In this document: positions 1 through 64,000 of the stretch, in pieces | Layout: each line of letters starts with the position of its first letter | Position numbering within the stretch: position 1 is the first letter of the stretch | Source: Phycisphaerae bacterium | Lineage (GTDB): Bacteria; Planctomycetota; Phycisphaerae; Phycisphaerales; Phycisphaeraceae | NCBI GenBank assembly: GCA_030432595.1 | Contig: JAUIGU010000004.1 | Span: forward strand, 1-64,000 | Length of the DNA: 64,000 bases | Reading direction: 5' to 3' | Notes under the pieces: generated by a model | The model's input: the letters and a program-made list of their open reading frames with translations, nothing else | Told to the model about the DNA's origin: nothing | The model's database searches: none | Made by a program: the position numbers and the translations under genes

Positions 1-10
1 ACCGAAAGAT

Positions 11-74
11 CTTGCGTTCCATCCTGGGCTCCTTGGCGGGAGACCTAGGATGGACGCAAGTGCGCGAAAGCGCA
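11..74. other. Two adjacent hairpins at the left edge
   Basis: Bases 11-25 and 47-60 form a 14-bp inverted repeat with a single bulged T. It is followed at once by TGCGC-GAAA-GCGCA (61-74), a perfect 5-bp stem with a GNRA-type loop. Both lie just beyond the 3' end of cimA, which runs leftwards, so they could be part of its transcript end. No U-run follows. They do not match an RNA family I recognise. Confidence 0.4.
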
Positions 75-127
75 AGGCTTACGGCCGTGGCGCAAAAAGA
101 CCCGTGGGGCTGCGGCTGGCGGGCGGT

Positions 128-1768
128 TTATGCGGTTTGTCGCGAGGTTTCGGTGAGGTGGTAGCGGAATGCGTCGGCGAGGGCCTGCCAGCTTGCGTCG
201 ACGATGTTTTCGTTGACGCCGACGGTGGAGAATTTTTTCGGCGCGCTGCCGTCACTTCCGGGGGTGGGTTTGGTGGAGAACTCGATGACGACGCGGACCT
301 TCGCGGCGGACTCGGCGGTGGGGTTGACGACGCGGACGGCGTAGTCGGTGAGGTGGACGTCGTTGATCTGGGGGTAGTGGTCCTTGAGGCTTTTGCGCAG
401 CGCGGTGTCGAGGGCGTTGACCGGGCCGTCGCCGGCGCCGACGCGGTGCTCGTCCGTTTCGCTTCCGTTTTTGTTGACCTTCAGTTTGACGATGGCCTCG
501 GTGGAGGTGTCGTCGCCGTTTTTTCGGAGGATGATGCAGCGGTAGTGGTCGAGATCCCAGAAGCGGGTCTGGTGGCCGACGAGGTCGTGGGCGAGCAGTT
601 CGAGGGAGGCCTGGGCGTTTTCGAATTGGTAGCCGGCGTGCTCGAGGTCCTGGACCTTCATGAGCAGTTCGCGTTGTTTGGTTTTGTCGGCGTCGAGGCC
701 GAACTTCTGCCCGATGGTGAAGGCGATGTTGGATGCGCCCGAGAGTTCGGAGACGAGGACGCGGCGGTGGTTGCCGACGGAGCCGGGCTCGACGTGTTCG
801 TAGGAGTGGGCGATGCGTTGGACGGCGTGGACGTGCATGCCGCCTTTGTGCGTGAACGCGTTGGCGCCGAGGTAGGGCTGCCCGGGGTCGGGGGTGAGCT
901 GGGCGCGTTCGTAGACCTCGCGCGCGACGTCCGTCAGCTGCGGGAGCGCATCATCGAAGAGGCAGTCGTAGCCCATCTTGAGTTTGAGGTTGGCGGCGAC
1001 GGTGGTGAGGTCGACGTTGCCGCAGCGTTCCCCGATGCCGTTGATGGTGCCCTGGACCTGGACGGCGCCGGCCTCGACGGCGGCGAGCGCGTTGGCAACG
1101 GCGAGGCCGGCGTCGTTGTGGGGGTGGATGGCGAGGCGATTGCCGATTGGTGATTGATGATTGCCGATTTTTTCGGAGACTTCGTGGATTGCCTGGGTGA
1201 TCCAGCCCGGCAGGGAGCCGCCGTTGGTGTCGCAGAGGACCAGCCGGGTCGCGCCGCCGTCGAGCGCGGCCTGCAATGTCTGGAGCGCGTAGTCGGGGTT
1301 GGCTTTGTAGCCGTCGAAGAAGTGTTCGGCATCGTAGAACACGTCTTCCACATGGTCGGCCGCGGCACAGAAGCGGACGGAGTCGCGGATCATGGCGAGG
1401 TTTTCTTCGCGGGAGACGCGGAGGACTTCATCGACGTGGAGGTCCCAGGTCTTGCCGACGATGGTGATGACGGGCGCGCCCGAGTTGACGAGCGCGTTCA
1501 TCCCTTCGTCTTCTTCCGGGGCGATGGCTTTGCGGCGGGTCATGCCGAAGGCGCAGACCTTGGTGTGCTTAAGGTCGAGGTCGCGGGCCTGCTCGAAGTA
1601 GGCGACGTCCTTGGGGTTGGACAGCGGGTAGCCGCCCTCGACGTAGTCGACGCCGAGCGCGTCGAGGCGCTGGGTGATGGCGAGCTTGTCGGTGAGGGTG
1701 AGGGAGACGCCGGCGCCCTGGGTGCCGTCGCGGAGGGTGGTGTCGTAGATCTCGATGCGGCGTTTCAT
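128..1768 (-). CDS. cimA: (R)-citramalate synthase
   Basis: Condenses pyruvate and acetyl-CoA to citramalate, the first step of the threonine-independent route to isoleucine (citramalate synthase branch of the isopropylmalate/homocitrate synthase family). The 546-residue protein starts with the TIM-barrel signature [16 protein letters not shown]. It carries the metal-binding HPHNDAG motif about residue 215, NGIGERCGN about residue 243 and [10 protein letters not shown] about residue 310. The C-terminal 130 residues form the LeuA-type regulatory domain, where isoleucine feedback would act. The ATG at 1768 precedes the barrel signature directly. No Shine-Dalgarno is visible; the upstream transcript is C-rich. 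The leader carries an Ile-codon attenuator (1907-2029), which supports the isoleucine role. A short low-complexity insert (GNHQSPIGN) sits just before HPHND and is encoded by two 10-bp direct repeats 21 nt apart (1139-1148, 1160-1169). Confidence 0.95.
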
Positions 1769-1799
1769 GGGGGCTGGGGTTTTGGGGCTTGGGGGGGGT

Positions 1800-1822
1800 G
1801 CCCACGCTGGGACAGCGTGGGC
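1800..1822. repeat. GCCCACG-type hairpin repeat, copy 1
   Basis: GCCCACGCTG at 1800-1809 and CAGCGTGGGC at 1813-1822 form a perfect 10-bp stem with a GGA loop, followed by TTC. It shares the GCCCACG...CGTGGGCTTC shape with copies near 3366, 42007 and 60013. It lies in the cimA leader, between the attenuator terminator and the start codon. Confidence 0.6.
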
Positions 1823-1906
1823 TTCGGGGGTGGTGTCGATGGTTCAGTTTGAATGTGTGGTCGGTCGGGTTTCGGGTGTGGGTGGGGAGTGGGTGGGTGG
1901 GGCGAC

Positions 1907-1930
1907 AAAAAAACCCTGCTTGGGGCAGGG
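1907..1930 (-). terminator. Attenuator terminator in the cimA leader
   Basis: Read on the minus strand: CCCTGC (1930-1925), loop CCCAA, GCAGGG (1919-1914), then seven T (1913-1907). It is a compact intrinsic terminator pointing toward cimA and placed 139 nt before its start. No minus-strand protein gene lies upstream that it could end, apart from the 21-codon leader peptide. Confidence 0.85.
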
Positions 1931-1963
1931 CGACTCGGGATCGTGGGGTGATGGATCGCGGCC

Positions 1964-2029
1964 CTACCGGTGCGGGAGGTTGGAAATAATCGCGATGCGG
2001 ATAATGGGCTGGGACATGCGTGGTCTCAT
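1964..2029 (-). CDS. cimA leader peptide (Ile-rich)
   Basis: This 21-residue peptide reads MRPRMSQPIIRIAIISNLPHR in two pieces: MRPRMSQP, then IIRIAIISNLPHR. Five of residues 9-15 are isoleucine (ATT, ATC, ATC, ATT, ATT), which is far above chance in a GC-rich genome. A second in-frame ATG at 2017 would give 17 residues. The stop codon lies inside the antiterminator arm, 33 nt before the terminator stem. The peptide probably has no function beyond sensing Ile-tRNA supply. The exact start is uncertain because no clear Shine-Dalgarno is seen. Confidence 0.8.
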   Translation of the reverse strand: MRPRMSQPIIRIAIISNLPHR

Positions 2030-2145
2030 CAGAGCATCAGCATAGCGGGGGACCGGGCGGCGGGGCAAGGGGTTCTCGCAGGGAGTGCCCATGCTCTTGG
2101 GGTTTGGTGAGTTTGCGGGGGGCGTCATGGCCGGCCGGGTCGATC

Positions 2146-2151
2146 TATACT
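2146..2151 (+). promoter_or_regulatory. -10 element of ctaA
   Basis: TATACT ends 9 nt before the ctaA ATG at 2161, so transcription would begin within about 3 nt of the start codon (near-leaderless). No good -35 box is seen. The same sequence reads TATAGA-like on the other strand and could also serve the divergent cimA leader. Confidence 0.6.
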
Positions 2152-2160
2152 CTCGGCTCG

Positions 2161-3414
2161 ATGCCTGAGACGGTGAAGTCAAGTGGACCCGGATCGGTTG
2201 CGGGGGCGGCCGGTCGGCCGGCGGTGCGGTACCGGCGGTGGCTGCACGGGCTGGCGATGGCGCTGGTGGCGGCGACTTTCATTCTGGTGGCGATCGGCGG
2301 GTCGGTGACGAGTTATGACGCGGGGATGGCGGTGCCGGACGGGTTTACAACGTTCGGGTATTGGTCGCTGACCGCGCCGCTGGAGGTGTGGTGGCACGAT
2401 TTGGGCACGCGGCTGGAGCACTCGCACCGGCTGAAGGGGTATGTGGTCGGGTGGCTGACGATCGGCGTGCTGGTCGGGGTGTTGGCGACGCAGCGGCGGC
2501 GGCGATGGGTGGTGGGGCTGGCGGTGGGGTTGTTGGTGTTTGTGGTGTTGCAAGGCGTGCTGGGGATTCTGCGGGTGGACGAGGTGTCGCTGTGGCTGGC
2601 GGGGGTGCACGGCGTGACGGGGCAGATCTTCTTGGGGCTGACGGTGGTGATGGCGGCGGCGGTGGGGCGGGTGTGGTTGAAACGGAGTTGGCCTGAAAAC
2701 CATTGTGTCGAGTGCGGCTACAACCTTCGGGGAAACGTCTCGGGTGCGTGTCCTGAGTGCGGTCGTGCCGTTGGAGCGGACGATTGGCCTAAGGCGCAAA
2801 AGGTGCCGAAGCTCGCGTGGGTGTGGTTGGCGTTGCTGTTGGTTCAGTTGTCGTTGGGGTCGGCGGTACGGCACGGGCAGGCGGCGTTGGCGATCCCGGA
2901 CTGGCCGATGCATTACGGGTCGGTGCTGCCGCCGATGAGTGAGGAAGCAGTGGGCGCGGCGGTGGCCGCACTTCCGGAAGCCACCCAGGCGAAGCAGGAC
3001 GCGGCGATGCTCGGCGAGGCGGTGACGGCGTGGCGGGTGCATCTGCACTTCACGCACCGGGTGATGGCGTACGCGGTGACGGTGTTTGGGATCGTGTTTC
3101 TGTCGTGGGTATGGAAGCGCTGGCGGGATACGGTGGACGGAGGGTTGGTGAAACGGGTGGTGCTTTTAGTCGGTGGGTTATTGGCGTTGCAGGTCACACT
3201 CGGGGTGTACACCGTCATCAGTGGCGTACACCCGACGATGGCGACGCTGCACCAGACGGTCGGGGCGGCGCTGCTGGCGGCGTCGGTGTGGTTGGCGGTG
3301 CGGATGAAGTTGGTGGGTGTGGCGCGTGAAGCGACCGAGGTCGAAGGCGACGCCGCGGTTGGGCGGCCCACGGTCTCAGACCGTGGGCTTCAAGGAGCGG
3401 GGGTGACGGCTTGA
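2161..3414 (+). CDS. ctaA: Heme A synthase (COX15/CtaA) with an inserted zinc ribbon
   Basis: Oxidises the C8 methyl of heme O to give heme A for cytochrome oxidase; an integral membrane enzyme. The 417-residue protein has about eight membrane segments in two homologous halves, with the expected heme-ligand histidines: EHSHR, GVHGVTGQ, HFTHR and TLHQTVGA. The ATG at 2161 is chosen over longer in-frame options because it follows the -10 box directly and begins just before the first helix. Oddity: between the two halves lies a four-cysteine module (C182, C185, C197, C200; CxxCGYNLRG...CPECG), typical of planctomycete zinc ribbons and not part of ordinary COX15. Its role is unknown. The gene overlaps ctaB by 4 nt. 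The last codons contain a 23-bp hairpin repeat (3366-3388). Confidence 0.92.
   Translation: MPETVKSSGPGSVAGAAGRPAVRYRRWLHGLAMALVAATFILVAIGGSVTSYDAGMAVPDGFTTFGYWSLTAPLEVWWHDLGTRLEHSHRLKGYVVGWLTIGVLVGVLATQRRRRWVVGLAVGLLVFVVLQGVLGILRVDEVSLWLAGVHGVTGQIFLGLTVVMAAAVGRVWLKRSWPENHCVECGYNLRGNVSGACPECGRAVGADDWPKAQKVPKLAWVWLALLLVQLSLGSAVRHGQAALAIPDWPMHYGSVLPPMSEEAVGAAVAALPEATQAKQDAAMLGEAVTAWRVHLHFTHRVMAYAVTVFGIVFLSWVWKRWRDTVDGGLVKRVVLLVGGLLALQVTLGVYTVISGVHPTMATLHQTVGAALLAASVWLAVRMKLVGVAREATEVEGDAAVGRPTVSDRGLQGAGVTA
3366..3388. repeat. GCCCACGG-type hairpin repeat, copy 2 (inside ctaA)
   Basis: GCCCACGGTCT and AGACCGTGGGC form an 11-bp perfect stem around one central C. The repeat lies within the last 16 codons of ctaA, so it has been taken into the reading frame. 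TTCAAGG follows, as in copy 1. Confidence 0.65.
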
Positions 3415-4400
3415 GCGAGGTCTCGACGAGTCGAGGGCGGGTCGCGCACGCGGAGGTCGCGGTGGTGCCGTCGGTGTGGTCCGATTACTGGGCGCTCACG
3501 AAGCCACGCATCACGCGGATGGTGGTGATCACGGCGGGGCTGGGGTTTGCGGTGGCGGTGGCCGCCGGGGAATCCTGGACGTGGCTGGGCTTGTTCGGGT
3601 CGTTGGCGGGGACGGCGGCGTCGTGCATGGCGGCGGCGGTGTTCAACCAAGTATGGGAGCGGGAGCCAGACGCGAAGATGCCACGCACGATGAACCGACC
3701 GGTGGCGGCGGGACGCGTCGCGCCGGGGCAGGCGGTGTGGTTCGGCGTCGCGCTGGCGCTCCTGGGGCAGGGGTTGCTGTGCGCGTGCGGGACGCCGTTG
3801 GCGTCGGCGATCGCGGGGTTGACGATTTTGAGTTATGTGTTTTTGTACACGCCGATGAAGCGGCGGAGCCCGTGGGCGCTCTGGGTTGGTGCCGTTCCGG
3901 GGGCGCTGCCGCCGGTGATTGGGTACGCGGCGGCGACGCGGAGCACGGACCTGGTTTGGGGCGCGGGCGAGTCGGCGTGGGTGATTGAACACTTTGGTCG
4001 GGTGGATGCGCTCGCGTGGGTGATGTTTGCCGTGATGTTCTTCTGGCAGGTGCCGCACTTTCTGGCGATCGCGTGGAAGTACCGGGCCGACTATGCCGCC
4101 GGCGGCCACGCGATGCGCCCGGTGCTGGACCCGACCGGGCATAGCACCGCGTGGGAGTGCGTGGCGGGCGCGGCGTTGCTACTGATCGCGGCGGTGTCGC
4201 CGGTGGTGTTGGGTCTGGCGGGGTGGGGGTACACGGCCGTGGCCGCGGCGGTGTGCGCGGCGTTCTTGTGGGGCGCTGTGCGTTTTGCCAGAAAGCTTGA
4301 CGAGCGCAGCGCGATGCGGCTGTTCTTCGTATCGCTGGTGGTGCTGCCGGTGTTGCTGGGGGCGTTGACCGCGTCGGCGTGGTGGGCGGCGTGGTCGTGA
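3411..4400 (+). CDS. ctaB: Protoheme IX farnesyltransferase (heme O synthase)
   Basis: Adds a farnesyl group to heme B to make heme O, the substrate of the upstream CtaA. Member of the UbiA prenyltransferase superfamily, 329 residues, with about nine membrane helices. The prenyl-diphosphate/Mg motif reads NQVWEREPDAKMPRTMNRP (about residue 81), and the second conserved loop contains DYAAGGHAMRPV (about residue 227). The TTG start at 3411 overlaps the ctaA stop, so translation is probably coupled. The first 25 residues are a hydrophilic extension, so a downstream GTG is possible. The gene overlaps the ABC ATPase by 4 nt, so ctaA, ctaB and the ATPase read as one operon. Confidence 0.93.
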   Translation: MSEVSTSRGRVAHAEVAVVPSVWSDYWALTKPRITRMVVITAGLGFAVAVAAGESWTWLGLFGSLAGTAASCMAAAVFNQVWEREPDAKMPRTMNRPVAAGRVAPGQAVWFGVALALLGQGLLCACGTPLASAIAGLTILSYVFLYTPMKRRSPWALWVGAVPGALPPVIGYAAATRSTDLVWGAGESAWVIEHFGRVDALAWVMFAVMFFWQVPHFLAIAWKYRADYAAGGHAMRPVLDPTGHSTAWECVAGAALLLIAAVSPVVLGLAGWGYTAVAAAVCAAFLWGAVRFARKLDERSAMRLFFVSLVVLPVLLGALTASAWWAAWS

Positions 4401-5413
4401 GTGGGTCGGAGTTGGCCGAGTTGCCGGGCGTTGATGTTGTCGGGCCGACGAGCGTGACTGAAGCGGCGGCGGTCCGCGTGTCGGGGTTGTCGCACGCCTA
4501 CGCGGGGGGCGTGCAGGCGTTGCGTGATGTCGCGTTTGACGTGCCGGCCGGCTCGGCGTGCGCGGTGGTCGGGCCCAACGGCAGCGGGAAGACGACGCTT
4601 TTTTCGATCCTTTCGACGCAGCTTCGGCCGCGCGTCGCGGAGGGTTCGGGTCACGCGGACGTTTCGTTGCACGGCGAGAACCCGTGGCAAAGCCCCGCGG
4701 CCGTTCGGCGACACCTGGGCGTCGTGTTCCAACACCCCAGCCTCGATATCAAACTCACGGTCGAAGAGAATCTGCGCTACCAGGCCAAGCTCTACGGCCT
4801 GACCGGCGACACGCTGCGTGAGCGCATCGAAACCGCACTCGAATCATCGGGCTTGCGCGAGCGGCGGCGCGACCGGGCCGAGCGGCTCAGCGGCGGGATG
4901 AAGCGTCGGCTCGAGATCGCCAAGGCCACGCTGCACCGCCCGGCCGTGCTGCTGTTGGACGAGCCGGACACGGGGCTGGACGTGCGGGCGTTGCGTGAGG
5001 TGTGGGACCAGCTCGACGCGCTGCGGCGGCAACACGGCACGACGACGCTGATCGCCACGCACCGGATGGACCTCGCCGAGCGCTGCGACCGGGTCGTCGT
5101 GCTGTCGCGCGGCCGGGTCGCGGCGTGCGACACCCCGGCGGGGCTGCGCGGGTCGTTGCCCGGCGGCGTCGTGCGCGTCGAGGCGGACGCGGACCGACTC
5201 CCGACCATCCGCGACGCGGTGGAGCGTTTGCGCCCGACGTGGGCCGACGAAGCGAAGCCAAAGGTCGCGCACGGCGTCGTGATTGCATCGGTTGAAGACC
5301 CCGCGGCGTTTGCCGTCGAGGTCGATCGCACACTGGGTGCCGAAACGCACCGCGTCGCGTTCGGGCGGGCGACGTTGGAGGATGTGTTCCTGGCGTTGAC
5401 GGCGGAGGACTGA
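4397..5413 (+). CDS. ABC transporter ATP-binding protein
   Basis: ATPase subunit of an ABC-2/DrrA-like exporter, 338 residues. Walker A is GPNGSGKTT (59-67), the signature LSGGMKRRL is near residue 164, Walker B/D-loop is LLLDEPDTGLD near residue 185, and the switch His lies in IATHRMD. About 90 C-terminal residues resemble the regulatory tails of this family. The GTG at 4397 is chosen because it overlaps the ctaB stop as GTGA. In related genomes ATPases beside cta genes often serve cytochrome oxidase assembly or export, but no permease gene follows here: pabB comes next. The partner must be elsewhere, so the substrate is unknown. Confidence 0.88.
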   Translation: MSGSELAELPGVDVVGPTSVTEAAAVRVSGLSHAYAGGVQALRDVAFDVPAGSACAVVGPNGSGKTTLFSILSTQLRPRVAEGSGHADVSLHGENPWQSPAAVRRHLGVVFQHPSLDIKLTVEENLRYQAKLYGLTGDTLRERIETALESSGLRERRRDRAERLSGGMKRRLEIAKATLHRPAVLLLDEPDTGLDVRALREVWDQLDALRRQHGTTTLIATHRMDLAERCDRVVVLSRGRVAACDTPAGLRGSLPGGVVRVEADADRLPTIRDAVERLRPTWADEAKPKVAHGVVIASVEDPAAFAVEVDRTLGAETHRVAFGRATLEDVFLALTAED

Positions 5414-5451
5414 GAAAACTTCAACATTCTCCGCATCGTTCTCACCGGGCG

Positions 5452-5457
5452 TATCCT
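5452..5457 (+). promoter_or_regulatory. -10 element of pabB (leaderless pattern)
   Basis: TATCCT ends 7 nt before the pabB GTG at 5465. No Shine-Dalgarno lies between them. This fits transcription starting at or next to the start codon. Confidence 0.55.
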
Positions 5458-5464
5458 GCCCGAC

Positions 5465-6922
5465 GTGTTCCAAGGCCCGCGCACCCAACTCGATTGGACC
5501 CTCGATCCGCTGGACGCGTTGTCGCGTTGGCCGGCCGATCGGCCGGTGATGATGCTGCACTCGGGCCGGACGCACGCGCGGTGGAGCCGGTGGTCGGTGC
5601 TGGCCACGCCGGGTCATGGCGCGGAAGACCGCTGGGTGGCGCAAGGTCCGCCGCGTGCGGCGCTGCGCGAGTTCGAAGACAAGGTCGCCGGCGACGATGC
5701 GTTGTGGGTCGGGTATCTCGGGTACGACCTGGGCCGGCGGATCGAAAACGTCGGCAGCCCGGACACCAAGAACGTCTGGCCCGACGGCTGGATGCGCCGC
5801 TGTCCGGGCTGGCTGCTGCACGACCGCGTGGAAGGGCGGTGGCACGCGTGCGGCACATGGGCCGGGAACACGTACGATTCGGAGGGTAGCGCACTTCCGG
5901 ACGAACTCCGTGATCTTCCGAACGTAGAACCCGCGACCGCGACGTTTCAAACCGGCGAACTCGAAGCGCAGATCGACCGCGATGCATATCTCGACAAGGT
6001 CCGCCGCTGCAAAGACTACATCGCCGCGGGCGACGTGTTCCAGGTGAACTTCACGCAGCAATTCGGCACCGCGTTCGCGGGATCGAGCCGTGGCCTTTTC
6101 GCCGCGCTCGCCGTCGTCTCGCCGGCGTGGTACGGGGCGTACCTCGAGTGCCCCGACATTGGCAGTGACCCGAGCCGAACCGGGGTGGCTGCCGAGTGTT
6201 GGCCCGCCCTCGCGTCCATCTCGCCCGAACTCTTTTTCGAACTCCGTGACGACGGCACCGTGACCACGCGCCCCATCAAGGGCACCGCGCCTGCCGATGC
6301 CTCGCCGGAAGTTTTGGAGAACTCCACCAAAGACACCGCCGAACTCGCGATGATCGTGGATCTTCTGCGCAACGACCTGGGGCGCGTCTGCGCTTACGGC
6401 ACGGTCCAGGTCGCCGAGCCGCGAACCATCGAGCACCACCCGACGGTTCAACACGGCGTCGCCACCGTCACCGGGCAACTCCACCCCAGCCGCGGCCTGG
6501 CCGACCTGCTCCGGGCGGTGTTGCCGGGCGGCTCGATCACCGGCGCGCCGAAGGTGCGGGCGATGCAGATCATCGACGAGCTCGAAGCCGCGCCGCGCGG
6601 CCCGTACTGCGGCGCCATCGGTTGGGTCCAGGGCAACCCCGGAACAACCCGCAACTCACAGAACGCAAACACGCGAACCCCCGCGGCGCACTTCCGTGGC
6701 CGGGCCGCGTTCAACCTCGCCATCCGCACGGTGCTGGTCGCGGAGGGGCGGGCGTCGTTCGGCGTGGGCGGCGGGATCGTCGCGGATTCAACCCCGGCGG
6801 CCGAATACGACGAAACCCTGACCAAGGCCGCGGCGATCCGCCACGCGTTGTCGCGGGGCTCGCCCGGGGCGCGGTCGGCGTGTTCCGCCGTGTCGCCCGA
6901 CTCTGCTAGAGTTTCCTCGTGA
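5465..6922 (+). CDS. pabB: Aminodeoxychorismate synthase component I
   Basis: Chorismate-binding enzyme, 485 residues. It converts chorismate and ammonia (from a PabA glutaminase) to 4-amino-4-deoxychorismate for folate. The C-terminal chorismate-binding domain holds FQVNFTQQF (about residue 193), PIKGTAP (about residue 269), the ENSTKDTAELAMIVDLLRND block and GGSITGAPK. The lysine in PIKGT separates ADC synthases from anthranilate synthases, which have Ala there, so PabB is preferred over TrpE. A low-complexity stretch interrupts the end of the domain (NPGTTRNSQNANTRTP). The start is a GTG behind a -10 hexamer. No pabA or pabC is nearby. The stop overlaps the next start by 4 nt. Confidence 0.9.
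   Translation: MFQGPRTQLDWTLDPLDALSRWPADRPVMMLHSGRTHARWSRWSVLATPGHGAEDRWVAQGPPRAALREFEDKVAGDDALWVGYLGYDLGRRIENVGSPDTKNVWPDGWMRRCPGWLLHDRVEGRWHACGTWAGNTYDSEGSALPDELRDLPNVEPATATFQTGELEAQIDRDAYLDKVRRCKDYIAAGDVFQVNFTQQFGTAFAGSSRGLFAALAVVSPAWYGAYLECPDIGSDPSRTGVAAECWPALASISPELFFELRDDGTVTTRPIKGTAPADASPEVLENSTKDTAELAMIVDLLRNDLGRVCAYGTVQVAEPRTIEHHPTVQHGVATVTGQLHPSRGLADLLRAVLPGGSITGAPKVRAMQIIDELEAAPRGPYCGAIGWVQGNPGTTRNSQNANTRTPAAHFRGRAAFNLAIRTVLVAEGRASFGVGGGIVADSTPAAEYDETLTKAAAIRHALSRGSPGARSACSAVSPDSARVSS
6907..6912 (+). promoter_or_regulatory. -10 element at 6907 (leaderless pattern)
   Basis: TAGAGT ends 6 nt before the GTG at 6919. It lies inside the last codons of pabB and would give an independent leaderless transcript for the lipoprotein/STAS genes. 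Confidence 0.5.
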
Positions 6923-7377
6923 ACATGACCTCTCGGACGATTTCGATGTTCGTCGTGTGCGTCTCGGCCCTGAGCGGGTCGGGTTGGCTGTCCGGGTGCG
7001 CTGCGCCGCCCGTGGAGCCGAGCCTCCAGTCGGACAGCGCCGTGGAGAAGGTACCTGCCCTGATCGATCAGGCGGACCGCGGCGACGACGCCGACTTCCG
7101 TGCATTGGTCGGAAGCCTCGACGACCCGGACCCGGCGGTGCGGCTGTACGCCATCCGTGCCTTGGAAGAGCTCACCGGGCAGACGCACGGCTACCGCTAC
7201 TACCAGCGCACGGCGGAGCGTCGGCCGGCCGTCGAGCAGTGGAAGGCGTGGCTGGCCGAGCGTGAACCCGGGCCCGCGGGCATCCGCTCCGGCGACGGGC
7301 CCCTGACTACCGAGATCGCCGACGGCACGTCCGAACCCACCGACCTGCCCGGCCCCGCCCCCGGAGTTTCGCCATGA
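6919..7377 (+). CDS. HEAT-repeat-like lipoprotein
   Basis: A 152-residue exported protein. Residues 1-27 form a lipoprotein signal with lipobox LSGC (lipidated Cys27). Around residue 70 a single HEAT-like helical pair reads DPDPAVRLYAIRALEELTG, followed by TRYYQRTAERRPAVEQW-like helices. The C-terminal 40 residues are Pro/Gly-rich and probably disordered. The GTG at 6919 fits the -10 spacing and overlaps pabB; ATG 6925 is the alternative. The stop overlaps the STAS gene (ATGA), so the two are probably co-translated. Function is unknown; such short HEAT lipoproteins are common in planctomycetes. Confidence 0.75.
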   Translation: MNMTSRTISMFVVCVSALSGSGWLSGCAAPPVEPSLQSDSAVEKVPALIDQADRGDDADFRALVGSLDDPDPAVRLYAIRALEELTGQTHGYRYYQRTAERRPAVEQWKAWLAEREPGPAGIRSGDGPLTTEIADGTSEPTDLPGPAPGVSP

Positions 7378-7727
7378 GCCTCGACGCCGGCACGCCCCTG
7401 ATCGCCGAAGCCCGGGCCGAGCCCAACGCCCTGGTGGTCCGCCTTACGGGCGACCTGACCATTGTCAACGCCCCCGAGCTGCGCGTCGCGCTGACCAAGC
7501 TGGTCGATGAACACAAGCCCGAAAAGCTCGTGCTCAACTTCGATCAGATCAAGTACATCGACTCGGGGGCACTGGGCGTCCTGATCGAGACGCGCAAGGT
7601 CACGAGCAAGCACGGCGGGCAGGTCGTCCTCACGCACCTCACGCCCGAGGTGCGCGGCCTGATCGGCATCATGAAGCTCGACACCGTGTTCGGCATCATG
7701 GACACCGTGACCGACGCGCTGGCGTGA
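7374..7727 (+). CDS. STAS-domain protein (anti-sigma factor antagonist or MlaB-like)
   Basis: A 117-residue single STAS domain. The loop that is phosphorylated in SpoIIAA-type antagonists is intact: YIDSGALGVL, with Ser64 after Asp63. This fits regulation by a partner kinase of the SpoIIAB/RsbW type. The gene lies 117 bp upstream of an MCE-type permease and ATPase. Because MlaB of the Mla system is also a STAS protein, an alternative role is as the STAS subunit of that transporter. The conserved serine favours the signalling role, the position favours the transport role, and the sequence alone cannot decide. The ATG overlaps the preceding stop. Confidence 0.88.
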   Translation: MSLDAGTPLIAEARAEPNALVVRLTGDLTIVNAPELRVALTKLVDEHKPEKLVLNFDQIKYIDSGALGVLIETRKVTSKHGGQVVLTHLTPEVRGLIGIMKLDTVFGIMDTVTDALA

Positions 7728-7844
7728 CGCGCTGGCATCCGTAACGCAGATGCGGCGACAACTTGCGGACGGCAGGTGCGATAACTCGCGCTTCGGGTCG
7801 CCCGCACGAAGCCCGGGGCCCGCGATGGCCGATTTTACGGGCGT

Positions 7845-8654
7845 ATGTCCGTCACGACCCCGGTCGAAAAACTCGGCAGCGCCGGCCTGAAGACGACCGG
7901 TTTTATCGGCGCCATCGGTTTGCTGCTGCGCGACGTGGCGGCGCTGTCGCCGCGGATGGTGACCGCGACGCGCGGCCGGCGGCTGGCGTGGGACAACCTG
8001 TGGTTCCAGATGTACCGCGTCGGCGTGCGTTCCATCGGCGTGGTGGGCCTGGTCACGTTCTGCATCGGCGCGATCCTCGCGCTGCAGATCGGGCCGATCC
8101 TCGAAGACTACGGCGCCGCAGCGCAGCTCCCGACGATCATCGGTATCGCGATGTTCCGTGAACTGGGGCCGCTGATTGGTGCGATCGTGCTGACCGGGTT
8201 CGCCGGGGCGTCCATCGCGGCGGAGCTGGGCACGATGGCGGTGGCCGAGGAACTCAAGGCGCTGCGCAGCCACGCGATCAGCCCGATCCGGTTCCTTGTG
8301 GTGCCGCGTGTGCTGGCGACGACGATCATGACCGTCTGCCTGGCGACGTTCAGCGACGCGATGGGCGTGGTCGGCGGGGCGTTCACCAGCAACCTCGCGC
8401 TGGGCATCACGCCGACGCAGTACCTCCGCCAGACTTTTGAGGCGGTGGGGCACTTCGACCTGCTCACCGGGTTGTTCAAGGCGGGCGTGTTCGGCGCGAT
8501 CATCGGGGCCCTGCCGTGCTACCTGGGCATGAACGTCCGCGGCGGCGCTTCGGGCGTCGGCGCCGCAACCACCAAAACCGTGGTCTACAGCATCGTCGCG
8601 CTGGTGTGCGTCGACCTGTTGTTCACGTTTGTGTTCTACATGCTCGAGCTTTGA
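7845..8654 (+). CDS. mlaE: MlaE/MCE-type ABC transporter permease
   Basis: Inner-membrane subunit of a lipid transporter that moves phospholipids between inner and outer membrane. The 269-residue protein has about five membrane helices. It contains the family hallmarks FRELGPLIGAIVLTGFAGASIAAELGTM in two adjoining pieces (about residues 104-131) and EELKALRSHAISPIRFLVVPRVLA. The ATPase starts 6 nt after its stop and the MCE protein follows, so the three form one transport operon. No clear Shine-Dalgarno precedes the ATG at 7845. Confidence 0.93.
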   Translation: MSVTTPVEKLGSAGLKTTGFIGAIGLLLRDVAALSPRMVTATRGRRLAWDNLWFQMYRVGVRSIGVVGLVTFCIGAILALQIGPILEDYGAAAQLPTIIGIAMFRELGPLIGAIVLTGFAGASIAAELGTMAVAEELKALRSHAISPIRFLVVPRVLATTIMTVCLATFSDAMGVVGGAFTSNLALGITPTQYLRQTFEAVGHFDLLTGLFKAGVFGAIIGALPCYLGMNVRGGASGVGAATTKTVVYSIVALVCVDLLFTFVFYMLEL

Positions 8655-8660
8655 CCCTTT

Positions 8661-9479
8661 GTGCCGGCCATGCCTGATCCCACCGACAACATCATCGAGT
8701 GCGACGACGTCACCGTCCGGTTCGGCGAGCAGACCGTGCTGGACCGGCTGACGCTCAACGTCCGCCGCGGCGAACGCCTCGTAATCCTCGGCGGCTCGGG
8801 CGCGGGCAAGTCGACACTGCTCAACCTCCTCGCCGCCGAGACCCGCGCGACGTCGGGGCAGGTCCGCATCGATGGCCAAGACATCTGCGGCATGTCCGAG
8901 ACCCAGCTCGACGACTACCGGAAGTCCATCGGCGTGCTCTTCCAGTCCGGGGCGCTGTTCCAGTCCATGACCATCGGCGACAACGTCGCCCTTCCCCTGC
9001 GCGAGCACACCGACCTGGACGAAGAGACGATCCAGATCATCATCAAGATGAAGCTCGAGCTGGTCGGCCTGCGCGAGCACGCGCACAAGCTGCCGTCGCA
9101 GATCTCCGGCGGGATGAAGAAGCGTGCCGGCCTAGCCCGCGCGCTCGCGCTGGACCCCAAGATCATTTTTTATGACGAGCCCTCCGCGGGCCTGGACCCC
9201 GTGTCGGTCACCGAGGTCGATCAGCTCATGATCGGGCTCAACGAGACGCTCGGCGTCACCACCGTGGTCATCACGCACGAGATGGTGTCGGCGTTCCGCG
9301 TCGCGCACCGGCTGGTGCTGATGGACCAGGGCCAGTTCGTCGCGGACGGCCCACCCGACGAGATGAAGAACAGCTCGGACCCGTTGGTCTACCAGTTCGT
9401 CAACGGCCTGGCCGAGGGCCCGCTCGCCGACCGGCGCGACCGGGACGCGTACACCGCCGACCTGCTCGGGGCCTACTGA
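8661..9479 (+). CDS. mlaF: MlaF/MCE-type ABC transporter ATPase
   Basis: Energises the lipid transporter. 272 residues from GTG 8661; ATG 8670 gives 269 and is equally plausible. Walker A is GGSGAGKST (44-52), the signature ISGGMKKRAGLARAL starts near residue 148, Walker B is IIFYDEPSAGLD, and the H-loop is ITHEMVSAF. The sequence GGMKKRAGLARA is characteristic of the MlaF/Mkl clade. It sits 6 nt after mlaE and 32 nt before the MCE-domain gene. Confidence 0.93.
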   Translation: MPAMPDPTDNIIECDDVTVRFGEQTVLDRLTLNVRRGERLVILGGSGAGKSTLLNLLAAETRATSGQVRIDGQDICGMSETQLDDYRKSIGVLFQSGALFQSMTIGDNVALPLREHTDLDEETIQIIIKMKLELVGLREHAHKLPSQISGGMKKRAGLARALALDPKIIFYDEPSAGLDPVSVTEVDQLMIGLNETLGVTTVVITHEMVSAFRVAHRLVLMDQGQFVADGPPDEMKNSSDPLVYQFVNGLAEGPLADRRDRDAYTADLLGAY

Positions 9480-9511
9480 GCCAAACCGCCGAGAGAGATT
9501 GCGAGAGAACC

Positions 9512-10690
9512 ATGCAAGACAAAGCCGCCCTCAAAGCCGGGATCTTCATCATTGCCATGGTCGCGCTGGCGCTGGGCATGGTGGTCGCGATCGCCGGTGC
9601 CGGGTCGTTGTTCAGCGACACGAACACGTACGTCGTCGAGTTCTCGCCCGGCGAGAACATCGCCAACCTCAAGCCCGATGCGCAGGTGCGCGTGCTGGGC
9701 GTGCCGGTGGGCCGGGTGACGGATGTCCGTGCCGTGCCGCACGAACAAAGCGGCGCGGTGGTGCAGGTCACGATCTCCGTGCCCGCCGACTTCGCGTTCC
9801 GCGGCGACGCGGAGGTGTTCGCGGCCGCGTCGCTGACCGGTGACGCGTGGCTGGACATCGACCACCTCGGCAAGGGTGAGGCGCTCGCCGACGGCGGCAA
9901 GCTCGACGGCCAGACCGCCGGGCTTTCCGAGATCATCGATCAAGCCAAGGCCGTCGTGCCCCAGGCGAAGGAAGCCCTGGCCCGCATCGACGCCGCCGCC
10001 GCGAGCATCGAGGAACTCGCCACCGCGGCGCGGGCGAAGGTGGACCCGGTGACCGAATCCGTGACGTCGCTCACGGAGCGCGGCCGCGAGGCGGCCACGC
10101 ACCTCCGCGACATCCTCGGCGACACCAAGACCGACATCCGCACCACGCTGGCCAACGTCAAGGACGCCACCGCCACCGCCAAGGACCGCCTGCCCACCAC
10201 GCTCGACCGCCTCGACGCCCGGCTGGACGAGACCAAGGAACTTATGGCCACCGCCAAACAGTCCCTGGACCGCCTGCCCGCCATCATGGAGGACGTCCAG
10301 CCGACCATCGCCGACGCCCGGGGGTTCGTCGCGAACCTGCGCGGCACGCTCGCCGACAACCGCGCGAAGATCGATCGGGTTATGACCACCGCGACGCGCA
10401 TCGCCGACGACGCCTCGGGCGCGGTCAACGAGGTCCGCGCCGCGCCGTGGCGGCTGCTCTACAAGCCCGACGCCGGCGACCAACGCAATCTTGCGCTCTA
10501 CAGCGTCGCCCGGCAGTACGCCCGCGGCGCCCAGGACCTCGAGTCCGCCGCCCGCGCCCTGCAGACCGCGGCCGAAACCCCCGAGGGCGTGGACCCGTCG
10601 CAGGTCGAGACCCTCCAGGCCGAACTGGTCGCCAGTTACGAACGGTTCGACGACGTCCAGGCCCGGCTGTGGGACGCCCTGCGGGATTGA
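9512..10690 (+). CDS. MCE-domain (MlaD-like) substrate-binding protein
   Basis: The 392-residue periplasmic subunit has one N-terminal membrane anchor (about 9-30) and one MCE domain (about 37-118, with EFSPGENIANLKPDAQVRVLGVPVGRV). It then has about 270 residues of predicted helix rich in Ala, Asp, Thr and Arg (KAVVPQAKEALARIDAAAAS and similar heptads). It is much longer than MlaD of E. coli (about 180 residues). The long coiled coil recalls PqiB/YebT or actinobacterial Mce proteins, which build a tube or needle across the periplasm. ATG 9512 follows GAGAGA-type purines. Confidence 0.9.
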   Translation: MQDKAALKAGIFIIAMVALALGMVVAIAGAGSLFSDTNTYVVEFSPGENIANLKPDAQVRVLGVPVGRVTDVRAVPHEQSGAVVQVTISVPADFAFRGDAEVFAAASLTGDAWLDIDHLGKGEALADGGKLDGQTAGLSEIIDQAKAVVPQAKEALARIDAAAASIEELATAARAKVDPVTESVTSLTERGREAATHLRDILGDTKTDIRTTLANVKDATATAKDRLPTTLDRLDARLDETKELMATAKQSLDRLPAIMEDVQPTIADARGFVANLRGTLADNRAKIDRVMTTATRIADDASGAVNEVRAAPWRLLYKPDAGDQRNLALYSVARQYARGAQDLESAARALQTAAETPEGVDPSQVETLQAELVASYERFDDVQARLWDALRD

Positions 10691-10718
10691 GCGGCGGTGT
10701 GAACCTGTAAACCCTACG

Positions 10719-10796
10719 GTCAGAGCCGGGAGCGTCAGTGACCGTTTGCTTTGGTGCCGCCCAGCCGGACCGGTCACTTACGCTCCCGGCTCTGAC
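10719..10796. repeat. 26-bp inverted repeat (CAGAGCCGGGAGCG type)
   Basis: The left arm 10719-10744 and right arm 10771-10796 are complementary over 26 bases with one mismatch, around a 26-nt spacer. The core reads GTCAGAGCCGGGAGCGT. It lies just after the MCE operon and before tRNA-Asn. It could act as a terminator or RNA stabiliser, but its length and near-perfect arms suggest a dispersed repeat. Confidence 0.8.
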
Positions 10797-10877
10797 GGGC
10801 AGAGGGATCCACCGCCGGCGGCTCAACCGCTCACTTGATCCGACCGATGCCGGTGTTTACAGTGTGTGGCTCCAAAT

Positions 10878-10950
10878 TCCCCGATAGCTCAGTTGGTAGA
10901 GCGCGCGACTGTTAATCGCTAGGTCGCTGGTTCGAGTCCAGCTCGGGGAG
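10878..10950 (+). tRNA. tRNA-Asn (anticodon GTT)
   Basis: A 73-nt cloverleaf. The acceptor is TCCCCGA/TCGGGGA with discriminator G. The D arm is GCTC...GAGC, the anticodon loop is CTGTTAA (anticodon GTT at 10910-10912 region), and the T arm is GCTGG-TTCGAGT-CCAGC. No CCA is encoded (CTA follows), so it is added after transcription. A mobile-element relic begins 80 bp downstream. Confidence 0.97.
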
Positions 10951-11030
10951 CTAAACATCCGGTTGCGAACCCCCGCAACCGCCCGGTCAACACGAGACGC
11001 CATCGGCCACTGCCGGTGGTGTTTTCACAA

Positions 11031-11381
11031 GGGTCTTGACTAGCTGAGCGGGTTCTCGCGGCAGCGCTTGAGCAAGACCGAGTCGAGTGATTGTTTCTGG
11101 CCTCGGTGGTTGAAGCGGAACTCACACTCCTGAAGGTGAAACGCGAAGGTCGCGTCGGCCACGTCGCGGTAACGGGCCAAGCGGGTCTTGGCGTTGGCCC
11201 TGAAGCTCTCGAAGCCGTTGATGTGGTTGAGCTGGCTGATCTTCGTGGCGGTCAAGTCGGCCGCGACATGTCGGAGGAACTTGCGGAAAACGGCCTCAGA
11301 GAACCGTGAACGGTGGAAGTAACGATTCTTCATGCCTGACCAGGGTTGTGTGATTTTCACCTGCTCCGCGATTCAAGACCC
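11031..11381. mobile_element. Internally deleted IS1595-family element
   Basis: The ends are inverted repeats beginning GGGTCTTGA (11031-11039, and its complement at 11373-11381). The similarity extends to about 22 bases with 4 mismatches. Between them is only a 106-codon relic of an ISXO2/IS1595 transposase, so the element is about 350 bp instead of roughly 1 kb. It has the structure of a non-autonomous (MITE-like) derivative. No flanking target duplication could be recognised. Confidence 0.75.
11040..11360 (-). pseudogene. IS1595 (ISXO2-like) transposase, internal deletion
   Basis: This 106-residue frame fuses the two ends of an ISXO2-like transposase. Residues 10-48 match the N-terminal part (RSRFSEAVFRKFLRHVAADL, then TATKISQLNHIN). 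Residues 49-106 match the C-terminal end (GFESFRANAKTRLARYR, then FHLQECEFRFNHRGQ). The catalytic core between them, with the acidic residues, is gone, so it cannot transpose by itself. The junction falls at HIN. Intact family members carry a similar tripeptide near both break points, so a deletion at short homology is plausible. The frame is still open, which suggests a recent deletion. Confidence 0.8.
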
Positions 11382-11409
11382 CTGGTAATCTGGTGAAGCC
11401 CAAGTGAAA

Positions 11410-11440
11410 GAGGCGTCGGCTTGGTGTTGGCCGACGCCTC
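11410..11440 (-). terminator. Terminator after the PEP-CTERM gene
   Basis: GAGGCGTCGGC (11410-11420) and GCCGACGCCTC (11430-11440) form a perfect 11-bp stem with a 9-nt loop. On the minus strand it is followed by TTTCACTT. It lies 57 nt beyond the stop of the minus-strand gene at 11497. Confidence 0.75.
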
Positions 11441-11496
11441 GGTGAGGAGGGAGTGGATTCTGTGGGGGCGGTTGCCCGGCCACGTCGTCGCGCGGT

Positions 11497-12249
11497 TCAG
11501 GCGTGGCGGCGGCGGGCCAGCACGAGGCCGGCGAGTCCGAGCAGGGCGGCGGAGGCGGGCTCGGGGACGGACGACGTTCCGCCGACGAAGTTGTCGATGG
11601 CGATGAACTCGGTGCCGGAGTTCGCGAAGGTGGGGATGGCCGAGAAGGTGACGGTGTCGATCGGGTTCTCGTAGCCGACGATGCCAAAGAACGGGTCGTC
11701 GGGGTTGACGGTGAAGTTGACGGTGTTGCCGGCGGTGTCGGTGACGGTGGTGGCCACACCCATCTCGACGCCGAGGGCCTGTGGGCTCTGGAGGAAGGCC
11801 AAGCCCTGGTCGTTGAAGCCGAAGGTGTCGAAGCCGAAGGCGTTCACGCCGGCGGTCTGGACAGTGATCGTGGCGACGTCGGCGACGTTGCTTTGGGAGC
11901 CGAATGCGCCCGTCACGCCCGCGAGGTCGAGCAGAAACTGCATGTCGATGCCGGGGTTTCCGGTCTCGGTGCTGTTTGTTAACGATCCGTTGACGAACTG
12001 GGTGGTAACTTCGTCGCCGGTGTGGCTCGCATCGAATCCTTGAAGCGGGTTGCCGGGCGACACGGTGTTGACGGTGGAGTTGTCGAAGTCGATGTCGGAG
12101 CCGTAGCGCTCGAGGTCGTCGTCGATCAGCGTTGAGTCGAGCGCGGCGAGGAACGCGGCGCGGTCGTTGTACGTGACAAACTGGGCGGAGGCGGAGCCGG
12201 CGACGAGGGCGGCGGCGGTCAGAGCGGCGAGGGTGGTGGTGGTTTTCAT
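11497..12249 (-). CDS. PEP-CTERM sorted exported protein
   Basis: A 250-residue secreted protein: signal peptide MKTTTTLAALTAAALVAGSASAQ, an unclassified beta-rich domain, and the C-terminal sorting signal VPEPASAALLGLAGLVLARRRHA (given here as VPEPASAALLG then LAGLVLARRRHA). PEP-CTERM tails are recognised by an exosortase/archaeosortase system, which is not in the window. The central region has motifs such as NAFGFDTFGFND and ENPIDTVTFSAIP...FIAIDNF, typical of planctomycete proteins that end in a beta-sandwich before the sorting tail. The start at 12249 is chosen for its signal peptide and GAAAGAGAGACCCACC leader; the open frame extends a further 99 codons upstream without resemblance to protein. 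Function unknown. Confidence 0.85.
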   Translation of the reverse strand: MKTTTTLAALTAAALVAGSASAQFVTYNDRAAFLAALDSTLIDDDLERYGSDIDFDNSTVNTVSPGNPLQGFDASHTGDEVTTQFVNGSLTNSTETGNPGIDMQFLLDLAGVTGAFGSQSNVADVATITVQTAGVNAFGFDTFGFNDQGLAFLQSPQALGVEMGVATTVTDTAGNTVNFTVNPDDPFFGIVGYENPIDTVTFSAIPTFANSGTEFIAIDNFVGGTSSVPEPASAALLGLAGLVLARRRHA

Positions 12250-12645
12250 GGTGGGTCTCTCTTTCTCGTTCAGGGTTGCGGTGGGGATCGGGTGGGGATC
12301 GCTTGGGGTGCGGCGCGGATGCGTGACCGAGCGGTACCGGCTCGGCGGCGTAGACATCCGCCTCCACAAACAGACGCGACAAAGCCCGGCCGAACCCTTG
12401 GTCGGATTCAGGATTTTTTTTCTGTCTTTGGTGTGCCGTGACGAACACGCCCGGCAACGTTTTGGAATGAGCCGTCCGAGCGGTTTGTGCCGTGGCGCAA
12501 CCGCCGCTTTTAGTTTGGTGGTTTCGCCCCGCGGAGTATCCGGCAACGCGTCTTGGGGATAACCCGTAAATTAACGTTTGAATTTTCCGGCCGTCCAGTG
12601 GGTTGAGGCGTACGGGCCTGTTAGCATGTTCAGGCTGGATTCAGG
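12250..12645. other. Divergent intergenic region
   Basis: 396 bp between the PEP-CTERM gene (-) and the sigma factor gene (+). Frames crossing it are unconvincing. TAGCAT at 12622 could be a -10 for the sigma gene, with an 18-nt leader. No repeats or known RNA motif are visible. Confidence 0.4.
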
Positions 12646-13236
12646 ATGCCTACGGGGAGTGGTTCGTTGTCCAAGGATCTCACGCAAGTTTTGCAAGCGG
12701 TTTCTGCCGGGGATGAGCAGGCCGCGGACGCCTTGATGCCGATGGTCTACGACGACCTGCGTCGCCGGGCGGCGTCTCTGTTGCGGGGCGAGTCGCCGAG
12801 CCACACGCTGGAGGCGACGGCGTTGGTGAACGAGGCCTACCTCAAACTGTGCGACCAGGACCGCACGGATTGGCAGAGCCGGACGCACTTTTTTTCGATC
12901 GGCAGCCAGGCGATGCGGCGCATCCTTGTGGACCACGCCCGAGCGAAGGGCCGGGACAAGCGGGGCGGCGGCATGCCGCGCGTCGAGTGGAACGACGAAG
13001 TCACGAGCCAACTGCCCCAGTCCACGGGGGTGCTGGCGGTGCACGAGGCGATCGAGAAACTCGAGGCGATGGACCCGCGGCTGGCCCGCGTGACGGAGAT
13101 GCGTTTTTTCGGCGGGATGACGATGCCGGAGATCGCGGCGTCGCTGGGCGTGTCGCTGAGCACGGTGGAGAGCGACTGGGCGATGTCGAAGGCCTGGCTG
13201 CGTCGGGAACTCAGTGAGGACGACGCGCCTTCATGA
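12646..13236 (+). CDS. ECF-type RNA polymerase sigma factor (planctomycete ECF family)
   Basis: The 196-residue sigma factor matches the family often found beside Ser/Thr kinases in planctomycetes (Sigma70_ECF). Region 2 contains VYDDLRRRAASLLRGESPSHTLEATALVNEAYLKL in two adjoining parts, with HFFSIGSQAMRRILVDHARA. Region 4 contains MTMPEIAASLGVSLSTVESDWAMSKAWLRREL, the helix-turn-helix that binds the -35 element. No anti-sigma gene is adjacent. Its stop overlaps the start of the sensor kinase gene (ATGA), so the kinase is the likely partner. A regulon cannot be inferred. Confidence 0.93.
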   Translation: MPTGSGSLSKDLTQVLQAVSAGDEQAADALMPMVYDDLRRRAASLLRGESPSHTLEATALVNEAYLKLCDQDRTDWQSRTHFFSIGSQAMRRILVDHARAKGRDKRGGGMPRVEWNDEVTSQLPQSTGVLAVHEAIEKLEAMDPRLARVTEMRFFGGMTMPEIAASLGVSLSTVESDWAMSKAWLRRELSEDDAPS

Positions 13237-14649
13237 TGAACCCGCAGACATTCCGTCGGGTGCGGCGTCTGTTTGACCAGGCGCGCGAGCTTCCGGAGGG
13301 CCAACGCGCGGCGTTGCTCGATCAAGAGTGTGCCGACGATCCGGACGTGCGGGACGAAGTCGAGTCGCTGCTTCAGTTCCACCAGACGGGGCACGCGGCG
13401 TCGGACGTGGAGCGCTCGGCGGATTTCGACACGCCGCGCGAAGCCCGGGGCCTCCGGGAGACGTCGGGCGGTTGGCGGACGACGACACTGCACACGCTCA
13501 TGCCGCGCTTCACGCGGCTGATGGACAACGTGGACGAGCGGGGCCAGTCGGCGGTGTGGATCATCCTGGTCTTGCTGGTGCTCAGCGGGTTCGTGACGTG
13601 GGCGTACTTCGACATCAAGGGGGCGTTGCGGGCGATCCGCGCGGACGAGTTGAAGCTGTTCGTGGAGGCGGACGTCGCGGCGATCGAGCACTACTTCGAG
13701 CTTGAGCAGACGAAGATTCAACTGCTGACCGAGCGGGACGCGTTTCGTGACGCCGTGGCGGACATCGTCAACGGCACTTCGGGGTCCGCCGAGCGGGTGG
13801 ACGCACTCGTCATCGACGCGGTCGGTGAGCAGGTCGAATACCTGATCTGGGACCCGGACCTGCGCGTGGTGGCGGCGTCGACGCTCAACGCGGACGCCGT
13901 GGGTCAGGGGCCGACGGCCGAGGGTGCGGCGCTGCTCACGCGGGTGTTCGCCGACGAGTCGGTTTTGTTGTCGCCGATGCTGCGGGAGTCGTGGGCGGTC
14001 GGGCACACGGTGGATCTGGAGAAGCCGGAGATGGCGCTGGCCGTCCCCGTCCACAGCACCGCAGACCCCGGCCGGGTGATCGCGGTGATCTACCTCCGCG
14101 GGCTCGGCCTCGAAGACCGCTTTTTCGAGTTGATGAAACAGGTTCGTCACGGCGAGTCCGGCGAGACGTACGCGTTCAACCAGGAAGGCGTGCTGATCTC
14201 CGAAAGCCGGTTCAACGAACAACTCCGCGAACTGGGCTTGATCGACGACGTCCCGGAATCGTTCTCCGCGCTGGCCGTGCAGGTGCGCGACCCCGGCGGC
14301 GACATGACCACGGGCCACCGGCCCGACACGCCGATCCGCACGCGGCCGCTCACCAAGATGGCGGCGTACGCCACGGCCGGCGAAGACGGCATCGACCTCC
14401 AAGGCTACCGCGACTACCGCGGCGTCGAGGTGGTGGGCGCGTGGCGCTGGCTGCCGCAGTACGGGTTCGGCGTGACCACCGAGATCGACTACGCGGAGGC
14501 GTACCGACCGATCCGGCACCTCAACATCGCGTTCGCGGCGATCGGCGTGCTGCTGCTCGCGTCCTTCGTCGTGGTCGGGCACTCGGCGCTGGCGATGGCG
14601 CGGCTGCGCCGCCGCGCGACGGAGGTGCAACGCGTCGGCGCCTACACCG

Positions 14650-14659
<10 letters not shown>
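13233..14659 (+). CDS. dCache Ser/Thr kinase, sensor part (frame breaks before the kinase domain)
   Basis: N-terminal half of a membrane sensor kinase. Residues 1-60 are the short helical lead typical of planctomycete Ser/Thr kinases (RRLFDQARELPEGQRAALL). A membrane helix lies at about 106-128. A large extracytoplasmic dCache-like sensor follows at about 129-427, containing RGLGLEDRFFELMKQVRHGE and the GAWRWLPQYGFGVTTEID block. A second helix lies at about 429-455. After YTVQ the frame no longer encodes kinase: it runs on to 15332 as Arg/Ala-rich nonsense, while the kinase domain continues in the +1 frame from about 14650. One extra base near 14650-14660 (GTCCAAAAAG) explains this. It may be a sequencing error, a real mutation or recoding. 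The gene overlaps the sigma factor gene by 4 nt. Confidence 0.8.
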
Positions 14660-15519
<860 letters not shown>

Positions 15520-15760
15520 ACGCGGTTTTCGTCCGGCTTTGCACGGTTTCGGCCGCGATCTGAAACGTTCGCCATTTTCACATGTCGCGACGCCATTATT
15601 TCGGCGTCGGCACTCCACATTTAGGGTTTTCCCGATTTTTCGGTTTTCCGCCAAGGGTTTCGTGCGCGGATGTCGCGTTACGGGTGAGCCCCGTTGTGTT
15701 CGCGGCTCGTTGATCCGTCGGCCTGACGACCTATGCCCACCTGTTTCGGAGTGAGACGCC

Positions 15761-18340
15761 ATGAAACGCACCGCCTCGTACCCCACGGCCCGACTGCTCG
15801 CCGGCCTGACCACCGCGATGATCGGGTTCGGCCCGGCCTTGGACGCGCGGGCCGGCCTGTCCGATTACTTCTGGCAGGGCGACGACGCCACCTCGCCCAA
15901 CGACTTCGGCACGGCCGAGAACTGGGACTTCGGGCAGGTGCCCAACTCCGATTTTAACGCCGTCTTTCCCGCGTCCGCCTCGACATTCACGGTCGACCTC
16001 AACGGCGTCCGGGCCATCAACGGTGTCCGGTTCTCCGGTGGTGCAAACGGCTACACCCTCAACGGCGGCCGGCTGGACCTCGACTCCGTTCTCGGTCTCG
16101 TTGTGTTTGCGGCCGACGTCACGCACACCATCAACAGCGGCATCGGACTCGACAGCGGCCCCGGTTCCGATCATATATGGAACGTCGGGGAATCCGCGAC
16201 GCTCGTGCTCAACGGCAGCATCGTCGACGGAACGAACGCGCCGACCCGCTTCGTGTCCAACGGCATCGGCACGATCGAGCTCAACGGCACCAACACTTAC
16301 ACGGCCGACACCGTCCTGAACGACGGCGTGCTGCGGGTGAGCACCCCCGACGCGTTGGGGGCGGCGTCCAGCGTCGTGCGGTTCGGGGGCGGGACGCTGA
16401 GCGTCGCGTCGTCGGGCGGCCCGGTCGAATTCCCCGCCACCCGCAGCTTCGTGGCCGACACCGCCGACGCCGTGATCGACGCCGCCGGCCCCCACGCCCA
16501 CCGCGTCAGCGGGACCGTCTCGGGCGGTTTCGGGCTGACCAAGACCGGGGCCGCGCAACTCATCCTCGACGGCGCGAACACCCACGCCGGCGGCACCACC
16601 GTCACCGAGGGCGCCCTCACGCTGGGCCACAGCGCCGCCGCGGGCACCGGCACGATCACCGTCGACGGACGCGCGACCATCCAGGAAGCCTTCGAGCAGG
16701 ACGCCGGTGTGTTCAACCTCACCGGCCACGCAAGCGTCACCGGCGGCGAGCTGCTGCTGACGCCCGCATTGAACGCACAGGCCGGGTCCGCCAACTCCAC
16801 GACGATTGCCGGCACGCCCGTCGAGCGTTTCGAGGCCACCTACGACTTCCGCATCGGCGGCGGGTCGTTCGACGGAGGCGACGGCCTCAGCTTCAACCTG
16901 CTCAACGCCAACACGCACGGCGACACAACCTTCCTGAGCGAGAACGGCCCGCTCAACGACGCGCTCACCGTCACCTTCGACACCTACAACAACGTCGGCG
17001 AGGGCGAAAACGTCGCGATCCTTTGGCACAACGGCACGCAGCTCGCCAGCAGAATCCCGTCGTTCGACCTCGAGAACGACCTGCTCAACAGTGCCACCGT
17101 CACTTTTGACGGCAACAACCTCACGCTCACGGTGACGCCCAACGGCGGCGCGCCCGAGACGTTCTTCGACAACGTCGCGGTCCCCGGGTTCACGCCCACC
17201 ATCGCGCGCATCGGGTTCGGCGCCCGCACCGGCGCGGAGTTCAACGCCCACCGCATCGACAACGTCTCCTTCACCGCCGATGTCGGCATCACCCCCACGC
17301 TCGACTACGCCGACGGCGTCACCATCGACAACCCCGTCAGCCTTGCGTCCGACGTCCACCTCGCCGTCGCCGCCGGCAGCGCCACCCAGGCCGGCAGCAT
17401 CACCGAGCAGGGCACCTTTCTGTCCACCGGCTTGAGCGTCACCAAGACCGGCGCCGGCACGCTCAACCTCACCGGCAGCAACGCCTACACCGGCCCGACC
17501 AGCGTGGCCGGCGGTCGGTTGGTCGTCACCCGTGAGCCTGCCAACAGTCCCAGCACGGACGCCATCCCCGACGGCAGCGCCGTGACGGTCGCGGACGGCG
17601 CCACGCTCCAGATCGGTACCGGCGGCGGGGCGACCGGCGTGTCCGAGTCCATCGGGTCCCTGGCCGGTGCCGGCAACGTCGAGTTCGGGGCGCTCAACAC
17701 CAGCCTCGCCCTGGGGTATGAGAACCTGGACACGACCTTCTCGGGCGTCTTGTCCGGGCCCGCGACTCCGACGAACCACTTCACCAAGACCGGCACCGGC
17801 ACGCTCACGCTTTCCGGCAACAACACCTACGAAGGCAACCTCCGCATCAACCAGGGCACCCTCGCCATCTCCAGCGACGCCAACCTCGGCGGGCCCAACG
17901 CGCGCGTCCTCTTCAACACCAACGCGGGCGGCACGCTTCAGGTCACCGCCTCCCACGCGACCGACCGGAATATCCTCGGCCAGGACAAAACCTTCTCGGT
18001 CGACCCCGGGGTCACCTACACCGTCAACGGCGAGATCCAGGAGTTCGGCCCCAGCGGCCTGCTCCAGGTCGGCACCGGCACGCTCAACCTCACCAACAAC
18101 AACACGTACACCGGCAACACCGTGGTCGACGGCGGCACGCTGCTGGTCAACAACACCACCGGCTCGGCCACCGGCTCGGGCGACGTCTTCATCGACGGCA
18201 CCGCCACCCTCGGCGGCAACGGCAGCATCGCCGGCAACGTCACCGTGGACAGCGACGCCACCCTTTCCCCCGGCATGTCGCCCGGCCGGCTCGACGTCGG
18301 CGGCGTCGGCTTCAACCCCGGCTCGGCGTTCGACGTCTAG
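15761..18340 (+). CDS. Autotransporter-repeat PEP-CTERM protein, part before an in-frame amber codon
   Basis: An 859-residue exported beta-helix protein. It has a signal peptide (about 1-30, ending LDARAG) and then at least four autotransporter-associated strand repeats of the pattern TKTGAGTLNLTGSNAYTG...GGRL, at about residues 265, 565, 670 and 770. A legume-lectin-like insert lies at about 355-510 (RIGGGSFDGGDGLSFNLLN and VTFDTYNNVGEGENVAILW). Translation stops at TAG 18338-18340 (GAC GTC TAG CTC GCC). The frame continues without another stop to 20311 and reads into exactly the sequence expected after FDV (xLAGSGAAGTDYDQLAV). A single CAG or GAG to TAG change would explain it. The ATG follows a GGAG. 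As it stands, the product lacks its sorting tail. Confidence 0.8.
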   Translation: MKRTASYPTARLLAGLTTAMIGFGPALDARAGLSDYFWQGDDATSPNDFGTAENWDFGQVPNSDFNAVFPASASTFTVDLNGVRAINGVRFSGGANGYTLNGGRLDLDSVLGLVVFAADVTHTINSGIGLDSGPGSDHIWNVGESATLVLNGSIVDGTNAPTRFVSNGIGTIELNGTNTYTADTVLNDGVLRVSTPDALGAASSVVRFGGGTLSVASSGGPVEFPATRSFVADTADAVIDAAGPHAHRVSGTVSGGFGLTKTGAAQLILDGANTHAGGTTVTEGALTLGHSAAAGTGTITVDGRATIQEAFEQDAGVFNLTGHASVTGGELLLTPALNAQAGSANSTTIAGTPVERFEATYDFRIGGGSFDGGDGLSFNLLNANTHGDTTFLSENGPLNDALTVTFDTYNNVGEGENVAILWHNGTQLASRIPSFDLENDLLNSATVTFDGNNLTLTVTPNGGAPETFFDNVAVPGFTPTIARIGFGARTGAEFNAHRIDNVSFTADVGITPTLDYADGVTIDNPVSLASDVHLAVAAGSATQAGSITEQGTFLSTGLSVTKTGAGTLNLTGSNAYTGPTSVAGGRLVVTREPANSPSTDAIPDGSAVTVADGATLQIGTGGGATGVSESIGSLAGAGNVEFGALNTSLALGYENLDTTFSGVLSGPATPTNHFTKTGTGTLTLSGNNTYEGNLRINQGTLAISSDANLGGPNARVLFNTNAGGTLQVTASHATDRNILGQDKTFSVDPGVTYTVNGEIQEFGPSGLLQVGTGTLNLTNNNTYTGNTVVDGGTLLVNNTTGSATGSGDVFIDGTATLGGNGSIAGNVTVDSDATLSPGMSPGRLDVGGVGFNPGSAFDV

Positions 18341-20311
18341 CTCGCCGGCAGCGGCGCGGCCGGCACCGACTACGACCAGCTCGCCGTCGTCGGCGATGCC
18401 GCCCTCGACGGCAACCTCAGCGTGGCGTTCCTCAACGGATTCACCCCGGCCACGTCCGACCGCTTCACCGTCCTCACTTCCGCCAACATCACCGGCACCT
18501 TCGCCAACGCCCCCAACGGCGGACGGGTCAGCACCGGCAACGGCGGGCAGATCCAGGTCAGCTACACCGACGACGCCACGGACACCGTCGAGCTCAAGAA
18601 CTTCATCCAGACCCACACCCAGGTCCTCGCGCAGGTCGGCGACCCCTCGCCCGACGGCAACGGCACGCTCACCAACATCGACGTACCTGTCCTCAACGAC
18701 AGCGGCCACGTGGCGTTCTACTCCGAAATCAGCGGCGGCGAAGATGAAAATGGCTTCATCCGCATCGGCGTCACCGCCAACCCCGAGCTCGTGGCGCGGA
18801 CCGGCCAGGCCGCGCCCGGCACCGGCCAAACGATCGCAGACCTCGAGGACGGCAACATCGCGCTGAACGCCACCGGCCGGGTCGTGTTCCAGGCCAACCT
18901 CAGCGACACGTTCAGCGGGAACGAGGCGATTCTTTTCGACGACACGCACTCGTTCTTCACCGTTGCGCAGACCGGCCAGGCCGTGCCCGGCGGCAACGGG
19001 CAGTTCGGCAGTGATGGACAGACGTTTGATGGTGGGCACTCAATCAACACGGTGGGCTCCGCCGCTTTCATCGCGAACCTCGTCGGGACCAGCGGGGGCG
19101 GTTCCGACGAGCGCGGCGTCTTCCGTTTCGACGACGGGGCCCTGACCGAAGTCGCTCGCACGGGCCAGACCGCGCCCGGCGGCGGGCAGTACGGCTACAT
19201 CGACAGGGTGGTCCTCAACGACGCCGGGCAACTGGCATTCGAATCCGAACTCACCGGCATCGGCGGCACCGACCCGAGCGGGGTCTACCGGGAGGACGGC
19301 GGCACGATCACCGAGTTGATTCGCACCGGCGCGGCGTCACCGGACGGCAACGGGACGATCAGCTCGGTCGTCTTCCCCGCGTTCAACGACGCCGGGCAGG
19401 CCGCGCTCAAAGTCTTGCTCACCGGGACCACCGGCGGCAGCGACGACGACAGCGCCCTGCTCGTCACCGACGGGGTGACCACCTCGTTGGTGGCCCGTGA
19501 GGGGCAGGCCGCCCCGGACGGCGACGGCACGTTCGTCAATATCAACCCGCCGAAGGGCCTGAACAACGCCGGGCAGATCGTCTTCTCGGCGAACTTGCAG
19601 GTCGGGCCGAGCGGGTTCGGAGTCTTCCGCGGCGACGGCACCGACCTCACCCAGATCTTTCGGAGTGGCCAGGCCGCCCCGGATGGCAACGGCACGTTCC
19701 GGAGCCTCGACAGTGCCGCGCTCAACGACGCCGGCCAGGTCGCGTTCGACGCCATCCTGTTCGGCGCGGAAGACCGCGGCATCTTCCTCTTCGACGACGC
19801 GATGGGCCTGATCCAGGTCGCTCGCAAAGGCGACACGTTCCTGGGTAGCACCATCACCGACCTGGACTTCAAGGAAGGGACTAATTCCAAAGGGAACGAG
19901 ACCAGCGGCTTCAACGAGCTCGGCCAGATCGCCTACACCTACGCGCTCGCCGACGGCCGGCGGGGCGTCGCGCTGTGGTCGTTCGAGACCCTCGCCGCGA
20001 TGATCCTCGGCGACTACAACGGCTCGGGCCAAGTCGAGCAAGGCGACCTCGACCTCGTCCTCCAGAACTGGGGCTTGGACACCGTGGCCAGCGGCGTCCC
20101 CGCCGGCTGGACCCACGACCTGCCCGACGGCCTGATCGATCAAGGCGAACTCGACGGTGTGCTCCTGAATTGGGGCAGCACCACCGCGCCAAGCTTCGCC
20201 GGCTCGGCGGTGCCCGAGCCGGGGACCGCGGCGCTGCTGGCGGCCGGGCTCGCACTGCTGGGGTCGCGTCGCGGCCCGCGGGCCCAGGCGTCACGCCGCC
20301 AGGCCGCGTAA
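18341..20311 (+). pseudogene. Continuation of the same protein beyond the amber codon, with PEP-CTERM tail
   Basis: In frame with 15761-18340; the first usable start codon downstream is GTG 18422. There is no signal peptide, so it could not be exported alone. Residues encoded at 18600-19900 form about seven repeats of the pattern ArxGqxaPdGnGtf...lNdaGqvaF (for example LVAREGQAAPDGDGTF, LNNAGQIVFSANL), probably a beta-propeller. The end has two dockerin-like segments, DYNGSGQVEQGDLDLVLQNWG and a VEQ-less variant (LIDQGELDGVLLNWG). The sorting tail follows: VPEPGTAALLAAGLALLGSRRG. With read-through or a corrected base the whole protein is 1,516 residues. The last 21 bp overlap the convergent gene at 20291. 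Confidence 0.75.
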
Positions 20312-23300
20312 TCGGCGACGCGTCACGGCCACGCAAGCCACAAGGATCGCGGTATTCGTCGGCTCGGGCACGACACGCTGGTTCATCGAGAAGTCGGGCG
20401 ACGCGCTGCTGCCCCAATTCGACAGGACGAGGTCCAGCTCCGTCTGCTCGACCTGATCGTCGATGCCGCCGCCGGGCAGCCCGGCAAAGTTGACCCAGTT
20501 GGTGACGTCGGACACGTCGGCATCGCCCCAATTCTGAAGGACGATGTCCAGGTCGGCCTGCTCGACCTGGCCGGAGTTGTCGTAATCGCCGACGACCGGC
20601 AGTGCCTCAGCCACTTCGAGCACGCCGTCGTCGAGCAGACCCGAGGTGTCCCAGTAAAGACCCGCACCGAGCGCGGGCAGGTCGAACACCGCGAACGCGC
20701 CGCCAGCGGAAGCAAAGTCCAGCAGTTCAAACGCGTCGCCGAGTTCGGGTGCGTCGGCGCGTTCGTCGAAGACCACTTTCAACGTGCCGTCGGCCACGAG
20801 CGTGCCGCCGATCGCGAGTTTGTCATGCGCGGCTTCGGTCGCGAGGTCGAGCAGGAGGGTGGCGGCCGGGCTCATGACCAGGTCGCCGTCGATGGTGAGT
20901 GTTTCGCCACCGCTGAGGATCGTCGGGTTCAACCCGGACACGGGGTTGGTCAGGTCGAAACCGGCGAGGTAGTGAACGTCGTCGTAGCGCACGGCGTTGT
21001 CCACGTCGGACGGTCCGGCCAGCCCGAGCAGCGTGTCGAGCGCATCGGTGGTGCCGTTGCGGAACGCCAGGTTGTCGGCAAGGAGGTCGCCGGCGGTGGC
21101 GTCGGTTTCGCCGGTGTTCAGGTACAGGTCGTAGGTGTCGGCCGCCTGATCGACGACCATCCAGACGTTGTGCCAGGCGTCGGGGCTGATGCTTGCGAGG
21201 GTTGAGGTGAAGCCGCCGCCGTCCCGCGCAGTGACGGCGATCTGTCCAAATGAACCCTCGACCAACCGGAACTGGGCTTCGTAGTCGTTGAAGTCTGCGC
21301 CGCCGGTGTCCGCGCCGTCGGAGAGGCCGAAGTTGTGGTCAGGGTCGGCGGTCTTGGCGTTGACGCGGAAGAACAGCGTGGCGGTCTCGGTGTTGTCGAT
21401 GCGTGCTTCGTTGGGCAGGCCGCGTGAGGTGCCTCGATAATTCGAGTTCCAGCCGAACGCCAGGACGTTGTTGCCGGCCGTGCCGTCGTCCTCGATGGCG
21501 GCAAACTGGGTGTTGCCGTGGGCGGTCCACGGCGGGTCGGCGGTGTCGCGGACCAGGCCGGTTTCATACGACTCGAAGTCGTCGATCACGAACTGGCTGA
21601 ACTGAACGGGCATGCCGGCGTTGCCGACGCGGACGGTGCCGTCCTGAGCAAAGACGCTGCCGGCGATGCGCCCGCCGCCGGCGAGGAGTGACCCGGTCTG
21701 GACGGTGACGTCGCCGGTCACGGCGTCGTCGGCGTGGGCATACACCTCCGACGCGTTGGTCGCCACGAGGTTGCCTTGTACGCGGCCATCGATGGTGAGG
21801 GTCTGGTTGTCGAGGGTGTAGGCTCCGCCGCTGACCGCGGTCACGTCGAAGGTCGCGCCGGTGCTGATGTGGATGGTCGGGGTGTTGGGCATGGAGCCGC
21901 CGCCGGACAACGCGAGCGTGCCTTGCTCTACACGCGTGTCGCCCAGATGGAAGGCGTCGCGTGTGAGGGTGAGGGAGCCGTGGCCGGCTTTGGTCAGGCC
22001 GGTGGACCCGGTGATGGTGACATCGATGGTGTGGTCGCCGTCCTGGGTGGTGATCCGCGAGGTCTGGGCGGCGGTGAGGTTCAGCGTGTCGTTGCCGGTG
22101 AGGAGGTAGCCGTTGGCGTTGTTGAAGGTGAGGGCCGAAACGTTGACGGGGGCATCCACGTGGACGGTTGCCGGGGCGTTGCCGGCGGTGAGGACGTCTC
22201 CGAAGTAGACGTGGTCGTTGGCAACGGGCACGGTGCCGGCGAGCCAATTGCCGGCGGTGTTCCACAGCCCGCCGCCGTCCACGTTCCAGATCGCGTCGAA
22301 CGCAGAGACGAGCCGACGGAGGAAGCCGTCTTCTTTGGTAAGGACCCAGACCTCACCGTCGTTGTCCTGTCCGAAGCGCAGGTCCACGCGGCCGGGCAGG
22401 AAGTCGCCTTGCAGGTCCACATCGCTGAGGTTTCCGAAGCCGTCGTCCGTGAAGAGCTGGATTTCTTCGATCGCGCCGGTGGTGTTGGGATCGGTGAGGT
22501 CGAGGTTTTTCATTTCGGAGACGTCGGCGGCGAAGATGCGGCCGTTGACGATGTCGCCGAAGACGAACTTGCCGTAAAGCTCGGGGACCTGCGTGCCCTG
22601 GTAGACAAAGCCGCCCGCGTTGGCGAAGCCCTCGTCGTGGTCGTACTGGAGCACGGGGTAGAGGTACTCCTCGCCGCGGAAGTCGACGTCGAGCGCGTCG
22701 GGCACGTTGTTGGCAAAGACGACATCCGCGTCGCCGTTGCCGCCGTTGGCGAGGTCGTTGCCGTTGACGAACGTGCCCTCGCGGTTGACCCAGCCGTAGT
22801 TTCCGCCGGGGACGATGCGTTCGACCTCTTCCAGGTTGGCGTGGCCGACGACGGAGACGAAGAGCGTGCCGTCGTCGTCCCAGGCCATGCGGTGTCCGTT
22901 GCGGAAGCCGAAGGCGTACACCTCGTCGAAGGTGTCGGGGTCGCCATCAACGAAAGGGTTGTCGGCCGGGATGGTGTAGTCGCCGAAGCCCGCCTGCCCG
23001 CCGGTGACGGAGGGGCTGCGCGGGTCGAAGCGGATCATCGTGCCGGCCAGAGAATCGAGGCGCTGGGTCTGGCCGGGCTGGCCCTCGGTGTCGGGGTCCT
23101 GGGGTGCGCCGGCCCCGTTGATGTAGCCCCAGTCCCCGCCGGAGACGTAGAGCAGGCCGTAGTCGTCGTCGCCGGGCTGGGCGGTGGGGTTGAACTGCAG
23201 GTCGCCGAAGGGGTGGAAGTAGGCCGTCGCCGTGGTCCCCACGCGCAGAAGTTCACGCCGCGAACCGGTGGATTCGTTCCAGGTGTCGGCGAGCGGGTCG

Positions 23301-23878
23301 GCCGCGTCCCACTCGGTGATGACGGTCTGCCAGGTCACCGGCAGGTTGGGGTCGCCCAGGTCGGTGGTGGCGAAGTCCGGGACGGCGGTTGTGTCGGCGG
23401 CCCGCTCCATGTGGAGGGTGTAGAACTGGCCGTTGGTCTCGAACTCCGGGTGGAACGTGAAGCTGATGAACCCGGCCGCGAGCCCGTTGCTGTACCACGT
23501 CGCGGGGAAGATCGACCCGGCCCCGCCGTTGTCGGCATCGACATCCACATAGAGCTGGGGCTGCAAGTTCTCGTCGAGACGATAGAGCTGGCCCCGCAGG
23601 TCGTTGACGAAGTATCGGCCGTCGGGCGACTCCCGGAAAAAGTTGATCCGGGCGTGTGAACCCGTGCTGTAGTCCGGCTTGCCGGTGGTCGACAGCGAAG
23701 CGGGGAACTGGACGACGTCCTCGATCTGGACGCGCAGGCCCTGCTTGAGGATGGGGTCGGGGATGGGGTCGGACAGCGGCTGCCCGCAAGCGGAGGCGAC
23801 ACCCCAAGCGACCACGGAAGGCGTGCCCAGTAGTAGGCCGGCTCTTCGGCCGAATGCGCGGGGCCGAGGATCAGTCAT
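20291..23878 (-). CDS. Glucose/sorbosone dehydrogenase-type propeller fused to autotransporter repeats, dockerin-like and PEP-CTERM
   Basis: A 1,195-residue exported multidomain protein. After a signal peptide (about 1-33), residues 45-510 match the GSDH six-bladed propeller of PQQ-type sugar dehydrogenases (SFTFHPEF; VYAFGFRNGHRMAWDDDGTL; EEVERIVPGGNYGWVNREGT). Next come strand repeats with WNTAGNWLAGTVPVANDHVYF (about 535-770) and a lectin-like module (about 785-985; FGWNSNYRG, FGLSDGADTGG, LAFRNGTTDALDTLLG). That module is nearly the same as the whole protein at 31827. A linker, two dockerin-like segments (DYDNSGQVEQADLDIVLQNWG; DQVEQTELDLVLSNWG) and VPEPTNTAILVACVAVTRRRLRG (in parts) follow. 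It probably oxidises or binds a sugar at the cell surface; PQQ dependence is inferred from the family only. AGGAG and GGAGAG precede the ATG. Confidence 0.87.
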   Translation of the reverse strand: MTDPRPRAFGRRAGLLLGTPSVVAWGVASACGQPLSDPIPDPILKQGLRVQIEDVVQFPASLSTTGKPDYSTGSHARINFFRESPDGRYFVNDLRGQLYRLDENLQPQLYVDVDADNGGAGSIFPATWYSNGLAAGFISFTFHPEFETNGQFYTLHMERAADTTAVPDFATTDLGDPNLPVTWQTVITEWDAADPLADTWNESTGSRRELLRVGTTATAYFHPFGDLQFNPTAQPGDDDYGLLYVSGGDWGYINGAGAPQDPDTEGQPGQTQRLDSLAGTMIRFDPRSPSVTGGQAGFGDYTIPADNPFVDGDPDTFDEVYAFGFRNGHRMAWDDDGTLFVSVVGHANLEEVERIVPGGNYGWVNREGTFVNGNDLANGGNGDADVVFANNVPDALDVDFRGEEYLYPVLQYDHDEGFANAGGFVYQGTQVPELYGKFVFGDIVNGRIFAADVSEMKNLDLTDPNTTGAIEEIQLFTDDGFGNLSDVDLQGDFLPGRVDLRFGQDNDGEVWVLTKEDGFLRRLVSAFDAIWNVDGGGLWNTAGNWLAGTVPVANDHVYFGDVLTAGNAPATVHVDAPVNVSALTFNNANGYLLTGNDTLNLTAAQTSRITTQDGDHTIDVTITGSTGLTKAGHGSLTLTRDAFHLGDTRVEQGTLALSGGGSMPNTPTIHISTGATFDVTAVSGGAYTLDNQTLTIDGRVQGNLVATNASEVYAHADDAVTGDVTVQTGSLLAGGGRIAGSVFAQDGTVRVGNAGMPVQFSQFVIDDFESYETGLVRDTADPPWTAHGNTQFAAIEDDGTAGNNVLAFGWNSNYRGTSRGLPNEARIDNTETATLFFRVNAKTADPDHNFGLSDGADTGGADFNDYEAQFRLVEGSFGQIAVTARDGGGFTSTLASISPDAWHNVWMVVDQAADTYDLYLNTGETDATAGDLLADNLAFRNGTTDALDTLLGLAGPSDVDNAVRYDDVHYLAGFDLTNPVSGLNPTILSGGETLTIDGDLVMSPAATLLLDLATEAAHDKLAIGGTLVADGTLKVVFDERADAPELGDAFELLDFASAGGAFAVFDLPALGAGLYWDTSGLLDDGVLEVAEALPVVGDYDNSGQVEQADLDIVLQNWGDADVSDVTNWVNFAGLPGGGIDDQVEQTELDLVLSNWGSSASPDFSMNQRVVPEPTNTAILVACVAVTRRRLRGLAA

Positions 23879-24332
23879 GTCGGGCTCTCCACTCCTGGGC
23901 TGAACTGCTCAAAACGGGCGAAGACTCATGAACCGAGAAGCAGCTCCGACTACACGACGATGATTCACGGCGACGGGAGGCTCGTTTACATGCCAAGCGT
24001 GTATCGGAACCTCAAACTGAAGAGTATTTCATCTTTTCTGTAAATGCAAGAGATTCGGCCATATTCGTTTTCAGAGCGATAGGGCGGCTTTTTGAGTTGG
24101 ATTAACGCCGTGTATGCACTCGAATGAAATGTAACGTTACATGTTTTTGTTTTGGATTGACGAACTTTACATTCGGGGTATTCTTTTGCAGTTGGCTGCG
24201 AGTCCGTCGTGTCGTGGGCTTGATCCCGTCTGTGCAGTGGTTGTTTCTTGCGGAGTGGTTCGAAGTCTTACACCGGGGGTGGTCGGCGGCCTCGCTACTC
24301 GGTCATCGTTCCCTGGAGGTTGAAACCCGGCT
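23879..24332. other. AT-rich divergent intergenic region of the carbohydrate cluster
   Basis: 454 bp between the GSDH fusion (-) and the BNR_4 gene (+), clearly lower in GC than its surroundings. It holds a perfect 14-bp palindrome at 24129-24142. No gene is convincing in it. It is the likely control region for both flanking genes. Confidence 0.5.
24129..24142. promoter_or_regulatory. Candidate LacI-type operator
   Basis: ATGTAACGTTACAT is a perfect palindrome with a central CG, the layout typical of LacI-family operators. It lies about 190 bp upstream of the gene at 24333 and 250 bp upstream of the divergent 23878 start. The half-site GTTACA recurs in the inverted repeat beside the lacI-type gene at 34886-34906. 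Confidence 0.55.
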
Positions 24333-27300
24333 TTGCTGATCACGCGTGCGTCCATTCTGGCTCTCTGGGCCGTTGTGGCTGTGCCGGCGCTGGCGCAGGT
24401 CGATGTCGTCCACGGCGCGCTCTTCACGCTGACCGACACGCCCACCGCTCCCAACGGCGCGTGGAGCTGGTACGAGGACGAGCGGGCGATTGTCGATTTC
24501 AGCGACCCGGCCAACCCACTGCTGCTGGCGAGTTCGATCTCCTCGGGACCGAACGGCGACCCGGAGAGCGGTGACGTAGACCTGCTGTGGCGGAACCTCA
24601 TCACGGGCGCACAGGGCGAATTTGAACTGAACAATCGCTTTGAGCGCGACGACCACGACACCGCGGCGCTCTATATCCGGCCGGACGGCCGCTACCTGGC
24701 GATGTACGCCAAACACATCAGCGACCCGCTGACCCGCTGGCGCATCTCCACCAATCCCGGTGATCCGACGGCGTGGGGGCCGGAACAGACCCTCAACAAC
24801 GGCGCGGGTACGACCTACAACAACACCTATTACCTGCCCGACGACAACGGCGGCGCGGGGCGGACCTACAACTTCACCCGCGCGGTCAACTTCGACCCGA
24901 TGGTGCAGGTCTCCGACGACGACGGCACCACGTGGAACAACGTCGGCAAGCTCCTCACCCAGGGTGGCGGCGGCGACCGCCCCTACGTGCGCTACGCATC
25001 GGACGGCAAGAAAATCCATTTCATCGCAACCGAGGAACACCCGCGCGATTTTCTCAACAGCATTTATCACGGCTATGTCCAGGACGGCGTCCTCTACAAC
25101 ACCGACGGCGATGTCATCGACGGCAACCTCTTCGACGCCAGCGGCGTGTCCCCGACGGCGTTGCCCCAGGTCTTTGCTAACGGTTCGGAGTGGGACGGCA
25201 CCACGATGAACCGGGCGTGGACGATCAACATGGAGATCGACAACACCGGCAACCCGGTGGGCATCTTCACCGCCCGCGCGAACGACGATGACGACGACCA
25301 CCGCTTCTTCTACGCCCGCCACAACGGCGCGGAGTGGCGCGTCCACGAGATGGCCGAGGCGGGCGGGTTCCTCTACAACGGCGAGAACGACTACACCGGG
25401 CTGGCGTCCATCGACCCGCAGAACCCCAACGTGGTCTACATGTCGTCGGAGGTTGACCCGCGTGACGGTTCTTCGACGACGAAGTACGAGCTGTACAAAG
25501 GCGTGACCGCGGACTTCGGCGAGAGCTGGGCCTGGACGCCGATCACCGAGAACTCAACGGTGGACAACCTGCGGCCGGTCGTGCCGTCGTGGGACGGGCA
25601 GAACACGGCCGTGACGTGGATGCGCGGCAACTACAACACGTACACGAACTGGGACACCGAGATCGTCGGGCTCAACTTCACTGCGACCGACCCCAAGTCG
25701 CAGTTGTGGCAAGGTCAACCCGGCGCGTCGGCCGACTGGGACCAGAGCACCGCAAACTGGAACAGTGGTGGCGGTACAAGCGACACTTTCAGCAACGGCG
25801 ACGAGGTCGCGTTCGACGACACGGCCGAGACGTTCAACGTCCACCTCGGCATCGGCGTCGCCCCCAACGGCGTCGCGTTCAACAATACCAGCAATGCATA
25901 CACCCTCACCGGCGAGGGCATCGGCGGGGCCGGAGGGCTCCGCGTCATCGGCGGAGGCGTGGTGACCCTCAACAACGGCGACAACACCTACACCGGCCCG
26001 ACCCTGGTCCACCGTGGGACGCTCGGCCTTTCCGGCAGCGGAGCGATCAGCGGTTCGTCTGAGATCACGATCGCCGAAGCCGGCACGCTGGACGTTTCCG
26101 GGCGCGACGACGGCACGCTTTTTCTCGATGGACAGACCCTCACGTTGGACGGTGACGTGGTGGGGAACGTGATGGTCGCCAATGGTGCCGTCGTGGGGGG
26201 CGGCACCATCGGCGGCGATCTTTTCGCGGCGTCCGGCGGCACGGTCCAGGTGGGTGACGCGGGCATCGACCTGTCCGGTGACGGATCGGGGTCCGGGCCG
26301 TTGACGTACCTCGACGCCGCCACGGGTGCCGGCGGAAACACGACGCTCAGCAATGGCGCGGCGTTCTCCCCACCCGTCAACGGCAGCAACGGGTCCGACA
26401 ACCAGTGGGAGCTTCGTACGAATCTGGCGTCGCACGGCACGGTCCTGGAATCAGGCGGTGAGACCGGGGAGGACGCGCCGGGCTTGAAGACGACGCTGAC
26501 GGGTCTGGCACCGAACTCCCTATACGACCTGACGGTTCTGTTCTGGGATGCGTCCGGCGGCGTGGAAGACTGGAACATCCGGGCCGGCCTGAGCCCCACT
26601 GAACTGACGCTGTTTGCGAACGGCGACACCAGTGATGCCGCCGAACTGGGAGCGGTCGGCGCAGTGTCGGCAGCGTCGCTCAGTTTCGAGTCGGCTCCGA
26701 CCCTGACGAGCGAGGCGAACCGGACCATGTACGCCGGGTTGCTGGGTGAGGCCGCGACCGACGCAAACGGGCAGATCGAAGTGTTTGTCAACGACCTTCC
26801 CAGCACGATCGGCGCCAACAACCGGACGTGGTACGACGGGCTGGGCTACCGCCTGGTCGAAGCACCCGCCGGTTTGGTGGTGTCGATGGCCGTCACGGGT
26901 GATTACACCCAGGACGCCGCGGCGACGCTCTCGTTGGATGTCGTGAACGCCACGACGCACGACCGGTTTGACGTCGTCGGCCAGGCCGACCTGGACGGGA
27001 CGCTTGTGCTGACGGTGGATGACCCGTCGGCGTTGGCGGTGGGCGAGGTGTTCACGTTGCTGACCGCCGGGGCCGGTGTCGTCAACACGTTCAAGACGGT
27101 GTTGGGCGGCGCGCTAGGCGACATCGACGGCCAGCCCGCGGCCTTGGCGGTGGTCTACGGCAGCAACGAGGTCACCGCCCAGGTTGCCCTGCTGGGCGAC
27201 GCCAATCTCTCGGGCCAGATCGAGCAGGGCGACCTCGATGCCGTGCTTCAGAACTGGGGGCGACAAGACGGCACATGGGTGACCGGCGACTACGACGGCG

Positions 27301-27464
27301 ACGGCTTTGTTGCCCAGGGCGACCTGGACGCGGTGCTGCAGAACTGGGGCGCCGCTGCCGCACCGGACCTGAGAGGTTTTTCCCTGCCCGAGCCCGTGAC
27401 CGCGGTGCAATTGACTGCGCTGATGATGTGTTGTCGTTGGCGGATTGTTCCGTCGAATGTTTAG
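24333..27464 (+). CDS. BNR_4-family secreted protein with autotransporter repeats and dockerin-like tail
   Basis: A 1,043-residue exported protein. A signal peptide (about 1-22, AVVAVPALAQ) precedes a BNR_4 domain (about 25-445; GAWSWYEDERAIVDFSDP, DDHDTAALYIRPDGRYLAMY, GDRPYVRYASDGKKIHFI). This fold occurs in polysaccharide lyases acting on ulvan-like or pectic glycans and in uncharacterised relatives; which applies here is not decidable. Strand repeats lie at about 455-640. A 190-residue module (about 650-850) follows with RTMYAGLLGEA and RTWYDGLGYRL, shared with the protein at 27533. Then come two dockerin-like segments (DANLSGQIEQGDLDAVLQNWG; DYDGDGFVAQGDLDAVLQNWG). The end SLPEPVTAVQLTALMMCCRW is a poor PEP-CTERM: the hydrophobic stretch is short and the basic end weak. 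The TTG start is preceded by GGAGG with a long 13-nt gap. Confidence 0.82.
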   Translation: MLITRASILALWAVVAVPALAQVDVVHGALFTLTDTPTAPNGAWSWYEDERAIVDFSDPANPLLLASSISSGPNGDPESGDVDLLWRNLITGAQGEFELNNRFERDDHDTAALYIRPDGRYLAMYAKHISDPLTRWRISTNPGDPTAWGPEQTLNNGAGTTYNNTYYLPDDNGGAGRTYNFTRAVNFDPMVQVSDDDGTTWNNVGKLLTQGGGGDRPYVRYASDGKKIHFIATEEHPRDFLNSIYHGYVQDGVLYNTDGDVIDGNLFDASGVSPTALPQVFANGSEWDGTTMNRAWTINMEIDNTGNPVGIFTARANDDDDDHRFFYARHNGAEWRVHEMAEAGGFLYNGENDYTGLASIDPQNPNVVYMSSEVDPRDGSSTTKYELYKGVTADFGESWAWTPITENSTVDNLRPVVPSWDGQNTAVTWMRGNYNTYTNWDTEIVGLNFTATDPKSQLWQGQPGASADWDQSTANWNSGGGTSDTFSNGDEVAFDDTAETFNVHLGIGVAPNGVAFNNTSNAYTLTGEGIGGAGGLRVIGGGVVTLNNGDNTYTGPTLVHRGTLGLSGSGAISGSSEITIAEAGTLDVSGRDDGTLFLDGQTLTLDGDVVGNVMVANGAVVGGGTIGGDLFAASGGTVQVGDAGIDLSGDGSGSGPLTYLDAATGAGGNTTLSNGAAFSPPVNGSNGSDNQWELRTNLASHGTVLESGGETGEDAPGLKTTLTGLAPNSLYDLTVLFWDASGGVEDWNIRAGLSPTELTLFANGDTSDAAELGAVGAVSAASLSFESAPTLTSEANRTMYAGLLGEAATDANGQIEVFVNDLPSTIGANNRTWYDGLGYRLVEAPAGLVVSMAVTGDYTQDAAATLSLDVVNATTHDRFDVVGQADLDGTLVLTVDDPSALAVGEVFTLLTAGAGVVNTFKTVLGGALGDIDGQPAALAVVYGSNEVTAQVALLGDANLSGQIEQGDLDAVLQNWGRQDGTWVTGDYDGDGFVAQGDLDAVLQNWGAAAAPDLRGFSLPEPVTAVQLTALMMCCRWRIVPSNV

Positions 27465-27532
27465 AACCGCCAACCGTTTTGTGTTTTCGTCGCGACCAAA
27501 CATTTTCCACTGACCATCTCTGGAGGACCCTC

Positions 27533-30500
27533 ATGAAGCCTTGTGTTACCCGTCGCTCCCGCCGATATGTTCCTTCGACCGCTGCGCTGCTTGCGAGCCT
27601 GGCCCTGCCCGCGGTGTCACACGCGGCGACCGTGACGCTGAGTGACAGCGACGCGTTGGGAACGTCATCCTTCAACACCGGGCTGAACTGGTCGGATGGT
27701 TTGGCGCCCTCGGCCGGCAACGACTACGTGACCGGCGACTTCCGCGTCCGCACCCCGGGGGACGGGAACAGCCACACCTTCGCCGGCGACTCGCTGACCG
27801 TGAACAACACGAACGGCTACTCGCAGGGCCTGATGTACAAAGGCACCGGCGACACGGGCGTGATCACCATCCCCAACCTGATCTTCGACGGCGGCCAGAT
27901 CTCGCACGCCAACGGGCTGGGCGACTTCTTCGTGCTCGACGGCGCGATCAACGTGCTGTCCACTTCCGAGTTCTACGCCAAGCAGGGCAGCATCGAAGTC
28001 CTTGCGGACATCTCCGGGGTGGGCGACCTGACGATCCTCGCGTCCGACGTGCCCGGCGACACCGAAACGCGCGTGGTCACCCTGCAGGGCGACAACAGCG
28101 GCTTCACGGGGAACATCGACGTGGCCGGCGTGATGATCCTGGGGGGCGCGGGCAGCCTGGACTTTGCCATCGGCGCCGACACGGTGGTGGACCACATGCT
28201 CCTGGGCACGGGCACCGCGATCCTCGACGGGTCGTTTGACTTCGACCTGACCGGCGCTTCGACCACCAACGGCGACAGTTGGCAGATCGTGGACGTCGCC
28301 ACCCAGACGTATGGCGCGACCTTCTCCGTTAACGGCTTCTCGCAGGTCGGCTCCGTGTGGACCGACGGCGGGTACACCTACGACACCACGACCGGGACAC
28401 TCTCGGTCGGCGGCGTCTCGTTCATCGAATGGGGCGTGGACGCCGACGGCACCTACGGCACCGGGTCCAACTGGATCGGCGGCGTCGCGCCGGCCGCCGG
28501 AGCGGACGTGCTGTTCGGCAACGTCATCACCGACAACCGGACCGTCACCCTCAACGCCAACATCGCTCCGGGCAGCATCACGTTCAGCAACACCGGCGAC
28601 GGCGACTACTTCCTCGTCCCCCAGGCCGCCCAGACCATCACCCTCACCAACGCCACGGTCAGCACCACCGGCCGGCACTGGATCCGCGCGGGGGTCAACA
28701 CCAGCGGCGGCACGCTGACGCTCAACGGATCGGGCGAACTCGTGCTGGACGCGACCAACAGCCTCAACAGCGCGGTCGTGGTGGACAGCACCAACCTCGC
28801 CGTCGTCAACAATGACGCGCTCAACGGCAGCGGCGCGGTGACCGTTCAGAACGGCGGCCAGCTCCGGTTCGTCGGGCCGAACAACACGTTCTTCACCGAC
28901 CAGGGCTCGGCCGGCTACGGCACCGGGACGCTGGCGCGGGCCGTCGCCCTCGATGAGACCAGTTCGCTCAGCGTCACCGACGGGGCCGACCTCACCCTCA
29001 ACACACCCACGGGCACGGGCACGGTCAACGCCGACGGCGGGACGCTGCGCGTGGGCACCGGGAACGCATCCTCGAACGTGGAGTTCGTGGCGCTCGGCGA
29101 ATCCGGCGTCATCGTCGTCGACGGGGCCGACGACCTGGGCAACGGCGGCACGGTCGATAACGGCACGCGGGCGCTCGGCAACGAAAACGCCGGCCGGATC
29201 GAGTTGACCAACAACGTCACCATCGCCAACGAGTTGCTGACCCTGGGGGCCCGCGAGCTGTCTGCGATCGAAGCCGTGCACCTGTCGAGCGCCGGCAACA
29301 ACACCTGGAACGGCAACATCCTCGGCACGGTCGGCGGCACGCGATACAACCTCGAATCGACCTCCGGCACGCTCACCCTGGGCGGAACGATCTCCGCGCC
29401 GGACACCGCGGTCCGCAACTTCTACTTCAGCGGGGACGGCAACTTTGTCGTCAACAACCTCACCGACGCCGGCGTCGATCCCAACGGGGACTTCAGCCTG
29501 CCCAGCACGCAGAACAACATCAGCGTCTTCAAGCAGGGCGCGGGCACGCTGACCATCAACACGCAGACCGACCTGAACGACGACTACTGGTTCGGCACCA
29601 CCACGGTCGAAGCCGGATCCCTCGTGGTCAACTCCGACGGCTCGGAGAACGGCGAGCTGCGCTCCACCGTCACCGTCAACGCCGGCGCGACCTTCGATGT
29701 CAGCGACTTCGGCACCTACAACCTCATCCCGATCGCGCCTTACTCCGTCGGCATCGGCGGCGGCGGCACCGTGGTGGCCAACACGCTGGGCGTGTTCGAG
29801 TCCTCCACCGTCACCCCCGGCGACTCGGTCGGCACGCTCGACGTCACCGGCAACGTGCTCCTGCGCTACTTCGATACCGGCGCGGCCACCGTGCCCGACA
29901 CCGGCTCGTTCAACTTCGAGCTGGGCAACAGCGGCACCGTCGTCGGCGGGGCCGAGAACGACCTGATCGACATCTCCGGCACCCTGACGACGACCATCGA
30001 GGCCGCCGCCACCGGCAGCCAGTTCGTCTTCAACATCACCCCCGCCGAAGGGGCATTGGACGCGTCCAACAACTACACGCTGATCACCGCGGGGACCCGC
30101 ACCGGCAACGCCACCGCGGCGAACTTCACCGCCAACATTGTCGATGCCCAGGGCAACCCGCTCGTATCCCGCCAGACCGCCTCGGTCGTCTTGGTCGGCA
30201 ACACCGTCCAACTCGACGTCAACGGCAACCCGCTGAACCTGACCTGGACCGGCGGCGCCAACGACAACTGGGACGTCAACACCTCCAACAACTGGAGCCC
30301 GGGCGCCCAGACCTTCTTCCAAACCGACAGCGTGTTCTTCAACGCCACCGGCGGAGGCGGAGACGTCAACGTCGCCGAGAACGTCGCCCCCGCCGCCATG
30401 ACCGTCGCGGCCGCCAGCTACACCTTCAGCGGCAGCGACATCAACGCCGGCTCCATCACCGTCGCCAACAACGGCACGGCTACCTTCAACAACACCGTCG

Positions 30501-31774
30501 GCGGCAACGTCACCGTCAACAACACCGGCACCCTCGCGGGCACCGGCACGTTCAACGACAACGTCACCGTCCAGTCCGGCGGCACGCTGAAGGTCGGCGG
30601 CGACGTGTTGCCCACCATCGATGTCATGACCTACCTCGACGCCACCGACGGCGCCGGCGGCAACACCACCCTGTCCGCGGGCGGCACATTCACGCCGACC
30701 ACCAACCCCGACTGGCAGATCCGCACCGTGTTCGGCAACGGCGGCGAGATCTACCAGGGCGGCAGCGAGGACCCCGCGTCGGCCCCGGAACTGCGGACCA
30801 CGATCACCGGCCTGACCCCCGGTCAGGACTACGAGGTGTTCGCCAACTTCTGGGCCGCGACCGGCTCGGGCTGGCGCATCCTCGCCGGCGACACTTCCGG
30901 CAGCCTCACGCTGTACGACGCCCCGTTCACCGACGTGGCGGGGGCCACCGACGGCATCGACCTTGCCGCCGTGCCCTACACCAACGATCCGCTCATCACC
31001 GAGGGCAACCGCACCATGTACGGCGCCAGCCTCGGCACGCTGACCGCCAACGGCAGCGGTGAGATCGCCGTCTTCATCGACGACACGGGCACCGACGACG
31101 GCGACGACCGCACGTGGTACGACGGCGTCAGTTACAGCAGCGGCGCGACCGCTTTCACCAGCGCCAGCATGACGATCGAGGGCGACCTGACCCTCAACGC
31201 CGGCTCCACCCTCAGCCTCGACATCGCCAGCCCCACCGTGCTGGACTCCCTGATCGTCGGCGGCACGCTCAACGCCGGCGGCACCCTCGATGTCAACCTC
31301 GCGGCCGGCTCGACCCTGGAGGCCGGGGACATGTTTGACCTGTTGGACTTCGGTTCGGCCACCGGCAGCTTCGCGTTCGACCTGCCGACATTGGCCGCGG
31401 GCCTGACCTGGGACACGTCGAGCATCCTGATCGACGGCATCCTGAGCGTCCTCGGACCCGCCGGCATCGAGGGCGACTACAACAACTCCGGCCAGGTCGA
31501 GCAGGGCGACCTGGACTTCGTCCTCCAGAACTGGGGCGACACCGACATCTCCGACGTCACCGGCTGGGTCAACTTTGTCGGCCTGCCCGGCGGCAACATC
31601 GGCGGCCAGGTCGAACAGACCGAACTCGACCTCGTGCTCACCAACTGGGGCGACACCACCGCGCCGGACTTCGCCGGCTCGTCGGTCCCGGAACCCACGA
31701 CCCTGGCGATCCTGGGCCTGGGCGGCGTCGGGTTCTTCAGCCGCCGCCGCAATCGTGCGACCGCATCAGCGTGA
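27533..31774 (+). CDS. Giant autotransporter-repeat PEP-CTERM protein with RTWYDG module and dockerin-like tail
   Basis: A 1,413-residue exported protein. A signal peptide (about 1-35; AALLASLALPAVSHA) is followed by a long beta-helical region of strand repeats (about 40-1010; for example NWIGGVAPAAGADVLFGNV, GAGTLTINTQTD, NNTGTLAGTGTFNDNVTV). At about 1020-1205 is the module with RTMYGASLGTLTANG and DDRTWYDGVSYSSG, shared with the neighbour at 24333. A linker, two dockerin-like segments (DYNNSGQVEQGDLDFVLQNWG; GQVEQTELDLVLTNWG) and a clean sorting signal (SVPEPTTLAILGLGGVGFFS, then RRRNR) end the protein. No catalytic domain is recognised, so it probably acts as an adhesin or scaffold at the surface. 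ATG 27533 follows TGGAGGACCCTC; longer in-frame starts lie inside the preceding gene. Confidence 0.86.
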   Translation: MKPCVTRRSRRYVPSTAALLASLALPAVSHAATVTLSDSDALGTSSFNTGLNWSDGLAPSAGNDYVTGDFRVRTPGDGNSHTFAGDSLTVNNTNGYSQGLMYKGTGDTGVITIPNLIFDGGQISHANGLGDFFVLDGAINVLSTSEFYAKQGSIEVLADISGVGDLTILASDVPGDTETRVVTLQGDNSGFTGNIDVAGVMILGGAGSLDFAIGADTVVDHMLLGTGTAILDGSFDFDLTGASTTNGDSWQIVDVATQTYGATFSVNGFSQVGSVWTDGGYTYDTTTGTLSVGGVSFIEWGVDADGTYGTGSNWIGGVAPAAGADVLFGNVITDNRTVTLNANIAPGSITFSNTGDGDYFLVPQAAQTITLTNATVSTTGRHWIRAGVNTSGGTLTLNGSGELVLDATNSLNSAVVVDSTNLAVVNNDALNGSGAVTVQNGGQLRFVGPNNTFFTDQGSAGYGTGTLARAVALDETSSLSVTDGADLTLNTPTGTGTVNADGGTLRVGTGNASSNVEFVALGESGVIVVDGADDLGNGGTVDNGTRALGNENAGRIELTNNVTIANELLTLGARELSAIEAVHLSSAGNNTWNGNILGTVGGTRYNLESTSGTLTLGGTISAPDTAVRNFYFSGDGNFVVNNLTDAGVDPNGDFSLPSTQNNISVFKQGAGTLTINTQTDLNDDYWFGTTTVEAGSLVVNSDGSENGELRSTVTVNAGATFDVSDFGTYNLIPIAPYSVGIGGGGTVVANTLGVFESSTVTPGDSVGTLDVTGNVLLRYFDTGAATVPDTGSFNFELGNSGTVVGGAENDLIDISGTLTTTIEAAATGSQFVFNITPAEGALDASNNYTLITAGTRTGNATAANFTANIVDAQGNPLVSRQTASVVLVGNTVQLDVNGNPLNLTWTGGANDNWDVNTSNNWSPGAQTFFQTDSVFFNATGGGGDVNVAENVAPAAMTVAAASYTFSGSDINAGSITVANNGTATFNNTVGGNVTVNNTGTLAGTGTFNDNVTVQSGGTLKVGGDVLPTIDVMTYLDATDGAGGNTTLSAGGTFTPTTNPDWQIRTVFGNGGEIYQGGSEDPASAPELRTTITGLTPGQDYEVFANFWAATGSGWRILAGDTSGSLTLYDAPFTDVAGATDGIDLAAVPYTNDPLITEGNRTMYGASLGTLTANGSGEIAVFIDDTGTDDGDDRTWYDGVSYSSGATAFTSASMTIEGDLTLNAGSTLSLDIASPTVLDSLIVGGTLNAGGTLDVNLAAGSTLEAGDMFDLLDFGSATGSFAFDLPTLAAGLTWDTSSILIDGILSVLGPAGIEGDYNNSGQVEQGDLDFVLQNWGDTDISDVTGWVNFVGLPGGNIGGQVEQTELDLVLTNWGDTTAPDFAGSSVPEPTTLAILGLGGVGFFSRRRNRATASA

Positions 31775-31826
31775 CACTGTTGTTGTAATGCCTTCTTTTG
31801 TTTTTCACTTCTTTTTGGAGGTTTAG

Positions 31827-32630
31827 ATGATGGTTTTAGAAAGGTTGATACATATGAGAACGGCTTTTCTGATGGCCGGGGCGCTGGCGGCGAGTCCGTC
31901 GGCCATGGCCGCCTACACCCTGGTCGACGACTTCGAGGCCTACAGCACGGGCCTGCTCCGTGACGACGTGACCGGGGCCACGACCAGCGAAGGCGGGATC
32001 TGGGAAGAGGTCGGCACCGGGACCAGCTTCGCCCAGATCGAGAACGACACGGCCACCACGCACCTGGCGATCGGCTGGAACTCCGGGTTCCGGGGCGCCT
32101 ACGCGGACGTGACCGAAGTCGCCGACACCGACACGGCCACGTACTACCTGCAGGTCCGCTCGACGGACGACACCCCCGACGCGTCGTTCGGGCTCTCGGA
32201 CGAGACGGCGCCCGGCGGGTTCGGCAGCTTCGAGGTTCAGGTTGCCTTGATCGACGACGGCGACGGCAGCAACGGGACGTTCAACCTCGTAGGTCGCACC
32301 GGCAGCACTTTGATGCCGATGGTCAACGGGCTCGTCGCCGACACCTGGTACGACGTCTGGCTCGTGGTCGATAACTCGACCGACACGTACGACGTCTTCT
32401 TCGGCACCACGGGCGACCCCGACGTGCTGGGCACGAAGGTCGGCAACAACCTGGCGTTCCGCAACGGCACGTCGGACCCGCTGGCGACGTTCTTCAGCTA
32501 CGGCGGGTCGTCGGACTACTCGCTGCACGTCGATAACCTGCACTACAACCCCGACGCCGTGCCCGAGCCGGCGTCCGTGGCGTTGGCGTCGCTGGCCGGC
32601 GCGTGCCTGCTGGGCCGGCGCCGACGGTGA
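31827..32630 (+). CDS. Stand-alone lectin-like exported protein, PEP-CTERM
   Basis: A 267-residue exported protein made of a signal peptide and one beta-sandwich module. Landmarks are DDFEAYSTGLLRD, GWNSGFRGAY, FGLSDETAPGGFGSFE, TWYDVWLVVDNSTDTYDVF and NNLAFRNGTSDPLATFFSYG. The sorting tail is VPEPASVALASLAGACLLGR plus RRR. The same module is embedded in the GSDH fusion protein (20291-23878), so it is a mobile, self-folding unit, presumably carbohydrate-binding (concanavalin-like; inference). There is no dockerin-like segment. Two adjacent ATGs (31827, 31830) follow GGAGG; ATG 31854 would give a shorter, equally good signal peptide. Confidence 0.82.
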   Translation: MMVLERLIHMRTAFLMAGALAASPSAMAAYTLVDDFEAYSTGLLRDDVTGATTSEGGIWEEVGTGTSFAQIENDTATTHLAIGWNSGFRGAYADVTEVADTDTATYYLQVRSTDDTPDASFGLSDETAPGGFGSFEVQVALIDDGDGSNGTFNLVGRTGSTLMPMVNGLVADTWYDVWLVVDNSTDTYDVFFGTTGDPDVLGTKVGNNLAFRNGTSDPLATFFSYGGSSDYSLHVDNLHYNPDAVPEPASVALASLAGACLLGRRRR

Positions 32631-32735
32631 GTGTTGGCCTCCATGCAGATGGATGACCTCCCATCGCTTCAGTCCAGGACGGGCGGCCGAACACGCCGCT
32701 CGTCCTGCTTTTTCCGTCCAAAGGGTGACAAATCC

Positions 32736-33713
32736 ATGACGCGTGATGCACAAGTCCGGCGGCATTGTTTCCGGATCGCGGCCGCGGCGCACCTCCTTGT
32801 GTTGGTCGCCGCCGCGCGGAGTCACGCGGAGGCGGTCTCCTTGTTCAACGGGTCCGACCTGGCCGGTTGGACTCAGGTCACGGGCGACGCGGCGTACACG
32901 GTCGAACCCGGCGAGCCCGGCGAACCGCCCGCGATCGTCGGAACCTCCGTCGCCAACGACAGCGTCAACAGTTTCCTGGCCACAGACGCGACCTACGGCA
33001 ACTTCGTTCTGGAATACGAGTTCAAGGTCGATGCCGACCTGAACTCCGGCGTGCAGGTCCGCAGCTTTCTCGATAACAGCAGCCTGGTGCGCGGATATCA
33101 GATCGAGATCGACCCCTCGCAGCGCGCCTGGTCCGGTGGCCTTTACGAAGAGCGCGGGCGGGGCTGGCTCGATGACCTCGGCGACAACGCCGCGGCCCGC
33201 GAAGCCTTTGTTCCCGGAGAATGGAACCACATCCGGGTGGTCGCCGACGGCAACCGCGTGCGGTCGTGGATCAACGGCGTGCCCGCGGCCGACTTCACGG
33301 AAACCGACGGCGAGGTCCCGTCGGCGGGGTTCATCGCGCTGCAGGTGCATACCGTCGGCACGGCGGGCCTTGAGGTGCGTTGGCGTGAAATCAGTCTCGA
33401 GACCTTAGGGGAAGCGGTACAGGGCGACTTCGACGCCAGCGGGCAGGTCGAGCAGGCCGACCTGGACCTGGCGCTACAGAACTGGGGGCGACCCGCCACG
33501 TCACTCCCGGCGACCTGGGTTCGGTGGCAGCCCGCGGACGGCATCGTGGATCAGGCGGAACTCGACGCCGTCTTGCAGAACTGGGGCTCGACCGGTGGCG
33601 GCGGAACCGGCGGCGGATTCATCCGTGCCGTTCCCGAGCCGACCACTTGGGGCACGATGGGGCTGGCCATCGGCATCAAATCGATCCGACGATCATCCTG
33701 CGCTCTGGCTTGA
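32736..33713 (+). CDS. 3-keto-disaccharide hydrolase (DUF1080) domain protein, dockerin-like, PEP-CTERM
   Basis: A 325-residue exported protein. A signal peptide (about 1-30) precedes a DUF1080/3-keto-disaccharide hydrolase domain (about 33-225), recognised by SLFNGSDLAGW, NFVLEYEFKVDADLNSGVQV, YQIEIDPSQRAWSGGLYEE and GEWNHIRVVADGNRVRSWIN. Members of this family cleave 3-keto-glycosides made by sugar 3-dehydrogenases, or only bind glycans. The location near a sugar dehydrogenase-like protein is suggestive. The tail has two dockerin-like segments (DFDASGQVEQADLDLALQNWG; DGIVDQAELDAVLQNWG) and VPEPTTWGTMGLAIGIKSIR, with few basic residues. ATG 32736 is chosen over TTG 32631 because the signal peptide starts there after AAAGGG. 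The last 21 bp overlap the convergent LacI gene. Confidence 0.85.
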   Translation: MTRDAQVRRHCFRIAAAAHLLVLVAAARSHAEAVSLFNGSDLAGWTQVTGDAAYTVEPGEPGEPPAIVGTSVANDSVNSFLATDATYGNFVLEYEFKVDADLNSGVQVRSFLDNSSLVRGYQIEIDPSQRAWSGGLYEERGRGWLDDLGDNAAAREAFVPGEWNHIRVVADGNRVRSWINGVPAADFTETDGEVPSAGFIALQVHTVGTAGLEVRWREISLETLGEAVQGDFDASGQVEQADLDLALQNWGRPATSLPATWVRWQPADGIVDQAELDAVLQNWGSTGGGGTGGGFIRAVPEPTTWGTMGLAIGIKSIRRSSCALA

Positions 33714-34787
33714 TCCATCTCCGGCGGCCTGCCGCGGTGGCACGAGCGTCGCGTGGACGCCGACCGCGATCGGCGGGATCGAAGGGTCGGCCATACGGTG
33801 TCGCAGCCGCCCCAAAGCAAGCCGGCAAATTTCGGCAACATTCAAGTCCATCGTCGCCACCGAGTCGGTGAGGGGCGACGCGTGCAGGAGTACGTTGTCG
33901 CACGCGACGAACGCGAGGGCCTGCTGGCGGGTCGCATCGGCGTGGCGGAGTGACGCCTGGAGTTGAATCGCGTCTTGATCGCGAGCGGCGAACACGCCGT
34001 CCACGGCATCGTGGCCGAGTAACCATTCGTACGCTGCTTCAACCGTCGGAACGGTGTTGACTTTCCCCGGGTAGCCCCAGGCGGCCTGCGGATCAGTCGA
34101 GATCAGGAGCGTCTCGACTTCCATGCCACGCGCAAGGGCGAAGGACGTGAAGGCCGTGACGCGGTGACGGCAGACAACCCAGGACGGCGTCAGCGTGGCC
34201 GCCACCACCCGCTTGCAGCCACGGCCGGCCAGGTGTTGGGCGGCCAGGTGCCCGATGCCGAAGTTGTCCGGCATGACGTGATCGATCGGGATCTCGGGGA
34301 TGTGCGCCCCCATCCCCCAGACGACCGGCATCGATGCGGCCATCTGCTCAATGGTCTTGACCCACGTCGGCTGCTCGCTGGACTCCCCGGTCACGAGGAT
34401 GATCAGGCCGCCGACTTCGCGCGAATCAAGCATCCGGCAGGTGTCGCCCACCCGCGGCATCTCCTCGATCATGACGTCGATGTCGTGGCTACGGGCTCGG
34501 CCGATCAGCCCGGACACAAACGCACCGATCGCAGGAGCCGTCACCCAGGCGTTGTAGGTTTGACCAAGGGTGACCAGGCCGATCCGTTGAACCGGTGCCC
34601 GGCGACGACGCGCACGCGAAGCCCGAGCCTGCTGACGACTCCGCACGCGATCCGGCAACGCGTAGCCCAATTCTGCGACGGCCTTGAGCACGCGGGAGGC
34701 GGTTTCATCTTTCACCACGTCGGCGTCATTGAGAACGCGCGAAACGGTCGCCGTCGAAACCCCCGCCAACTTGGCGACTTTCTGCAT
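33693..34787 (-). CDS. LacI-family transcriptional regulator
   Basis: A 364-residue repressor/activator. It has an N-terminal helix-turn-helix with hinge (MQKVAKLAGVSTATVSRVLN, then DADVVKDETASRVLKAVAEL) and a periplasmic-binding-protein-like sensor domain (about 75-350; RIGLVTLGQTYNAWVTAPAIG, GVFAARDQDAIQLQ). The sensor would bind a sugar or sugar derivative. Position at the end of the secreted carbohydrate cluster makes that cluster the likely target. ATG 34787 opens the HTH directly; GTG 34793 has better spacing to GAGGG and is a real alternative, and the frame is open to 34835. Candidate operators lie at 24129 and 34886. Confidence 0.92.
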   Translation of the reverse strand: MQKVAKLAGVSTATVSRVLNDADVVKDETASRVLKAVAELGYALPDRVRSRQQARASRARRRRAPVQRIGLVTLGQTYNAWVTAPAIGAFVSGLIGRARSHDIDVMIEEMPRVGDTCRMLDSREVGGLIILVTGESSEQPTWVKTIEQMAASMPVVWGMGAHIPEIPIDHVMPDNFGIGHLAAQHLAGRGCKRVVAATLTPSWVVCRHRVTAFTSFALARGMEVETLLISTDPQAAWGYPGKVNTVPTVEAAYEWLLGHDAVDGVFAARDQDAIQLQASLRHADATRQQALAFVACDNVLLHASPLTDSVATMDLNVAEICRLALGRLRHRMADPSIPPIAVGVHATLVPPRQAAGDGSSQSAG

Positions 34788-35197
34788 CGACACCAACAGG
34801 CCCTCAAAAACCCATGCCGGGGGCACCGATTCCACAACCGACGCACTTCAAAGGGTAAGCCAAAATATCAGGTGCAGCCACGAGATTGTTACAAAAAATG
34901 TAACAAAATATTTGCAGGCAGGTCGTATGGTTGTCGGCGCGAGTGGCGAAACAGCAGTGAATTCAACAAAAGATATTGTTATTTATGTATTTAATAAATC
35001 ATTAACGCGGTGATTGTGTCAGCATATACCCGAATGAGATGAAGAGAGACTTGAAACGCGTCCTCGTTGAGACGGCTCGTCTTGAAAATGTTGCAGCAAT
35101 ACCTACAATCGTTTCAACGCCATCACGGTCTCTCTGTGTCGATTCGATCAATCCGCCGGTGGTTTCAGTTTCTGACCGGCTTCCTCTGGATCTACGG
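34788..35197. other. AT-rich divergent intergenic region
   Basis: About 400 bp between the LacI gene (-) and the prepilin-like gene (+), markedly AT-rich with A/T runs (34890-35030). It contains the inverted repeat at 34886-34906. The reading frame across 35039-35197 is open into the prepilin gene but has no recognisable protein content. Confidence 0.45.
34886..34906. promoter_or_regulatory. Inverted repeat near lacI-type gene (candidate operator)
   Basis: TTGTTACA (34886-34893), five A, then TGTAACAA (34899-34906) form a perfect 8-bp inverted repeat. It sits about 100 bp upstream of the LacI-type gene. The half-sites are those of the 24129 palindrome but in the opposite arrangement. Autoregulation is plausible, not shown. 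Confidence 0.5.
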
Positions 35198-35986
35198 ATG
35201 CCCGCCATGCGACGCCACGCCTTCACCTTGATCGAACTTCTCGTGGTGATCTCGATCATCGCGCTGCTGATCGGCATCCTGCTGCCGGCGTTAAGCGCCG
35301 CGCGTCAAACCGCACGAACCGCGACATGCCTGGCCCGACAGAAACAGGTGGTCGTTTCGACCACGGCCTTCGCGACCGATGTGCCGGATTCGCGGCTGAT
35401 CCCGGCACGCCGCGACGACAACTTCACCAACGGCAACTACGTGCAGATCGCACTGAATTACGAGGCGTCGATCGCCGCCAATGATATCCCGGGCGTCGAG
35501 GCCTTCGAAGATTACGGGTTCCCGCAAGAGTACTGGGCCGACCCCGCCCGCGAGTTCGAGCCGTTTCTCGACAACACCTACGCGCAGATGATCATCGCCT
35601 ACCAGTACTTCGGCGGGATGGAGTTCTGGACGAACCTGCCGGGCACGCCCGACCGGCTTGAAGGCCGGCCCAGCCCCGTGACGTTGGATGAGATGTCCAG
35701 CGGCAAGGTCATCATCGCCGACGTCGTCGGAAAAGACACCGGGCAGTTCTGGGATGAGCTGGCCGCGCCGTGGATGGAAGACTCGCCCCCGCACGGCAAA
35801 ACAGCGGAGGGCGGGCCGGTCGGATCAAACCACGTTTACGGCGACGGCTCGGGCGGTTGGGTCCAGGCCGAAGACCTGCTCAACCTGAACTCGTGGGCGT
35901 CCACCCGCGAGCTCTACTACTACCAATCCGACCTCGACGGCTACACGCCGCCCGCCACGTCGTCCGGCGGCGGCGGCGGTTTCTGA
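35198..35986 (+). CDS. Prepilin-type N-terminal cleavage/methylation domain protein
   Basis: A 262-residue pseudopilin-like protein. It begins MPAMRRHA followed by [20 protein letters not shown], the type IV pilin/type II secretion signature. The prepilin peptidase would cut before Phe, with Ala instead of Gly at -1 as is common in planctomycetes. The C-terminal globular domain has [20 protein letters not shown], similar to the H-x-G-x-N-x-x-Y-x-D end of planctomycete and lentisphaeral proteins of this type. It ends in a Gly/Ser-rich tail. Starts: ATG 35198 or 35207; the longer frame from 35039 adds 53 residues without character. Such genes often sit beside LacI regulators in carbohydrate clusters. 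Confidence 0.85.
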
Positions 35987-36244
35987 CTCTCAATGCCAAC
36001 GCGGTTAAAGCCATGTCGCGACGCAATCGGTCGAGTAACAGTATTGATGGTTTCTCTGCGGCCTGAGAGGCAAGGAATCAAAGGTGATTCAACGCTGGCA
36101 CGCGAGCGCCTTCAACGATCCGACACGGCACTCTTGTTGCTGAGTGAACGCGGTGCCTTGGTGCTTTTCGAATGAGCCGCGCTTGACTGGCGTCAGTATC
36201 TTGTTGCGTGCTTTTGGATTGGTTCTACTGCGAGCTTGGTCGGC

Positions 36245-37456
36245 TTAGAACGAAGGTGTTGGTGCTTTGCCTTGTGGTGATGCCGTAGCGCGTCGCCGCA
36301 CCATCAGCACGATCATGCCGACGCCAATCGCCGCCGTGGTCGGCTCCGGAATGGTCGCCACGAAAAGGTCGAAGTCGGACAGCGTCCCCGGCGGGTAGGC
36401 GATGCCGGCAAAGGTCAACCCGTCGTCGGAGACCTCCCGCACGCTGACAAACGAAACGCCGGCGATCTCCTCGGCCAGCCCGGCCTGACCAAGAACGTCG
36501 GCGACGTCACGGAGCCCGCCGTCCGACGCAAAAACGAACCCGGCGTTCTCGAAACCGTTGTGGTCGAACATGCCGCCCACGATCACGCTCCCGTCGAAGG
36601 AAACCCCTTCGCTCCAACTCTCTTCGAATCCCGGGAGCAAGCCAAGCAATTCGATCCCGCCGTCTGCGGTCCATTTGGCGGCCTCAACATACGACGGGGT
36701 CGAGTTGTCCACGATTCCGATCACCGTGCTTCCATCGCCCGAGATATCGGCAATCTCGAGTCCGTCGATGACCGTGAGTTCTGGTTGGTGGGTGTCCAGG
36801 CCGGTCCAAACGTACCCGGTTTTGCCATTCGAAGCGTTGCCGACGGCGGTCGATCCGTCGTGCGATACGCCGACCACGCTCGGAGTATCGGTCGTGCCGT
36901 CCGGCAGTGGCATCGGACGGATGCCCGCATCCGCGGTCCAGTAGAAAGGCAGGTGGAGGGCGGTCGGCGGATCGACCTCAAAGAGCGCCACGCCGACCAC
37001 GGTGCTGCCGTCAAAGGAGGCCGCCGCGCCGTGGCTGCTCAGCGTGCCCGACAGGCCGTCCAGCACCGCGAAGCCTTCCGACGCGGACCAGCGCGCCGCT
37101 TCGTTCTGCCCGACCCCGCTGCCGGGCAATTGCCCCATCACGTGTCGGCCATCGCCCGAGAGCGGGTTACGCCCGGATCGCGAAAACGAGGACGAAGGGT
37201 TCCCGCCGAACTCGGTCAGCGCGGTAAACCCATCCGCCGCGGTCCAAAGACCGAGGGCGTCGTCGCTTTCGCGCGTCGTCAAAACCGTCGAGCCATCGGC
37301 CGAGAGTCCCAGCGGCTCACCCAGCGCGTCGAGCCAAAGAAAGGCGGGCGTCTGGGCGTGCGTTCCGGCGCTTAGGGCAACAGACACCAAGAGTCCGACG
37401 CCCGCCGAGCCACACGCGGAGAACGAACCGCCAACAACTGTCCCGAAACGTCGCAT
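36245..37456 (-). CDS. HAF-repeat PEP-CTERM exported protein
   Basis: A 403-residue secreted protein. A signal peptide (about 1-35; LLVSVALSAGTHAQ) is followed by HAF-type repeats, each about 45-55 residues with the core gvSxDGStvvG (GLSADGSTVL, PLSGDGRHVMG, AASFDGSTVVG, GVSHDGSTAVG, DISGDGSTVIG, GVSFDGSVIVGG, EVSDDGLTFAG). These probably form a propeller. The tail is IPEPTTAAIGVGMIVLMVRR plus RAT, a sorting signal. ATG 37456 is preceded by GAGGAGAATGAG. Function unknown. Confidence 0.87.
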   Translation of the reverse strand: MRRFGTVVGGSFSACGSAGVGLLVSVALSAGTHAQTPAFLWLDALGEPLGLSADGSTVLTTRESDDALGLWTAADGFTALTEFGGNPSSSFSRSGRNPLSGDGRHVMGQLPGSGVGQNEAARWSASEGFAVLDGLSGTLSSHGAAASFDGSTVVGVALFEVDPPTALHLPFYWTADAGIRPMPLPDGTTDTPSVVGVSHDGSTAVGNASNGKTGYVWTGLDTHQPELTVIDGLEIADISGDGSTVIGIVDNSTPSYVEAAKWTADGGIELLGLLPGFEESWSEGVSFDGSVIVGGMFDHNGFENAGFVFASDGGLRDVADVLGQAGLAEEIAGVSFVSVREVSDDGLTFAGIAYPPGTLSDFDLFVATIPEPTTAAIGVGMIVLMVRRRATASPQGKAPTPSF

Positions 37457-37540
37457 CTCATTCTCCTCGAAAAATAATCCTCGGCACGCGCTCGTAGGCG
37501 CTGAATCAATACTCCGCGTTGCAAACGCGGTCGCTCACGT

Positions 37541-38968
37541 TCACTCTTCGCCGAGGTTAATCGCCGGCGGGGTGTCTTCTACGACTTCGACGTTGGGGTC
37601 GTCACCTTCGGGTTTGTTGTTGGTGTCATTCTCAGGGCGCGGGATCAGCAGGCCGGCCGCGGTCCGGGGTGGGAGGCGTTCTTCGTACTGGTATTCCGGC
37701 TCGTAGGGGATGGGGACCTGTCCGCGGTAGCGTGGGTAGAGCTGGCGGTCGTGGCCGATGTCGGTGCCGGTGGTGCGCACGCGTCGGCGGATGTGGCCGC
37801 CGACGGTTTTGTCGATCAGGCCGCGGCCGACGGTGTTTTTGTCGACCAGCCCGCGGTGCAGCAGCCCGCCCGGTTCGCGCAGCAGCGGGTCCCAGAAGAC
37901 GAACGCGGTGGGGCCGATGTACGCGAAGCTGTCCTCGCGCGCGACGCGGGCCACACCAAACTGGAACGGCTCGGCGTCGCGGAACTGCGGGTAGATGCCG
38001 GTGCGGCCCTGCCGGTCGATGTAGCCGTACAGGCCTTGGTGCCGGATCATCGCCAGGCGGGTGTCGAAGTCGTCGGCGTCGTCGAACTGCGGCGTGACTT
38101 CCCAGTCGCCGGCCCGGTTGAGGAAGCCCCACCCCTCGCCGAGCACCTCCACGGAGGCGACGCCGTTGGTGAAGTCGCGGGCTCGGCTGAACCGCGGCTC
38201 GATCGTGACCGCGAAGCGGCGGTCGAAGTAGCCCCACTGCGACGCACCGTCGGGCCCCTCGACGCGGAAGGCGGCGGCGCCCTCGTTGAAGTCGCCCAGT
38301 TCGGTGACGGTGCCGGATTCGTCACGCCAGACCGTGTCGCCGCGTCGGTTGATGTAGCCCCACGCGCCGCCCTGGCCGTCTTCGTCGAAGAACTGCACGG
38401 CCGCGAGGCTGTCGTGGAACGAGCGCGCGACGGCGAAGCGCGGCGGGATCGACCAGTCGCCGGTCTTGTCGAGGAAGCCGACCTTGCCGTCGAGCATCGC
38501 CGCCGCGACCGACTCGCGGAAACGCAGCAGGCCCTCGAAGCGCGGCTCAATGGCGACACGGCCGCGCTGGTCGATCATGCCGTAGCGCCCACGCCGGCGG
38601 AAGACGGCGTGGTTGTCCTCGAAGCGATCGACCCAGTCGAACACCGGATCGATGTACCAGTCGCCGTCGCCACGGATGAACCCGGTTTTCCCGCCGAGCA
38701 TCGCGCGCGACAGGCCGTCGTAGCCGTAGTCCGTCCACTCGAACTCGGGCAGGGCGATGACGTAGCCGAACTGATCGGACAGGCCCCAGTGGTTGTTGAT
38801 GTTGATCGGCAACAACTCGCTGCGCGGGAGCGGGTCGCGGAAGAACAGGTTGCGGTACTCGGGCTCGCCGCGGTAGCCGTACCAGGTCGTTTCGCCGTGA
38901 GCCCGGGGTGAGGAAAAGGCACACAACAAAACGACAAGGACGCGGAAACCCGGAGCGAAACGATTCAT
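37541..38968 (-). CDS. WG-repeat exported protein
   Basis: A 475-residue protein with a signal peptide (MNRFAPGFRVLVVLLCAFSS, then PRAHGE). It then has eight or so WG repeats from about residue 50 to 350, of the form W/YGyInrxGdxvixPxFdxaxxFxxGlaxv (YGMIDQRGRVAIEPRFEGLL; WGFLNRAGDWEVTPQFDDAD; YGYIDRQGRTGIYPQFRDAE). The last 110 residues are basic and then acidic, without known domains. WG repeats are of unknown function, often in secreted or surface proteins. The start at 38968 is chosen for the signal peptide. A TACAAT lies about 30 nt upstream on this strand (38997-38992) as a probable -10. Confidence 0.85.
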   Translation of the reverse strand: MNRFAPGFRVLVVLLCAFSSPRAHGETTWYGYRGEPEYRNLFFRDPLPRSELLPININNHWGLSDQFGYVIALPEFEWTDYGYDGLSRAMLGGKTGFIRGDGDWYIDPVFDWVDRFEDNHAVFRRRGRYGMIDQRGRVAIEPRFEGLLRFRESVAAAMLDGKVGFLDKTGDWSIPPRFAVARSFHDSLAAVQFFDEDGQGGAWGYINRRGDTVWRDESGTVTELGDFNEGAAAFRVEGPDGASQWGYFDRRFAVTIEPRFSRARDFTNGVASVEVLGEGWGFLNRAGDWEVTPQFDDADDFDTRLAMIRHQGLYGYIDRQGRTGIYPQFRDAEPFQFGVARVAREDSFAYIGPTAFVFWDPLLREPGGLLHRGLVDKNTVGRGLIDKTVGGHIRRRVRTTGTDIGHDRQLYPRYRGQVPIPYEPEYQYEERLPPRTAAGLLIPRPENDTNNKPEGDDPNVEVVEDTPPAINLGEE

Positions 38969-39072
38969 GAGTTGGCTCGGTCGAACGGTGGCCCGGGGCA
39001 TTGTATCCCGGTTGGCTTCAACTCCGAGCAGGCCGTGAGGAGAGGTGTCGTGACGCCGCGGAGCCGACGTGC

Positions 39073-39078
39073 GATGAT
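39073..39078 (+). promoter_or_regulatory. -10-like hexamer of arfB (leaderless pattern, weak)
   Basis: GATGAT ends 6 nt before GTG 39085. It is weaker than the others (no first T), but it has the same spacing and no Shine-Dalgarno follows. Confidence 0.35.
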
Positions 39079-39084
39079 GCGGCG

Positions 39085-39552
39085 GTGTGCCCCGTGCCCC
39101 CCGAACCCGAAACGCCCGACGAACAGCGCGACCTGCTGCTGCCCGGCGGCCGGTCGGTCCCGCGTGCGCTGCTGACCTTCACCGCGTCGCGCAGCGGCGG
39201 CCCGGGCGGGCAGAACGTCAACAAGGTCAACTCCAAAGTTACGCTCACCGTCGCACTGGACGACCTGGCGGAACACCTCCCGGCCGACGCGCTGCGGCGG
39301 CTCCCGGCGTTGGCGGGCCAGCGTCTGGCGGGGGACCGGCTCGTCATCGCCGCGTCGGACTCGCGCAGCCAGTTGACCAACCGGCGGGCGTGCGTGTCGC
39401 GGCTGCGCGACCTGCTGGTGGCGGCGCTGCACCGGCCGCGCGTCCGCCGGCCGACCAAGCCCTCGGCGGGTTCGATCCAGCGCCGCCTCGACGCCAAGAA
39501 GCGGCGCGGCCAAACCAAGCGGCTGCGCCGCGGGCCGCGCGACGAGTCGTGA
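39085..39552 (+). CDS. arfB: Peptidyl-tRNA hydrolase ArfB-type ribosome rescue factor
   Basis: A 155-residue member of the release-factor domain family. It carries the peptidyl-tRNA hydrolysis motif in SRSGGPGGQNVNKVNSKVTL (about residues 37-56; GGQ is catalytic) and has a basic C-terminal tail (IQRRLDAKKRRGQTKRLRRG) that would enter the empty mRNA channel of stalled ribosomes. It lacks the stop-codon recognition domain of RF1/RF2, so rescue of stalled ribosomes is the likely role. GTG 39085 is preferred for its -10 spacing; GTG 39094 and a longer ATG at 39001 are possible. The Nudix gene follows closely. Confidence 0.88.
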   Translation: MCPVPPEPETPDEQRDLLLPGGRSVPRALLTFTASRSGGPGGQNVNKVNSKVTLTVALDDLAEHLPADALRRLPALAGQRLAGDRLVIAASDSRSQLTNRRACVSRLRDLLVAALHRPRVRRPTKPSAGSIQRRLDAKKRRGQTKRLRRGPRDES

Positions 39553-39587
39553 CCGAACCAAACGCACGCGCCGGCGCTTCGGCTCGT

Positions 39588-39593
39588 TACCAT
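39588..39593 (+). promoter_or_regulatory. -10 element of the Nudix gene (leaderless pattern)
   Basis: TACCAT ends exactly 6 nt before GTG 39600, with no Shine-Dalgarno between. Confidence 0.55.
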
Positions 39594-39599
39594 CGCCCC

Positions 39600-40121
39600 G
39601 TGCCCGACCCCGACCTGCCCTACACCATCGCGACCTTGTGCTACTTGTTCGACGCCGAGGGGCGCGTCCTGCTCCTGCACCGCCGCAAGCCGCCGAACCG
39701 GGACCTCTATTCGCCGATCGGCGGAAAGCTTGAAACTTCGCTCGGCGAGAGCCCGACCCAGTGTGCCGTCCGGGAAGTCTTCGAGGAGACCGGGCTGACC
39801 GTCGATGCGTCCGAGATGCACCTGACCGGCATCGTGTCCGAGGCGGGATATGAAGACGCGGGCCACTGGCTCATGTTCCTTTACGAGTTGGTCAAGCCGG
39901 TGGTGTTGACGCCGCGCGACTTCGACGAGGGCCGGCTCGAATGGCACGATCCGGACGAGATCGAACACCTGCCCATGCCCGCGACGGACCGCGACCACCT
40001 CTGGCCGCTGTTCTGGGAGCACCGCGGCGGGTTTTTCGCGGCCCACCTGGACTGCCGCGGCGGGCGGATCGTCCGCCACCTGGACCGGACGCTGCCGGCC
40101 GGCCCGGCGGCGGGGCGGTGA
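39600..40121 (+). CDS. Nudix hydrolase
   Basis: A 173-residue MutT-like pyrophosphohydrolase. The Nudix box reads GGKLETSLGESPTQCAVREV, then FEETGL, with a two-residue insert in the first loop compared with the usual GX5EX7REUXEEXGU. The acidic metal ligands in REVFEE are kept. The substrate is unknown; 8-oxo-dGTP-type nucleotides are common for this branch. The start is GTG 39600 because of the TACCAT-N6 spacing; GTG 39549, overlapping the arfB stop, would add 17 residues. Confidence 0.88.
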   Translation: MPDPDLPYTIATLCYLFDAEGRVLLLHRRKPPNRDLYSPIGGKLETSLGESPTQCAVREVFEETGLTVDASEMHLTGIVSEAGYEDAGHWLMFLYELVKPVVLTPRDFDEGRLEWHDPDEIEHLPMPATDRDHLWPLFWEHRGGFFAAHLDCRGGRIVRHLDRTLPAGPAAGR

Positions 40122-40311
40122 AGGTTCGGCTGATCGCCCGCTCATGCTCGGAGCGCCGATTGGACGATGCTGGCGATGGGGCCGCGCGGTCGATGAGATG
40201 GCGTCGGCATGATGGTGAGCCGCCGGTTGGCCCCGAGGGGCGTTGCCGCGTATCTTGCCCGGATTCCGCATTCCTCCACCGCCGACTGACCGAACGATTG
40301 AAAGGACCGCG

Positions 40312-40956
40312 ATGATCTGCTCCCCCCTGAACCTGTTCCGCCCCGCCGGGCGCTCCGCTTTGATGGTCCCGGCCCTGGCCGCCGTGCTGGGCGTCTTCGT
40401 CGGCTGCTCGGCCGACCGCCACACCTTCAACTCCACGCCCACCGCGCCCAAGAGCGTCAGCGTCACCTACGTCCAGACCGGCGAGACCGCCTGGGCCTAC
40501 GACATCCCCGTGGGCAAGCAGCTCACCCTGGAGTTCGACCGCGAGGGCCAGATCAACGGCTTCACCGCGCCCAAGACGCCCGCGACGTCGTTGAGCTGGT
40601 ACGTCACGACCATCGCGCAGGACGCCGACGCGGCCGGTCACCCCAGCCGGTACAAGTCCGAAGAAGCCGGCGAGGTCGCCCTGACCGGGCAGCCCAGCCA
40701 GATCAACGTCTCCATCCGCGAGCTGGGCATCGACGAGATCGAGGGCCCGCTCGACGCCACGCCCGTGCCCCCGCCGCCGCCCGTGGACGTGGAGCCGGCC
40801 ATGGATGCCGTCGAGGTCGAGCCCGCCGCCGATGCCATGGAAGACGCCGCGGACGCCGCGGACGACGCGATGGACGCGACCGAAGGCGCCATGGATGACG
40901 CCGCCGACCAAGCGGAAGATGCGGTCGAAGAAGCCACCGAGTCGATGGACAAATAA
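40312..40956 (+). CDS. Lipoprotein with acidic Ala/Asp-rich tail
   Basis: A 214-residue protein. The signal peptide ends in a lipobox-like VFVGC (lipidated Cys about residue 34), followed by SADRHTFNSTP. The middle region (about 45-150) is a compact beta-rich domain with SVTYVQTGETAWAYDIPVGK and LSWYVTTIAQD, not recognised. The C-terminal 60 residues are alanine, aspartate and glutamate repeats (ADAMEDAADAADDAMDATEG), probably an extended helix. ATG 40312 follows GAAAGGACCGCG; a TATCTT at 40251 gives a roughly 50-nt leader. Ends with a good terminator at 41005. Function unknown. Confidence 0.75.
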   Translation: MICSPLNLFRPAGRSALMVPALAAVLGVFVGCSADRHTFNSTPTAPKSVSVTYVQTGETAWAYDIPVGKQLTLEFDREGQINGFTAPKTPATSLSWYVTTIAQDADAAGHPSRYKSEEAGEVALTGQPSQINVSIRELGIDEIEGPLDATPVPPPPPVDVEPAMDAVEVEPAADAMEDAADAADDAMDATEGAMDDAADQAEDAVEEATESMDK

Positions 40957-41004
40957 CCTCGGCCGGGCGCGCCGCACGTACGGAACGACGAACCCAACCC
41001 CGCC

Positions 41005-41040
41005 GCCCGGCGTCTGAAAAGGCGCGCGGGCGTTTTCTTT
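41005..41040 (+). terminator. Intrinsic terminator after the lipoprotein gene
   Basis: GCCCGGCGTC (41005-41014) pairs with GGCGC-G-CGGGC (41021-41031, one bulged G) around a TGAAAA loop. It is followed by GTTTTCTTT. Confidence 0.8.
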
Positions 41041-41130
41041 GTTGTGAGCGCCGCGTGGCGTCCACCGACTCGGGAGCGTGAACGACCGGTGTCCGAACGC
41101 GTTGCCCTGAAACCGAATCGCAGGTGCGTC

Positions 41131-41943
41131 ATGGGATCATCGTTACAACCCTCGGAACGTCGATTCGCGTGGCGTGTTTACCGGCACCGCGCCGCTTTCT
41201 GCGTCGCAGCCGGGTTCGTGTCCGGCTTTGTGCTGGTGCCATCGTTGATGGCCCAGGACGATCCACCGCTTGTAGACCGTGCCGTCGCCGACCTCGATCC
41301 GCTCGCGACTTCCACCCGTTACCTCGACCCGGCCTACGCCAACAACCCCAACCGCGAACGCGTCACCCTGCTCCGGCCCGCCGACCCCGCCGCCGGCGTG
41401 GGCGCGGTCTACAACCTCGAAGGCCCGGGCTACCGCGCGACATTCAACCGGCCCGACTACCTCGTCCAGACCCAGTTCGGCCCCGCGCTCAACCACGCCG
41501 GGCTCCGCGACGGCGCTTACGTCGATGTCATCCCGCCCAACACCGTCTTCGACCTGACCCCGCCCCGACCGACGCAGCCGCTCGCGCCGCTCTCGCCCGA
41601 AGCGCAGCGCCTCGTCGTTGACACGCGCATCGGCGGCGACGCGCAGCCGTCGTTCTTCAGCCCCGTGCCCACGCTCACGCCGATGTCCTTCACCATTCCG
41701 GATGTCGGTGCCGACGGCCAGCCGGTGCAACTCCAGCCGTGGGTCACCGCCGAAGACCTCCGCCAGCCCAGCGGGCTCGACCCCGTCGCGTCGCCGGAAC
41801 TGACGCCGAACACGTCGGGGTTGACGCTGCCGAACGCGGCAACAGTGGTGCCGGAGGTTCCTGCCCAAGCACCGGTCGAAGATGCCAAAGCCATCAACGC
41901 GACCCGTTCAGATACACCGCCGGTCCCCACGGCAACAGACTGA
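41131..41943 (+). CDS. Exported proline-rich protein of unknown function
   Basis: A 270-residue protein. Residues 1-42 look like a signal peptide with a long basic start (SERRFAWRVYRHRAAFCVAA, then GFVSGFVLVPSLMAQ). The rest is rich in Pro, Asp and Ala (VIPPNTVFDLTPPRPTQPLA; QPSFFSPVPTLTPMSFTIPD) and probably extended. No domain is recognised. ATG 41131 is chosen for the signal; GTG 41044 and 41089 are in frame upstream. It may be surface-located, but nothing more can be said. Confidence 0.6.
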   Translation: MGSSLQPSERRFAWRVYRHRAAFCVAAGFVSGFVLVPSLMAQDDPPLVDRAVADLDPLATSTRYLDPAYANNPNRERVTLLRPADPAAGVGAVYNLEGPGYRATFNRPDYLVQTQFGPALNHAGLRDGAYVDVIPPNTVFDLTPPRPTQPLAPLSPEAQRLVVDTRIGGDAQPSFFSPVPTLTPMSFTIPDVGADGQPVQLQPWVTAEDLRQPSGLDPVASPELTPNTSGLTLPNAATVVPEVPAQAPVEDAKAINATRSDTPPVPTATD

Positions 41944-42006
41944 AAAACACTTCGGGATCGGGTGTGCCTTCATCTTAAGAGTGGGCGACTCAAGTGTCTC
42001 TTGAAG

Positions 42007-42027
42007 CCCACGGTCTTCGTCCGTGGG
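42007..42027. repeat. GCCCACGG-type hairpin repeat, copy 3
   Basis: CCCACGG and CCGTGGG form a 7-bp stem with loop TCTTCGT, preceded by GAAG as in the other copies. It lies between the convergent ends of the 41131 gene (+) and recX (-), where it could stop transcription from both sides. Confidence 0.6.
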
Positions 42028-42087
42028 TCACTCATTCCCGCAAGCGATGGACGTGCCTCAAACGGGGCTTGATCAACCCTTGTCCGG

Positions 42088-42774
42088 TCACGCATCCGAC
42101 CCATCATCGACTTCGCGCAGCGCCGCGTTCATCGCCCGTTCGATGGTGTCCGAATTGAACCCCCGCCGCGCGAGCTGGCCGTAGAGCCGGCGTCGCCGTG
42201 TCGCCGCGTCAAAACGCCGCAGCGTCGCGGCGCGCTTCACCGCGAATTCAACCGCCTCGGCGTCGGGATCGTCCCGCGCCTGCTGCGCCGCTTCGTGCTC
42301 GGCGATCAACCGGTCGATCAGCTTCGCGTTCAGCCGCTTCTGGAACAGCTTCTGACGCAGCAGGCGTGGCCCGGCGGGGCGGCTGCGCGTCGCCTCCCGG
42401 ATCAGCGCCCGGCCGAAGCCCTCGTCGTCGAGCAGGCCGAGCTTTTCCAGGCGTTCGAGCGCCTCAGCGCGGACGGCTTCGTCGTGTCCCAGCCCGCGCA
42501 GCTTCTCGTCGAGCATGCCCCGCGACATCGCCCGCCGCGCCAACCGGTTCGACGCGTCGCGGAAGGCCTTGTCGGATGTCTTCGCTTCCGCCACCCGTTC
42601 GGCTAGTGCTTCGTCCCAGGGCATCCCGACTTTCAGCCCCAACGCCTGCACCGCGCTCTGGTTCAGCGTCGCGACCACCTTCCCCGCCCGGCCCGGCGAA
42701 CCCACGCGCACCGTCGCGCGGTTCACGTCGCGCTGCGTCGGCCGGATCGCGGTAATCTGCATCTCGCCGGGCAT
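42088..42774 (-). CDS. recX: RecX-type regulatory protein
   Basis: A 228-residue protein of the RecX family, which binds RecA filaments and restrains recombinase activity. The three-helix repeats are recognisable: ASNRLARRAMSRGMLDEKLR, LERLEKLGLLDDEGFGRALI, PRLLRQKLFQKRLNAKLID and YGQLARRGFNSDTIERAMN. An 80-residue N-terminal extension (QITAIRPTQRDVNRATVRVG) resembles that of other planctomycete and Gram-positive RecX proteins. recA is not adjacent. ATG 42774 is chosen; ATG 42762 is possible. The frame is open far upstream but without protein character. Confidence 0.85.
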   Translation of the reverse strand: MPGEMQITAIRPTQRDVNRATVRVGSPGRAGKVVATLNQSAVQALGLKVGMPWDEALAERVAEAKTSDKAFRDASNRLARRAMSRGMLDEKLRGLGHDEAVRAEALERLEKLGLLDDEGFGRALIREATRSRPAGPRLLRQKLFQKRLNAKLIDRLIAEHEAAQQARDDPDAEAVEFAVKRAATLRRFDAATRRRRLYGQLARRGFNSDTIERAMNAALREVDDGSDA

Positions 42775-42820
42775 GCGTGGATCGTGCCTTACCCGCCGGC
42801 ACAGGTCAAAACGGTGCATG

Positions 42821-42842
42821 GCACCCGGCACGGTGCTTTTTT
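42821..42842 (+). terminator. Small intrinsic terminator upstream of the esterase gene
   Basis: GCACC (42821-42825), loop CGGCAC, GGTGC (42832-42836), then six T. A second GGTGC at 42813-42817 could pair with the same GCACC instead. It points toward the esterase gene, with no plus-strand gene closely upstream. Confidence 0.5.
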
Positions 42843-42942
42843 CTCGAGGCAACCCCATTCTTCCGGTCGTGGCTACTGAAAACCATCGAGCGTTGCGCTG
42901 CTCCTGATCCCTGTTTCCCGATCCCCGGACCCCGAAAACGCC

Positions 42943-43737
42943 ATGGCCCTGCTCGACTGCCAGTTCTTTTCCGAATCCCTCGGCCTCAACACGGCCATGA
43001 CCGTCATCCTGCCGCAGGCCACCACCAGCCAGATCGGCCTGGAAGGCAAGGGTGGCGGCGGCCCTTACCCGACGCTGTGGCTGCTGCACGGCCTGTCCGA
43101 CGACCACACCATCTGGCTGCGCCGTACTGCGATCGAGCGCTACGTCGCGCCCATGGGCTTGGCCGTCGTCATGCCCAACGTCCACCGCAGCTTCTACGCC
43201 GACATGGTGCACGGCGGGAAGTACTTCACGTTTCTGACGGAAGAATTGCCACGCATCGCGCGGTCGTTCTTCCCGCTCTCGGACAAGCGCGAGGACAACT
43301 TTGTCGCCGGGCTCTCGATGGGCGGCTACGGCGCGTTCCGCACGGCGTTGACTTTCCCCGAGCGTTACGCGGCCGGGGCGTCGCTGTCCGGGGCGGTGAA
43401 CCGGGCGATCGATGGCGATGAGCCCACCGACCGCAACGACGCGCTGCGCCTGGCCTTCGGGAACGTGGACAACTTGCGCGGCACGCCCAACGATCTGCTG
43501 CACCTTGCCTCACAACTCGTCGAGCGCGGTGCGGACCGTCCCGCGCTGTACCAGTGCTGCGGCACCGCCGACTTCCTGTACGACCAGAACCAGAGCTTCT
43601 TGAACCACATGAAAACGATCGGCCTGGACGTGCTGTACGAAGAACACGAAGGCGTCGAACACACCTGGGATTACTGGGACCGCCAGATCCATCGTGTCTT
43701 GAAGTGGCTGCCCATGGACGCCGAACCCGGAGCGTGA
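42943..43737 (+). CDS. Alpha/beta-hydrolase esterase (EstA / S-formylglutathione hydrolase type)
   Basis: A 264-residue putative esterase. The nucleophile elbow is GLSMGG (Ser125), with likely Asp210 ([12 protein letters not shown]) and His240 ([11 protein letters not shown]). The oxyanion region is [14 protein letters not shown]. It is close to the tributyrin esterase (EstA) and acetyl xylan-esterase-like branch of the family. No signal peptide, so cytoplasmic. The start codon of the sugar isomerase gene follows within 2 nt of the stop, so the two form an operon, perhaps de-esterifying and then processing sugar derivatives (inference). Start ATG 42943. Confidence 0.87.
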
Positions 43738-43738
43738 C

Positions 43739-44521
43739 GTGAGCCTGCCCGTTGCCTTGCAGTTGTATTCGGTCCACGCGGCGTGCGCGGAAGACCTGCC
43801 CGGTGTGCTTGAGCAGGTCGCGTCGTGGGGCTACGACGGTGTCGAGTTCGCCGGCCTGCACGGCCACAGCGCGGACGACGTGCGAGCCATGCTCGACGCC
43901 CACGGCCTGCGCTGCGCCGGGGCGCACGTCCCCATCGACGCGCTGACCGACGCAAAGATCGAAGCCACGCTCGACGACTACGCCGCGCTCAAGTGCCCGT
44001 ACCTCGTCGTGCCCTCGCTGCCGATTGATCGGCGAAACACGATCGAGGCCGCCGAAGACACCGCCGGTTGGTTGACGCGGATGGCCAACGCGGTCGAGCC
44101 GCGCGGGTTCCTTGCCGGGTTTCACTGCCACTTCGATGACCTCCGGCCTTTGGACGACGGCGAAGGGGTCGAAACCTCCGCGTGGTACACGATCGCACGC
44201 AACACACCCGCGTCGTTCATCATGCAGTACGACACCGCCAATGGCCTCGACGCCGGCGTCGATCCGCTCAAACCGCTCGCCGACTTCCCTGGCCGCGCGG
44301 TGACGCTGCACCTCAAGGAATACGTCAAAGGGAACGGCGACGGCACCGGCCATGGTCAGGCGGCGCTGGGTGCCGGCGACGTGCCCTGGAAGGAAGTGCT
44401 CGACCTCGCGCAGGGTTCGGCCGGCACCCGCTGGCTGATCGTCGAGCAGGAAGGCCACCCCACGCTCGACCCGATGGCCGCGGCGAAAGCGTGCCTCGAC
44501 GGTTTGCGCCCGATGCTGTGA
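43739..44521 (+). CDS. Sugar phosphate isomerase/epimerase-like TIM-barrel protein
   Basis: A 260-residue member of the AP-endonuclease-2/xylose isomerase-like TIM barrel family. Typical pieces are LQLYSVHAACAEDLPGVLEQ, WGYDGVEFAGLHG, FHCHFDDLRPLDDGE (metal-site acid and His), QYDTANGLDAGVDPLKPL, TLHLKEYVKGNGDG and IVEQEGHP. Most members act on keto- or amino-sugars, or are inosose dehydratases/isomerases. The exact substrate is not readable. The GTG at 43739 starts 1 nt after the esterase stop. Confidence 0.88.
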   Translation: MSLPVALQLYSVHAACAEDLPGVLEQVASWGYDGVEFAGLHGHSADDVRAMLDAHGLRCAGAHVPIDALTDAKIEATLDDYAALKCPYLVVPSLPIDRRNTIEAAEDTAGWLTRMANAVEPRGFLAGFHCHFDDLRPLDDGEGVETSAWYTIARNTPASFIMQYDTANGLDAGVDPLKPLADFPGRAVTLHLKEYVKGNGDGTGHGQAALGAGDVPWKEVLDLAQGSAGTRWLIVEQEGHPTLDPMAAAKACLDGLRPML

Positions 44522-44581
44522 CACCTTGCGCGTCTGTGTCACAGGCTTCCCTTTGTGTTGAGAGTGTCCCAGCGCGGGTCT

Positions 44582-44676
44582 GGGGTCTGGGGCTTGGGGT
44601 CGGGCAGACATCAAATCTCGAAGCAAACAGGCCGTCGTGCTGCCTCCCAAACCCCAACCCCCAAGCCCCAGACCCC
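44582..44676. repeat. 18-bp G-rich inverted repeat
   Basis: GGGGTCTGGGGCTTGGGG (44582-44599) is perfectly complementary to 44659-44676, with a 59-nt spacer. Each arm has three or more G4 runs and could form a quadruplex on one strand. The 11-mer GGGGCTTGGGG also occurs at 1784-1794 in front of cimA. Confidence 0.65.
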
Positions 44677-44740
44677 ACGCCGCCTCGTCCTGGGCCGACC
44701 CGACCCATTCAAGCACAACCCCAAGCCAAACCCAATCGCC

Positions 44741-45796
44741 ATGACGTACCGACCCGCCCACGACCGTTACCACGCCCGCTCCGACACCTGGTTCCGCCGC
44801 TGCGGGACCTCCGGCCTCATGCTGCCCGCCGTTTCGCTGGGCTGCTGGCACAACTTCGGCGCCGCCGGCACCGACAGTGTCAAGCACACCGACGAAGCGT
44901 CGATGCACGAGAACTGCCAGCAGATGCTCTTCACCGCGTTCGACCTGGGCGTCACCCACTTCGACCTGGCCAACAACTACGGCCCGCCCCCCGGCAGCGC
45001 GGAAGAACGTGTCGGCAAAATCCTCCGCGAAGACTTCGCCGGCCACCGCGATGAATTGATCATCTCGTCCAAGGCCGGGTACCGCATGTGGGACGGCCCG
45101 TACGGCGAGTGGGGCAGCCGGAAGTATTTGATTGCCTCGTGCGACGCGTCGCTCCAACGGCTCGGGCTGGACTACGTCGATGTCTTCTACTCGCATCGGC
45201 CCGACCCCGACACCCCGCTGGAAGAAACGATGGGCGCGCTCGATCAGATCGTGCGCTCGGGCAAAGCGCTGTACGCAGGCATTTCCAGCTACAGCGCCGC
45301 ATTTACGGCCACAGCGATGAAGGTCTGCCGCGAGAACGGTTTGGCCGTGCCGATCATCCACCAGCCGTCGTACAGCATGCTCGACCGCTGGATCGAAAAG
45401 CCCGACGACTCCGGCAAGCACCTCATCGAGACCTGCGGCGACGAAGGGCTGGGCATGATCGTCTTCTGCCCCCTCGCCCAGGGGCTGCTCACGGACAAGT
45501 ACCTGGACGCCATCCCGGAAGATTCGCGCGCCAAGAGCGAAGCCGGCTTCTTGAGCGAGGACCGCGTGACCCCGGAGCTGCAGGCCAGGCTGCGCAAGCT
45601 GAACGATCTTGCCCAACAGCGTGACCAGTCGCTCGCGCAACTCGCGTTGTCGTGGACGCTGCGCGACGAACGCGTGACCTCGGCCCTCATCGGGGCCAGC
45701 CGGCCGAGCCAAGTCGAGGACTGCGTCAAGGCCGTCGCGGCGTCGCCGCTGAGCGACGCGGAACTCGCGGAGATCGAAACCATCCTCGCCGCGTAA
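44741..45796 (+). CDS. Aldo/keto reductase (L-glyceraldehyde 3-phosphate reductase type)
   Basis: A 351-residue NADPH-dependent reductase. The AKR tetrad can be located: Asp and Tyr in HFDLANNYGPPPGSAEERVG, Lys in IISSKAGYRMW, and His in FYSHRPDPDTPLEETM. The C-terminal cofactor loop is TSALIGASRPSQVEDCVKAV. FDLANNYGPPPG...GYRMWDGPYGEWGSRK is characteristic of the E. coli YghZ/Gpr branch that detoxifies glyceraldehyde-3-phosphate and methylglyoxal. ATG 44741 opens the conserved N-terminus (MTYRPAHDRYH). The longer open frame upstream runs through the G-rich repeat and is rejected. Confidence 0.92.
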   Translation: MTYRPAHDRYHARSDTWFRRCGTSGLMLPAVSLGCWHNFGAAGTDSVKHTDEASMHENCQQMLFTAFDLGVTHFDLANNYGPPPGSAEERVGKILREDFAGHRDELIISSKAGYRMWDGPYGEWGSRKYLIASCDASLQRLGLDYVDVFYSHRPDPDTPLEETMGALDQIVRSGKALYAGISSYSAAFTATAMKVCRENGLAVPIIHQPSYSMLDRWIEKPDDSGKHLIETCGDEGLGMIVFCPLAQGLLTDKYLDAIPEDSRAKSEAGFLSEDRVTPELQARLRKLNDLAQQRDQSLAQLALSWTLRDERVTSALIGASRPSQVEDCVKAVAASPLSDAELAEIETILAA

Positions 45797-45892
45797 ACCC
45801 AACACGTTTCGGTCGGTGCGTCGATTGAAGCCCGCGTTCTCCGAACCTGGATGCCGCCCGCATGGATCGTCATCGCGCCGTGGCTATACTGT

Positions 45893-45898
45893 GCCCCT
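45893..45898 (+). promoter_or_regulatory. -10 element of the thiC transcript
   Basis: TATACT lies just before the riboswitch. Transcription would begin at about 45905, the base of the aptamer's first helix. Confidence 0.65.
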
Positions 45899-45902
45899 GT
45901 TC

Positions 45903-46001
45903 GCTCGGGGCGCCCCGGAAGTGTTCACCGCTTCGCGAGGGCTGAGACGCACCCGCCGAACCTGATCCGGTTCACACCGGCGTAGGGAACGCGAACCCCG
46001 G
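45903..46001 (+). promoter_or_regulatory. TPP riboswitch (THI element)
   Basis: The conserved aptamer core is present: GGGCTGAGACGCACCC (about 45940-45955), GAACCTGATCCGGTTC (about 45958-45973), then CCGGCGTAGGGAACGC. The flanks CTCGGGG and ACCCCGG close helix P1. It senses thiamine pyrophosphate and lowers thiC expression. The 85 nt between aptamer and thiC hold no U-run terminator, so control is more likely by masking the AAGGAG Shine-Dalgarno (46074-46079). Confidence 0.93.
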
Positions 46002-46085
46002 CCCCGGAAGTGCTTCGTCCGAAGTGGTTCCGTCGGGCGCTCGGGTTCCGACTTGCGCCGCGTTTCAGCAAGCAAGGAGCACCCG

Positions 46086-47996
<1,911 letters not shown>

Positions 47997-48011
47997 CGCG
48001 GCGTGGGGCGG

Positions 48012-48017
48012 TATCTT
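48012..48017 (+). promoter_or_regulatory. -10 element of the GNAT gene (leaderless pattern)
   Basis: TATCTT ends exactly 6 nt before GTG 48024, 16 nt after the thiC stop. Confidence 0.55.
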
Positions 48018-48023
48018 GCGCCC

Positions 48024-48785
48024 GTGGACCTCTCCGCCGCCATCGACTGCTTCACGCTCGGCTACGCGGCCGGGCGCAGCCAGACCCACCCTTGTCTTGT
48101 CCGCCGGGTCGCGCCGTTGTGGGTCGTCGAGGATGCGCCGCGCAAGAACCCCAAGCTTTACCGCAAGCGCGAGTTCGTGGTCCTCGCCGACGCCGCGCCC
48201 GACCGTGTCGTCAAACTCATCGCTTCCGTGGGGCCGGGGCGATATGCGCTGTGCGTCATCCACCCGGGCCCGGGGCGCGACGCCGAGGTCGAGGATGCGT
48301 ACAAGTCGCGCGGCTACCGCTACATGACCCACGAGAAGTTCTTTGTCCGCGCGTTGCCGCCCGTGCCGCGCGTCGCCGACACCGGGCGCATCGCCGTGAA
48401 GCGCATCACCGACCTTGATGATGCGCAGCGGGTGAACAAGGCCGCGCGTTGCCGGCAGATTCCCGACGAACAGTTCGATGCCGAAGACCCCGACGCGGTC
48501 CTCTTCGCCGCGCTCGAGCACCCCGCGTCGAAGTGCACGCCCGTTGGCTGGGTCGGCTCCGTCCGCACCGATCCGACGACCGCGTGGGTGCAGAACCTCC
48601 ACGTGCTCGCGTCCCATCGTCGGCGGGGTTTGGGGCGGGCGCTGATGAAACGCATGCTCCAGCACGACGCCCGGCGCGGGATCACCCACAGCGTCCTGCT
48701 CGCCAGCGCCGCCGGGGCGCTGCTCTACCCGCAGGTCGGGTACGAGCAGCTCGGCACGCTGCAACTGTTCACGCCGCGCCGCTGA
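48024..48785 (+). CDS. GNAT-family acetyltransferase
   Basis: A 253-residue protein. The C-terminal half (about 115-250) is a GNAT domain: VQNLHVLASHRRRGLGRALM contains the acetyl-CoA pyrophosphate-binding R/QxxGxG/A (RRRGLG), and SAAGALLYPQVGYEQLGTLQ is the C-terminal strand-helix. The first 110 residues (GYAAGRSQTHPCLVRRVAPL; PKLYRKREFVVL) are a conserved-looking partner domain of unknown role. Substrate unknown. GTG 48024 is chosen by its -10 spacing; GTG 48003 would add seven residues. Confidence 0.82.
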   Translation: MDLSAAIDCFTLGYAAGRSQTHPCLVRRVAPLWVVEDAPRKNPKLYRKREFVVLADAAPDRVVKLIASVGPGRYALCVIHPGPGRDAEVEDAYKSRGYRYMTHEKFFVRALPPVPRVADTGRIAVKRITDLDDAQRVNKAARCRQIPDEQFDAEDPDAVLFAALEHPASKCTPVGWVGSVRTDPTTAWVQNLHVLASHRRRGLGRALMKRMLQHDARRGITHSVLLASAAGALLYPQVGYEQLGTLQLFTPRR

Positions 48786-48859
48786 TCTGGAGCCCGGCCT
48801 GGACGTTTTCACATCCAGCCCCGGAACCCGCGCCAAAGTCGCCTATCATGCGTGTTGGC

Positions 48860-49615
48860 ATGACGACCCCCTCCGCCCCCACAATCGACGCCGGCACCGA
48901 CGCCGAGCCCACGCCGGCCCCCGACCACGCCGAATCCCCGGCCGCCGACAACTCCGACGGCACCGACGTCACGATCCCCCAGCGCGTCACCTACGAGGAC
49001 CCGCCCACCAACTGGTGGGGCAAGCTCATCCGCTGGGGCGAGAAGAAGTTCTCGCTGTGGTCGACCAAGGACAACCTCGGGCACCGCATCTGCGCGTGGA
49101 TATTCCTGCCGCTGGCGTTCCGGTCGGGCATCAAGTTCCGCGGCAAGGCCGGCTACGCGCCCGGCACCGCCGCCGGCGACGAGGCCGACAACCAGTTCGA
49201 GTGCCTCCTGCCGTTCAGCCGGTTCAACAAGAACTGGTACAACGCCATGGCCGGCGCGGCGCTCTTGGCCAATTCCGAGGTCGCGGGGGGGATGTGCCTG
49301 TTCAAAAAGTGTGGCGGCGACTACACCGTCGTCTGCAAGGAGATGCACTACCAGTTCCGCCGCCCCTGCGTCGGCCCGGCCGTCTACCGCGTCGAGCCCC
49401 GCGAAGACCTCGACCCGCTGGTCGCGCACGGCGACGAGTTCAACATCACCGTCGACATGACCATCTTCCAGGCGGTCATCAAGAAAGACGAGAAGCAGAA
49501 GAAATGCGGCACCTGCGTCGCCACCTTCCACGTCGCCCCCAAAGCCAAGTTCCGCCAACGCCAGGCGAAACTCGCGGAGCGGGAGAAGCAGGCGAAGGAG
49601 TTGGAGAAGGCGTAA
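48860..49615 (+). CDS. DUF4442-type hotdog-fold protein
   Basis: A 251-residue protein. Residues 1-60 are an acidic, Pro/Ala-rich leader. Residues 60-225 resemble DUF4442 thioesterase-like proteins (PFSRFNKNWYNAMAGAALLA, NSEVAGGMCLFKKCGG); in this fold, the helix beginning near NWYNAMAG carries the active site region. It then ends with a charged helix (FRQRQAKLAEREKQAKELEK). No membrane segment is clear, though WIFLPLAF is hydrophobic. It may be an acyl-CoA thioesterase; no catalytic residue is certain. ATG 48860 lies 10 nt after TATCAT (48844-48849); ATG 48848 is in frame but overlaps that box. Confidence 0.72.
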   Translation: MTTPSAPTIDAGTDAEPTPAPDHAESPAADNSDGTDVTIPQRVTYEDPPTNWWGKLIRWGEKKFSLWSTKDNLGHRICAWIFLPLAFRSGIKFRGKAGYAPGTAAGDEADNQFECLLPFSRFNKNWYNAMAGAALLANSEVAGGMCLFKKCGGDYTVVCKEMHYQFRRPCVGPAVYRVEPREDLDPLVAHGDEFNITVDMTIFQAVIKKDEKQKKCGTCVATFHVAPKAKFRQRQAKLAEREKQAKELEKA

Positions 49616-49647
49616 CGCCGAGGGGATAGCAATGTTGCGATCGATTC

Positions 49648-49723
49648 TTCAGCCGCAGCCCGCCGGGCTGCGCGTTCTTGTCGCTTAACGATCCGGCGCG
49701 CATGCCGTTGGCGTGCGGCTGAA
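49648..49723. repeat. Small inverted repeat between genes
   Basis: TTCAGCCGCA (49648-49657) and TGCGGCTGAA (49714-49723) are complementary, with a 56-nt spacer that itself holds GCAGCCCGCCGGGCTGC, a strong small hairpin. It lies after the DUF4442 gene and may end its transcript. Confidence 0.4.
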
Positions 49724-49784
49724 AACAACATTCACTCGCATCGCGTGTGGGTTGCGACTCTCGCTTCATTTCTGCCCGCGCGGG

Positions 49785-49790
49785 TACCAT
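49785..49790 (+). promoter_or_regulatory. -10 element of dus (leaderless pattern)
   Basis: TACCAT ends exactly 6 nt before GTG 49797. Confidence 0.55.
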
Positions 49791-49796
49791 ACTCAG

Positions 49797-50873
49797 GTGC
49801 TCAACGTCGGCGGCGTCCAACTCGACACGAACCTGTTGCTGGCCCCGGTGGCCGGGTACTTCGACCTGGCGTACCGGAAGGTGGTGCGGAGCGTGCGCGG
49901 GGTGCCGTGCCGGGCGGAGCATGTGGGAACCGATCGCGACAGCGGCGACGGCACCTACGGCGCGGTCGGGCTGACGTGCACGGAACTGCTCTGTCCGCAC
50001 GCGGTGCTGCGCGAGGCGGACCGGGCGATGTGGCGGGCGGCGACGGACGACGAGGACCGGCCGATCGCGATGCAGCTCTACGGCTGCGACGCCGACATTC
50101 TTTGCGAGGCGGCGCGGTGGGCGCAGGGCAAGGGCGCGAGCATCATCGACATCAACATGGGCTGCCCGGTCGACAAGGTCACCAAGAAGCACGGCGGCTC
50201 GAAGCTGCTCTGTGATCCCGCCGGCACGGTCAAGCTTGCGGAGGCCGTGGTGAACGCGGTGGACGTGCCGGTGACGGCGAAGATCCGGCTGGGCTGGGAC
50301 GACGGTTCGTTGGTGATGGACACGCTGCCGCCGCGGCTGTGCGACGTCGGGATCGCGATGATCACGGTGCACGGCCGAACGACCGAGATGCGGTTCAAGC
50401 CCAGCGTCCGGCTCGAAGGCATCGCCGCGACGGTCGAAGGCGTCAAGAAGCACCACCCACATATCCCGGTCATCGGCAACGGCGACATCAACACCCCGCA
50501 AGACGCGGAGACCATGGTGAACGTCACGGGCTGCGACGGCGTGATGGTCGCCCGCGGCGCGATGGGCCAGCCCTGGCTGTTCCGCGATATCGCCCACCGC
50601 CTCGCGACCGGCGAAAACCCCGAGCCGATGCCCCGGCACGAGCGGGCGCAGCTCGTCCTGGACCACTTCGAGCACATGCACCACTACCGCGGCGAGGCGT
50701 TCGCGCTGCGCACGATCCGGCAGCGCGTGAGCAAGTACTCTGTCCACCTTCAGCCGTGGCCGGGGCTGCGCAAGAGTGTGGCCGGCATCAAGTCGGTGGA
50801 GGAATTCCGCGGGTTCTGGCGGCAGGGGATCGAGGCGTTGAACGAACAAGACTGCGTTACAATGAACGCGTGA
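49797..50873 (+). CDS. dusB: tRNA-dihydrouridine synthase (DusB type)
   Basis: A 358-residue flavoenzyme reducing uridines in tRNA D-loops. The FMN-binding barrel starts VQLDTNLLLAPVAGYFDLAY. The catalytic cysteine is in DINMGCPVDKVTKKHGGSKL. The substrate/flavin contacts lie in VTAKIRLGWDD, MITVHGRTTEMRF and VIGNGDINTPQDAETM, followed by GCDGVMVARGAMGQPWLF. The order fits DusB/NifR3. GTG 49797 is preferred because of the -10 spacing and because the family N-terminus begins there. The gene overlaps mntA by 4 nt. Confidence 0.92.
   Translation: MLNVGGVQLDTNLLLAPVAGYFDLAYRKVVRSVRGVPCRAEHVGTDRDSGDGTYGAVGLTCTELLCPHAVLREADRAMWRAATDDEDRPIAMQLYGCDADILCEAARWAQGKGASIIDINMGCPVDKVTKKHGGSKLLCDPAGTVKLAEAVVNAVDVPVTAKIRLGWDDGSLVMDTLPPRLCDVGIAMITVHGRTTEMRFKPSVRLEGIAATVEGVKKHHPHIPVIGNGDINTPQDAETMVNVTGCDGVMVARGAMGQPWLFRDIAHRLATGENPEPMPRHERAQLVLDHFEHMHHYRGEAFALRTIRQRVSKYSVHLQPWPGLRKSVAGIKSVEEFRGFWRQGIEALNEQDCVTMNA
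50858..50863 (+). promoter_or_regulatory. -10 element of mntA inside dusB (leaderless pattern)
   Basis: TACAAT ends exactly 6 nt before GTG 50870, inside the last codons of dusB. It would give the toxin-antitoxin pair its own promoter. Confidence 0.55.
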
Positions 50874-51178
50874 GCGAACCGCTCGCCGAGTTTCGTGACG
50901 CCATTGCCGAGATCTGTCGGCGGCGCGGAGTCCAGCGTCTGGAGCTTTTCGGCTCGGTCGCGCGGGGTGAGGACCGGCCGAGCGACAGCGATGTGGACGT
51001 GATGGTTTTGTTTGCGGACTACGACCGGCCCGGCATCGCGACGGATTGGTTCGGGCTGGAAGAAGACTTGGCGTCGTTGCTCGGGCGAAAAGTGGACCTG
51101 CTCAGCCCGCGGACTCTCCGGAACCCCTTCATCAAAGCGACGATCGACCGCGACAAGGTGCTGCTCTATGCAGCCTGA
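50870..51178 (+). CDS. mntA: MntA-type minimal nucleotidyltransferase antitoxin
   Basis: A 102-residue minimal nucleotidyltransferase. The metal-binding motif is GSVARGEDRPSDSDVDVMV, with one residue more between GS and DxD than the usual GSX10DXD. A third acid lies in KVDLLSPRTL. In characterised pairs MntA adds AMP to a tyrosine of HepT and so inactivates the toxin. It starts with GTG 50870 inside dusB and overlaps hepT by 11 nt. If the GSX11DXD spacing hinders catalysis, neutralisation might be by binding only. Confidence 0.87.
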   Translation: MSEPLAEFRDAIAEICRRRGVQRLELFGSVARGEDRPSDSDVDVMVLFADYDRPGIATDWFGLEEDLASLLGRKVDLLSPRTLRNPFIKATIDRDKVLLYAA

Positions 51179-51500
51179 TTCGCCCGGCCTGCTGTGGGAG
51201 ATGCAGGATGCCGCGCGATCTGTCCAGCGGTTTGTCAAGAACATCACCCTCGCGGAGTTCAAGGAGGACGCCTTGGTCCGTTCCGCGGTCTATTACCAGT
51301 TGATGGTCGTGGGCGAAGCGCTGGCACAACTCAACCGGACCGATCCCGTGACCGCTTCTCGCCTTTCGGACTACCGACGGATTATCGGCTTCCGGAATCA
51401 GATCGTGCATGGGTACTCGAAGCTCGACGACGAAACGACGTGGCGGATCATCGAGGAGAAGCTGCCCGTTCTGCTGAAAGAACTCGATGACCTGATCTGA
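51168..51500 (+). CDS. hepT: HepT-family RNase toxin
   Basis: A 110-residue all-helical protein (former DUF86/HEPN). The RNase motif RX4HXY is intact: RNQIVHGY (about residues 75-82), including the tyrosine that MntA adenylylates. The rest matches the family (EMQDAARSVQRFVKN, SAVYYQLMVVGEALAQLN). ATG 51168 overlaps mntA by 11 nt, giving the usual order of antitoxin first. In known systems the toxin cleaves tRNA or mRNA when freed; the natural trigger is unknown. Confidence 0.9.
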   Translation: MQPDSPGLLWEMQDAARSVQRFVKNITLAEFKEDALVRSAVYYQLMVVGEALAQLNRTDPVTASRLSDYRRIIGFRNQIVHGYSKLDDETTWRIIEEKLPVLLKELDDLI

Positions 51501-51626
51501 TGTCTCGGTGTCTGGCCGCCCAGTACCGCGGCGGCCCCCGATCCGCGGCGGCGGTCTTGGCTACCGAGCCCCGACCACCGGGCCTATTTCGATCCCCATC
51601 GCGTTGCCCCCGCCCGGCCCGCGCGG

Positions 51627-51632
51627 TACGGT
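51627..51632 (+). promoter_or_regulatory. Promoter of pyrG (near-leaderless pattern)
   Basis: TACGGT ends 5 nt before ATG 51638. TTGCCC at 51604-51609 is 17 bp upstream of it, an acceptable -35. Confidence 0.5.
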
Positions 51633-51637
51633 AGGAC

Positions 51638-53566
51638 ATGCCCCCCTCGCCAAACGCCGCCGACGCCGACTTCGTCCCCACCAGCGGCCGCTTCCGCGAC
51701 GACCCCGATCATCCCGCCAAATCTTCGACCTCCGACCTGCTCCAACAGGCCGGCACGTCGTCGCACGAAACGGAGTTCTTCAACCCGATCCCCGACGGCT
51801 ACGTCAAGGGCAAGCACAAGTACGTCATGGTCTTCGGCACCGTGATGTCGGGCCTGGGCAAGGGAATCTTCTCCAGCTCGTTGGCCAAGCTGCTCAAGGA
51901 CAAGGGGCTGAACATTTCGCCGGTGAAGATGGAGGGCTACCTCAACCTGGACTCCGGGACGCTCAACCCGTACCGGCACGGAGAGGTGTTTGTGCTCGAC
52001 GACGGGCTCGAGACGGACATGGACCTGGGCACCTACGAGCGCCTGCTGGACCAGAACCTGAGCCGGGCGAACTACACGACCTCGGGGCAGATCTTCCAGC
52101 GTGTGCTCGACAAAGAGCGGCACGGCGGCTACCTCGGCCGCGACGTGCAGATGATCCCGCACGTCACCGGCGAGGTGAAATACCTGCTCCGCAAGCTCGC
52201 GGTCGAGCAGGACGCCGACGTCGTGTTCATCGAGGTCGGCGGGACGGTCGGCGACCACGAGAATGCGTTCTATATCGAGGCGCTGCGCCAGCTCGCGTTC
52301 GAAGAAGGCGAGGACAGCACGTGCTACGTCGCGCTGACGTACGTCATCGAGCCGCCGGCGCTGGGCGAGCAGAAGACCAAAGCGGCGCAGCTCGGATTGA
52401 AGAAGCTGCTCGAAGCCGGCGTCCAGCCGCACATCGTGGCCACCCGCGGGATGAGCCCGCTGATCGAGTCGGCCCGGCAGAAGATCGCGATGTTCTCCAA
52501 CGTGCCGATGGCCAACGTGTTCTCGATGCACGACCGCAAGAGCATCTACACCATCCCCGAATCGATCCGCGCCGCGGGCCTGGACCGCCAGGTGCTCACC
52601 CGGCTGAACCTGCACGACCGCGTCGACCCCGTGGCCGAGGATCGGAACCGCGCAACCTGGCGCGGGTTTGTGGATCAGGTGGAGGCCGACCGGAAGTTCC
52701 ACTGTCGGATCGGCATCACGGGCAAGTACGCGGCGCTGCGCGACGCCTACGCCTCGATCGACAAAGCGCTCGAGCACTGCGCGGCGCATTTGAACGCGAC
52801 GATCGAGACCGAGTGGATCGACACCACGACGTTCGACGCCGACGACGCGGATGCGCACCTGGCTGCCCTCGACGGCGTGATCGTCCCCGGCGGCTTCGGG
52901 CACCGCGGCACCGAGAGCAAGATCGCCTGCGTGAAATACTGTCGTGAGCAGAAGGTGCCGTACCTGGGCATCTGCCTGGGTTTCCAGATGGCGGTGGTCG
53001 AGTTCGCACGGAACGTCTGCGGGATCGCCGATGCGGGCAGCAGCGAGTTTGACAAGGCCGAGCACCGCTGCGGCAGCCCGGTAATCGACATCCTCCCCGA
53101 GCAGAAGCAGATCGAGGGGTTGGGCGGGAACATGCGGCTGGGCGGCAAGGACGTGCTGATCACGCCCGGGACCGCCGCGGCGTGGCTGTACCGCGATGAC
53201 GCCCACCCGGTCGGGTCGGCCGAACCCAGCCAGCCGTTCACGATCCGCGAGCGCTTCCGCCACCGCTACGAGGTGGACCCGGCGTTCATCGAGACGCTCG
53301 AGTCGCACGGGCTGGTCTTCTCGGGCCGGCACCCGCAGCAGCCGATCATGCAGGTGCTCGAACTGCCGCCGGACCACCCGGCGGTCGGGCACCCGTACTT
53401 TGTCGGTGCCCAGTTCCACCCGGAGCTGACGAGCCGGCCGCTGCGTCCCCAGCCGATGTTTATGGGGTTGGTGGCGGCGGCGATCCGGCACGCCCACCGC
53501 GACATCGACCCCGCCCGGATCAGCCGGCGCTGGCTCAAGTCCCCCAGATTGATGGCCACGGGCTAA
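51638..53566 (+). CDS. pyrG: CTP synthase (divergent)
   Basis: Makes CTP from UTP, ATP and glutamine. At 642 residues it is about 100 longer than usual, with a 58-residue N-terminal extension. The synthetase P-loop reads GTVMSGLGKG where most enzymes have GGVVSSLGKG. The next conserved block reads VKMEGYLNLDSGTLNPYRHG where most have LDPYINVDPGTMSPFQHG. The UTP/Mg site block GGTVGDHENAFYIEALRQ has GD-H instead of the common GDIES. The glutaminase half has Cys in GICLGFQMAVVE and His/Glu in GAQFHPEL. The fold and active sites are therefore complete but the sequence is off the main branch. Adjacent CTP demand genes are absent. Confidence 0.9.
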   Translation: MPPSPNAADADFVPTSGRFRDDPDHPAKSSTSDLLQQAGTSSHETEFFNPIPDGYVKGKHKYVMVFGTVMSGLGKGIFSSSLAKLLKDKGLNISPVKMEGYLNLDSGTLNPYRHGEVFVLDDGLETDMDLGTYERLLDQNLSRANYTTSGQIFQRVLDKERHGGYLGRDVQMIPHVTGEVKYLLRKLAVEQDADVVFIEVGGTVGDHENAFYIEALRQLAFEEGEDSTCYVALTYVIEPPALGEQKTKAAQLGLKKLLEAGVQPHIVATRGMSPLIESARQKIAMFSNVPMANVFSMHDRKSIYTIPESIRAAGLDRQVLTRLNLHDRVDPVAEDRNRATWRGFVDQVEADRKFHCRIGITGKYAALRDAYASIDKALEHCAAHLNATIETEWIDTTTFDADDADAHLAALDGVIVPGGFGHRGTESKIACVKYCREQKVPYLGICLGFQMAVVEFARNVCGIADAGSSEFDKAEHRCGSPVIDILPEQKQIEGLGGNMRLGGKDVLITPGTAAAWLYRDDAHPVGSAEPSQPFTIRERFRHRYEVDPAFIETLESHGLVFSGRHPQQPIMQVLELPPDHPAVGHPYFVGAQFHPELTSRPLRPQPMFMGLVAAAIRHAHRDIDPARISRRWLKSPRLMATG

Positions 53567-53725
53567 GCGGGCGGCGGTAGAGGGCAAGATTCCGCCGATT
53601 TCCGCCCGATTCGCGCGTGCCCACAGCCGAACAGCGTGTAAACTTGGGGCACGCGGTCGGTATGCGCCGGTCCGCGTTGTTGTGACCATGCCCGTGGGCC
53701 GCCGGCCCCAGGAGGGATTGACCCG

Positions 53726-55192
53726 ATGACCGGATTTTCTGCTTCCGCGGTTCCCACCGGCACCGCTCTGGCGCTGCTGATGACCCTGCCCGCCGCGGGC
53801 CAACTGGGTGTGGGTGACCTGTTCTCCAGCGACCTCGACGCCGCGGGCGACGCGTCGTCGTTCACCCAGACCTTCCACGACGAACGCTTCGCCCCCAACG
53901 CCGGCACGCCCGACCGCGTCGCGACCTTCGGTGCCGACTACGGCGGCCTCACCGGCGGCGCGTCCCCCGGGTCCGTCTCCACCAACGGCCTGCTCACCTT
54001 CGTCAACTCCTCAGACAACGTCTCGGCCAACCTGCCCGAACGCGTGGCCCTGAACTTCACCCCCAACGTCACGATCGACAGCGCCACCACCGACTGGGTC
54101 ATGACCGTCAACGCCTTCGCGTTCAACTTTGGCGGCGCCGCCAACACCACGCTCGCCTACGTCGCCGGCATGAACGCCTCGGGGACGCGTACCAACTGGC
54201 AGGGCGGCACCGACACTGAAGGCATCTACTGGTCCCTCACCACCGACGGCAAGGCCGACCACGACTTCCTCTCCTTCCAAGGCAACCCGAACGCGCCCGC
54301 CACCTCCTTCGCCGTCGCGGACATCGACGGCAACCCCGTGGACACCGACTTCGCGGAGCCCGGCACCGCGGGCGGCTGGGTCACCCTGGCCGTCGGTTCC
54401 CACGACAACACGCCCTTCTTCGCCCTCCGCACGCACCAACCCGACGGCACCGCCGACGACTGGACCGTCCTCGAGTCCTTCGACAACACCACCGGCGTGA
54501 CCAGCGGCAACCCGTTCTTCGGCGTGGAAGACCCGTTCAACTCCAGCAACTCCACGGTCGGCGTGGTCTTCGACAACGTCTCGGTGCAGACGCTCCGTCC
54601 CGGCGACACGAACTTTGATGGCGACGTGGACTTCCGCGACGCCATGACCCTGCGGCGCTACTTCAGCGGGTCCGATGTCGCCGCCGACGGTGCGGGGGCC
54701 GTGCCCGGCGGCTTCGACGCCCAGAACCACCTCTGGACGCTCGGCGACTTCGACCAGGACCGCGACGTAGACTTCACCGACGCCGTCGCGCTCGTCGGCA
54801 ACTACGACGGCCGCGCCAACGCCATCACCATCGCTGGCACCGGCGCGCCGCTGCTGATCATCGACACCGAAACCGGCGAGGCGACGCTCCAGGGCGAAGG
54901 TGCCGTCTCGGGCATCGCTCTCGCCGGCACCAGCGCCCCGCTGGCCGACGGGCTGGGCCTGGACCTCACGCTCGAAAACGAGGCCGGCTCCTTCGCGGCC
55001 GTGTCCCTCGACGGCCTGGACCTGGGTGCCGGCCTGGACCTGGGCGCGATCTTCACCGACGCCGGCGCCGACGCGTCCTTCGCTTACGGCATCGGCGGCG
55101 AGGTCTTCACCGGGCAGGTCGTTTTCGTCCCCGAACCCGCCGCATGGGCCCTGATGGCCGGTCTGGGCATGGTTTTCGGGCGTCGGCGGTAA
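53726..55192 (+). CDS. PEP-CTERM protein with type I dockerin-like repeats
   Basis: A 488-residue secreted protein. A signal peptide (about 1-27; ALALLMTLPAAGQ) precedes a beta-sandwich with SFTQTFHDERFAPN, GMNASGTRTNWQGGTDTEGI and VGVVFDNVSVQTL (about 30-290). Two canonical dockerin-type calcium loops follow, GDTNFDGDVDFRDAMTLRRY and GDFDQDRDVDFTDAVALVGN (about 293-375), then a 90-residue linker and the sorting end VPEPAAWALMAGLGMVFGRR. Here the calcium loops keep the Asp pattern (DxNxDGxVDxxD), unlike the VEQ variant of the 15-34 kb cluster. ATG 53726 follows AGGAGGG by 9 nt. Confidence 0.87.
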   Translation: MTGFSASAVPTGTALALLMTLPAAGQLGVGDLFSSDLDAAGDASSFTQTFHDERFAPNAGTPDRVATFGADYGGLTGGASPGSVSTNGLLTFVNSSDNVSANLPERVALNFTPNVTIDSATTDWVMTVNAFAFNFGGAANTTLAYVAGMNASGTRTNWQGGTDTEGIYWSLTTDGKADHDFLSFQGNPNAPATSFAVADIDGNPVDTDFAEPGTAGGWVTLAVGSHDNTPFFALRTHQPDGTADDWTVLESFDNTTGVTSGNPFFGVEDPFNSSNSTVGVVFDNVSVQTLRPGDTNFDGDVDFRDAMTLRRYFSGSDVAADGAGAVPGGFDAQNHLWTLGDFDQDRDVDFTDAVALVGNYDGRANAITIAGTGAPLLIIDTETGEATLQGEGAVSGIALAGTSAPLADGLGLDLTLENEAGSFAAVSLDGLDLGAGLDLGAIFTDAGADASFAYGIGGEVFTGQVVFVPEPAAWALMAGLGMVFGRRR

Positions 55193-55228
55193 CACTCGGC
55201 TTGCCAGAACTAAGGACAAACACTTAGG

Positions 55229-55258
55229 CTCTCCGGTTTCCCCTCCCGGAGAGTTTTT
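55229..55258 (+). terminator. Hairpin with U-run that also covers the next Shine-Dalgarno
   Basis: CTCTCCGG (55229-55236) pairs with CCGGAGAG (55246-55253), loop TTTCCCCTC, then TTTTTA. As a terminator it ends the PEP-CTERM gene. The same 3' arm contains GGAG (55248-55251), which is the only Shine-Dalgarno of the DUF481 gene whose ATG begins at 55259. Confidence 0.75.
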
Positions 55259-56197
55259 ATGTCACGCCTGCGCAAACCCCTCCCCGTTTCAGGTCTGGCC
55301 GCCTCGCTCGCGGTCCTTTCGCTCCAGGTCCACGCCGCCGAGATCGAACTGGTCGACGGCGACACGATCAACGGCGAAATCGTCGAAACCACCGACGACG
55401 CCGTCATCGTCGAACACCCCACGCTGGGCAAGCTGACGATCGCCAAAGACCAGATCGTCCCCGCCGACAAGACCAAGACCCCCGAGACCGACGCCGAGAA
55501 GGCCGCCGCCGAGCTGGGCAACTGGGTCGACAGTTGGTTCTTCCCCGGGTGGGACAAGTCGTTCGCCGCGGGCTTCACCGGCACCGACGGCAACTCCGAC
55601 ACACTCAACATCTACGCCGCCCTGAACACCGGCTACGAAGACGACTTCGACCGCTGGGCGCTCGACATGTCCTACTTCCGCGGCGAGACCGACGGCGAAA
55701 CCACGCAGGCCCAGTTCAAAGGCATCCTCACCAAGGACTGGCTCAAGCCCGACACGCCCGTGTTCTACTGGGCCCAGGGCTCGTACCAGTTCGACCGCTT
55801 CACCGACTGGGAGAGCCGCTTCGCCGGGTTCGTCGGTATCGGTTACGTCTTCATCGACGGCGACGTCCACACCGTCCGCGGCCGGGCCGGTGTCGGTGGC
55901 AAGTACGAACTCGGCGACGTCAACGAGTTCACCCCCGAAGCCATGGGCGGCATCGAGTGGGACTGGGCCATCAGCGAAACGCAGACCTTCGCGTTCTACA
56001 ACTACTTCTACCCGTCGCTGGACCCGGCGTTCAGCGAGTTCCGCAACCTCACCGGCGCGGCCTACGAGGTCGAGCTCGCCGCCGGCAAAGGCCTCAAGCT
56101 CCGCCTCGGCCTGGAGAACGAGTACAACTCTGACCCTGGCGCTGGCTTCGACGAGAACGACCTGAAATACTTCGGCGCCCTCGCGTTCGACTTCTGA
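55259..56197 (+). CDS. DUF481 outer-membrane protein (YdiY-like)
   Basis: A 312-residue protein. A signal peptide (about 1-27; AVLSLQVHAAE) is followed by a short SH3-like lead (EIELVDGDTINGEIVETTDD). From about residue 95 it has alternating aromatic beta strands of a small outer-membrane barrel (FAAGFTGTDGNSDTLNIYAA; FYWAQGSYQFDRFTDWESRF; LKLRLGLENEYNSDPGAGFD). It ends in Phe, the usual signal for barrel insertion (YFGALAFDF). Function of the family is unknown; some are salt- or acid-induced. Start ATG 55259 lies directly after the U-run of a hairpin. It is followed by its own terminator at 56236. Confidence 0.9.
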   Translation: MSRLRKPLPVSGLAASLAVLSLQVHAAEIELVDGDTINGEIVETTDDAVIVEHPTLGKLTIAKDQIVPADKTKTPETDAEKAAAELGNWVDSWFFPGWDKSFAAGFTGTDGNSDTLNIYAALNTGYEDDFDRWALDMSYFRGETDGETTQAQFKGILTKDWLKPDTPVFYWAQGSYQFDRFTDWESRFAGFVGIGYVFIDGDVHTVRGRAGVGGKYELGDVNEFTPEAMGGIEWDWAISETQTFAFYNYFYPSLDPAFSEFRNLTGAAYEVELAAGKGLKLRLGLENEYNSDPGAGFDENDLKYFGALAFDF

Positions 56198-56235
56198 GCC
56201 GCGCAAAGCGCCCGTCCACCACGTTTTCACCACGC

Positions 56236-56261
56236 AGCCCGGCTTCACCGCCGGGCTTTTT
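56236..56261 (+). terminator. Intrinsic terminator after the DUF481 gene
   Basis: AGCCCGGC (56236-56243), loop TTCACC, GCCGGGCT (56250-56257), then T run to 56261. Confidence 0.88.
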
Positions 56262-56324
56262 GTGCGCGGCCCGCGCGGCACCACCCGTCGCGTACAATCC
56301 GCTGTCATCTTGCAGGGGAGAGTC

Positions 56325-59300
56325 ATGTCCCACCGCTTGAATCCGTTGTCCGCCCTCTGGCTCGTGCTGTGCATCGCGGGCGGGGCCCGTGCCGCCGAGC
56401 TTTCGTTCCCTTCCGAACGCACGGCCGCGTGGCTCGACGACCGCCGCATCATCGCCGTCCACACGGACCAGCCTTTCGCGTCGGACACCCGGCTCGACGT
56501 GGCGTCGTCCGACCCCGCGGTGCTGCGCGTGTTGCGTCACGCCGAGTTCCTCGCCGGGCACGACCTGGGCTTCCTGCGCGTCGAAGCGCGGCGGGAAGGC
56601 ACCGCCGAGCTGCGCGTCGGCGACGCGACGCTGACCGTCGATGTCCGCCCGTCCACCGCGAACTGGCTCACCGAGCAGCGCCGGCCGCGCATCACCGCGC
56701 CCGTGCGCGGCGCGGCGGCTTGGGGCACAATCGGCGTCGCGGTCGAAGTCTTCGACGACCTGGGCCGGCTCGGCGGCGACCCGACGGTCATGCGCCTCAA
56801 ACTGCCCGACGGGAAACAACTCGAAGCCGCCGCCGTGTCGTCGCCCGACCAAAGCCCGCACCGACGCTTCACCTTCGCGCTCGACACCGAAACGCTGCCC
56901 ACCGGCCCGGTCGAGATCACCGCCGAGCTCGACGCCAACCTCGGCGGCCCGCGCACGAGCCGGCCGTTCACCCTGCGCATCTACCGACGCAACGAACTGC
57001 AACTCGCCCAGGGCGAAGCCGAGGATTGGGAGACCCACCACCGCCCGCGCCGCTACGGCGGCACCCGCAAGCTCCCGCTCGGCGACGACCCCGCGGCCAG
57101 CGGCGACCGGTTCGTCCATAACAACGGCAGCAACCCCGCGCTCACCATCGATCTACCCGTCGACGAGCCCGGCTGGTATCAGGCCGTCGCGCGCGTCGCC
57201 GCCGACCCCGCCGCCGGCACGCTGCCCGCGCTGGCCGTCCGCCTCGACGCCGACGACCGCGACACCACCGTCTCGCAGCTCGCCGACACCGGCTGGCACC
57301 GTGTCCCGATCGGCCGGCCGTTCCGCCTGACCAAACCCGCCGCCGACGAACGCCGACCCGAACCCCAGCCCGACGGCGACGCGCCCGCCTACACCTGGCC
57401 CGACGGCCAACGCGTCCTCACCCTGCGCTTCGCCAACGACTTCAACGCCGGCCGAGGCCAGGACCGCAACCTCCGCATCGACCGCTACGAGATCGCCCGC
57501 CTCCCCGGCCGCCCCCCGGCCCCGACCGCGACGCGCGACAGCGAACACATCCCCGCCGACGCCGTCCGTGAACTCTTCATCGCGCTCGACCCGTCCCTGC
57601 ACGGCCGACACCTCGGCGGTGACTTCGAGGCCGCCGCCCGCATCGGCGGACTCGAAGACGGCAACGACTCACCGCCCGAAGTCACGCTCGAAATCGACGG
57701 CGAACCGGTCGCGACCCAGCACAGCGCCCGCCCCAACTTCCGGGTCTCGGTCGGTCAGCTTGCGGAAGATCGAAAACAACACAAGATCCAGGTCAGCGTC
57801 AAAGACCCCGCCACCGGCACCGTCGCGCGTTCCGCCGCGCACGCCGTCACCCTCGCCGACGGCATCCCGCCCACCCAGCCGCGGCGCACCCACGTGTTTC
57901 ACGCCGCCGCACCCGCCTGGCAGAGCGACGTCGCCACGCGCCGCGACCGCGGCAAGGTCTCCAACGAGCCCGCGTTCGGTTTCTTCAGCGAGGGCGCCGC
58001 CACGTTGACGCTGCCCGACGACATGGAAGGGCGGTTCGACGTCGTGGTCTGGGGTTGGGCCGACGAATACGACGGCCTCGCCAACGCGAAAGTCACCCTC
58101 GACGTTAGCGGAGAATTAAACGACGTCGGCGAGCGCGAGTTCCGCCGCTACCCGCAACAGCGGACCGTCGGCAACGTCACGCTCGAGCGCGGCGCCAAGT
58201 CTCTCCGCGTCGCCTTCACCAACGACCATTACGACGCCGAGAGCCAGCGCGACCGCAACCTCTACGTCCATGCATTGATCCTGCGCGAACGCGGCGCATC
58301 CGACACGGCACCCCCGGTCGTCAAACTCCGGCACCCGCAACACGACGCCGTACTCGGCCGCTACGACGTCGCCGTGATCGATGTCGCCGACGACCGCGGC
58401 GTCGTCTGGGCCGAGGCGCTGATCGACGGGCAGCCGACCGGCGTGCGCCACCGCGTCGCGGACGGCGTCGCGCGCATCGCCGTGCCGCTGGTGCTGCGCG
58501 ATGTGCCCGCCGGCCCGGTGAACATCTCCGTGCGTGTCGAAGACGACGCCGGCAACACCGCCGAAACCACGCAGGCCAGCGTCACGCTGAACCCCGACGC
58601 CGCGCCCGGCACCACGCCCTACGCCCGCGCCGTCCACCTGCTCAACCGCCTGGGCTACGGCCCCGAGCCCGCGCTGCTCGCCGACGTCCTCGCCGACGGC
58701 GAAGCCGCGACCCTCGACCGCCTGCTCTCCGCCGGCTTCGGGCGCGACGCCGGCCTCACCGACGCCTGGGTCCGCGCCGCCGTCGACCGCACCAACGAAG
58801 AGTCCCTCGGCAACCTCCGCCAACGCGCCGCGCGACACCAACTCCAGACGCCCGACCCCCTGCGCGGCCGGCTGACCATGTTCCTCGACAACCACTTCAC
58901 CACCTGGTGGCGCAAGGCCCGCTCCGAAAACCGCCTCGACGAGCACGCCCGCTGGGTCCACCTCGGCGCCGCGCCCTTCCCCGAATTGCTCACGGCCTCG
59001 GCGACCAGCCCCGCCATGCTCCGCTACCTCGACCAGGAACGCTCCTTCGCCAAACGCCTCAACGAGAACTACGCCCGCGAGATCATGGAGCTCCACACGC
59101 TCGGCGTCGACGCCGGGTACACCCAGGAAGACGTCACCTCGCTCGCCAAACTCCTCACCGGCTGGTCCTACGCCGCCGTCGCGCGCGACGACGGCCACGG
59201 CCGGCTCCTCGACCAAGACTTCCGCTACATCGCCGACCGCAACCTGCCCGACGCTCAAACCGTCTTCGGCATGCGCTTCGACCAGGCCAAACGCCCGCGC

Positions 59301-59990
59301 GACCGTTTCGACCGAGCCCGCACCGCCGTCGAGTTCCTCGCCGCGCATCCCGCGACTGCCAACTTCATCGCAGAAAAACTCGTCGGCCACTACGCCGGCC
59401 TGCCCGCCGACCCCCAACTCGTCGACGCCGGCCGCGCCGCCTTCCTCGAAACCCACGGCGATCTCCACGCCGTCGTCGCCGCCATCGCCACGCACCCACG
59501 CTTCTTCGACGCCGAGCTGCCCGGCCGCGTCAGCCACCCCGCCGGCTTCGCCTTCCGCCTCCAACGCCTCGCCGACACCGTCAACCCCGGCCGCGTCATC
59601 GAATACACCAACGCCGCCGGCTTCGGCCTCTTCGACCGCGACACCCCCGACGGCTACCCCGAAGAAGACGACGCCTACGCCGACTCCAACGCCACCCTCC
59701 AGCGCTGGCGCTACGCCGGCCACCTCGCCGACGCCTTCGTCAACCGACTCCCCCACGCCGTCCGCGAGCCCGGCGACTTCTCCGACGATCAAGCCGGTGC
59801 CGACGCCCAAGCCGCGTGGCGCCAACAACTCGTCGACCACTTCGCCGGCATGATCACCGGCCACCTGCTCTCCGAAACGTCCAACCAGGCCGCGCTTGAT
59901 GTGCTCACCCAGACCGAGCTGCGTGGCAAAGACCGCCTTCGCCTCGCCGCCCAGTTCATCGCCCAACTCCCCGAAAGCGCCCTGCGCTGA
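56325..59990 (+). CDS. DUF1800 family protein with carbohydrate-binding-like modules
   Basis: A 1,221-residue exported protein. A signal peptide (about 1-23) is followed by an Ig/cadherin-like region (about 25-225). Two modules that look like CBM60/CBM36-type carbohydrate-binding domains follow: VLTLRFANDFNAGRGQDRNL (about 365-385) and LRVAFTNDHYDAESQRDRNL (about 625-645). Next is a further beta-sandwich (APPVVKLRHPQHDAVLGRYD). The C-terminal DUF1800 domain spans about 765-1215 (ARAVHLLNRLGYGPEPALLA; REIMELHTLGVDAGYTQEDV). DUF1800 is of unknown function and is nearly always paired with a DUF1501 gene, as here. ATG 56325 follows GGGGAG. Confidence 0.9.
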   Translation: MSHRLNPLSALWLVLCIAGGARAAELSFPSERTAAWLDDRRIIAVHTDQPFASDTRLDVASSDPAVLRVLRHAEFLAGHDLGFLRVEARREGTAELRVGDATLTVDVRPSTANWLTEQRRPRITAPVRGAAAWGTIGVAVEVFDDLGRLGGDPTVMRLKLPDGKQLEAAAVSSPDQSPHRRFTFALDTETLPTGPVEITAELDANLGGPRTSRPFTLRIYRRNELQLAQGEAEDWETHHRPRRYGGTRKLPLGDDPAASGDRFVHNNGSNPALTIDLPVDEPGWYQAVARVAADPAAGTLPALAVRLDADDRDTTVSQLADTGWHRVPIGRPFRLTKPAADERRPEPQPDGDAPAYTWPDGQRVLTLRFANDFNAGRGQDRNLRIDRYEIARLPGRPPAPTATRDSEHIPADAVRELFIALDPSLHGRHLGGDFEAAARIGGLEDGNDSPPEVTLEIDGEPVATQHSARPNFRVSVGQLAEDRKQHKIQVSVKDPATGTVARSAAHAVTLADGIPPTQPRRTHVFHAAAPAWQSDVATRRDRGKVSNEPAFGFFSEGAATLTLPDDMEGRFDVVVWGWADEYDGLANAKVTLDVSGELNDVGEREFRRYPQQRTVGNVTLERGAKSLRVAFTNDHYDAESQRDRNLYVHALILRERGASDTAPPVVKLRHPQHDAVLGRYDVAVIDVADDRGVVWAEALIDGQPTGVRHRVADGVARIAVPLVLRDVPAGPVNISVRVEDDAGNTAETTQASVTLNPDAAPGTTPYARAVHLLNRLGYGPEPALLADVLADGEAATLDRLLSAGFGRDAGLTDAWVRAAVDRTNEESLGNLRQRAARHQLQTPDPLRGRLTMFLDNHFTTWWRKARSENRLDEHARWVHLGAAPFPELLTASATSPAMLRYLDQERSFAKRLNENYAREIMELHTLGVDAGYTQEDVTSLAKLLTGWSYAAVARDDGHGRLLDQDFRYIADRNLPDAQTVFGMRFDQAKRPRDRFDRARTAVEFLAAHPATANFIAEKLVGHYAGLPADPQLVDAGRAAFLETHGDLHAVVAAIATHPRFFDAELPGRVSHPAGFAFRLQRLADTVNPGRVIEYTNAAGFGLFDRDTPDGYPEEDDAYADSNATLQRWRYAGHLADAFVNRLPHAVREPGDFSDDQAGADAQAAWRQQLVDHFAGMITGHLLSETSNQAALDVLTQTELRGKDRLRLAAQFIAQLPESALR

Positions 59991-60012
59991 CGCAAAACAC
60001 AAACCCACGAAG

Positions 60013-60033
60013 CCCACGGTCTTTGACCATGGG
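60013..60033. repeat. GCCCACGG-type hairpin repeat, copy 4
   Basis: CCCACGGTC and GACCATGGG pair over 9 positions with one C-A mismatch, loop TTT, preceded by GAAG. It sits between the DUF1800 and DUF1501 genes of one operon. Confidence 0.55.
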
Positions 60034-60080
60034 TTGACTTAGAAAACCCACAACGACTCACCTCATCCCGGAGCCTCACC

Positions 60081-61406
60081 ATGCGGATGACCCGACGCTA
60101 CTTCCTCCAGTCCACCGGCGCCCTGGCCGTCTACTGCGGCGTCAACCCGCTCGACCGCGCGCTCGCGCAGTCCATGGACAACCCCGCCAACCACCCGGTC
60201 ACCCGGCACAAAACCCTTGTCGTCGTCTTCCTCCGCGGCGGCATCGACGGCCTCAACTGGGTCGTCCCCTACGCCGACGCCGACTACGAAAAACTCCGCC
60301 CCCGCCTCCGTGTCAAACGCCCCGGCCAGGACGAGGGCGCGCTCGACCTCGACGGGTTCTTCGGCCTCAACCCCCGCGCCAAGGCGCTCATGCCCTTCTT
60401 CGACAACGGCCTCGCCGCCGCCGCGCATGCCGTGGGTTACGACGGCAACTCCCGCTCACACTTCGAAGAACAAGACGTCTGGGAGACCGGCGTCGCCGGC
60501 AACACCATCGGCTCCGACGGCTGGCTCAACCGGCACCTGCTCACCTCCGACGGCCACGGCCCCATCCGCGCCGTCGCCCTCTCCGACACCCTCCCCCGCA
60601 TCCTCCGCGGCGAAGCGCCGGCCTACGCCCTCTCTGGCCTCACCGACCTCGGCCTTCCTTCGCGCGGTGGAGACTCCGCCCACATCGCCGCCGCCCTCGA
60701 ACACGCCTACCGCGCCGATCCCACCCCCGAGGGCGAGCCCGCCGACCACGCCCGCCAACTCGTCACCAAGGCCGGCCGCGAAACCCTCGAAGGCCTCGAC
60801 GTCCTCCGCAAGGTCGCCGACGAACCCTACCAACCCAAGGCGCAGTACCCCGACTCGCGCCTCGCCGGCCGCATGAAGTCCGCCGCGCGCCTGATCAAAG
60901 CCAACGTCGGGCTCGAGGTCGTCCAGATCGACTACGGCGGCTGGGACACCCACAACCGCCAGGGCGACGGCGCCCAGGGCTCCTACGGCAACAAGGTCGC
61001 CGAGCTTTCGGATGCCCTCGCTGCCTTCGCCGAGGACATGGGCCCGCGCATGGACGACACGCTCGTGCTCACCATCTCCGACTTCGGCCGCACCGCCGCC
61101 GAGAACGGCACCTTCGGCACCGACCACGGCTGGGCCAACGCCATGCTCGCCCTCGGCGGCCCCGTCCAACGCACCGGCCAACTCGTCACCGGCGGCACCA
61201 ACTCGATCTCCACCCCCGGCCGACGCAAAGTCCTCACCGACTGGCCGGGCTTATCCCCCGACCAACTCAACGACAAACGCGACCTCCAACACACCACCGA
61301 CTTCCGCGACGTCCTCGCCGAAGTCGTCCGCGTCCACCTCGGCAACGACAACCTCCCGACGGTGCTGCCAGGGCATGAGTTCAAGGATGTTGGGTTGATC
61401 GCGTGA
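60081..61406 (+). CDS. DUF1501 family protein with Tat-type signal
   Basis: A 441-residue protein of the DUF1501 family (alkaline-phosphatase/sulfatase-like fold). The N-terminus MRMTRRYFLQSTGALAVYCG has a twin-arginine motif (RRYFL), so export in folded state is likely. Family blocks: LVVVFLRGGIDGLNWVVPYA, FEEQDVWETGVAGNTIGSDG, VQIDYGGWDTHNRQGDGAQG and LTISDFGRTAAENGTFGTDH, then GWANAMLALGG. The Asp/His residues there resemble the metal site of the fold. DUF1501 and DUF1800 genes are normally neighbours and their products presumably act together; the reaction is unknown. GGAG precedes the ATG. Confidence 0.92.
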   Translation: MRMTRRYFLQSTGALAVYCGVNPLDRALAQSMDNPANHPVTRHKTLVVVFLRGGIDGLNWVVPYADADYEKLRPRLRVKRPGQDEGALDLDGFFGLNPRAKALMPFFDNGLAAAAHAVGYDGNSRSHFEEQDVWETGVAGNTIGSDGWLNRHLLTSDGHGPIRAVALSDTLPRILRGEAPAYALSGLTDLGLPSRGGDSAHIAAALEHAYRADPTPEGEPADHARQLVTKAGRETLEGLDVLRKVADEPYQPKAQYPDSRLAGRMKSAARLIKANVGLEVVQIDYGGWDTHNRQGDGAQGSYGNKVAELSDALAAFAEDMGPRMDDTLVLTISDFGRTAAENGTFGTDHGWANAMLALGGPVQRTGQLVTGGTNSISTPGRRKVLTDWPGLSPDQLNDKRDLQHTTDFRDVLAEVVRVHLGNDNLPTVLPGHEFKDVGLIA

Positions 61407-61918
61407 TGACAGTGAGAATCCTGCCAACCCCACCCGACTCAGGTTCCGTTCAGGAACGTCGGTATGAGGCATTCGGCTTTTGCACTTGGGTCGAATTTAC
61501 GCCCAAGCATAATCCGCCCTGGGTTGGTGTCTTTGGCCATCAAGGGGCTTCCTCACACTCGGAAGTCATTAGATACCCCTGTGGCGAACACGCATTCGTC
61601 ATTGCGCGAGGAGTAGGCTGGATCGTCAGCATTGAGGACGGGAAACTAAGGTTTAAAACCCAACAAGATTGTCTCGTTACCGCCACTGCATGTCCCGACA
61701 AACCCTATGTTGTTGCTGCAGACTTCACCAATATCCATGTTTACAGAATTGATTCCCACATCTGGTCAAGCGACAGGATCGCTTTGGACGGAATTAGATT
61801 CGACACAAAGGGAAAATCCTTCGGACGTTGCTGGCAAGCTGACGGATGGTATGGCTTCGACATCCAGGATGATCCTTGGACTGTAGTTCGCGGTCAATTT
61901 CTGACATCGAAGTGGTAG
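61403..61918 (+). CDS. Hypothetical protein, low-GC orphan
   Basis: A 171-residue soluble protein without signal or membrane segment. It is rich in Trp, His and Cys (FCTWVEFTPKHNPPWVGVFG; VARGVGWIVSIEDGKL-like strands; SFGRCWQADGWYGFDIQDD), suggesting a small beta-propeller-like or beta-sandwich fold. I do not recognise the family. Its base composition is clearly lower in GC than its neighbours (many ATT, AAT, ACA codons), which suggests recent arrival. ATG 61403 overlaps the DUF1501 stop. The stop codon TAG lies inside the left arm of a 31-bp inverted repeat, so the 3' end may have been set by insertion of that repeat. Confidence 0.65.
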   Translation: MMTVRILPTPPDSGSVQERRYEAFGFCTWVEFTPKHNPPWVGVFGHQGASSHSEVIRYPCGEHAFVIARGVGWIVSIEDGKLRFKTQQDCLVTATACPDKPYVVAADFTNIHVYRIDSHIWSSDRIALDGIRFDTKGKSFGRCWQADGWYGFDIQDDPWTVVRGQFLTSKW

Positions 61919-61992
61919 GGCGGGTCGAGCGCAGCGGACCCACCGCGATCAGTTTCGGGGACGGTGGGTCCGCTGCGCTCGACCCACCCTAC
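61915..61992. repeat. 31-bp inverted repeat (GTAGGGTGGGTCGAGCGCAGC type)
   Basis: The left arm 61915-61945 and right arm 61962-61992 are complementary over 31 bases with one mismatch, around a 16-nt spacer. The core GGGTCGAGCGCAGCGG recalls dispersed hairpin repeats seen in many bacteria. It supplies the stop codon of the upstream gene. Confidence 0.85.
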
Positions 61993-62469
61993 GGTGCTGT
62001 GCTCGCGCTACGACCTCGCGAGAGGCAAGCCGCGGCCGATTCTGCGGGACCGCGGGCTCGACGGTATGTCGCCGGCAGGCTGCCTTCTATAAAGCGGCCG
62101 ACGGTGTCGGCCGTCTCTCGCGGAGCGTTCGCCGGGGACGGCGGCCACCGGCCGCCGCTTTGTACGAGGCGCGCAGGGTTCTTGTGCTGATTCTGTTTTG
62201 TCCGGCCGGGGCGATGGGGGTAAAGGTGCGGTCGATATTTCTTCGTGCCGCGTCCACGACATCGTCGGACCGGGTGGATGAAGCGGCCAAGGCTTGAACG
62301 GCCGCGGACGTTCCGGGTTTCCGGTCGGCCCGGCGTCGCGGGCGTTACACGCGTAACAGTCCGCGCCCGGCGGGGCAGGGTTTTCCCTCGAACGCTGATG
62401 AAATACTGGCAAATGCCCGATTAAATACCTCATCGCGGGTAGGGGGAATCCTGATCCAAAGGTTCAGCC
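61993..62469. other. Intergenic region before the diguanylate cyclase gene
   Basis: 477 bp. It contains GC-rich inverted segments (GGCCGACGGTGTCGGCC near 62096, AAAGCGG...CCGCTTT spanning about 62092-62161) and a palindrome GTTAC-ACGC-GTAAC near 62344. Short open frames here look spurious. I looked for a c-di-GMP riboswitch core and did not find one. Confidence 0.4.
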
Positions 62470-64000
62470 ATGACCTGTGGAATGCCCCGAATCTCCCCGG
62501 ATGCCGCGTCACGCCTCTCGGCGCGGGCCCGGGTTTACCGTCAGCTCAGCAGGCTTCTGATCGTCGTCGGCGTGTTGTTCGGGGCCGGGGCGCTCTTTAC
62601 CTACTGGTCGGTGGTCAAGTTCGAAGACCGGATGCGGACGCAGTACGCCCAGGGGCTGCTCAGCGAGGTCAGCATCATCGACGAGGCGATCGATCTGTGG
62701 GTCGGGACGCAGACGCGGTCGATCGAGAAGATCGCCAGCAACCCGCGGGTGGTCGCGTTGGCCGACCGGCTGCTCGAGGAGCCGGCCGACGCGCCGGGGC
62801 TGATCCGCTCGCCGGTGCTGCGGGAGTTGCGGGCCGAGCTGGCGCCCAAGCTCGAGCCGCTGGAGGGCGAGGGGATCTTCGTGATCGGGCCGGACCGCCT
62901 GAACTACGCGTCGATGCGCGACAACAACCTCGGGGTCGAGAACTTCCTGCTCGCCGAGCACCCGCTTCGGATCGAGGCGGCGTGGTCGGGGCGGACCGTC
63001 GCGATCCCGCCCGTGCCCTCCGACGTGCCGATCGCCGACGACTACGCGGAGAACCGCTCGCTGTTTCTGGTGACGCCGATCCGCCGCGACAACGGGACGG
63101 TGATCGCGCTGTTCACCATCCGCTACTCCCCGACGCAGACCGTCGACCGCATCCTCAGCGTGCAGGACGACCGCGCCGTCGATCTGTACGCGTTCGACCG
63201 GCACCTGCACTTCACGACCCGGCCCCGGGTGACGCGGACGAACCGGGAGCTGCTCAACCCCGGCGGCGAGTTCCGGTTCCACACCGCCCGCGTGGCGGTC
63301 GCGGATAAGGACACCGTCACGCCGACCCAACTGGCACAGGCGGCGCTGGCCCGGCACGACGGGTTCCTCGCCGGGGGCTACGCGTCGTACCACGGGCGGC
63401 GCGTCATCGGCGCGTGGGTCTGGAACGACACGCTGGGCATGGCGATCGCCGCCGAGCTTCCCGAGGACGCGTTTTTTGCCACGTTCGCGGACTTCACCGC
63501 CACGCTCCTCTACATCGCGATCGGGACCGCGTGCGTGCTGGCGTTCGTCCTGGTCTGCACGATCGCCCTCTACGGCCGGCTCGCGGATCGGCAATCCGAG
63601 GTCATCGCGGTGGACGGCCTCACCGGCATCGCCTGCCGCCGTCACATGGACGACTACCTCGCCGAGCAGTTCAGCGTGTTCGAGCGCTCCAAGCTGCCGC
63701 TGTCGCTTGCGCTGCTGGACATCGACCACTTCAAGGCGTTCAACGACCAGTACGGCCACCCCGCTGGCGACGAGTGCCTCAAGGCCGTCGCCGACGACCT
63801 GCGGCACGCCTGCGAACGCCCGACCGACCTGCCCGCCCGGTACGGCGGCGAAGAGTTCGCGCTGGTTCTGCCCATGACCGACCACAACGGCGCGGTCCGG
63901 GTGCTCTCGCGGTTCAAGGAAGAGCTGCGCCGCCGCAAGATCCCGCACGCCCGGTCGGAAGCCGGCCAGTACATGACGGTCAGCGCCGGCGTGGTCACGG
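62470..64000 (+). CDS. dCache-GGDEF diguanylate cyclase, cut by the window edge
   Basis: 510 codons are visible; the 3' end lies outside. A membrane helix at about 27-48 (LLIVVGVLFGAGALFTYWSV) is followed by an extracytoplasmic dCache-type sensor (about 50-335; YASMRDNNLGVENFLLAEHP) and a second helix at about 340-368. The GGDEF domain then starts (DGLTGIACRRHMDDYLAEQF). Its active site GGEEF (ARYGGEEFALVLP) and metal Asp (LLDIDHFKAFND) are intact. The allosteric I-site RxxD is present five residues before (RPTD), so it should be an active, product-inhibited c-di-GMP synthase. ATG 62470 follows AAAGG; ATG 62482 is possible. Confidence 0.9.
   Translation, partial: MTCGMPRISPDAASRLSARARVYRQLSRLLIVVGVLFGAGALFTYWSVVKFEDRMRTQYAQGLLSEVSIIDEAIDLWVGTQTRSIEKIASNPRVVALADRLLEEPADAPGLIRSPVLRELRAELAPKLEPLEGEGIFVIGPDRLNYASMRDNNLGVENFLLAEHPLRIEAAWSGRTVAIPPVPSDVPIADDYAENRSLFLVTPIRRDNGTVIALFTIRYSPTQTVDRILSVQDDRAVDLYAFDRHLHFTTRPRVTRTNRELLNPGGEFRFHTARVAVADKDTVTPTQLAQAALARHDGFLAGGYASYHGRRVIGAWVWNDTLGMAIAAELPEDAFFATFADFTATLLYIAIGTACVLAFVLVCTIALYGRLADRQSEVIAVDGLTGIACRRHMDDYLAEQFSVFERSKLPLSLALLDIDHFKAFNDQYGHPAGDECLKAVADDLRHACERPTDLPARYGGEEFALVLPMTDHNGAVRVLSRFKEELRRRKIPHARSEAGQYMTVSAGVVT

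Follow-up and report, generated by a model that had tools for sequence, protein, structure and literature searches.

A candidate isoleucine-responsive leader-peptide attenuator ahead of citramalate synthase in Phycisphaerae

The cimA locus and its leader

The window, by which we mean the whole 64,000-nucleotide stretch that was analyzed, contains on its minus strand a gene for citramalate synthase, cimA, whose start codon is at 1768. A short Ile-rich open reading frame, with its stop codon 195 nt upstream of cimA, and an intrinsic terminator precede the gene. The features of the locus are as follows.

128..1768, minus strand: cimA, citramalate synthase, the putatively regulated gene (TIGR00977, 625.1 bits, cut-off 450)
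1907..1931, minus strand: intrinsic terminator, with a hairpin from 1931 to 1913 and a T tract at 1913-1907
1925..1931, minus strand: terminator 5' arm GCCCTGC, common to the antiterminator and the terminator
1961..1968, minus strand: candidate antiterminator arm GGUAGGGC, with the stop codon inside it, an 8-bp pairing with the terminator 5' arm, and covariation
1964..2029, minus strand: leader ORF of 21 codons, MRPRMSQPIIRIAIISNLPHR, with ATG at 2029-2027 and stop TAG at 1966-1964
1985..2005, minus strand: candidate regulatory codons IIRIAII (3 ATT and 2 ATC), the last Ile 6 codons before the stop
2039..2044, minus strand: candidate -10 box TATGCT, 4 of 6 matches, ending 9 nt before the leader ATG
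2063..2068, minus strand: candidate -35 box TTGCCC, with an 18-nt spacer to the -10 box
2161..3411, plus strand: heme A synthase-like gene, divergent, context only (NF045570, E=1.4e-9, 37.5 bits, far under the cut-off of 550)

Several of these elements had been proposed in a preliminary description of the locus, and the TIGR00977 score bears out its choice of citramalate synthase as the attached gene. A 21-codon peptide with IIRIAII, five Ile in seven codons, at 2005-1985 is exact on direct reading of the sequence. The terminator that it placed ahead of cimA, CCCTGC-CCCAA-GCAGGG followed by seven T residues, is likewise there: GCCCTGC-CCCAA-GCAGGG occupies 1931-1914 and the T residues 1913-1907. 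A terminator scan lists the same hairpin, although as evidence in its own right the scan is weak, with 2 sites in the region versus 0.7 expected. The description had also paired GUAGGGC, across the peptide stop, with GCCCUGC over 7 bp. This pairing is present but its length needs correcting, since in the window copy the arm GGTAGGGC (1968-1961) and GCCCTGCC form an 8-bp helix that includes one U-G pair.

Because the heme A synthase-like gene lies on the plus strand, no read-in from the upstream neighbor into the leader is expected, and the end of this gene does not account for the terminator. The leader reading frame is open upstream as far as a TTG at 2182, and ATG 2029 was therefore chosen as the start on the basis of promoter position and relatives. 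When 318 segments of 400 bases per strand were scanned for ten amino acids, the sole Ile match on either strand of the 64-kb window (at least four Ile in nine codons together with a terminator) was the cimA leader. The same scan gave a Val match at 30525-30738 on the minus strand, a weak Val-containing ORF with a terminator-like match that is probably due to chance. Two further structures were seen in the window: a perfect inverted repeat without a T tract, CCCACGCTG-TCC-CAGCGTGGG, at 1801-1821 between the terminator and cimA, and a TPP riboswitch (RF00059, 58.3 bits) at 45896-46006.

Conservation and covariation in relatives

A search at E 1e-100 found cimA in 46 of 51 genomes of the window's family. 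By hand reading, 36 of these 46 loci combine an Ile-rich leader with an arm at or near its stop codon (mostly GGTAGGG) and a terminator, with 18 to 213 nt between terminator and cimA across the family. An automatic detector, which calls for a terminator, a stop codon 5-90 nt ahead of it, and at least four Ile in nine codons, was positive at 32 of the 46 loci and in 0 of 1,840 shuffles; at three Ile per nine codons it was positive at 35, a number that includes L036 by way of the wrong ORF. L036 is the Ile-poorest of the 36 hand-read leaders, L025 was missed because it has three Ile per nine codons, and in L058 the detector found no terminator behind the Ile-rich ORF that is present. These failings of the detector are why the hand count is given beside the automatic one. 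The element is absent from the remaining 10 of the 46 family loci (L011, L017, L027, L032, L040, L042, L043, L044, L045, and L047).

The same detector was applied beyond the family. In two other families of the same order, 7 of 9 loci were positive (of the nine, eight are from f6 and one, L055, is from f5) versus 0 of 360 shuffles. Among named loci, divided by their record titles and with L061-L063 omitted as copies of counted loci, those titled as planctomycetes gave 7 of 21 (1/840 shuffles), rising to 11 of 21 at three Ile (5/840), while those from other phyla or unlabelled, one of which (L139) has no upstream sequence, gave 1 of 56 versus 1 of 2,240 shuffles. At this rate, the single match in the latter group, in a deltaproteobacterial MAG (L125), was set aside as probable chance. 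Of the omitted copies, L062 is from the cultured strain ZRK32 and carries the cimA element. A survey of the phylum found a cimA match in 88 of 195 genomes (E 1e-100), and at the 80 survey loci outside the two main families, three of which have short upstream stretches (238, 39, and 8 nt), the detector was positive at 19 versus 0 of 1,560 shuffles. By family these were f26 (15/20), f54 (2/5), f57 (1/1), and f7 (1/1), with none in f38 (0/18) or in the remaining families (0/35). Since the leader peptides of f26 match those of Gimesia loci L066 and L070, f26 is probably the family of Gimesia. The named loci partly overlap the survey (L084 and L226 are an identical leader), so the two counts are kept separate. 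As detected by these searches, the element is confined to Phycisphaerales and some Planctomycetia lineages and is not phylum-wide.

The composition of the leaders points to selection on what they encode. In 41 Phycisphaerales leaders (L054 and L059, with uncertain starts, were dropped) Ile makes up 27.2% of residues in the coding frame versus 1.7% and 1.0% in the other two, which contain 22 and 20 stops; the Ile content of the cimA protein itself is 4.2%. In the 36 family leaders used for codon usage, ATT accounts for 111 of 171 Ile codons, compared with 80 of 881 in the cimA genes, and the ATT fraction is greater in the leader than in cimA in 36 of 36 cases. Both Ile codon spellings interchange across the alignment while the Ile residue stays, and thus it seems to be the peptide code, not the DNA, that is under selection. 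All 43 Phycisphaerales leaders have their last Ile 3-7 codons ahead of the stop, a spacing at which a stalled ribosome would leave the arm free. Little of the leaders can be aligned apart from the Ile residues and the stop-codon arm.

Promoter position was compared in the Phycisphaerales leaders, on which this argument rests, since the choice of start is too uncertain in the other planctomycete leaders. Of 41 leaders (L054 and L059 again dropped), 33 have a -10 hexamer that matches at five or more of its six positions and whose end is 6-12 nt upstream of the start codon, with 0.95 expected within 5-12 nt; at a distance of 13-54 nt, 3 such hexamers were observed versus 5.36 expected. A TTGC-type -35 box was picked in 26 of 43 leaders by a scoring that favoured TTGC. 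The exceptions to the -10 placement are the window copy (L001; 4 of 6 at 9 nt), L036 (4 of 6 at 6 nt), and L035 (none), and the gap is larger, 19-29 nt, in L003, L016, L030, L041, and L046. All five of the latter carry a Shine-Dalgarno-like sequence, which elsewhere in Phycisphaerales leaders is found only in L053. A -10 box so close to the start codon in 33 of 41 leaders suggests that the leader RNA is probably leaderless. The simplest reading is that it is leaderless in most species and Shine-Dalgarno-led where the promoter is farther off. For the window, we predict a transcription start within a few nucleotides of the leader ATG. This position comes from the position-specific comparison with relatives, the window copy being a weak match, and a consensus scan of 1500-2600 found no sigma-70 site at all, not even the window -10 box. 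A start downstream of 1907 was the concern raised in the preliminary description; the likely promoter, as placed from sequence, instead lies just upstream of the leader ATG.

The arm is expected to pair with the terminator 5' strand in place of the hairpin. The longest ungapped antiterminator helix is 5-11 bp in 54 leaders. In 41 Phycisphaerales leaders (near-identical L014 and L018 dropped), arm and terminator strand from the same genome pair at -20.20 kcal/mol versus -17.67 for different genomes (permutation p 5e-5), and in 11 leaders outside Phycisphaerales at -18.20 versus -13.81 (p 1.5e-4). The permutation p values ignore descent, against which a set with one leader per genus (p 5e-5, n=29) and control region pairs serve as guards; three such control pairs gave p 0.17, 0.96, and 0.45, none significant, and two of them with one leader per genus gave 0.19 and 0.24. 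In the alignment of 43 leaders, 85.2% of antiterminator cells are paired versus 26-48% when shifted by one to three columns, and 99.7% of 301 terminator cells are paired. Nine antiterminator cells are changed on both sides, a number reached by 4 of 500 column shuffles, and 1 of 500 attains the covariation score. The shuffles match other measures in part, with 39 of 500 reaching the number of pairs with two-sided changes and 152 of 500 the number of pair types.

Some changes run through all three strands. An arm A to G change (A-U to G-C) accompanies a terminator U-A to C-G change in 2 sequences, and an antiterminator U-G to U-A change accompanies a terminator G-C to A-U change in 2 others. Two leaders, L031 and L037, have their stop codon a few bases farther upstream, and their arm, GGCAGGG, is a full Watson-Crick match, which indicates that the arm is preserved as a pairing element independent of the stop codon. 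Gimesia-type leaders have a different terminator (CCTCAGG...) together with a matching arm, CTTGAGG or CTGAGG. The mutually exclusive pairing of GGUAGGGC with GCCCUGCC and of the terminator hairpin, as first proposed from the window copy, is thus upheld by helix search, permutation, and alignment alike. Relatives keep both features on which that proposal turned: the Ile run is present at 36 of the 46 hand-read loci, and the stop-codon arm covaries with the terminator.

The RNA element can also be sought without reference to codons. A pattern of stop-arm, spacer, and terminator gave 34 matches in 30 of the 51 family genomes, versus 0 matches for the reversed pattern in the same 51. By position, 24 of these are cimA leaders, 9 precede ileS, and 1 precedes aspS. 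Each of the nine ileS leaders is rich in Ile, and each of the genes scores above the TIGR00392 cut-off. The ileS leader of the window's own genome, MPTPRLIIAGTIIPSPHTR, lies at G000:C30:59182-59237 (L287, L289) and has a TATGAT -10 box 9 nt ahead of its ATG. Viewed from the gene side, at least three Ile in nine codons with a terminator were found at 13 of 30 ileS loci examined, out of 49 match rows, versus 3 of 1,200 shuffles. Structural gene and leader codons concern the same amino acid in both cases, cimA by TIGR00977 and the own-genome ileS by TIGR00392. One RNA element before cimA and, in nine genomes including the window's own, before ileS suggests an isoleucine regulon. The aspS match (L293, G030:C4) lies before an aspartate-tRNA ligase gene that is cut off by the contig end, and the leader there has three Asn, no Ile, and no Asp; as a guess, an Asn leader might suit an AspRS that serves tRNA-Asn as well.

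These observations bear on whether the Ile-rich ORF belongs to cimA at all. It could be a small independent transcript, encoding a small RNA or a functional small protein in which the Ile run has its place, that ends at the terminator, with cimA read from its own promoter downstream. The distance of up to 213 nt between terminator and cimA leaves room for such a second promoter in some genomes, and the blank promoter scan carries no weight either way. A functional product of this kind is hard to reconcile with leaders that hardly align beyond the Ile residues and the stop-codon arm, with an arm that pairs and covaries with the terminator strand in place of its hairpin, and with the return of the RNA pattern at ileS behind different Ile-rich peptides. 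We therefore regard an independent transcript as improbable.

Other biosynthetic genes were considered alongside. The window's own genome has a 2-isopropylmalate synthase gene above the NF002086 and TIGR00973 cut-offs, and its Leu leader ends in LSKALLGLLLISSAG with the stop context CTAGGGC. A Leu leader (at least four Leu in nine codons) with a terminator is found at 17 of 30 family leuA loci (L002 and L141-L169, out of 45 match rows, two with less than 45 nt upstream) versus 3 of 600 shuffles, and several Leu leaders end in a CCGGATAGGG arm ahead of a ACCCTGTCCGG-type terminator. A Val-rich ORF ending in VQVVGAVVVVVI precedes the own-genome ilvB (L170, G000:C46 upstream of 40904). At least five Val or Ile in ten codons were found at 15 of 31 ilvB loci (L170 and L255-L284) versus 27 of 620 shuffles; these leaders often end in VVVS or VVVI and mostly lie at 190-390 nt from ilvB, and a stop context with a possible GCGG-N4-CCCGC hairpin, TGAGCGGNNGACCCGC, is common to many of them. 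Searched as a pattern in the 51 genomes, TGAGCGGNNGACCCGC occurs 45 times, in 38 of them, versus 2 for the control, with proximity to ilvB examined for part of the matches; a second match in the window's genome is at G000:C69:154353-154368, on the window's contig and outside the window. No terminator was detected behind the ilvB Val leaders that share this context, so they were not counted as attenuators of the same type and probably use another mechanism. At hisG of the same genome, no leader with a terminator was found within 500 nt upstream.

Folding, mechanism, and alternatives

Equilibrium folds with an assumed ribosome footprint were calculated for each leader. In the window copy, the probability of the terminator is 0.18 for the free RNA, 0.06 with the ribosome at the middle Ile, and 0.20 at the last Ile. 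It rises to 0.96 with the ribosome at the stop, so that this copy is predicted to switch between the stalled and the terminating state when folded with and without a ribosome mask, the test that the preliminary description had suggested. A terminator probability above 0.5 is seen in 25 of 43 Phycisphaerales leaders when free, 13 mid-run, 18 at the last Ile, and 42 at the stop. In the other planctomycete leaders the corresponding numbers are 9, 9, 10, and 11 of 11, and the equilibrium model therefore does not discriminate there. Accordingly, a ribosome stalled mid-run brings the predicted terminator to 0.5 or less for the window copy and for 30 of 43 Phycisphaerales leaders, compared with 2 of the 11 others. 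Cotranscriptional folding would favor the antiterminator, which forms earlier. The own-genome ileS leader folds into the antiterminator when stalled, and at the stop a long-range fold replaces the terminator, for which reason we do not claim the mask model for ileS.

A third helix (1:2), in which the leader start would pair with the segment that follows the stop, was matched better within than between genomes in 41 leaders (p 5e-5), with p 0.051 in 11 other leaders, and it is also supported by permutation with one leader per genus. Against shuffles of each single leader its support is modest, with 13 of 52 leaders reaching 5 of 100 or better. For the window copy, folding yields a weak helix and predicts that the antiterminator is favored in the free RNA (terminator 0.18), which suggests that the 1:2 protector is weak there.

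The post-stop segment also raises the question of whether something other than a ribosome acts on this RNA. GGCGATC, which recurs by eye in 10 of the 43 aligned leaders, could be a binding site for a regulatory protein or for a tRNA in the manner of a T-box, with antitermination brought about by that binding and the peptide incidental. Its pairing with the leader start explains the segment at least in part. The Ile frame is retained, as are the host-rare ATT codons. No Rfam family, T-box included, was found at the window leader at gathering threshold, where a search up to E=5 returned only an unrelated snoRNA at E=3.5, nor at the leaders in the loci of eight relatives, in which only two tRNA genes match. 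A T-box riboswitch at the cimA leader was rejected for want of a covariance model match, and control by protein or tRNA binding in general appears very improbable. That the leader ORF merely tunes cimA initiation by translational coupling, along the lines of the re-initiation at leader genes near structural genes proposed in the portion of PMC4833913 that we draw on, is hardly credible, since re-initiation across the 195 nt between stop and cimA would be unlikely and 36 of the 46 family loci have a terminator between the leader and cimA.

We conclude that the cimA leader is very probably a ribosome-mediated transcription attenuator through which charged tRNA-Ile controls citramalate synthase. 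The logic of a classical amino-acid attenuator, which the preliminary description read from the window copy, is supported by the Ile frame, the arm pairing, the placement of the promoter, and the mask fold of the window. In the mechanism we propose, the transcript would begin at the leader AUG or no more than a few bases away from it, so that a ribosome would probably initiate on a leaderless RNA. With ample Ile-tRNA it would pass the Ile codons and reach the UAG inside the arm, covering the arm, so that the CCCUGC/GCAGGG hairpin could form and polymerase would halt before cimA. When Ile-tRNA is scarce the ribosome would stall on the Ile codons, 3-7 codons upstream of the stop, and the free arm would pair with the 5' strand of the terminator, allowing polymerase to continue into cimA. 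In many relatives the 1:2 helix may hold the arm when no ribosome is present, giving termination by default.

Relation to known systems and implications

Classical leader-peptide attenuators are those of the trp, his, leu, ilv, thr, and pheA operons of Proteobacteria, and codons rare in the host are used in some leu leaders. The cimA element resembles them in its short ORF rich in codons for the end product, its predicted alternative 1:2, 2:3, and 3:4 helices, and an intrinsic terminator before the gene. It differs in phylum, in the genes concerned (cimA and ileS), in the use of Ile alone rather than mixed branched-chain codons, in the position of the cimA leader stop codon inside the antiterminator arm, and in its probably leaderless start. 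In Firmicutes, ileS is under T-box control. The signal, tRNA-Ile charging, and the target ileS would be the same in both systems, whereas a T-box binds tRNA directly and here a ribosome on the leader ORF is the proposed sensor; the Rfam run on this point covers the cimA leaders.

In Actinobacteria, ileS is placed under T-box control in the section of PMC1262725 consulted, which also predicts candidate attenuators at ilvB, leuS, trp, and leuA by comparison. Like those candidates, ours come from comparative prediction in a phylum little studied for mechanism, and relative to what that section presents they add covariation between arm and terminator, one RNA element at two Ile genes, and the mask-fold test. 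For Streptomyces lividans, the relevant part of PMC8079986 describes leader peptides (leuL, trpL, and ilvL) that are transcribed leaderless ahead of biosynthetic and aminoacyl-tRNA synthetase genes. The likeness extends to the leader peptides, which here are probably leaderless, to the two kinds of genes, and to some terminators, and is drawn without comparison of RNA sequence; the phylum is another, and cimA and ileS are not among the eight listed there. A Leu-rich attenuator peptide of Staphylococcus is mentioned in the excerpt of PMC5794164.

Within the open-access literature, to which our search was directed (subscription journals mostly fall outside this scope), we found no described case of leader-peptide attenuation in Planctomycetota, as the preliminary description had supposed, and nothing on transcription attenuation by a leader peptide at citramalate synthase. 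The only match that joins leader genes and Planctomycetes is PMC4833913, which in its matching passages concerns re-initiation distances. In the matched text, Planctomycetes with leaderless starts leads to Sinorhizobium, citramalate synthase with leader peptide to a methanogen, and Phycisphaer with leader peptide to TatC, and the main text of the premature-terminator survey PMC2965389 does not contain planctomyc, Pirellula, or isoleucine. New within this literature are thus the phylum, the pairing of cimA with ileS, the probable leaderless start, and the stop codon inside the antiterminator arm, while the underlying principle is that of classical attenuation and is already known.

Leader-peptide attenuation would thereby be extended to a phylum for which the open-access search found no described case, with one RNA switch linking the citramalate route of isoleucine synthesis to tRNA-Ile charging. 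The likely leaderless start would make ribosome entry part of the timing of the switch, and reporter tests should be straightforward with an element of such short length and sharp definition. The coupling of transcription and translation in planctomycetes is a long-standing question, and a spatial separation of the two has reportedly been proposed for Planctomycetota. An attenuator of this kind needs a ribosome close behind RNA polymerase, and would thus provide genomic evidence of coupling and a simple genetic test for it in planctomycetes. We think it likely that Planctomycetota lineages run leader-peptide control of branched-chain amino acid genes, with Ile at cimA and ileS, Leu at leuA, and Val at ilvB, the Ile leaders being mostly leaderless, and that this is evidence, at the level of the genome, for coupling between transcription and translation in these organisms.
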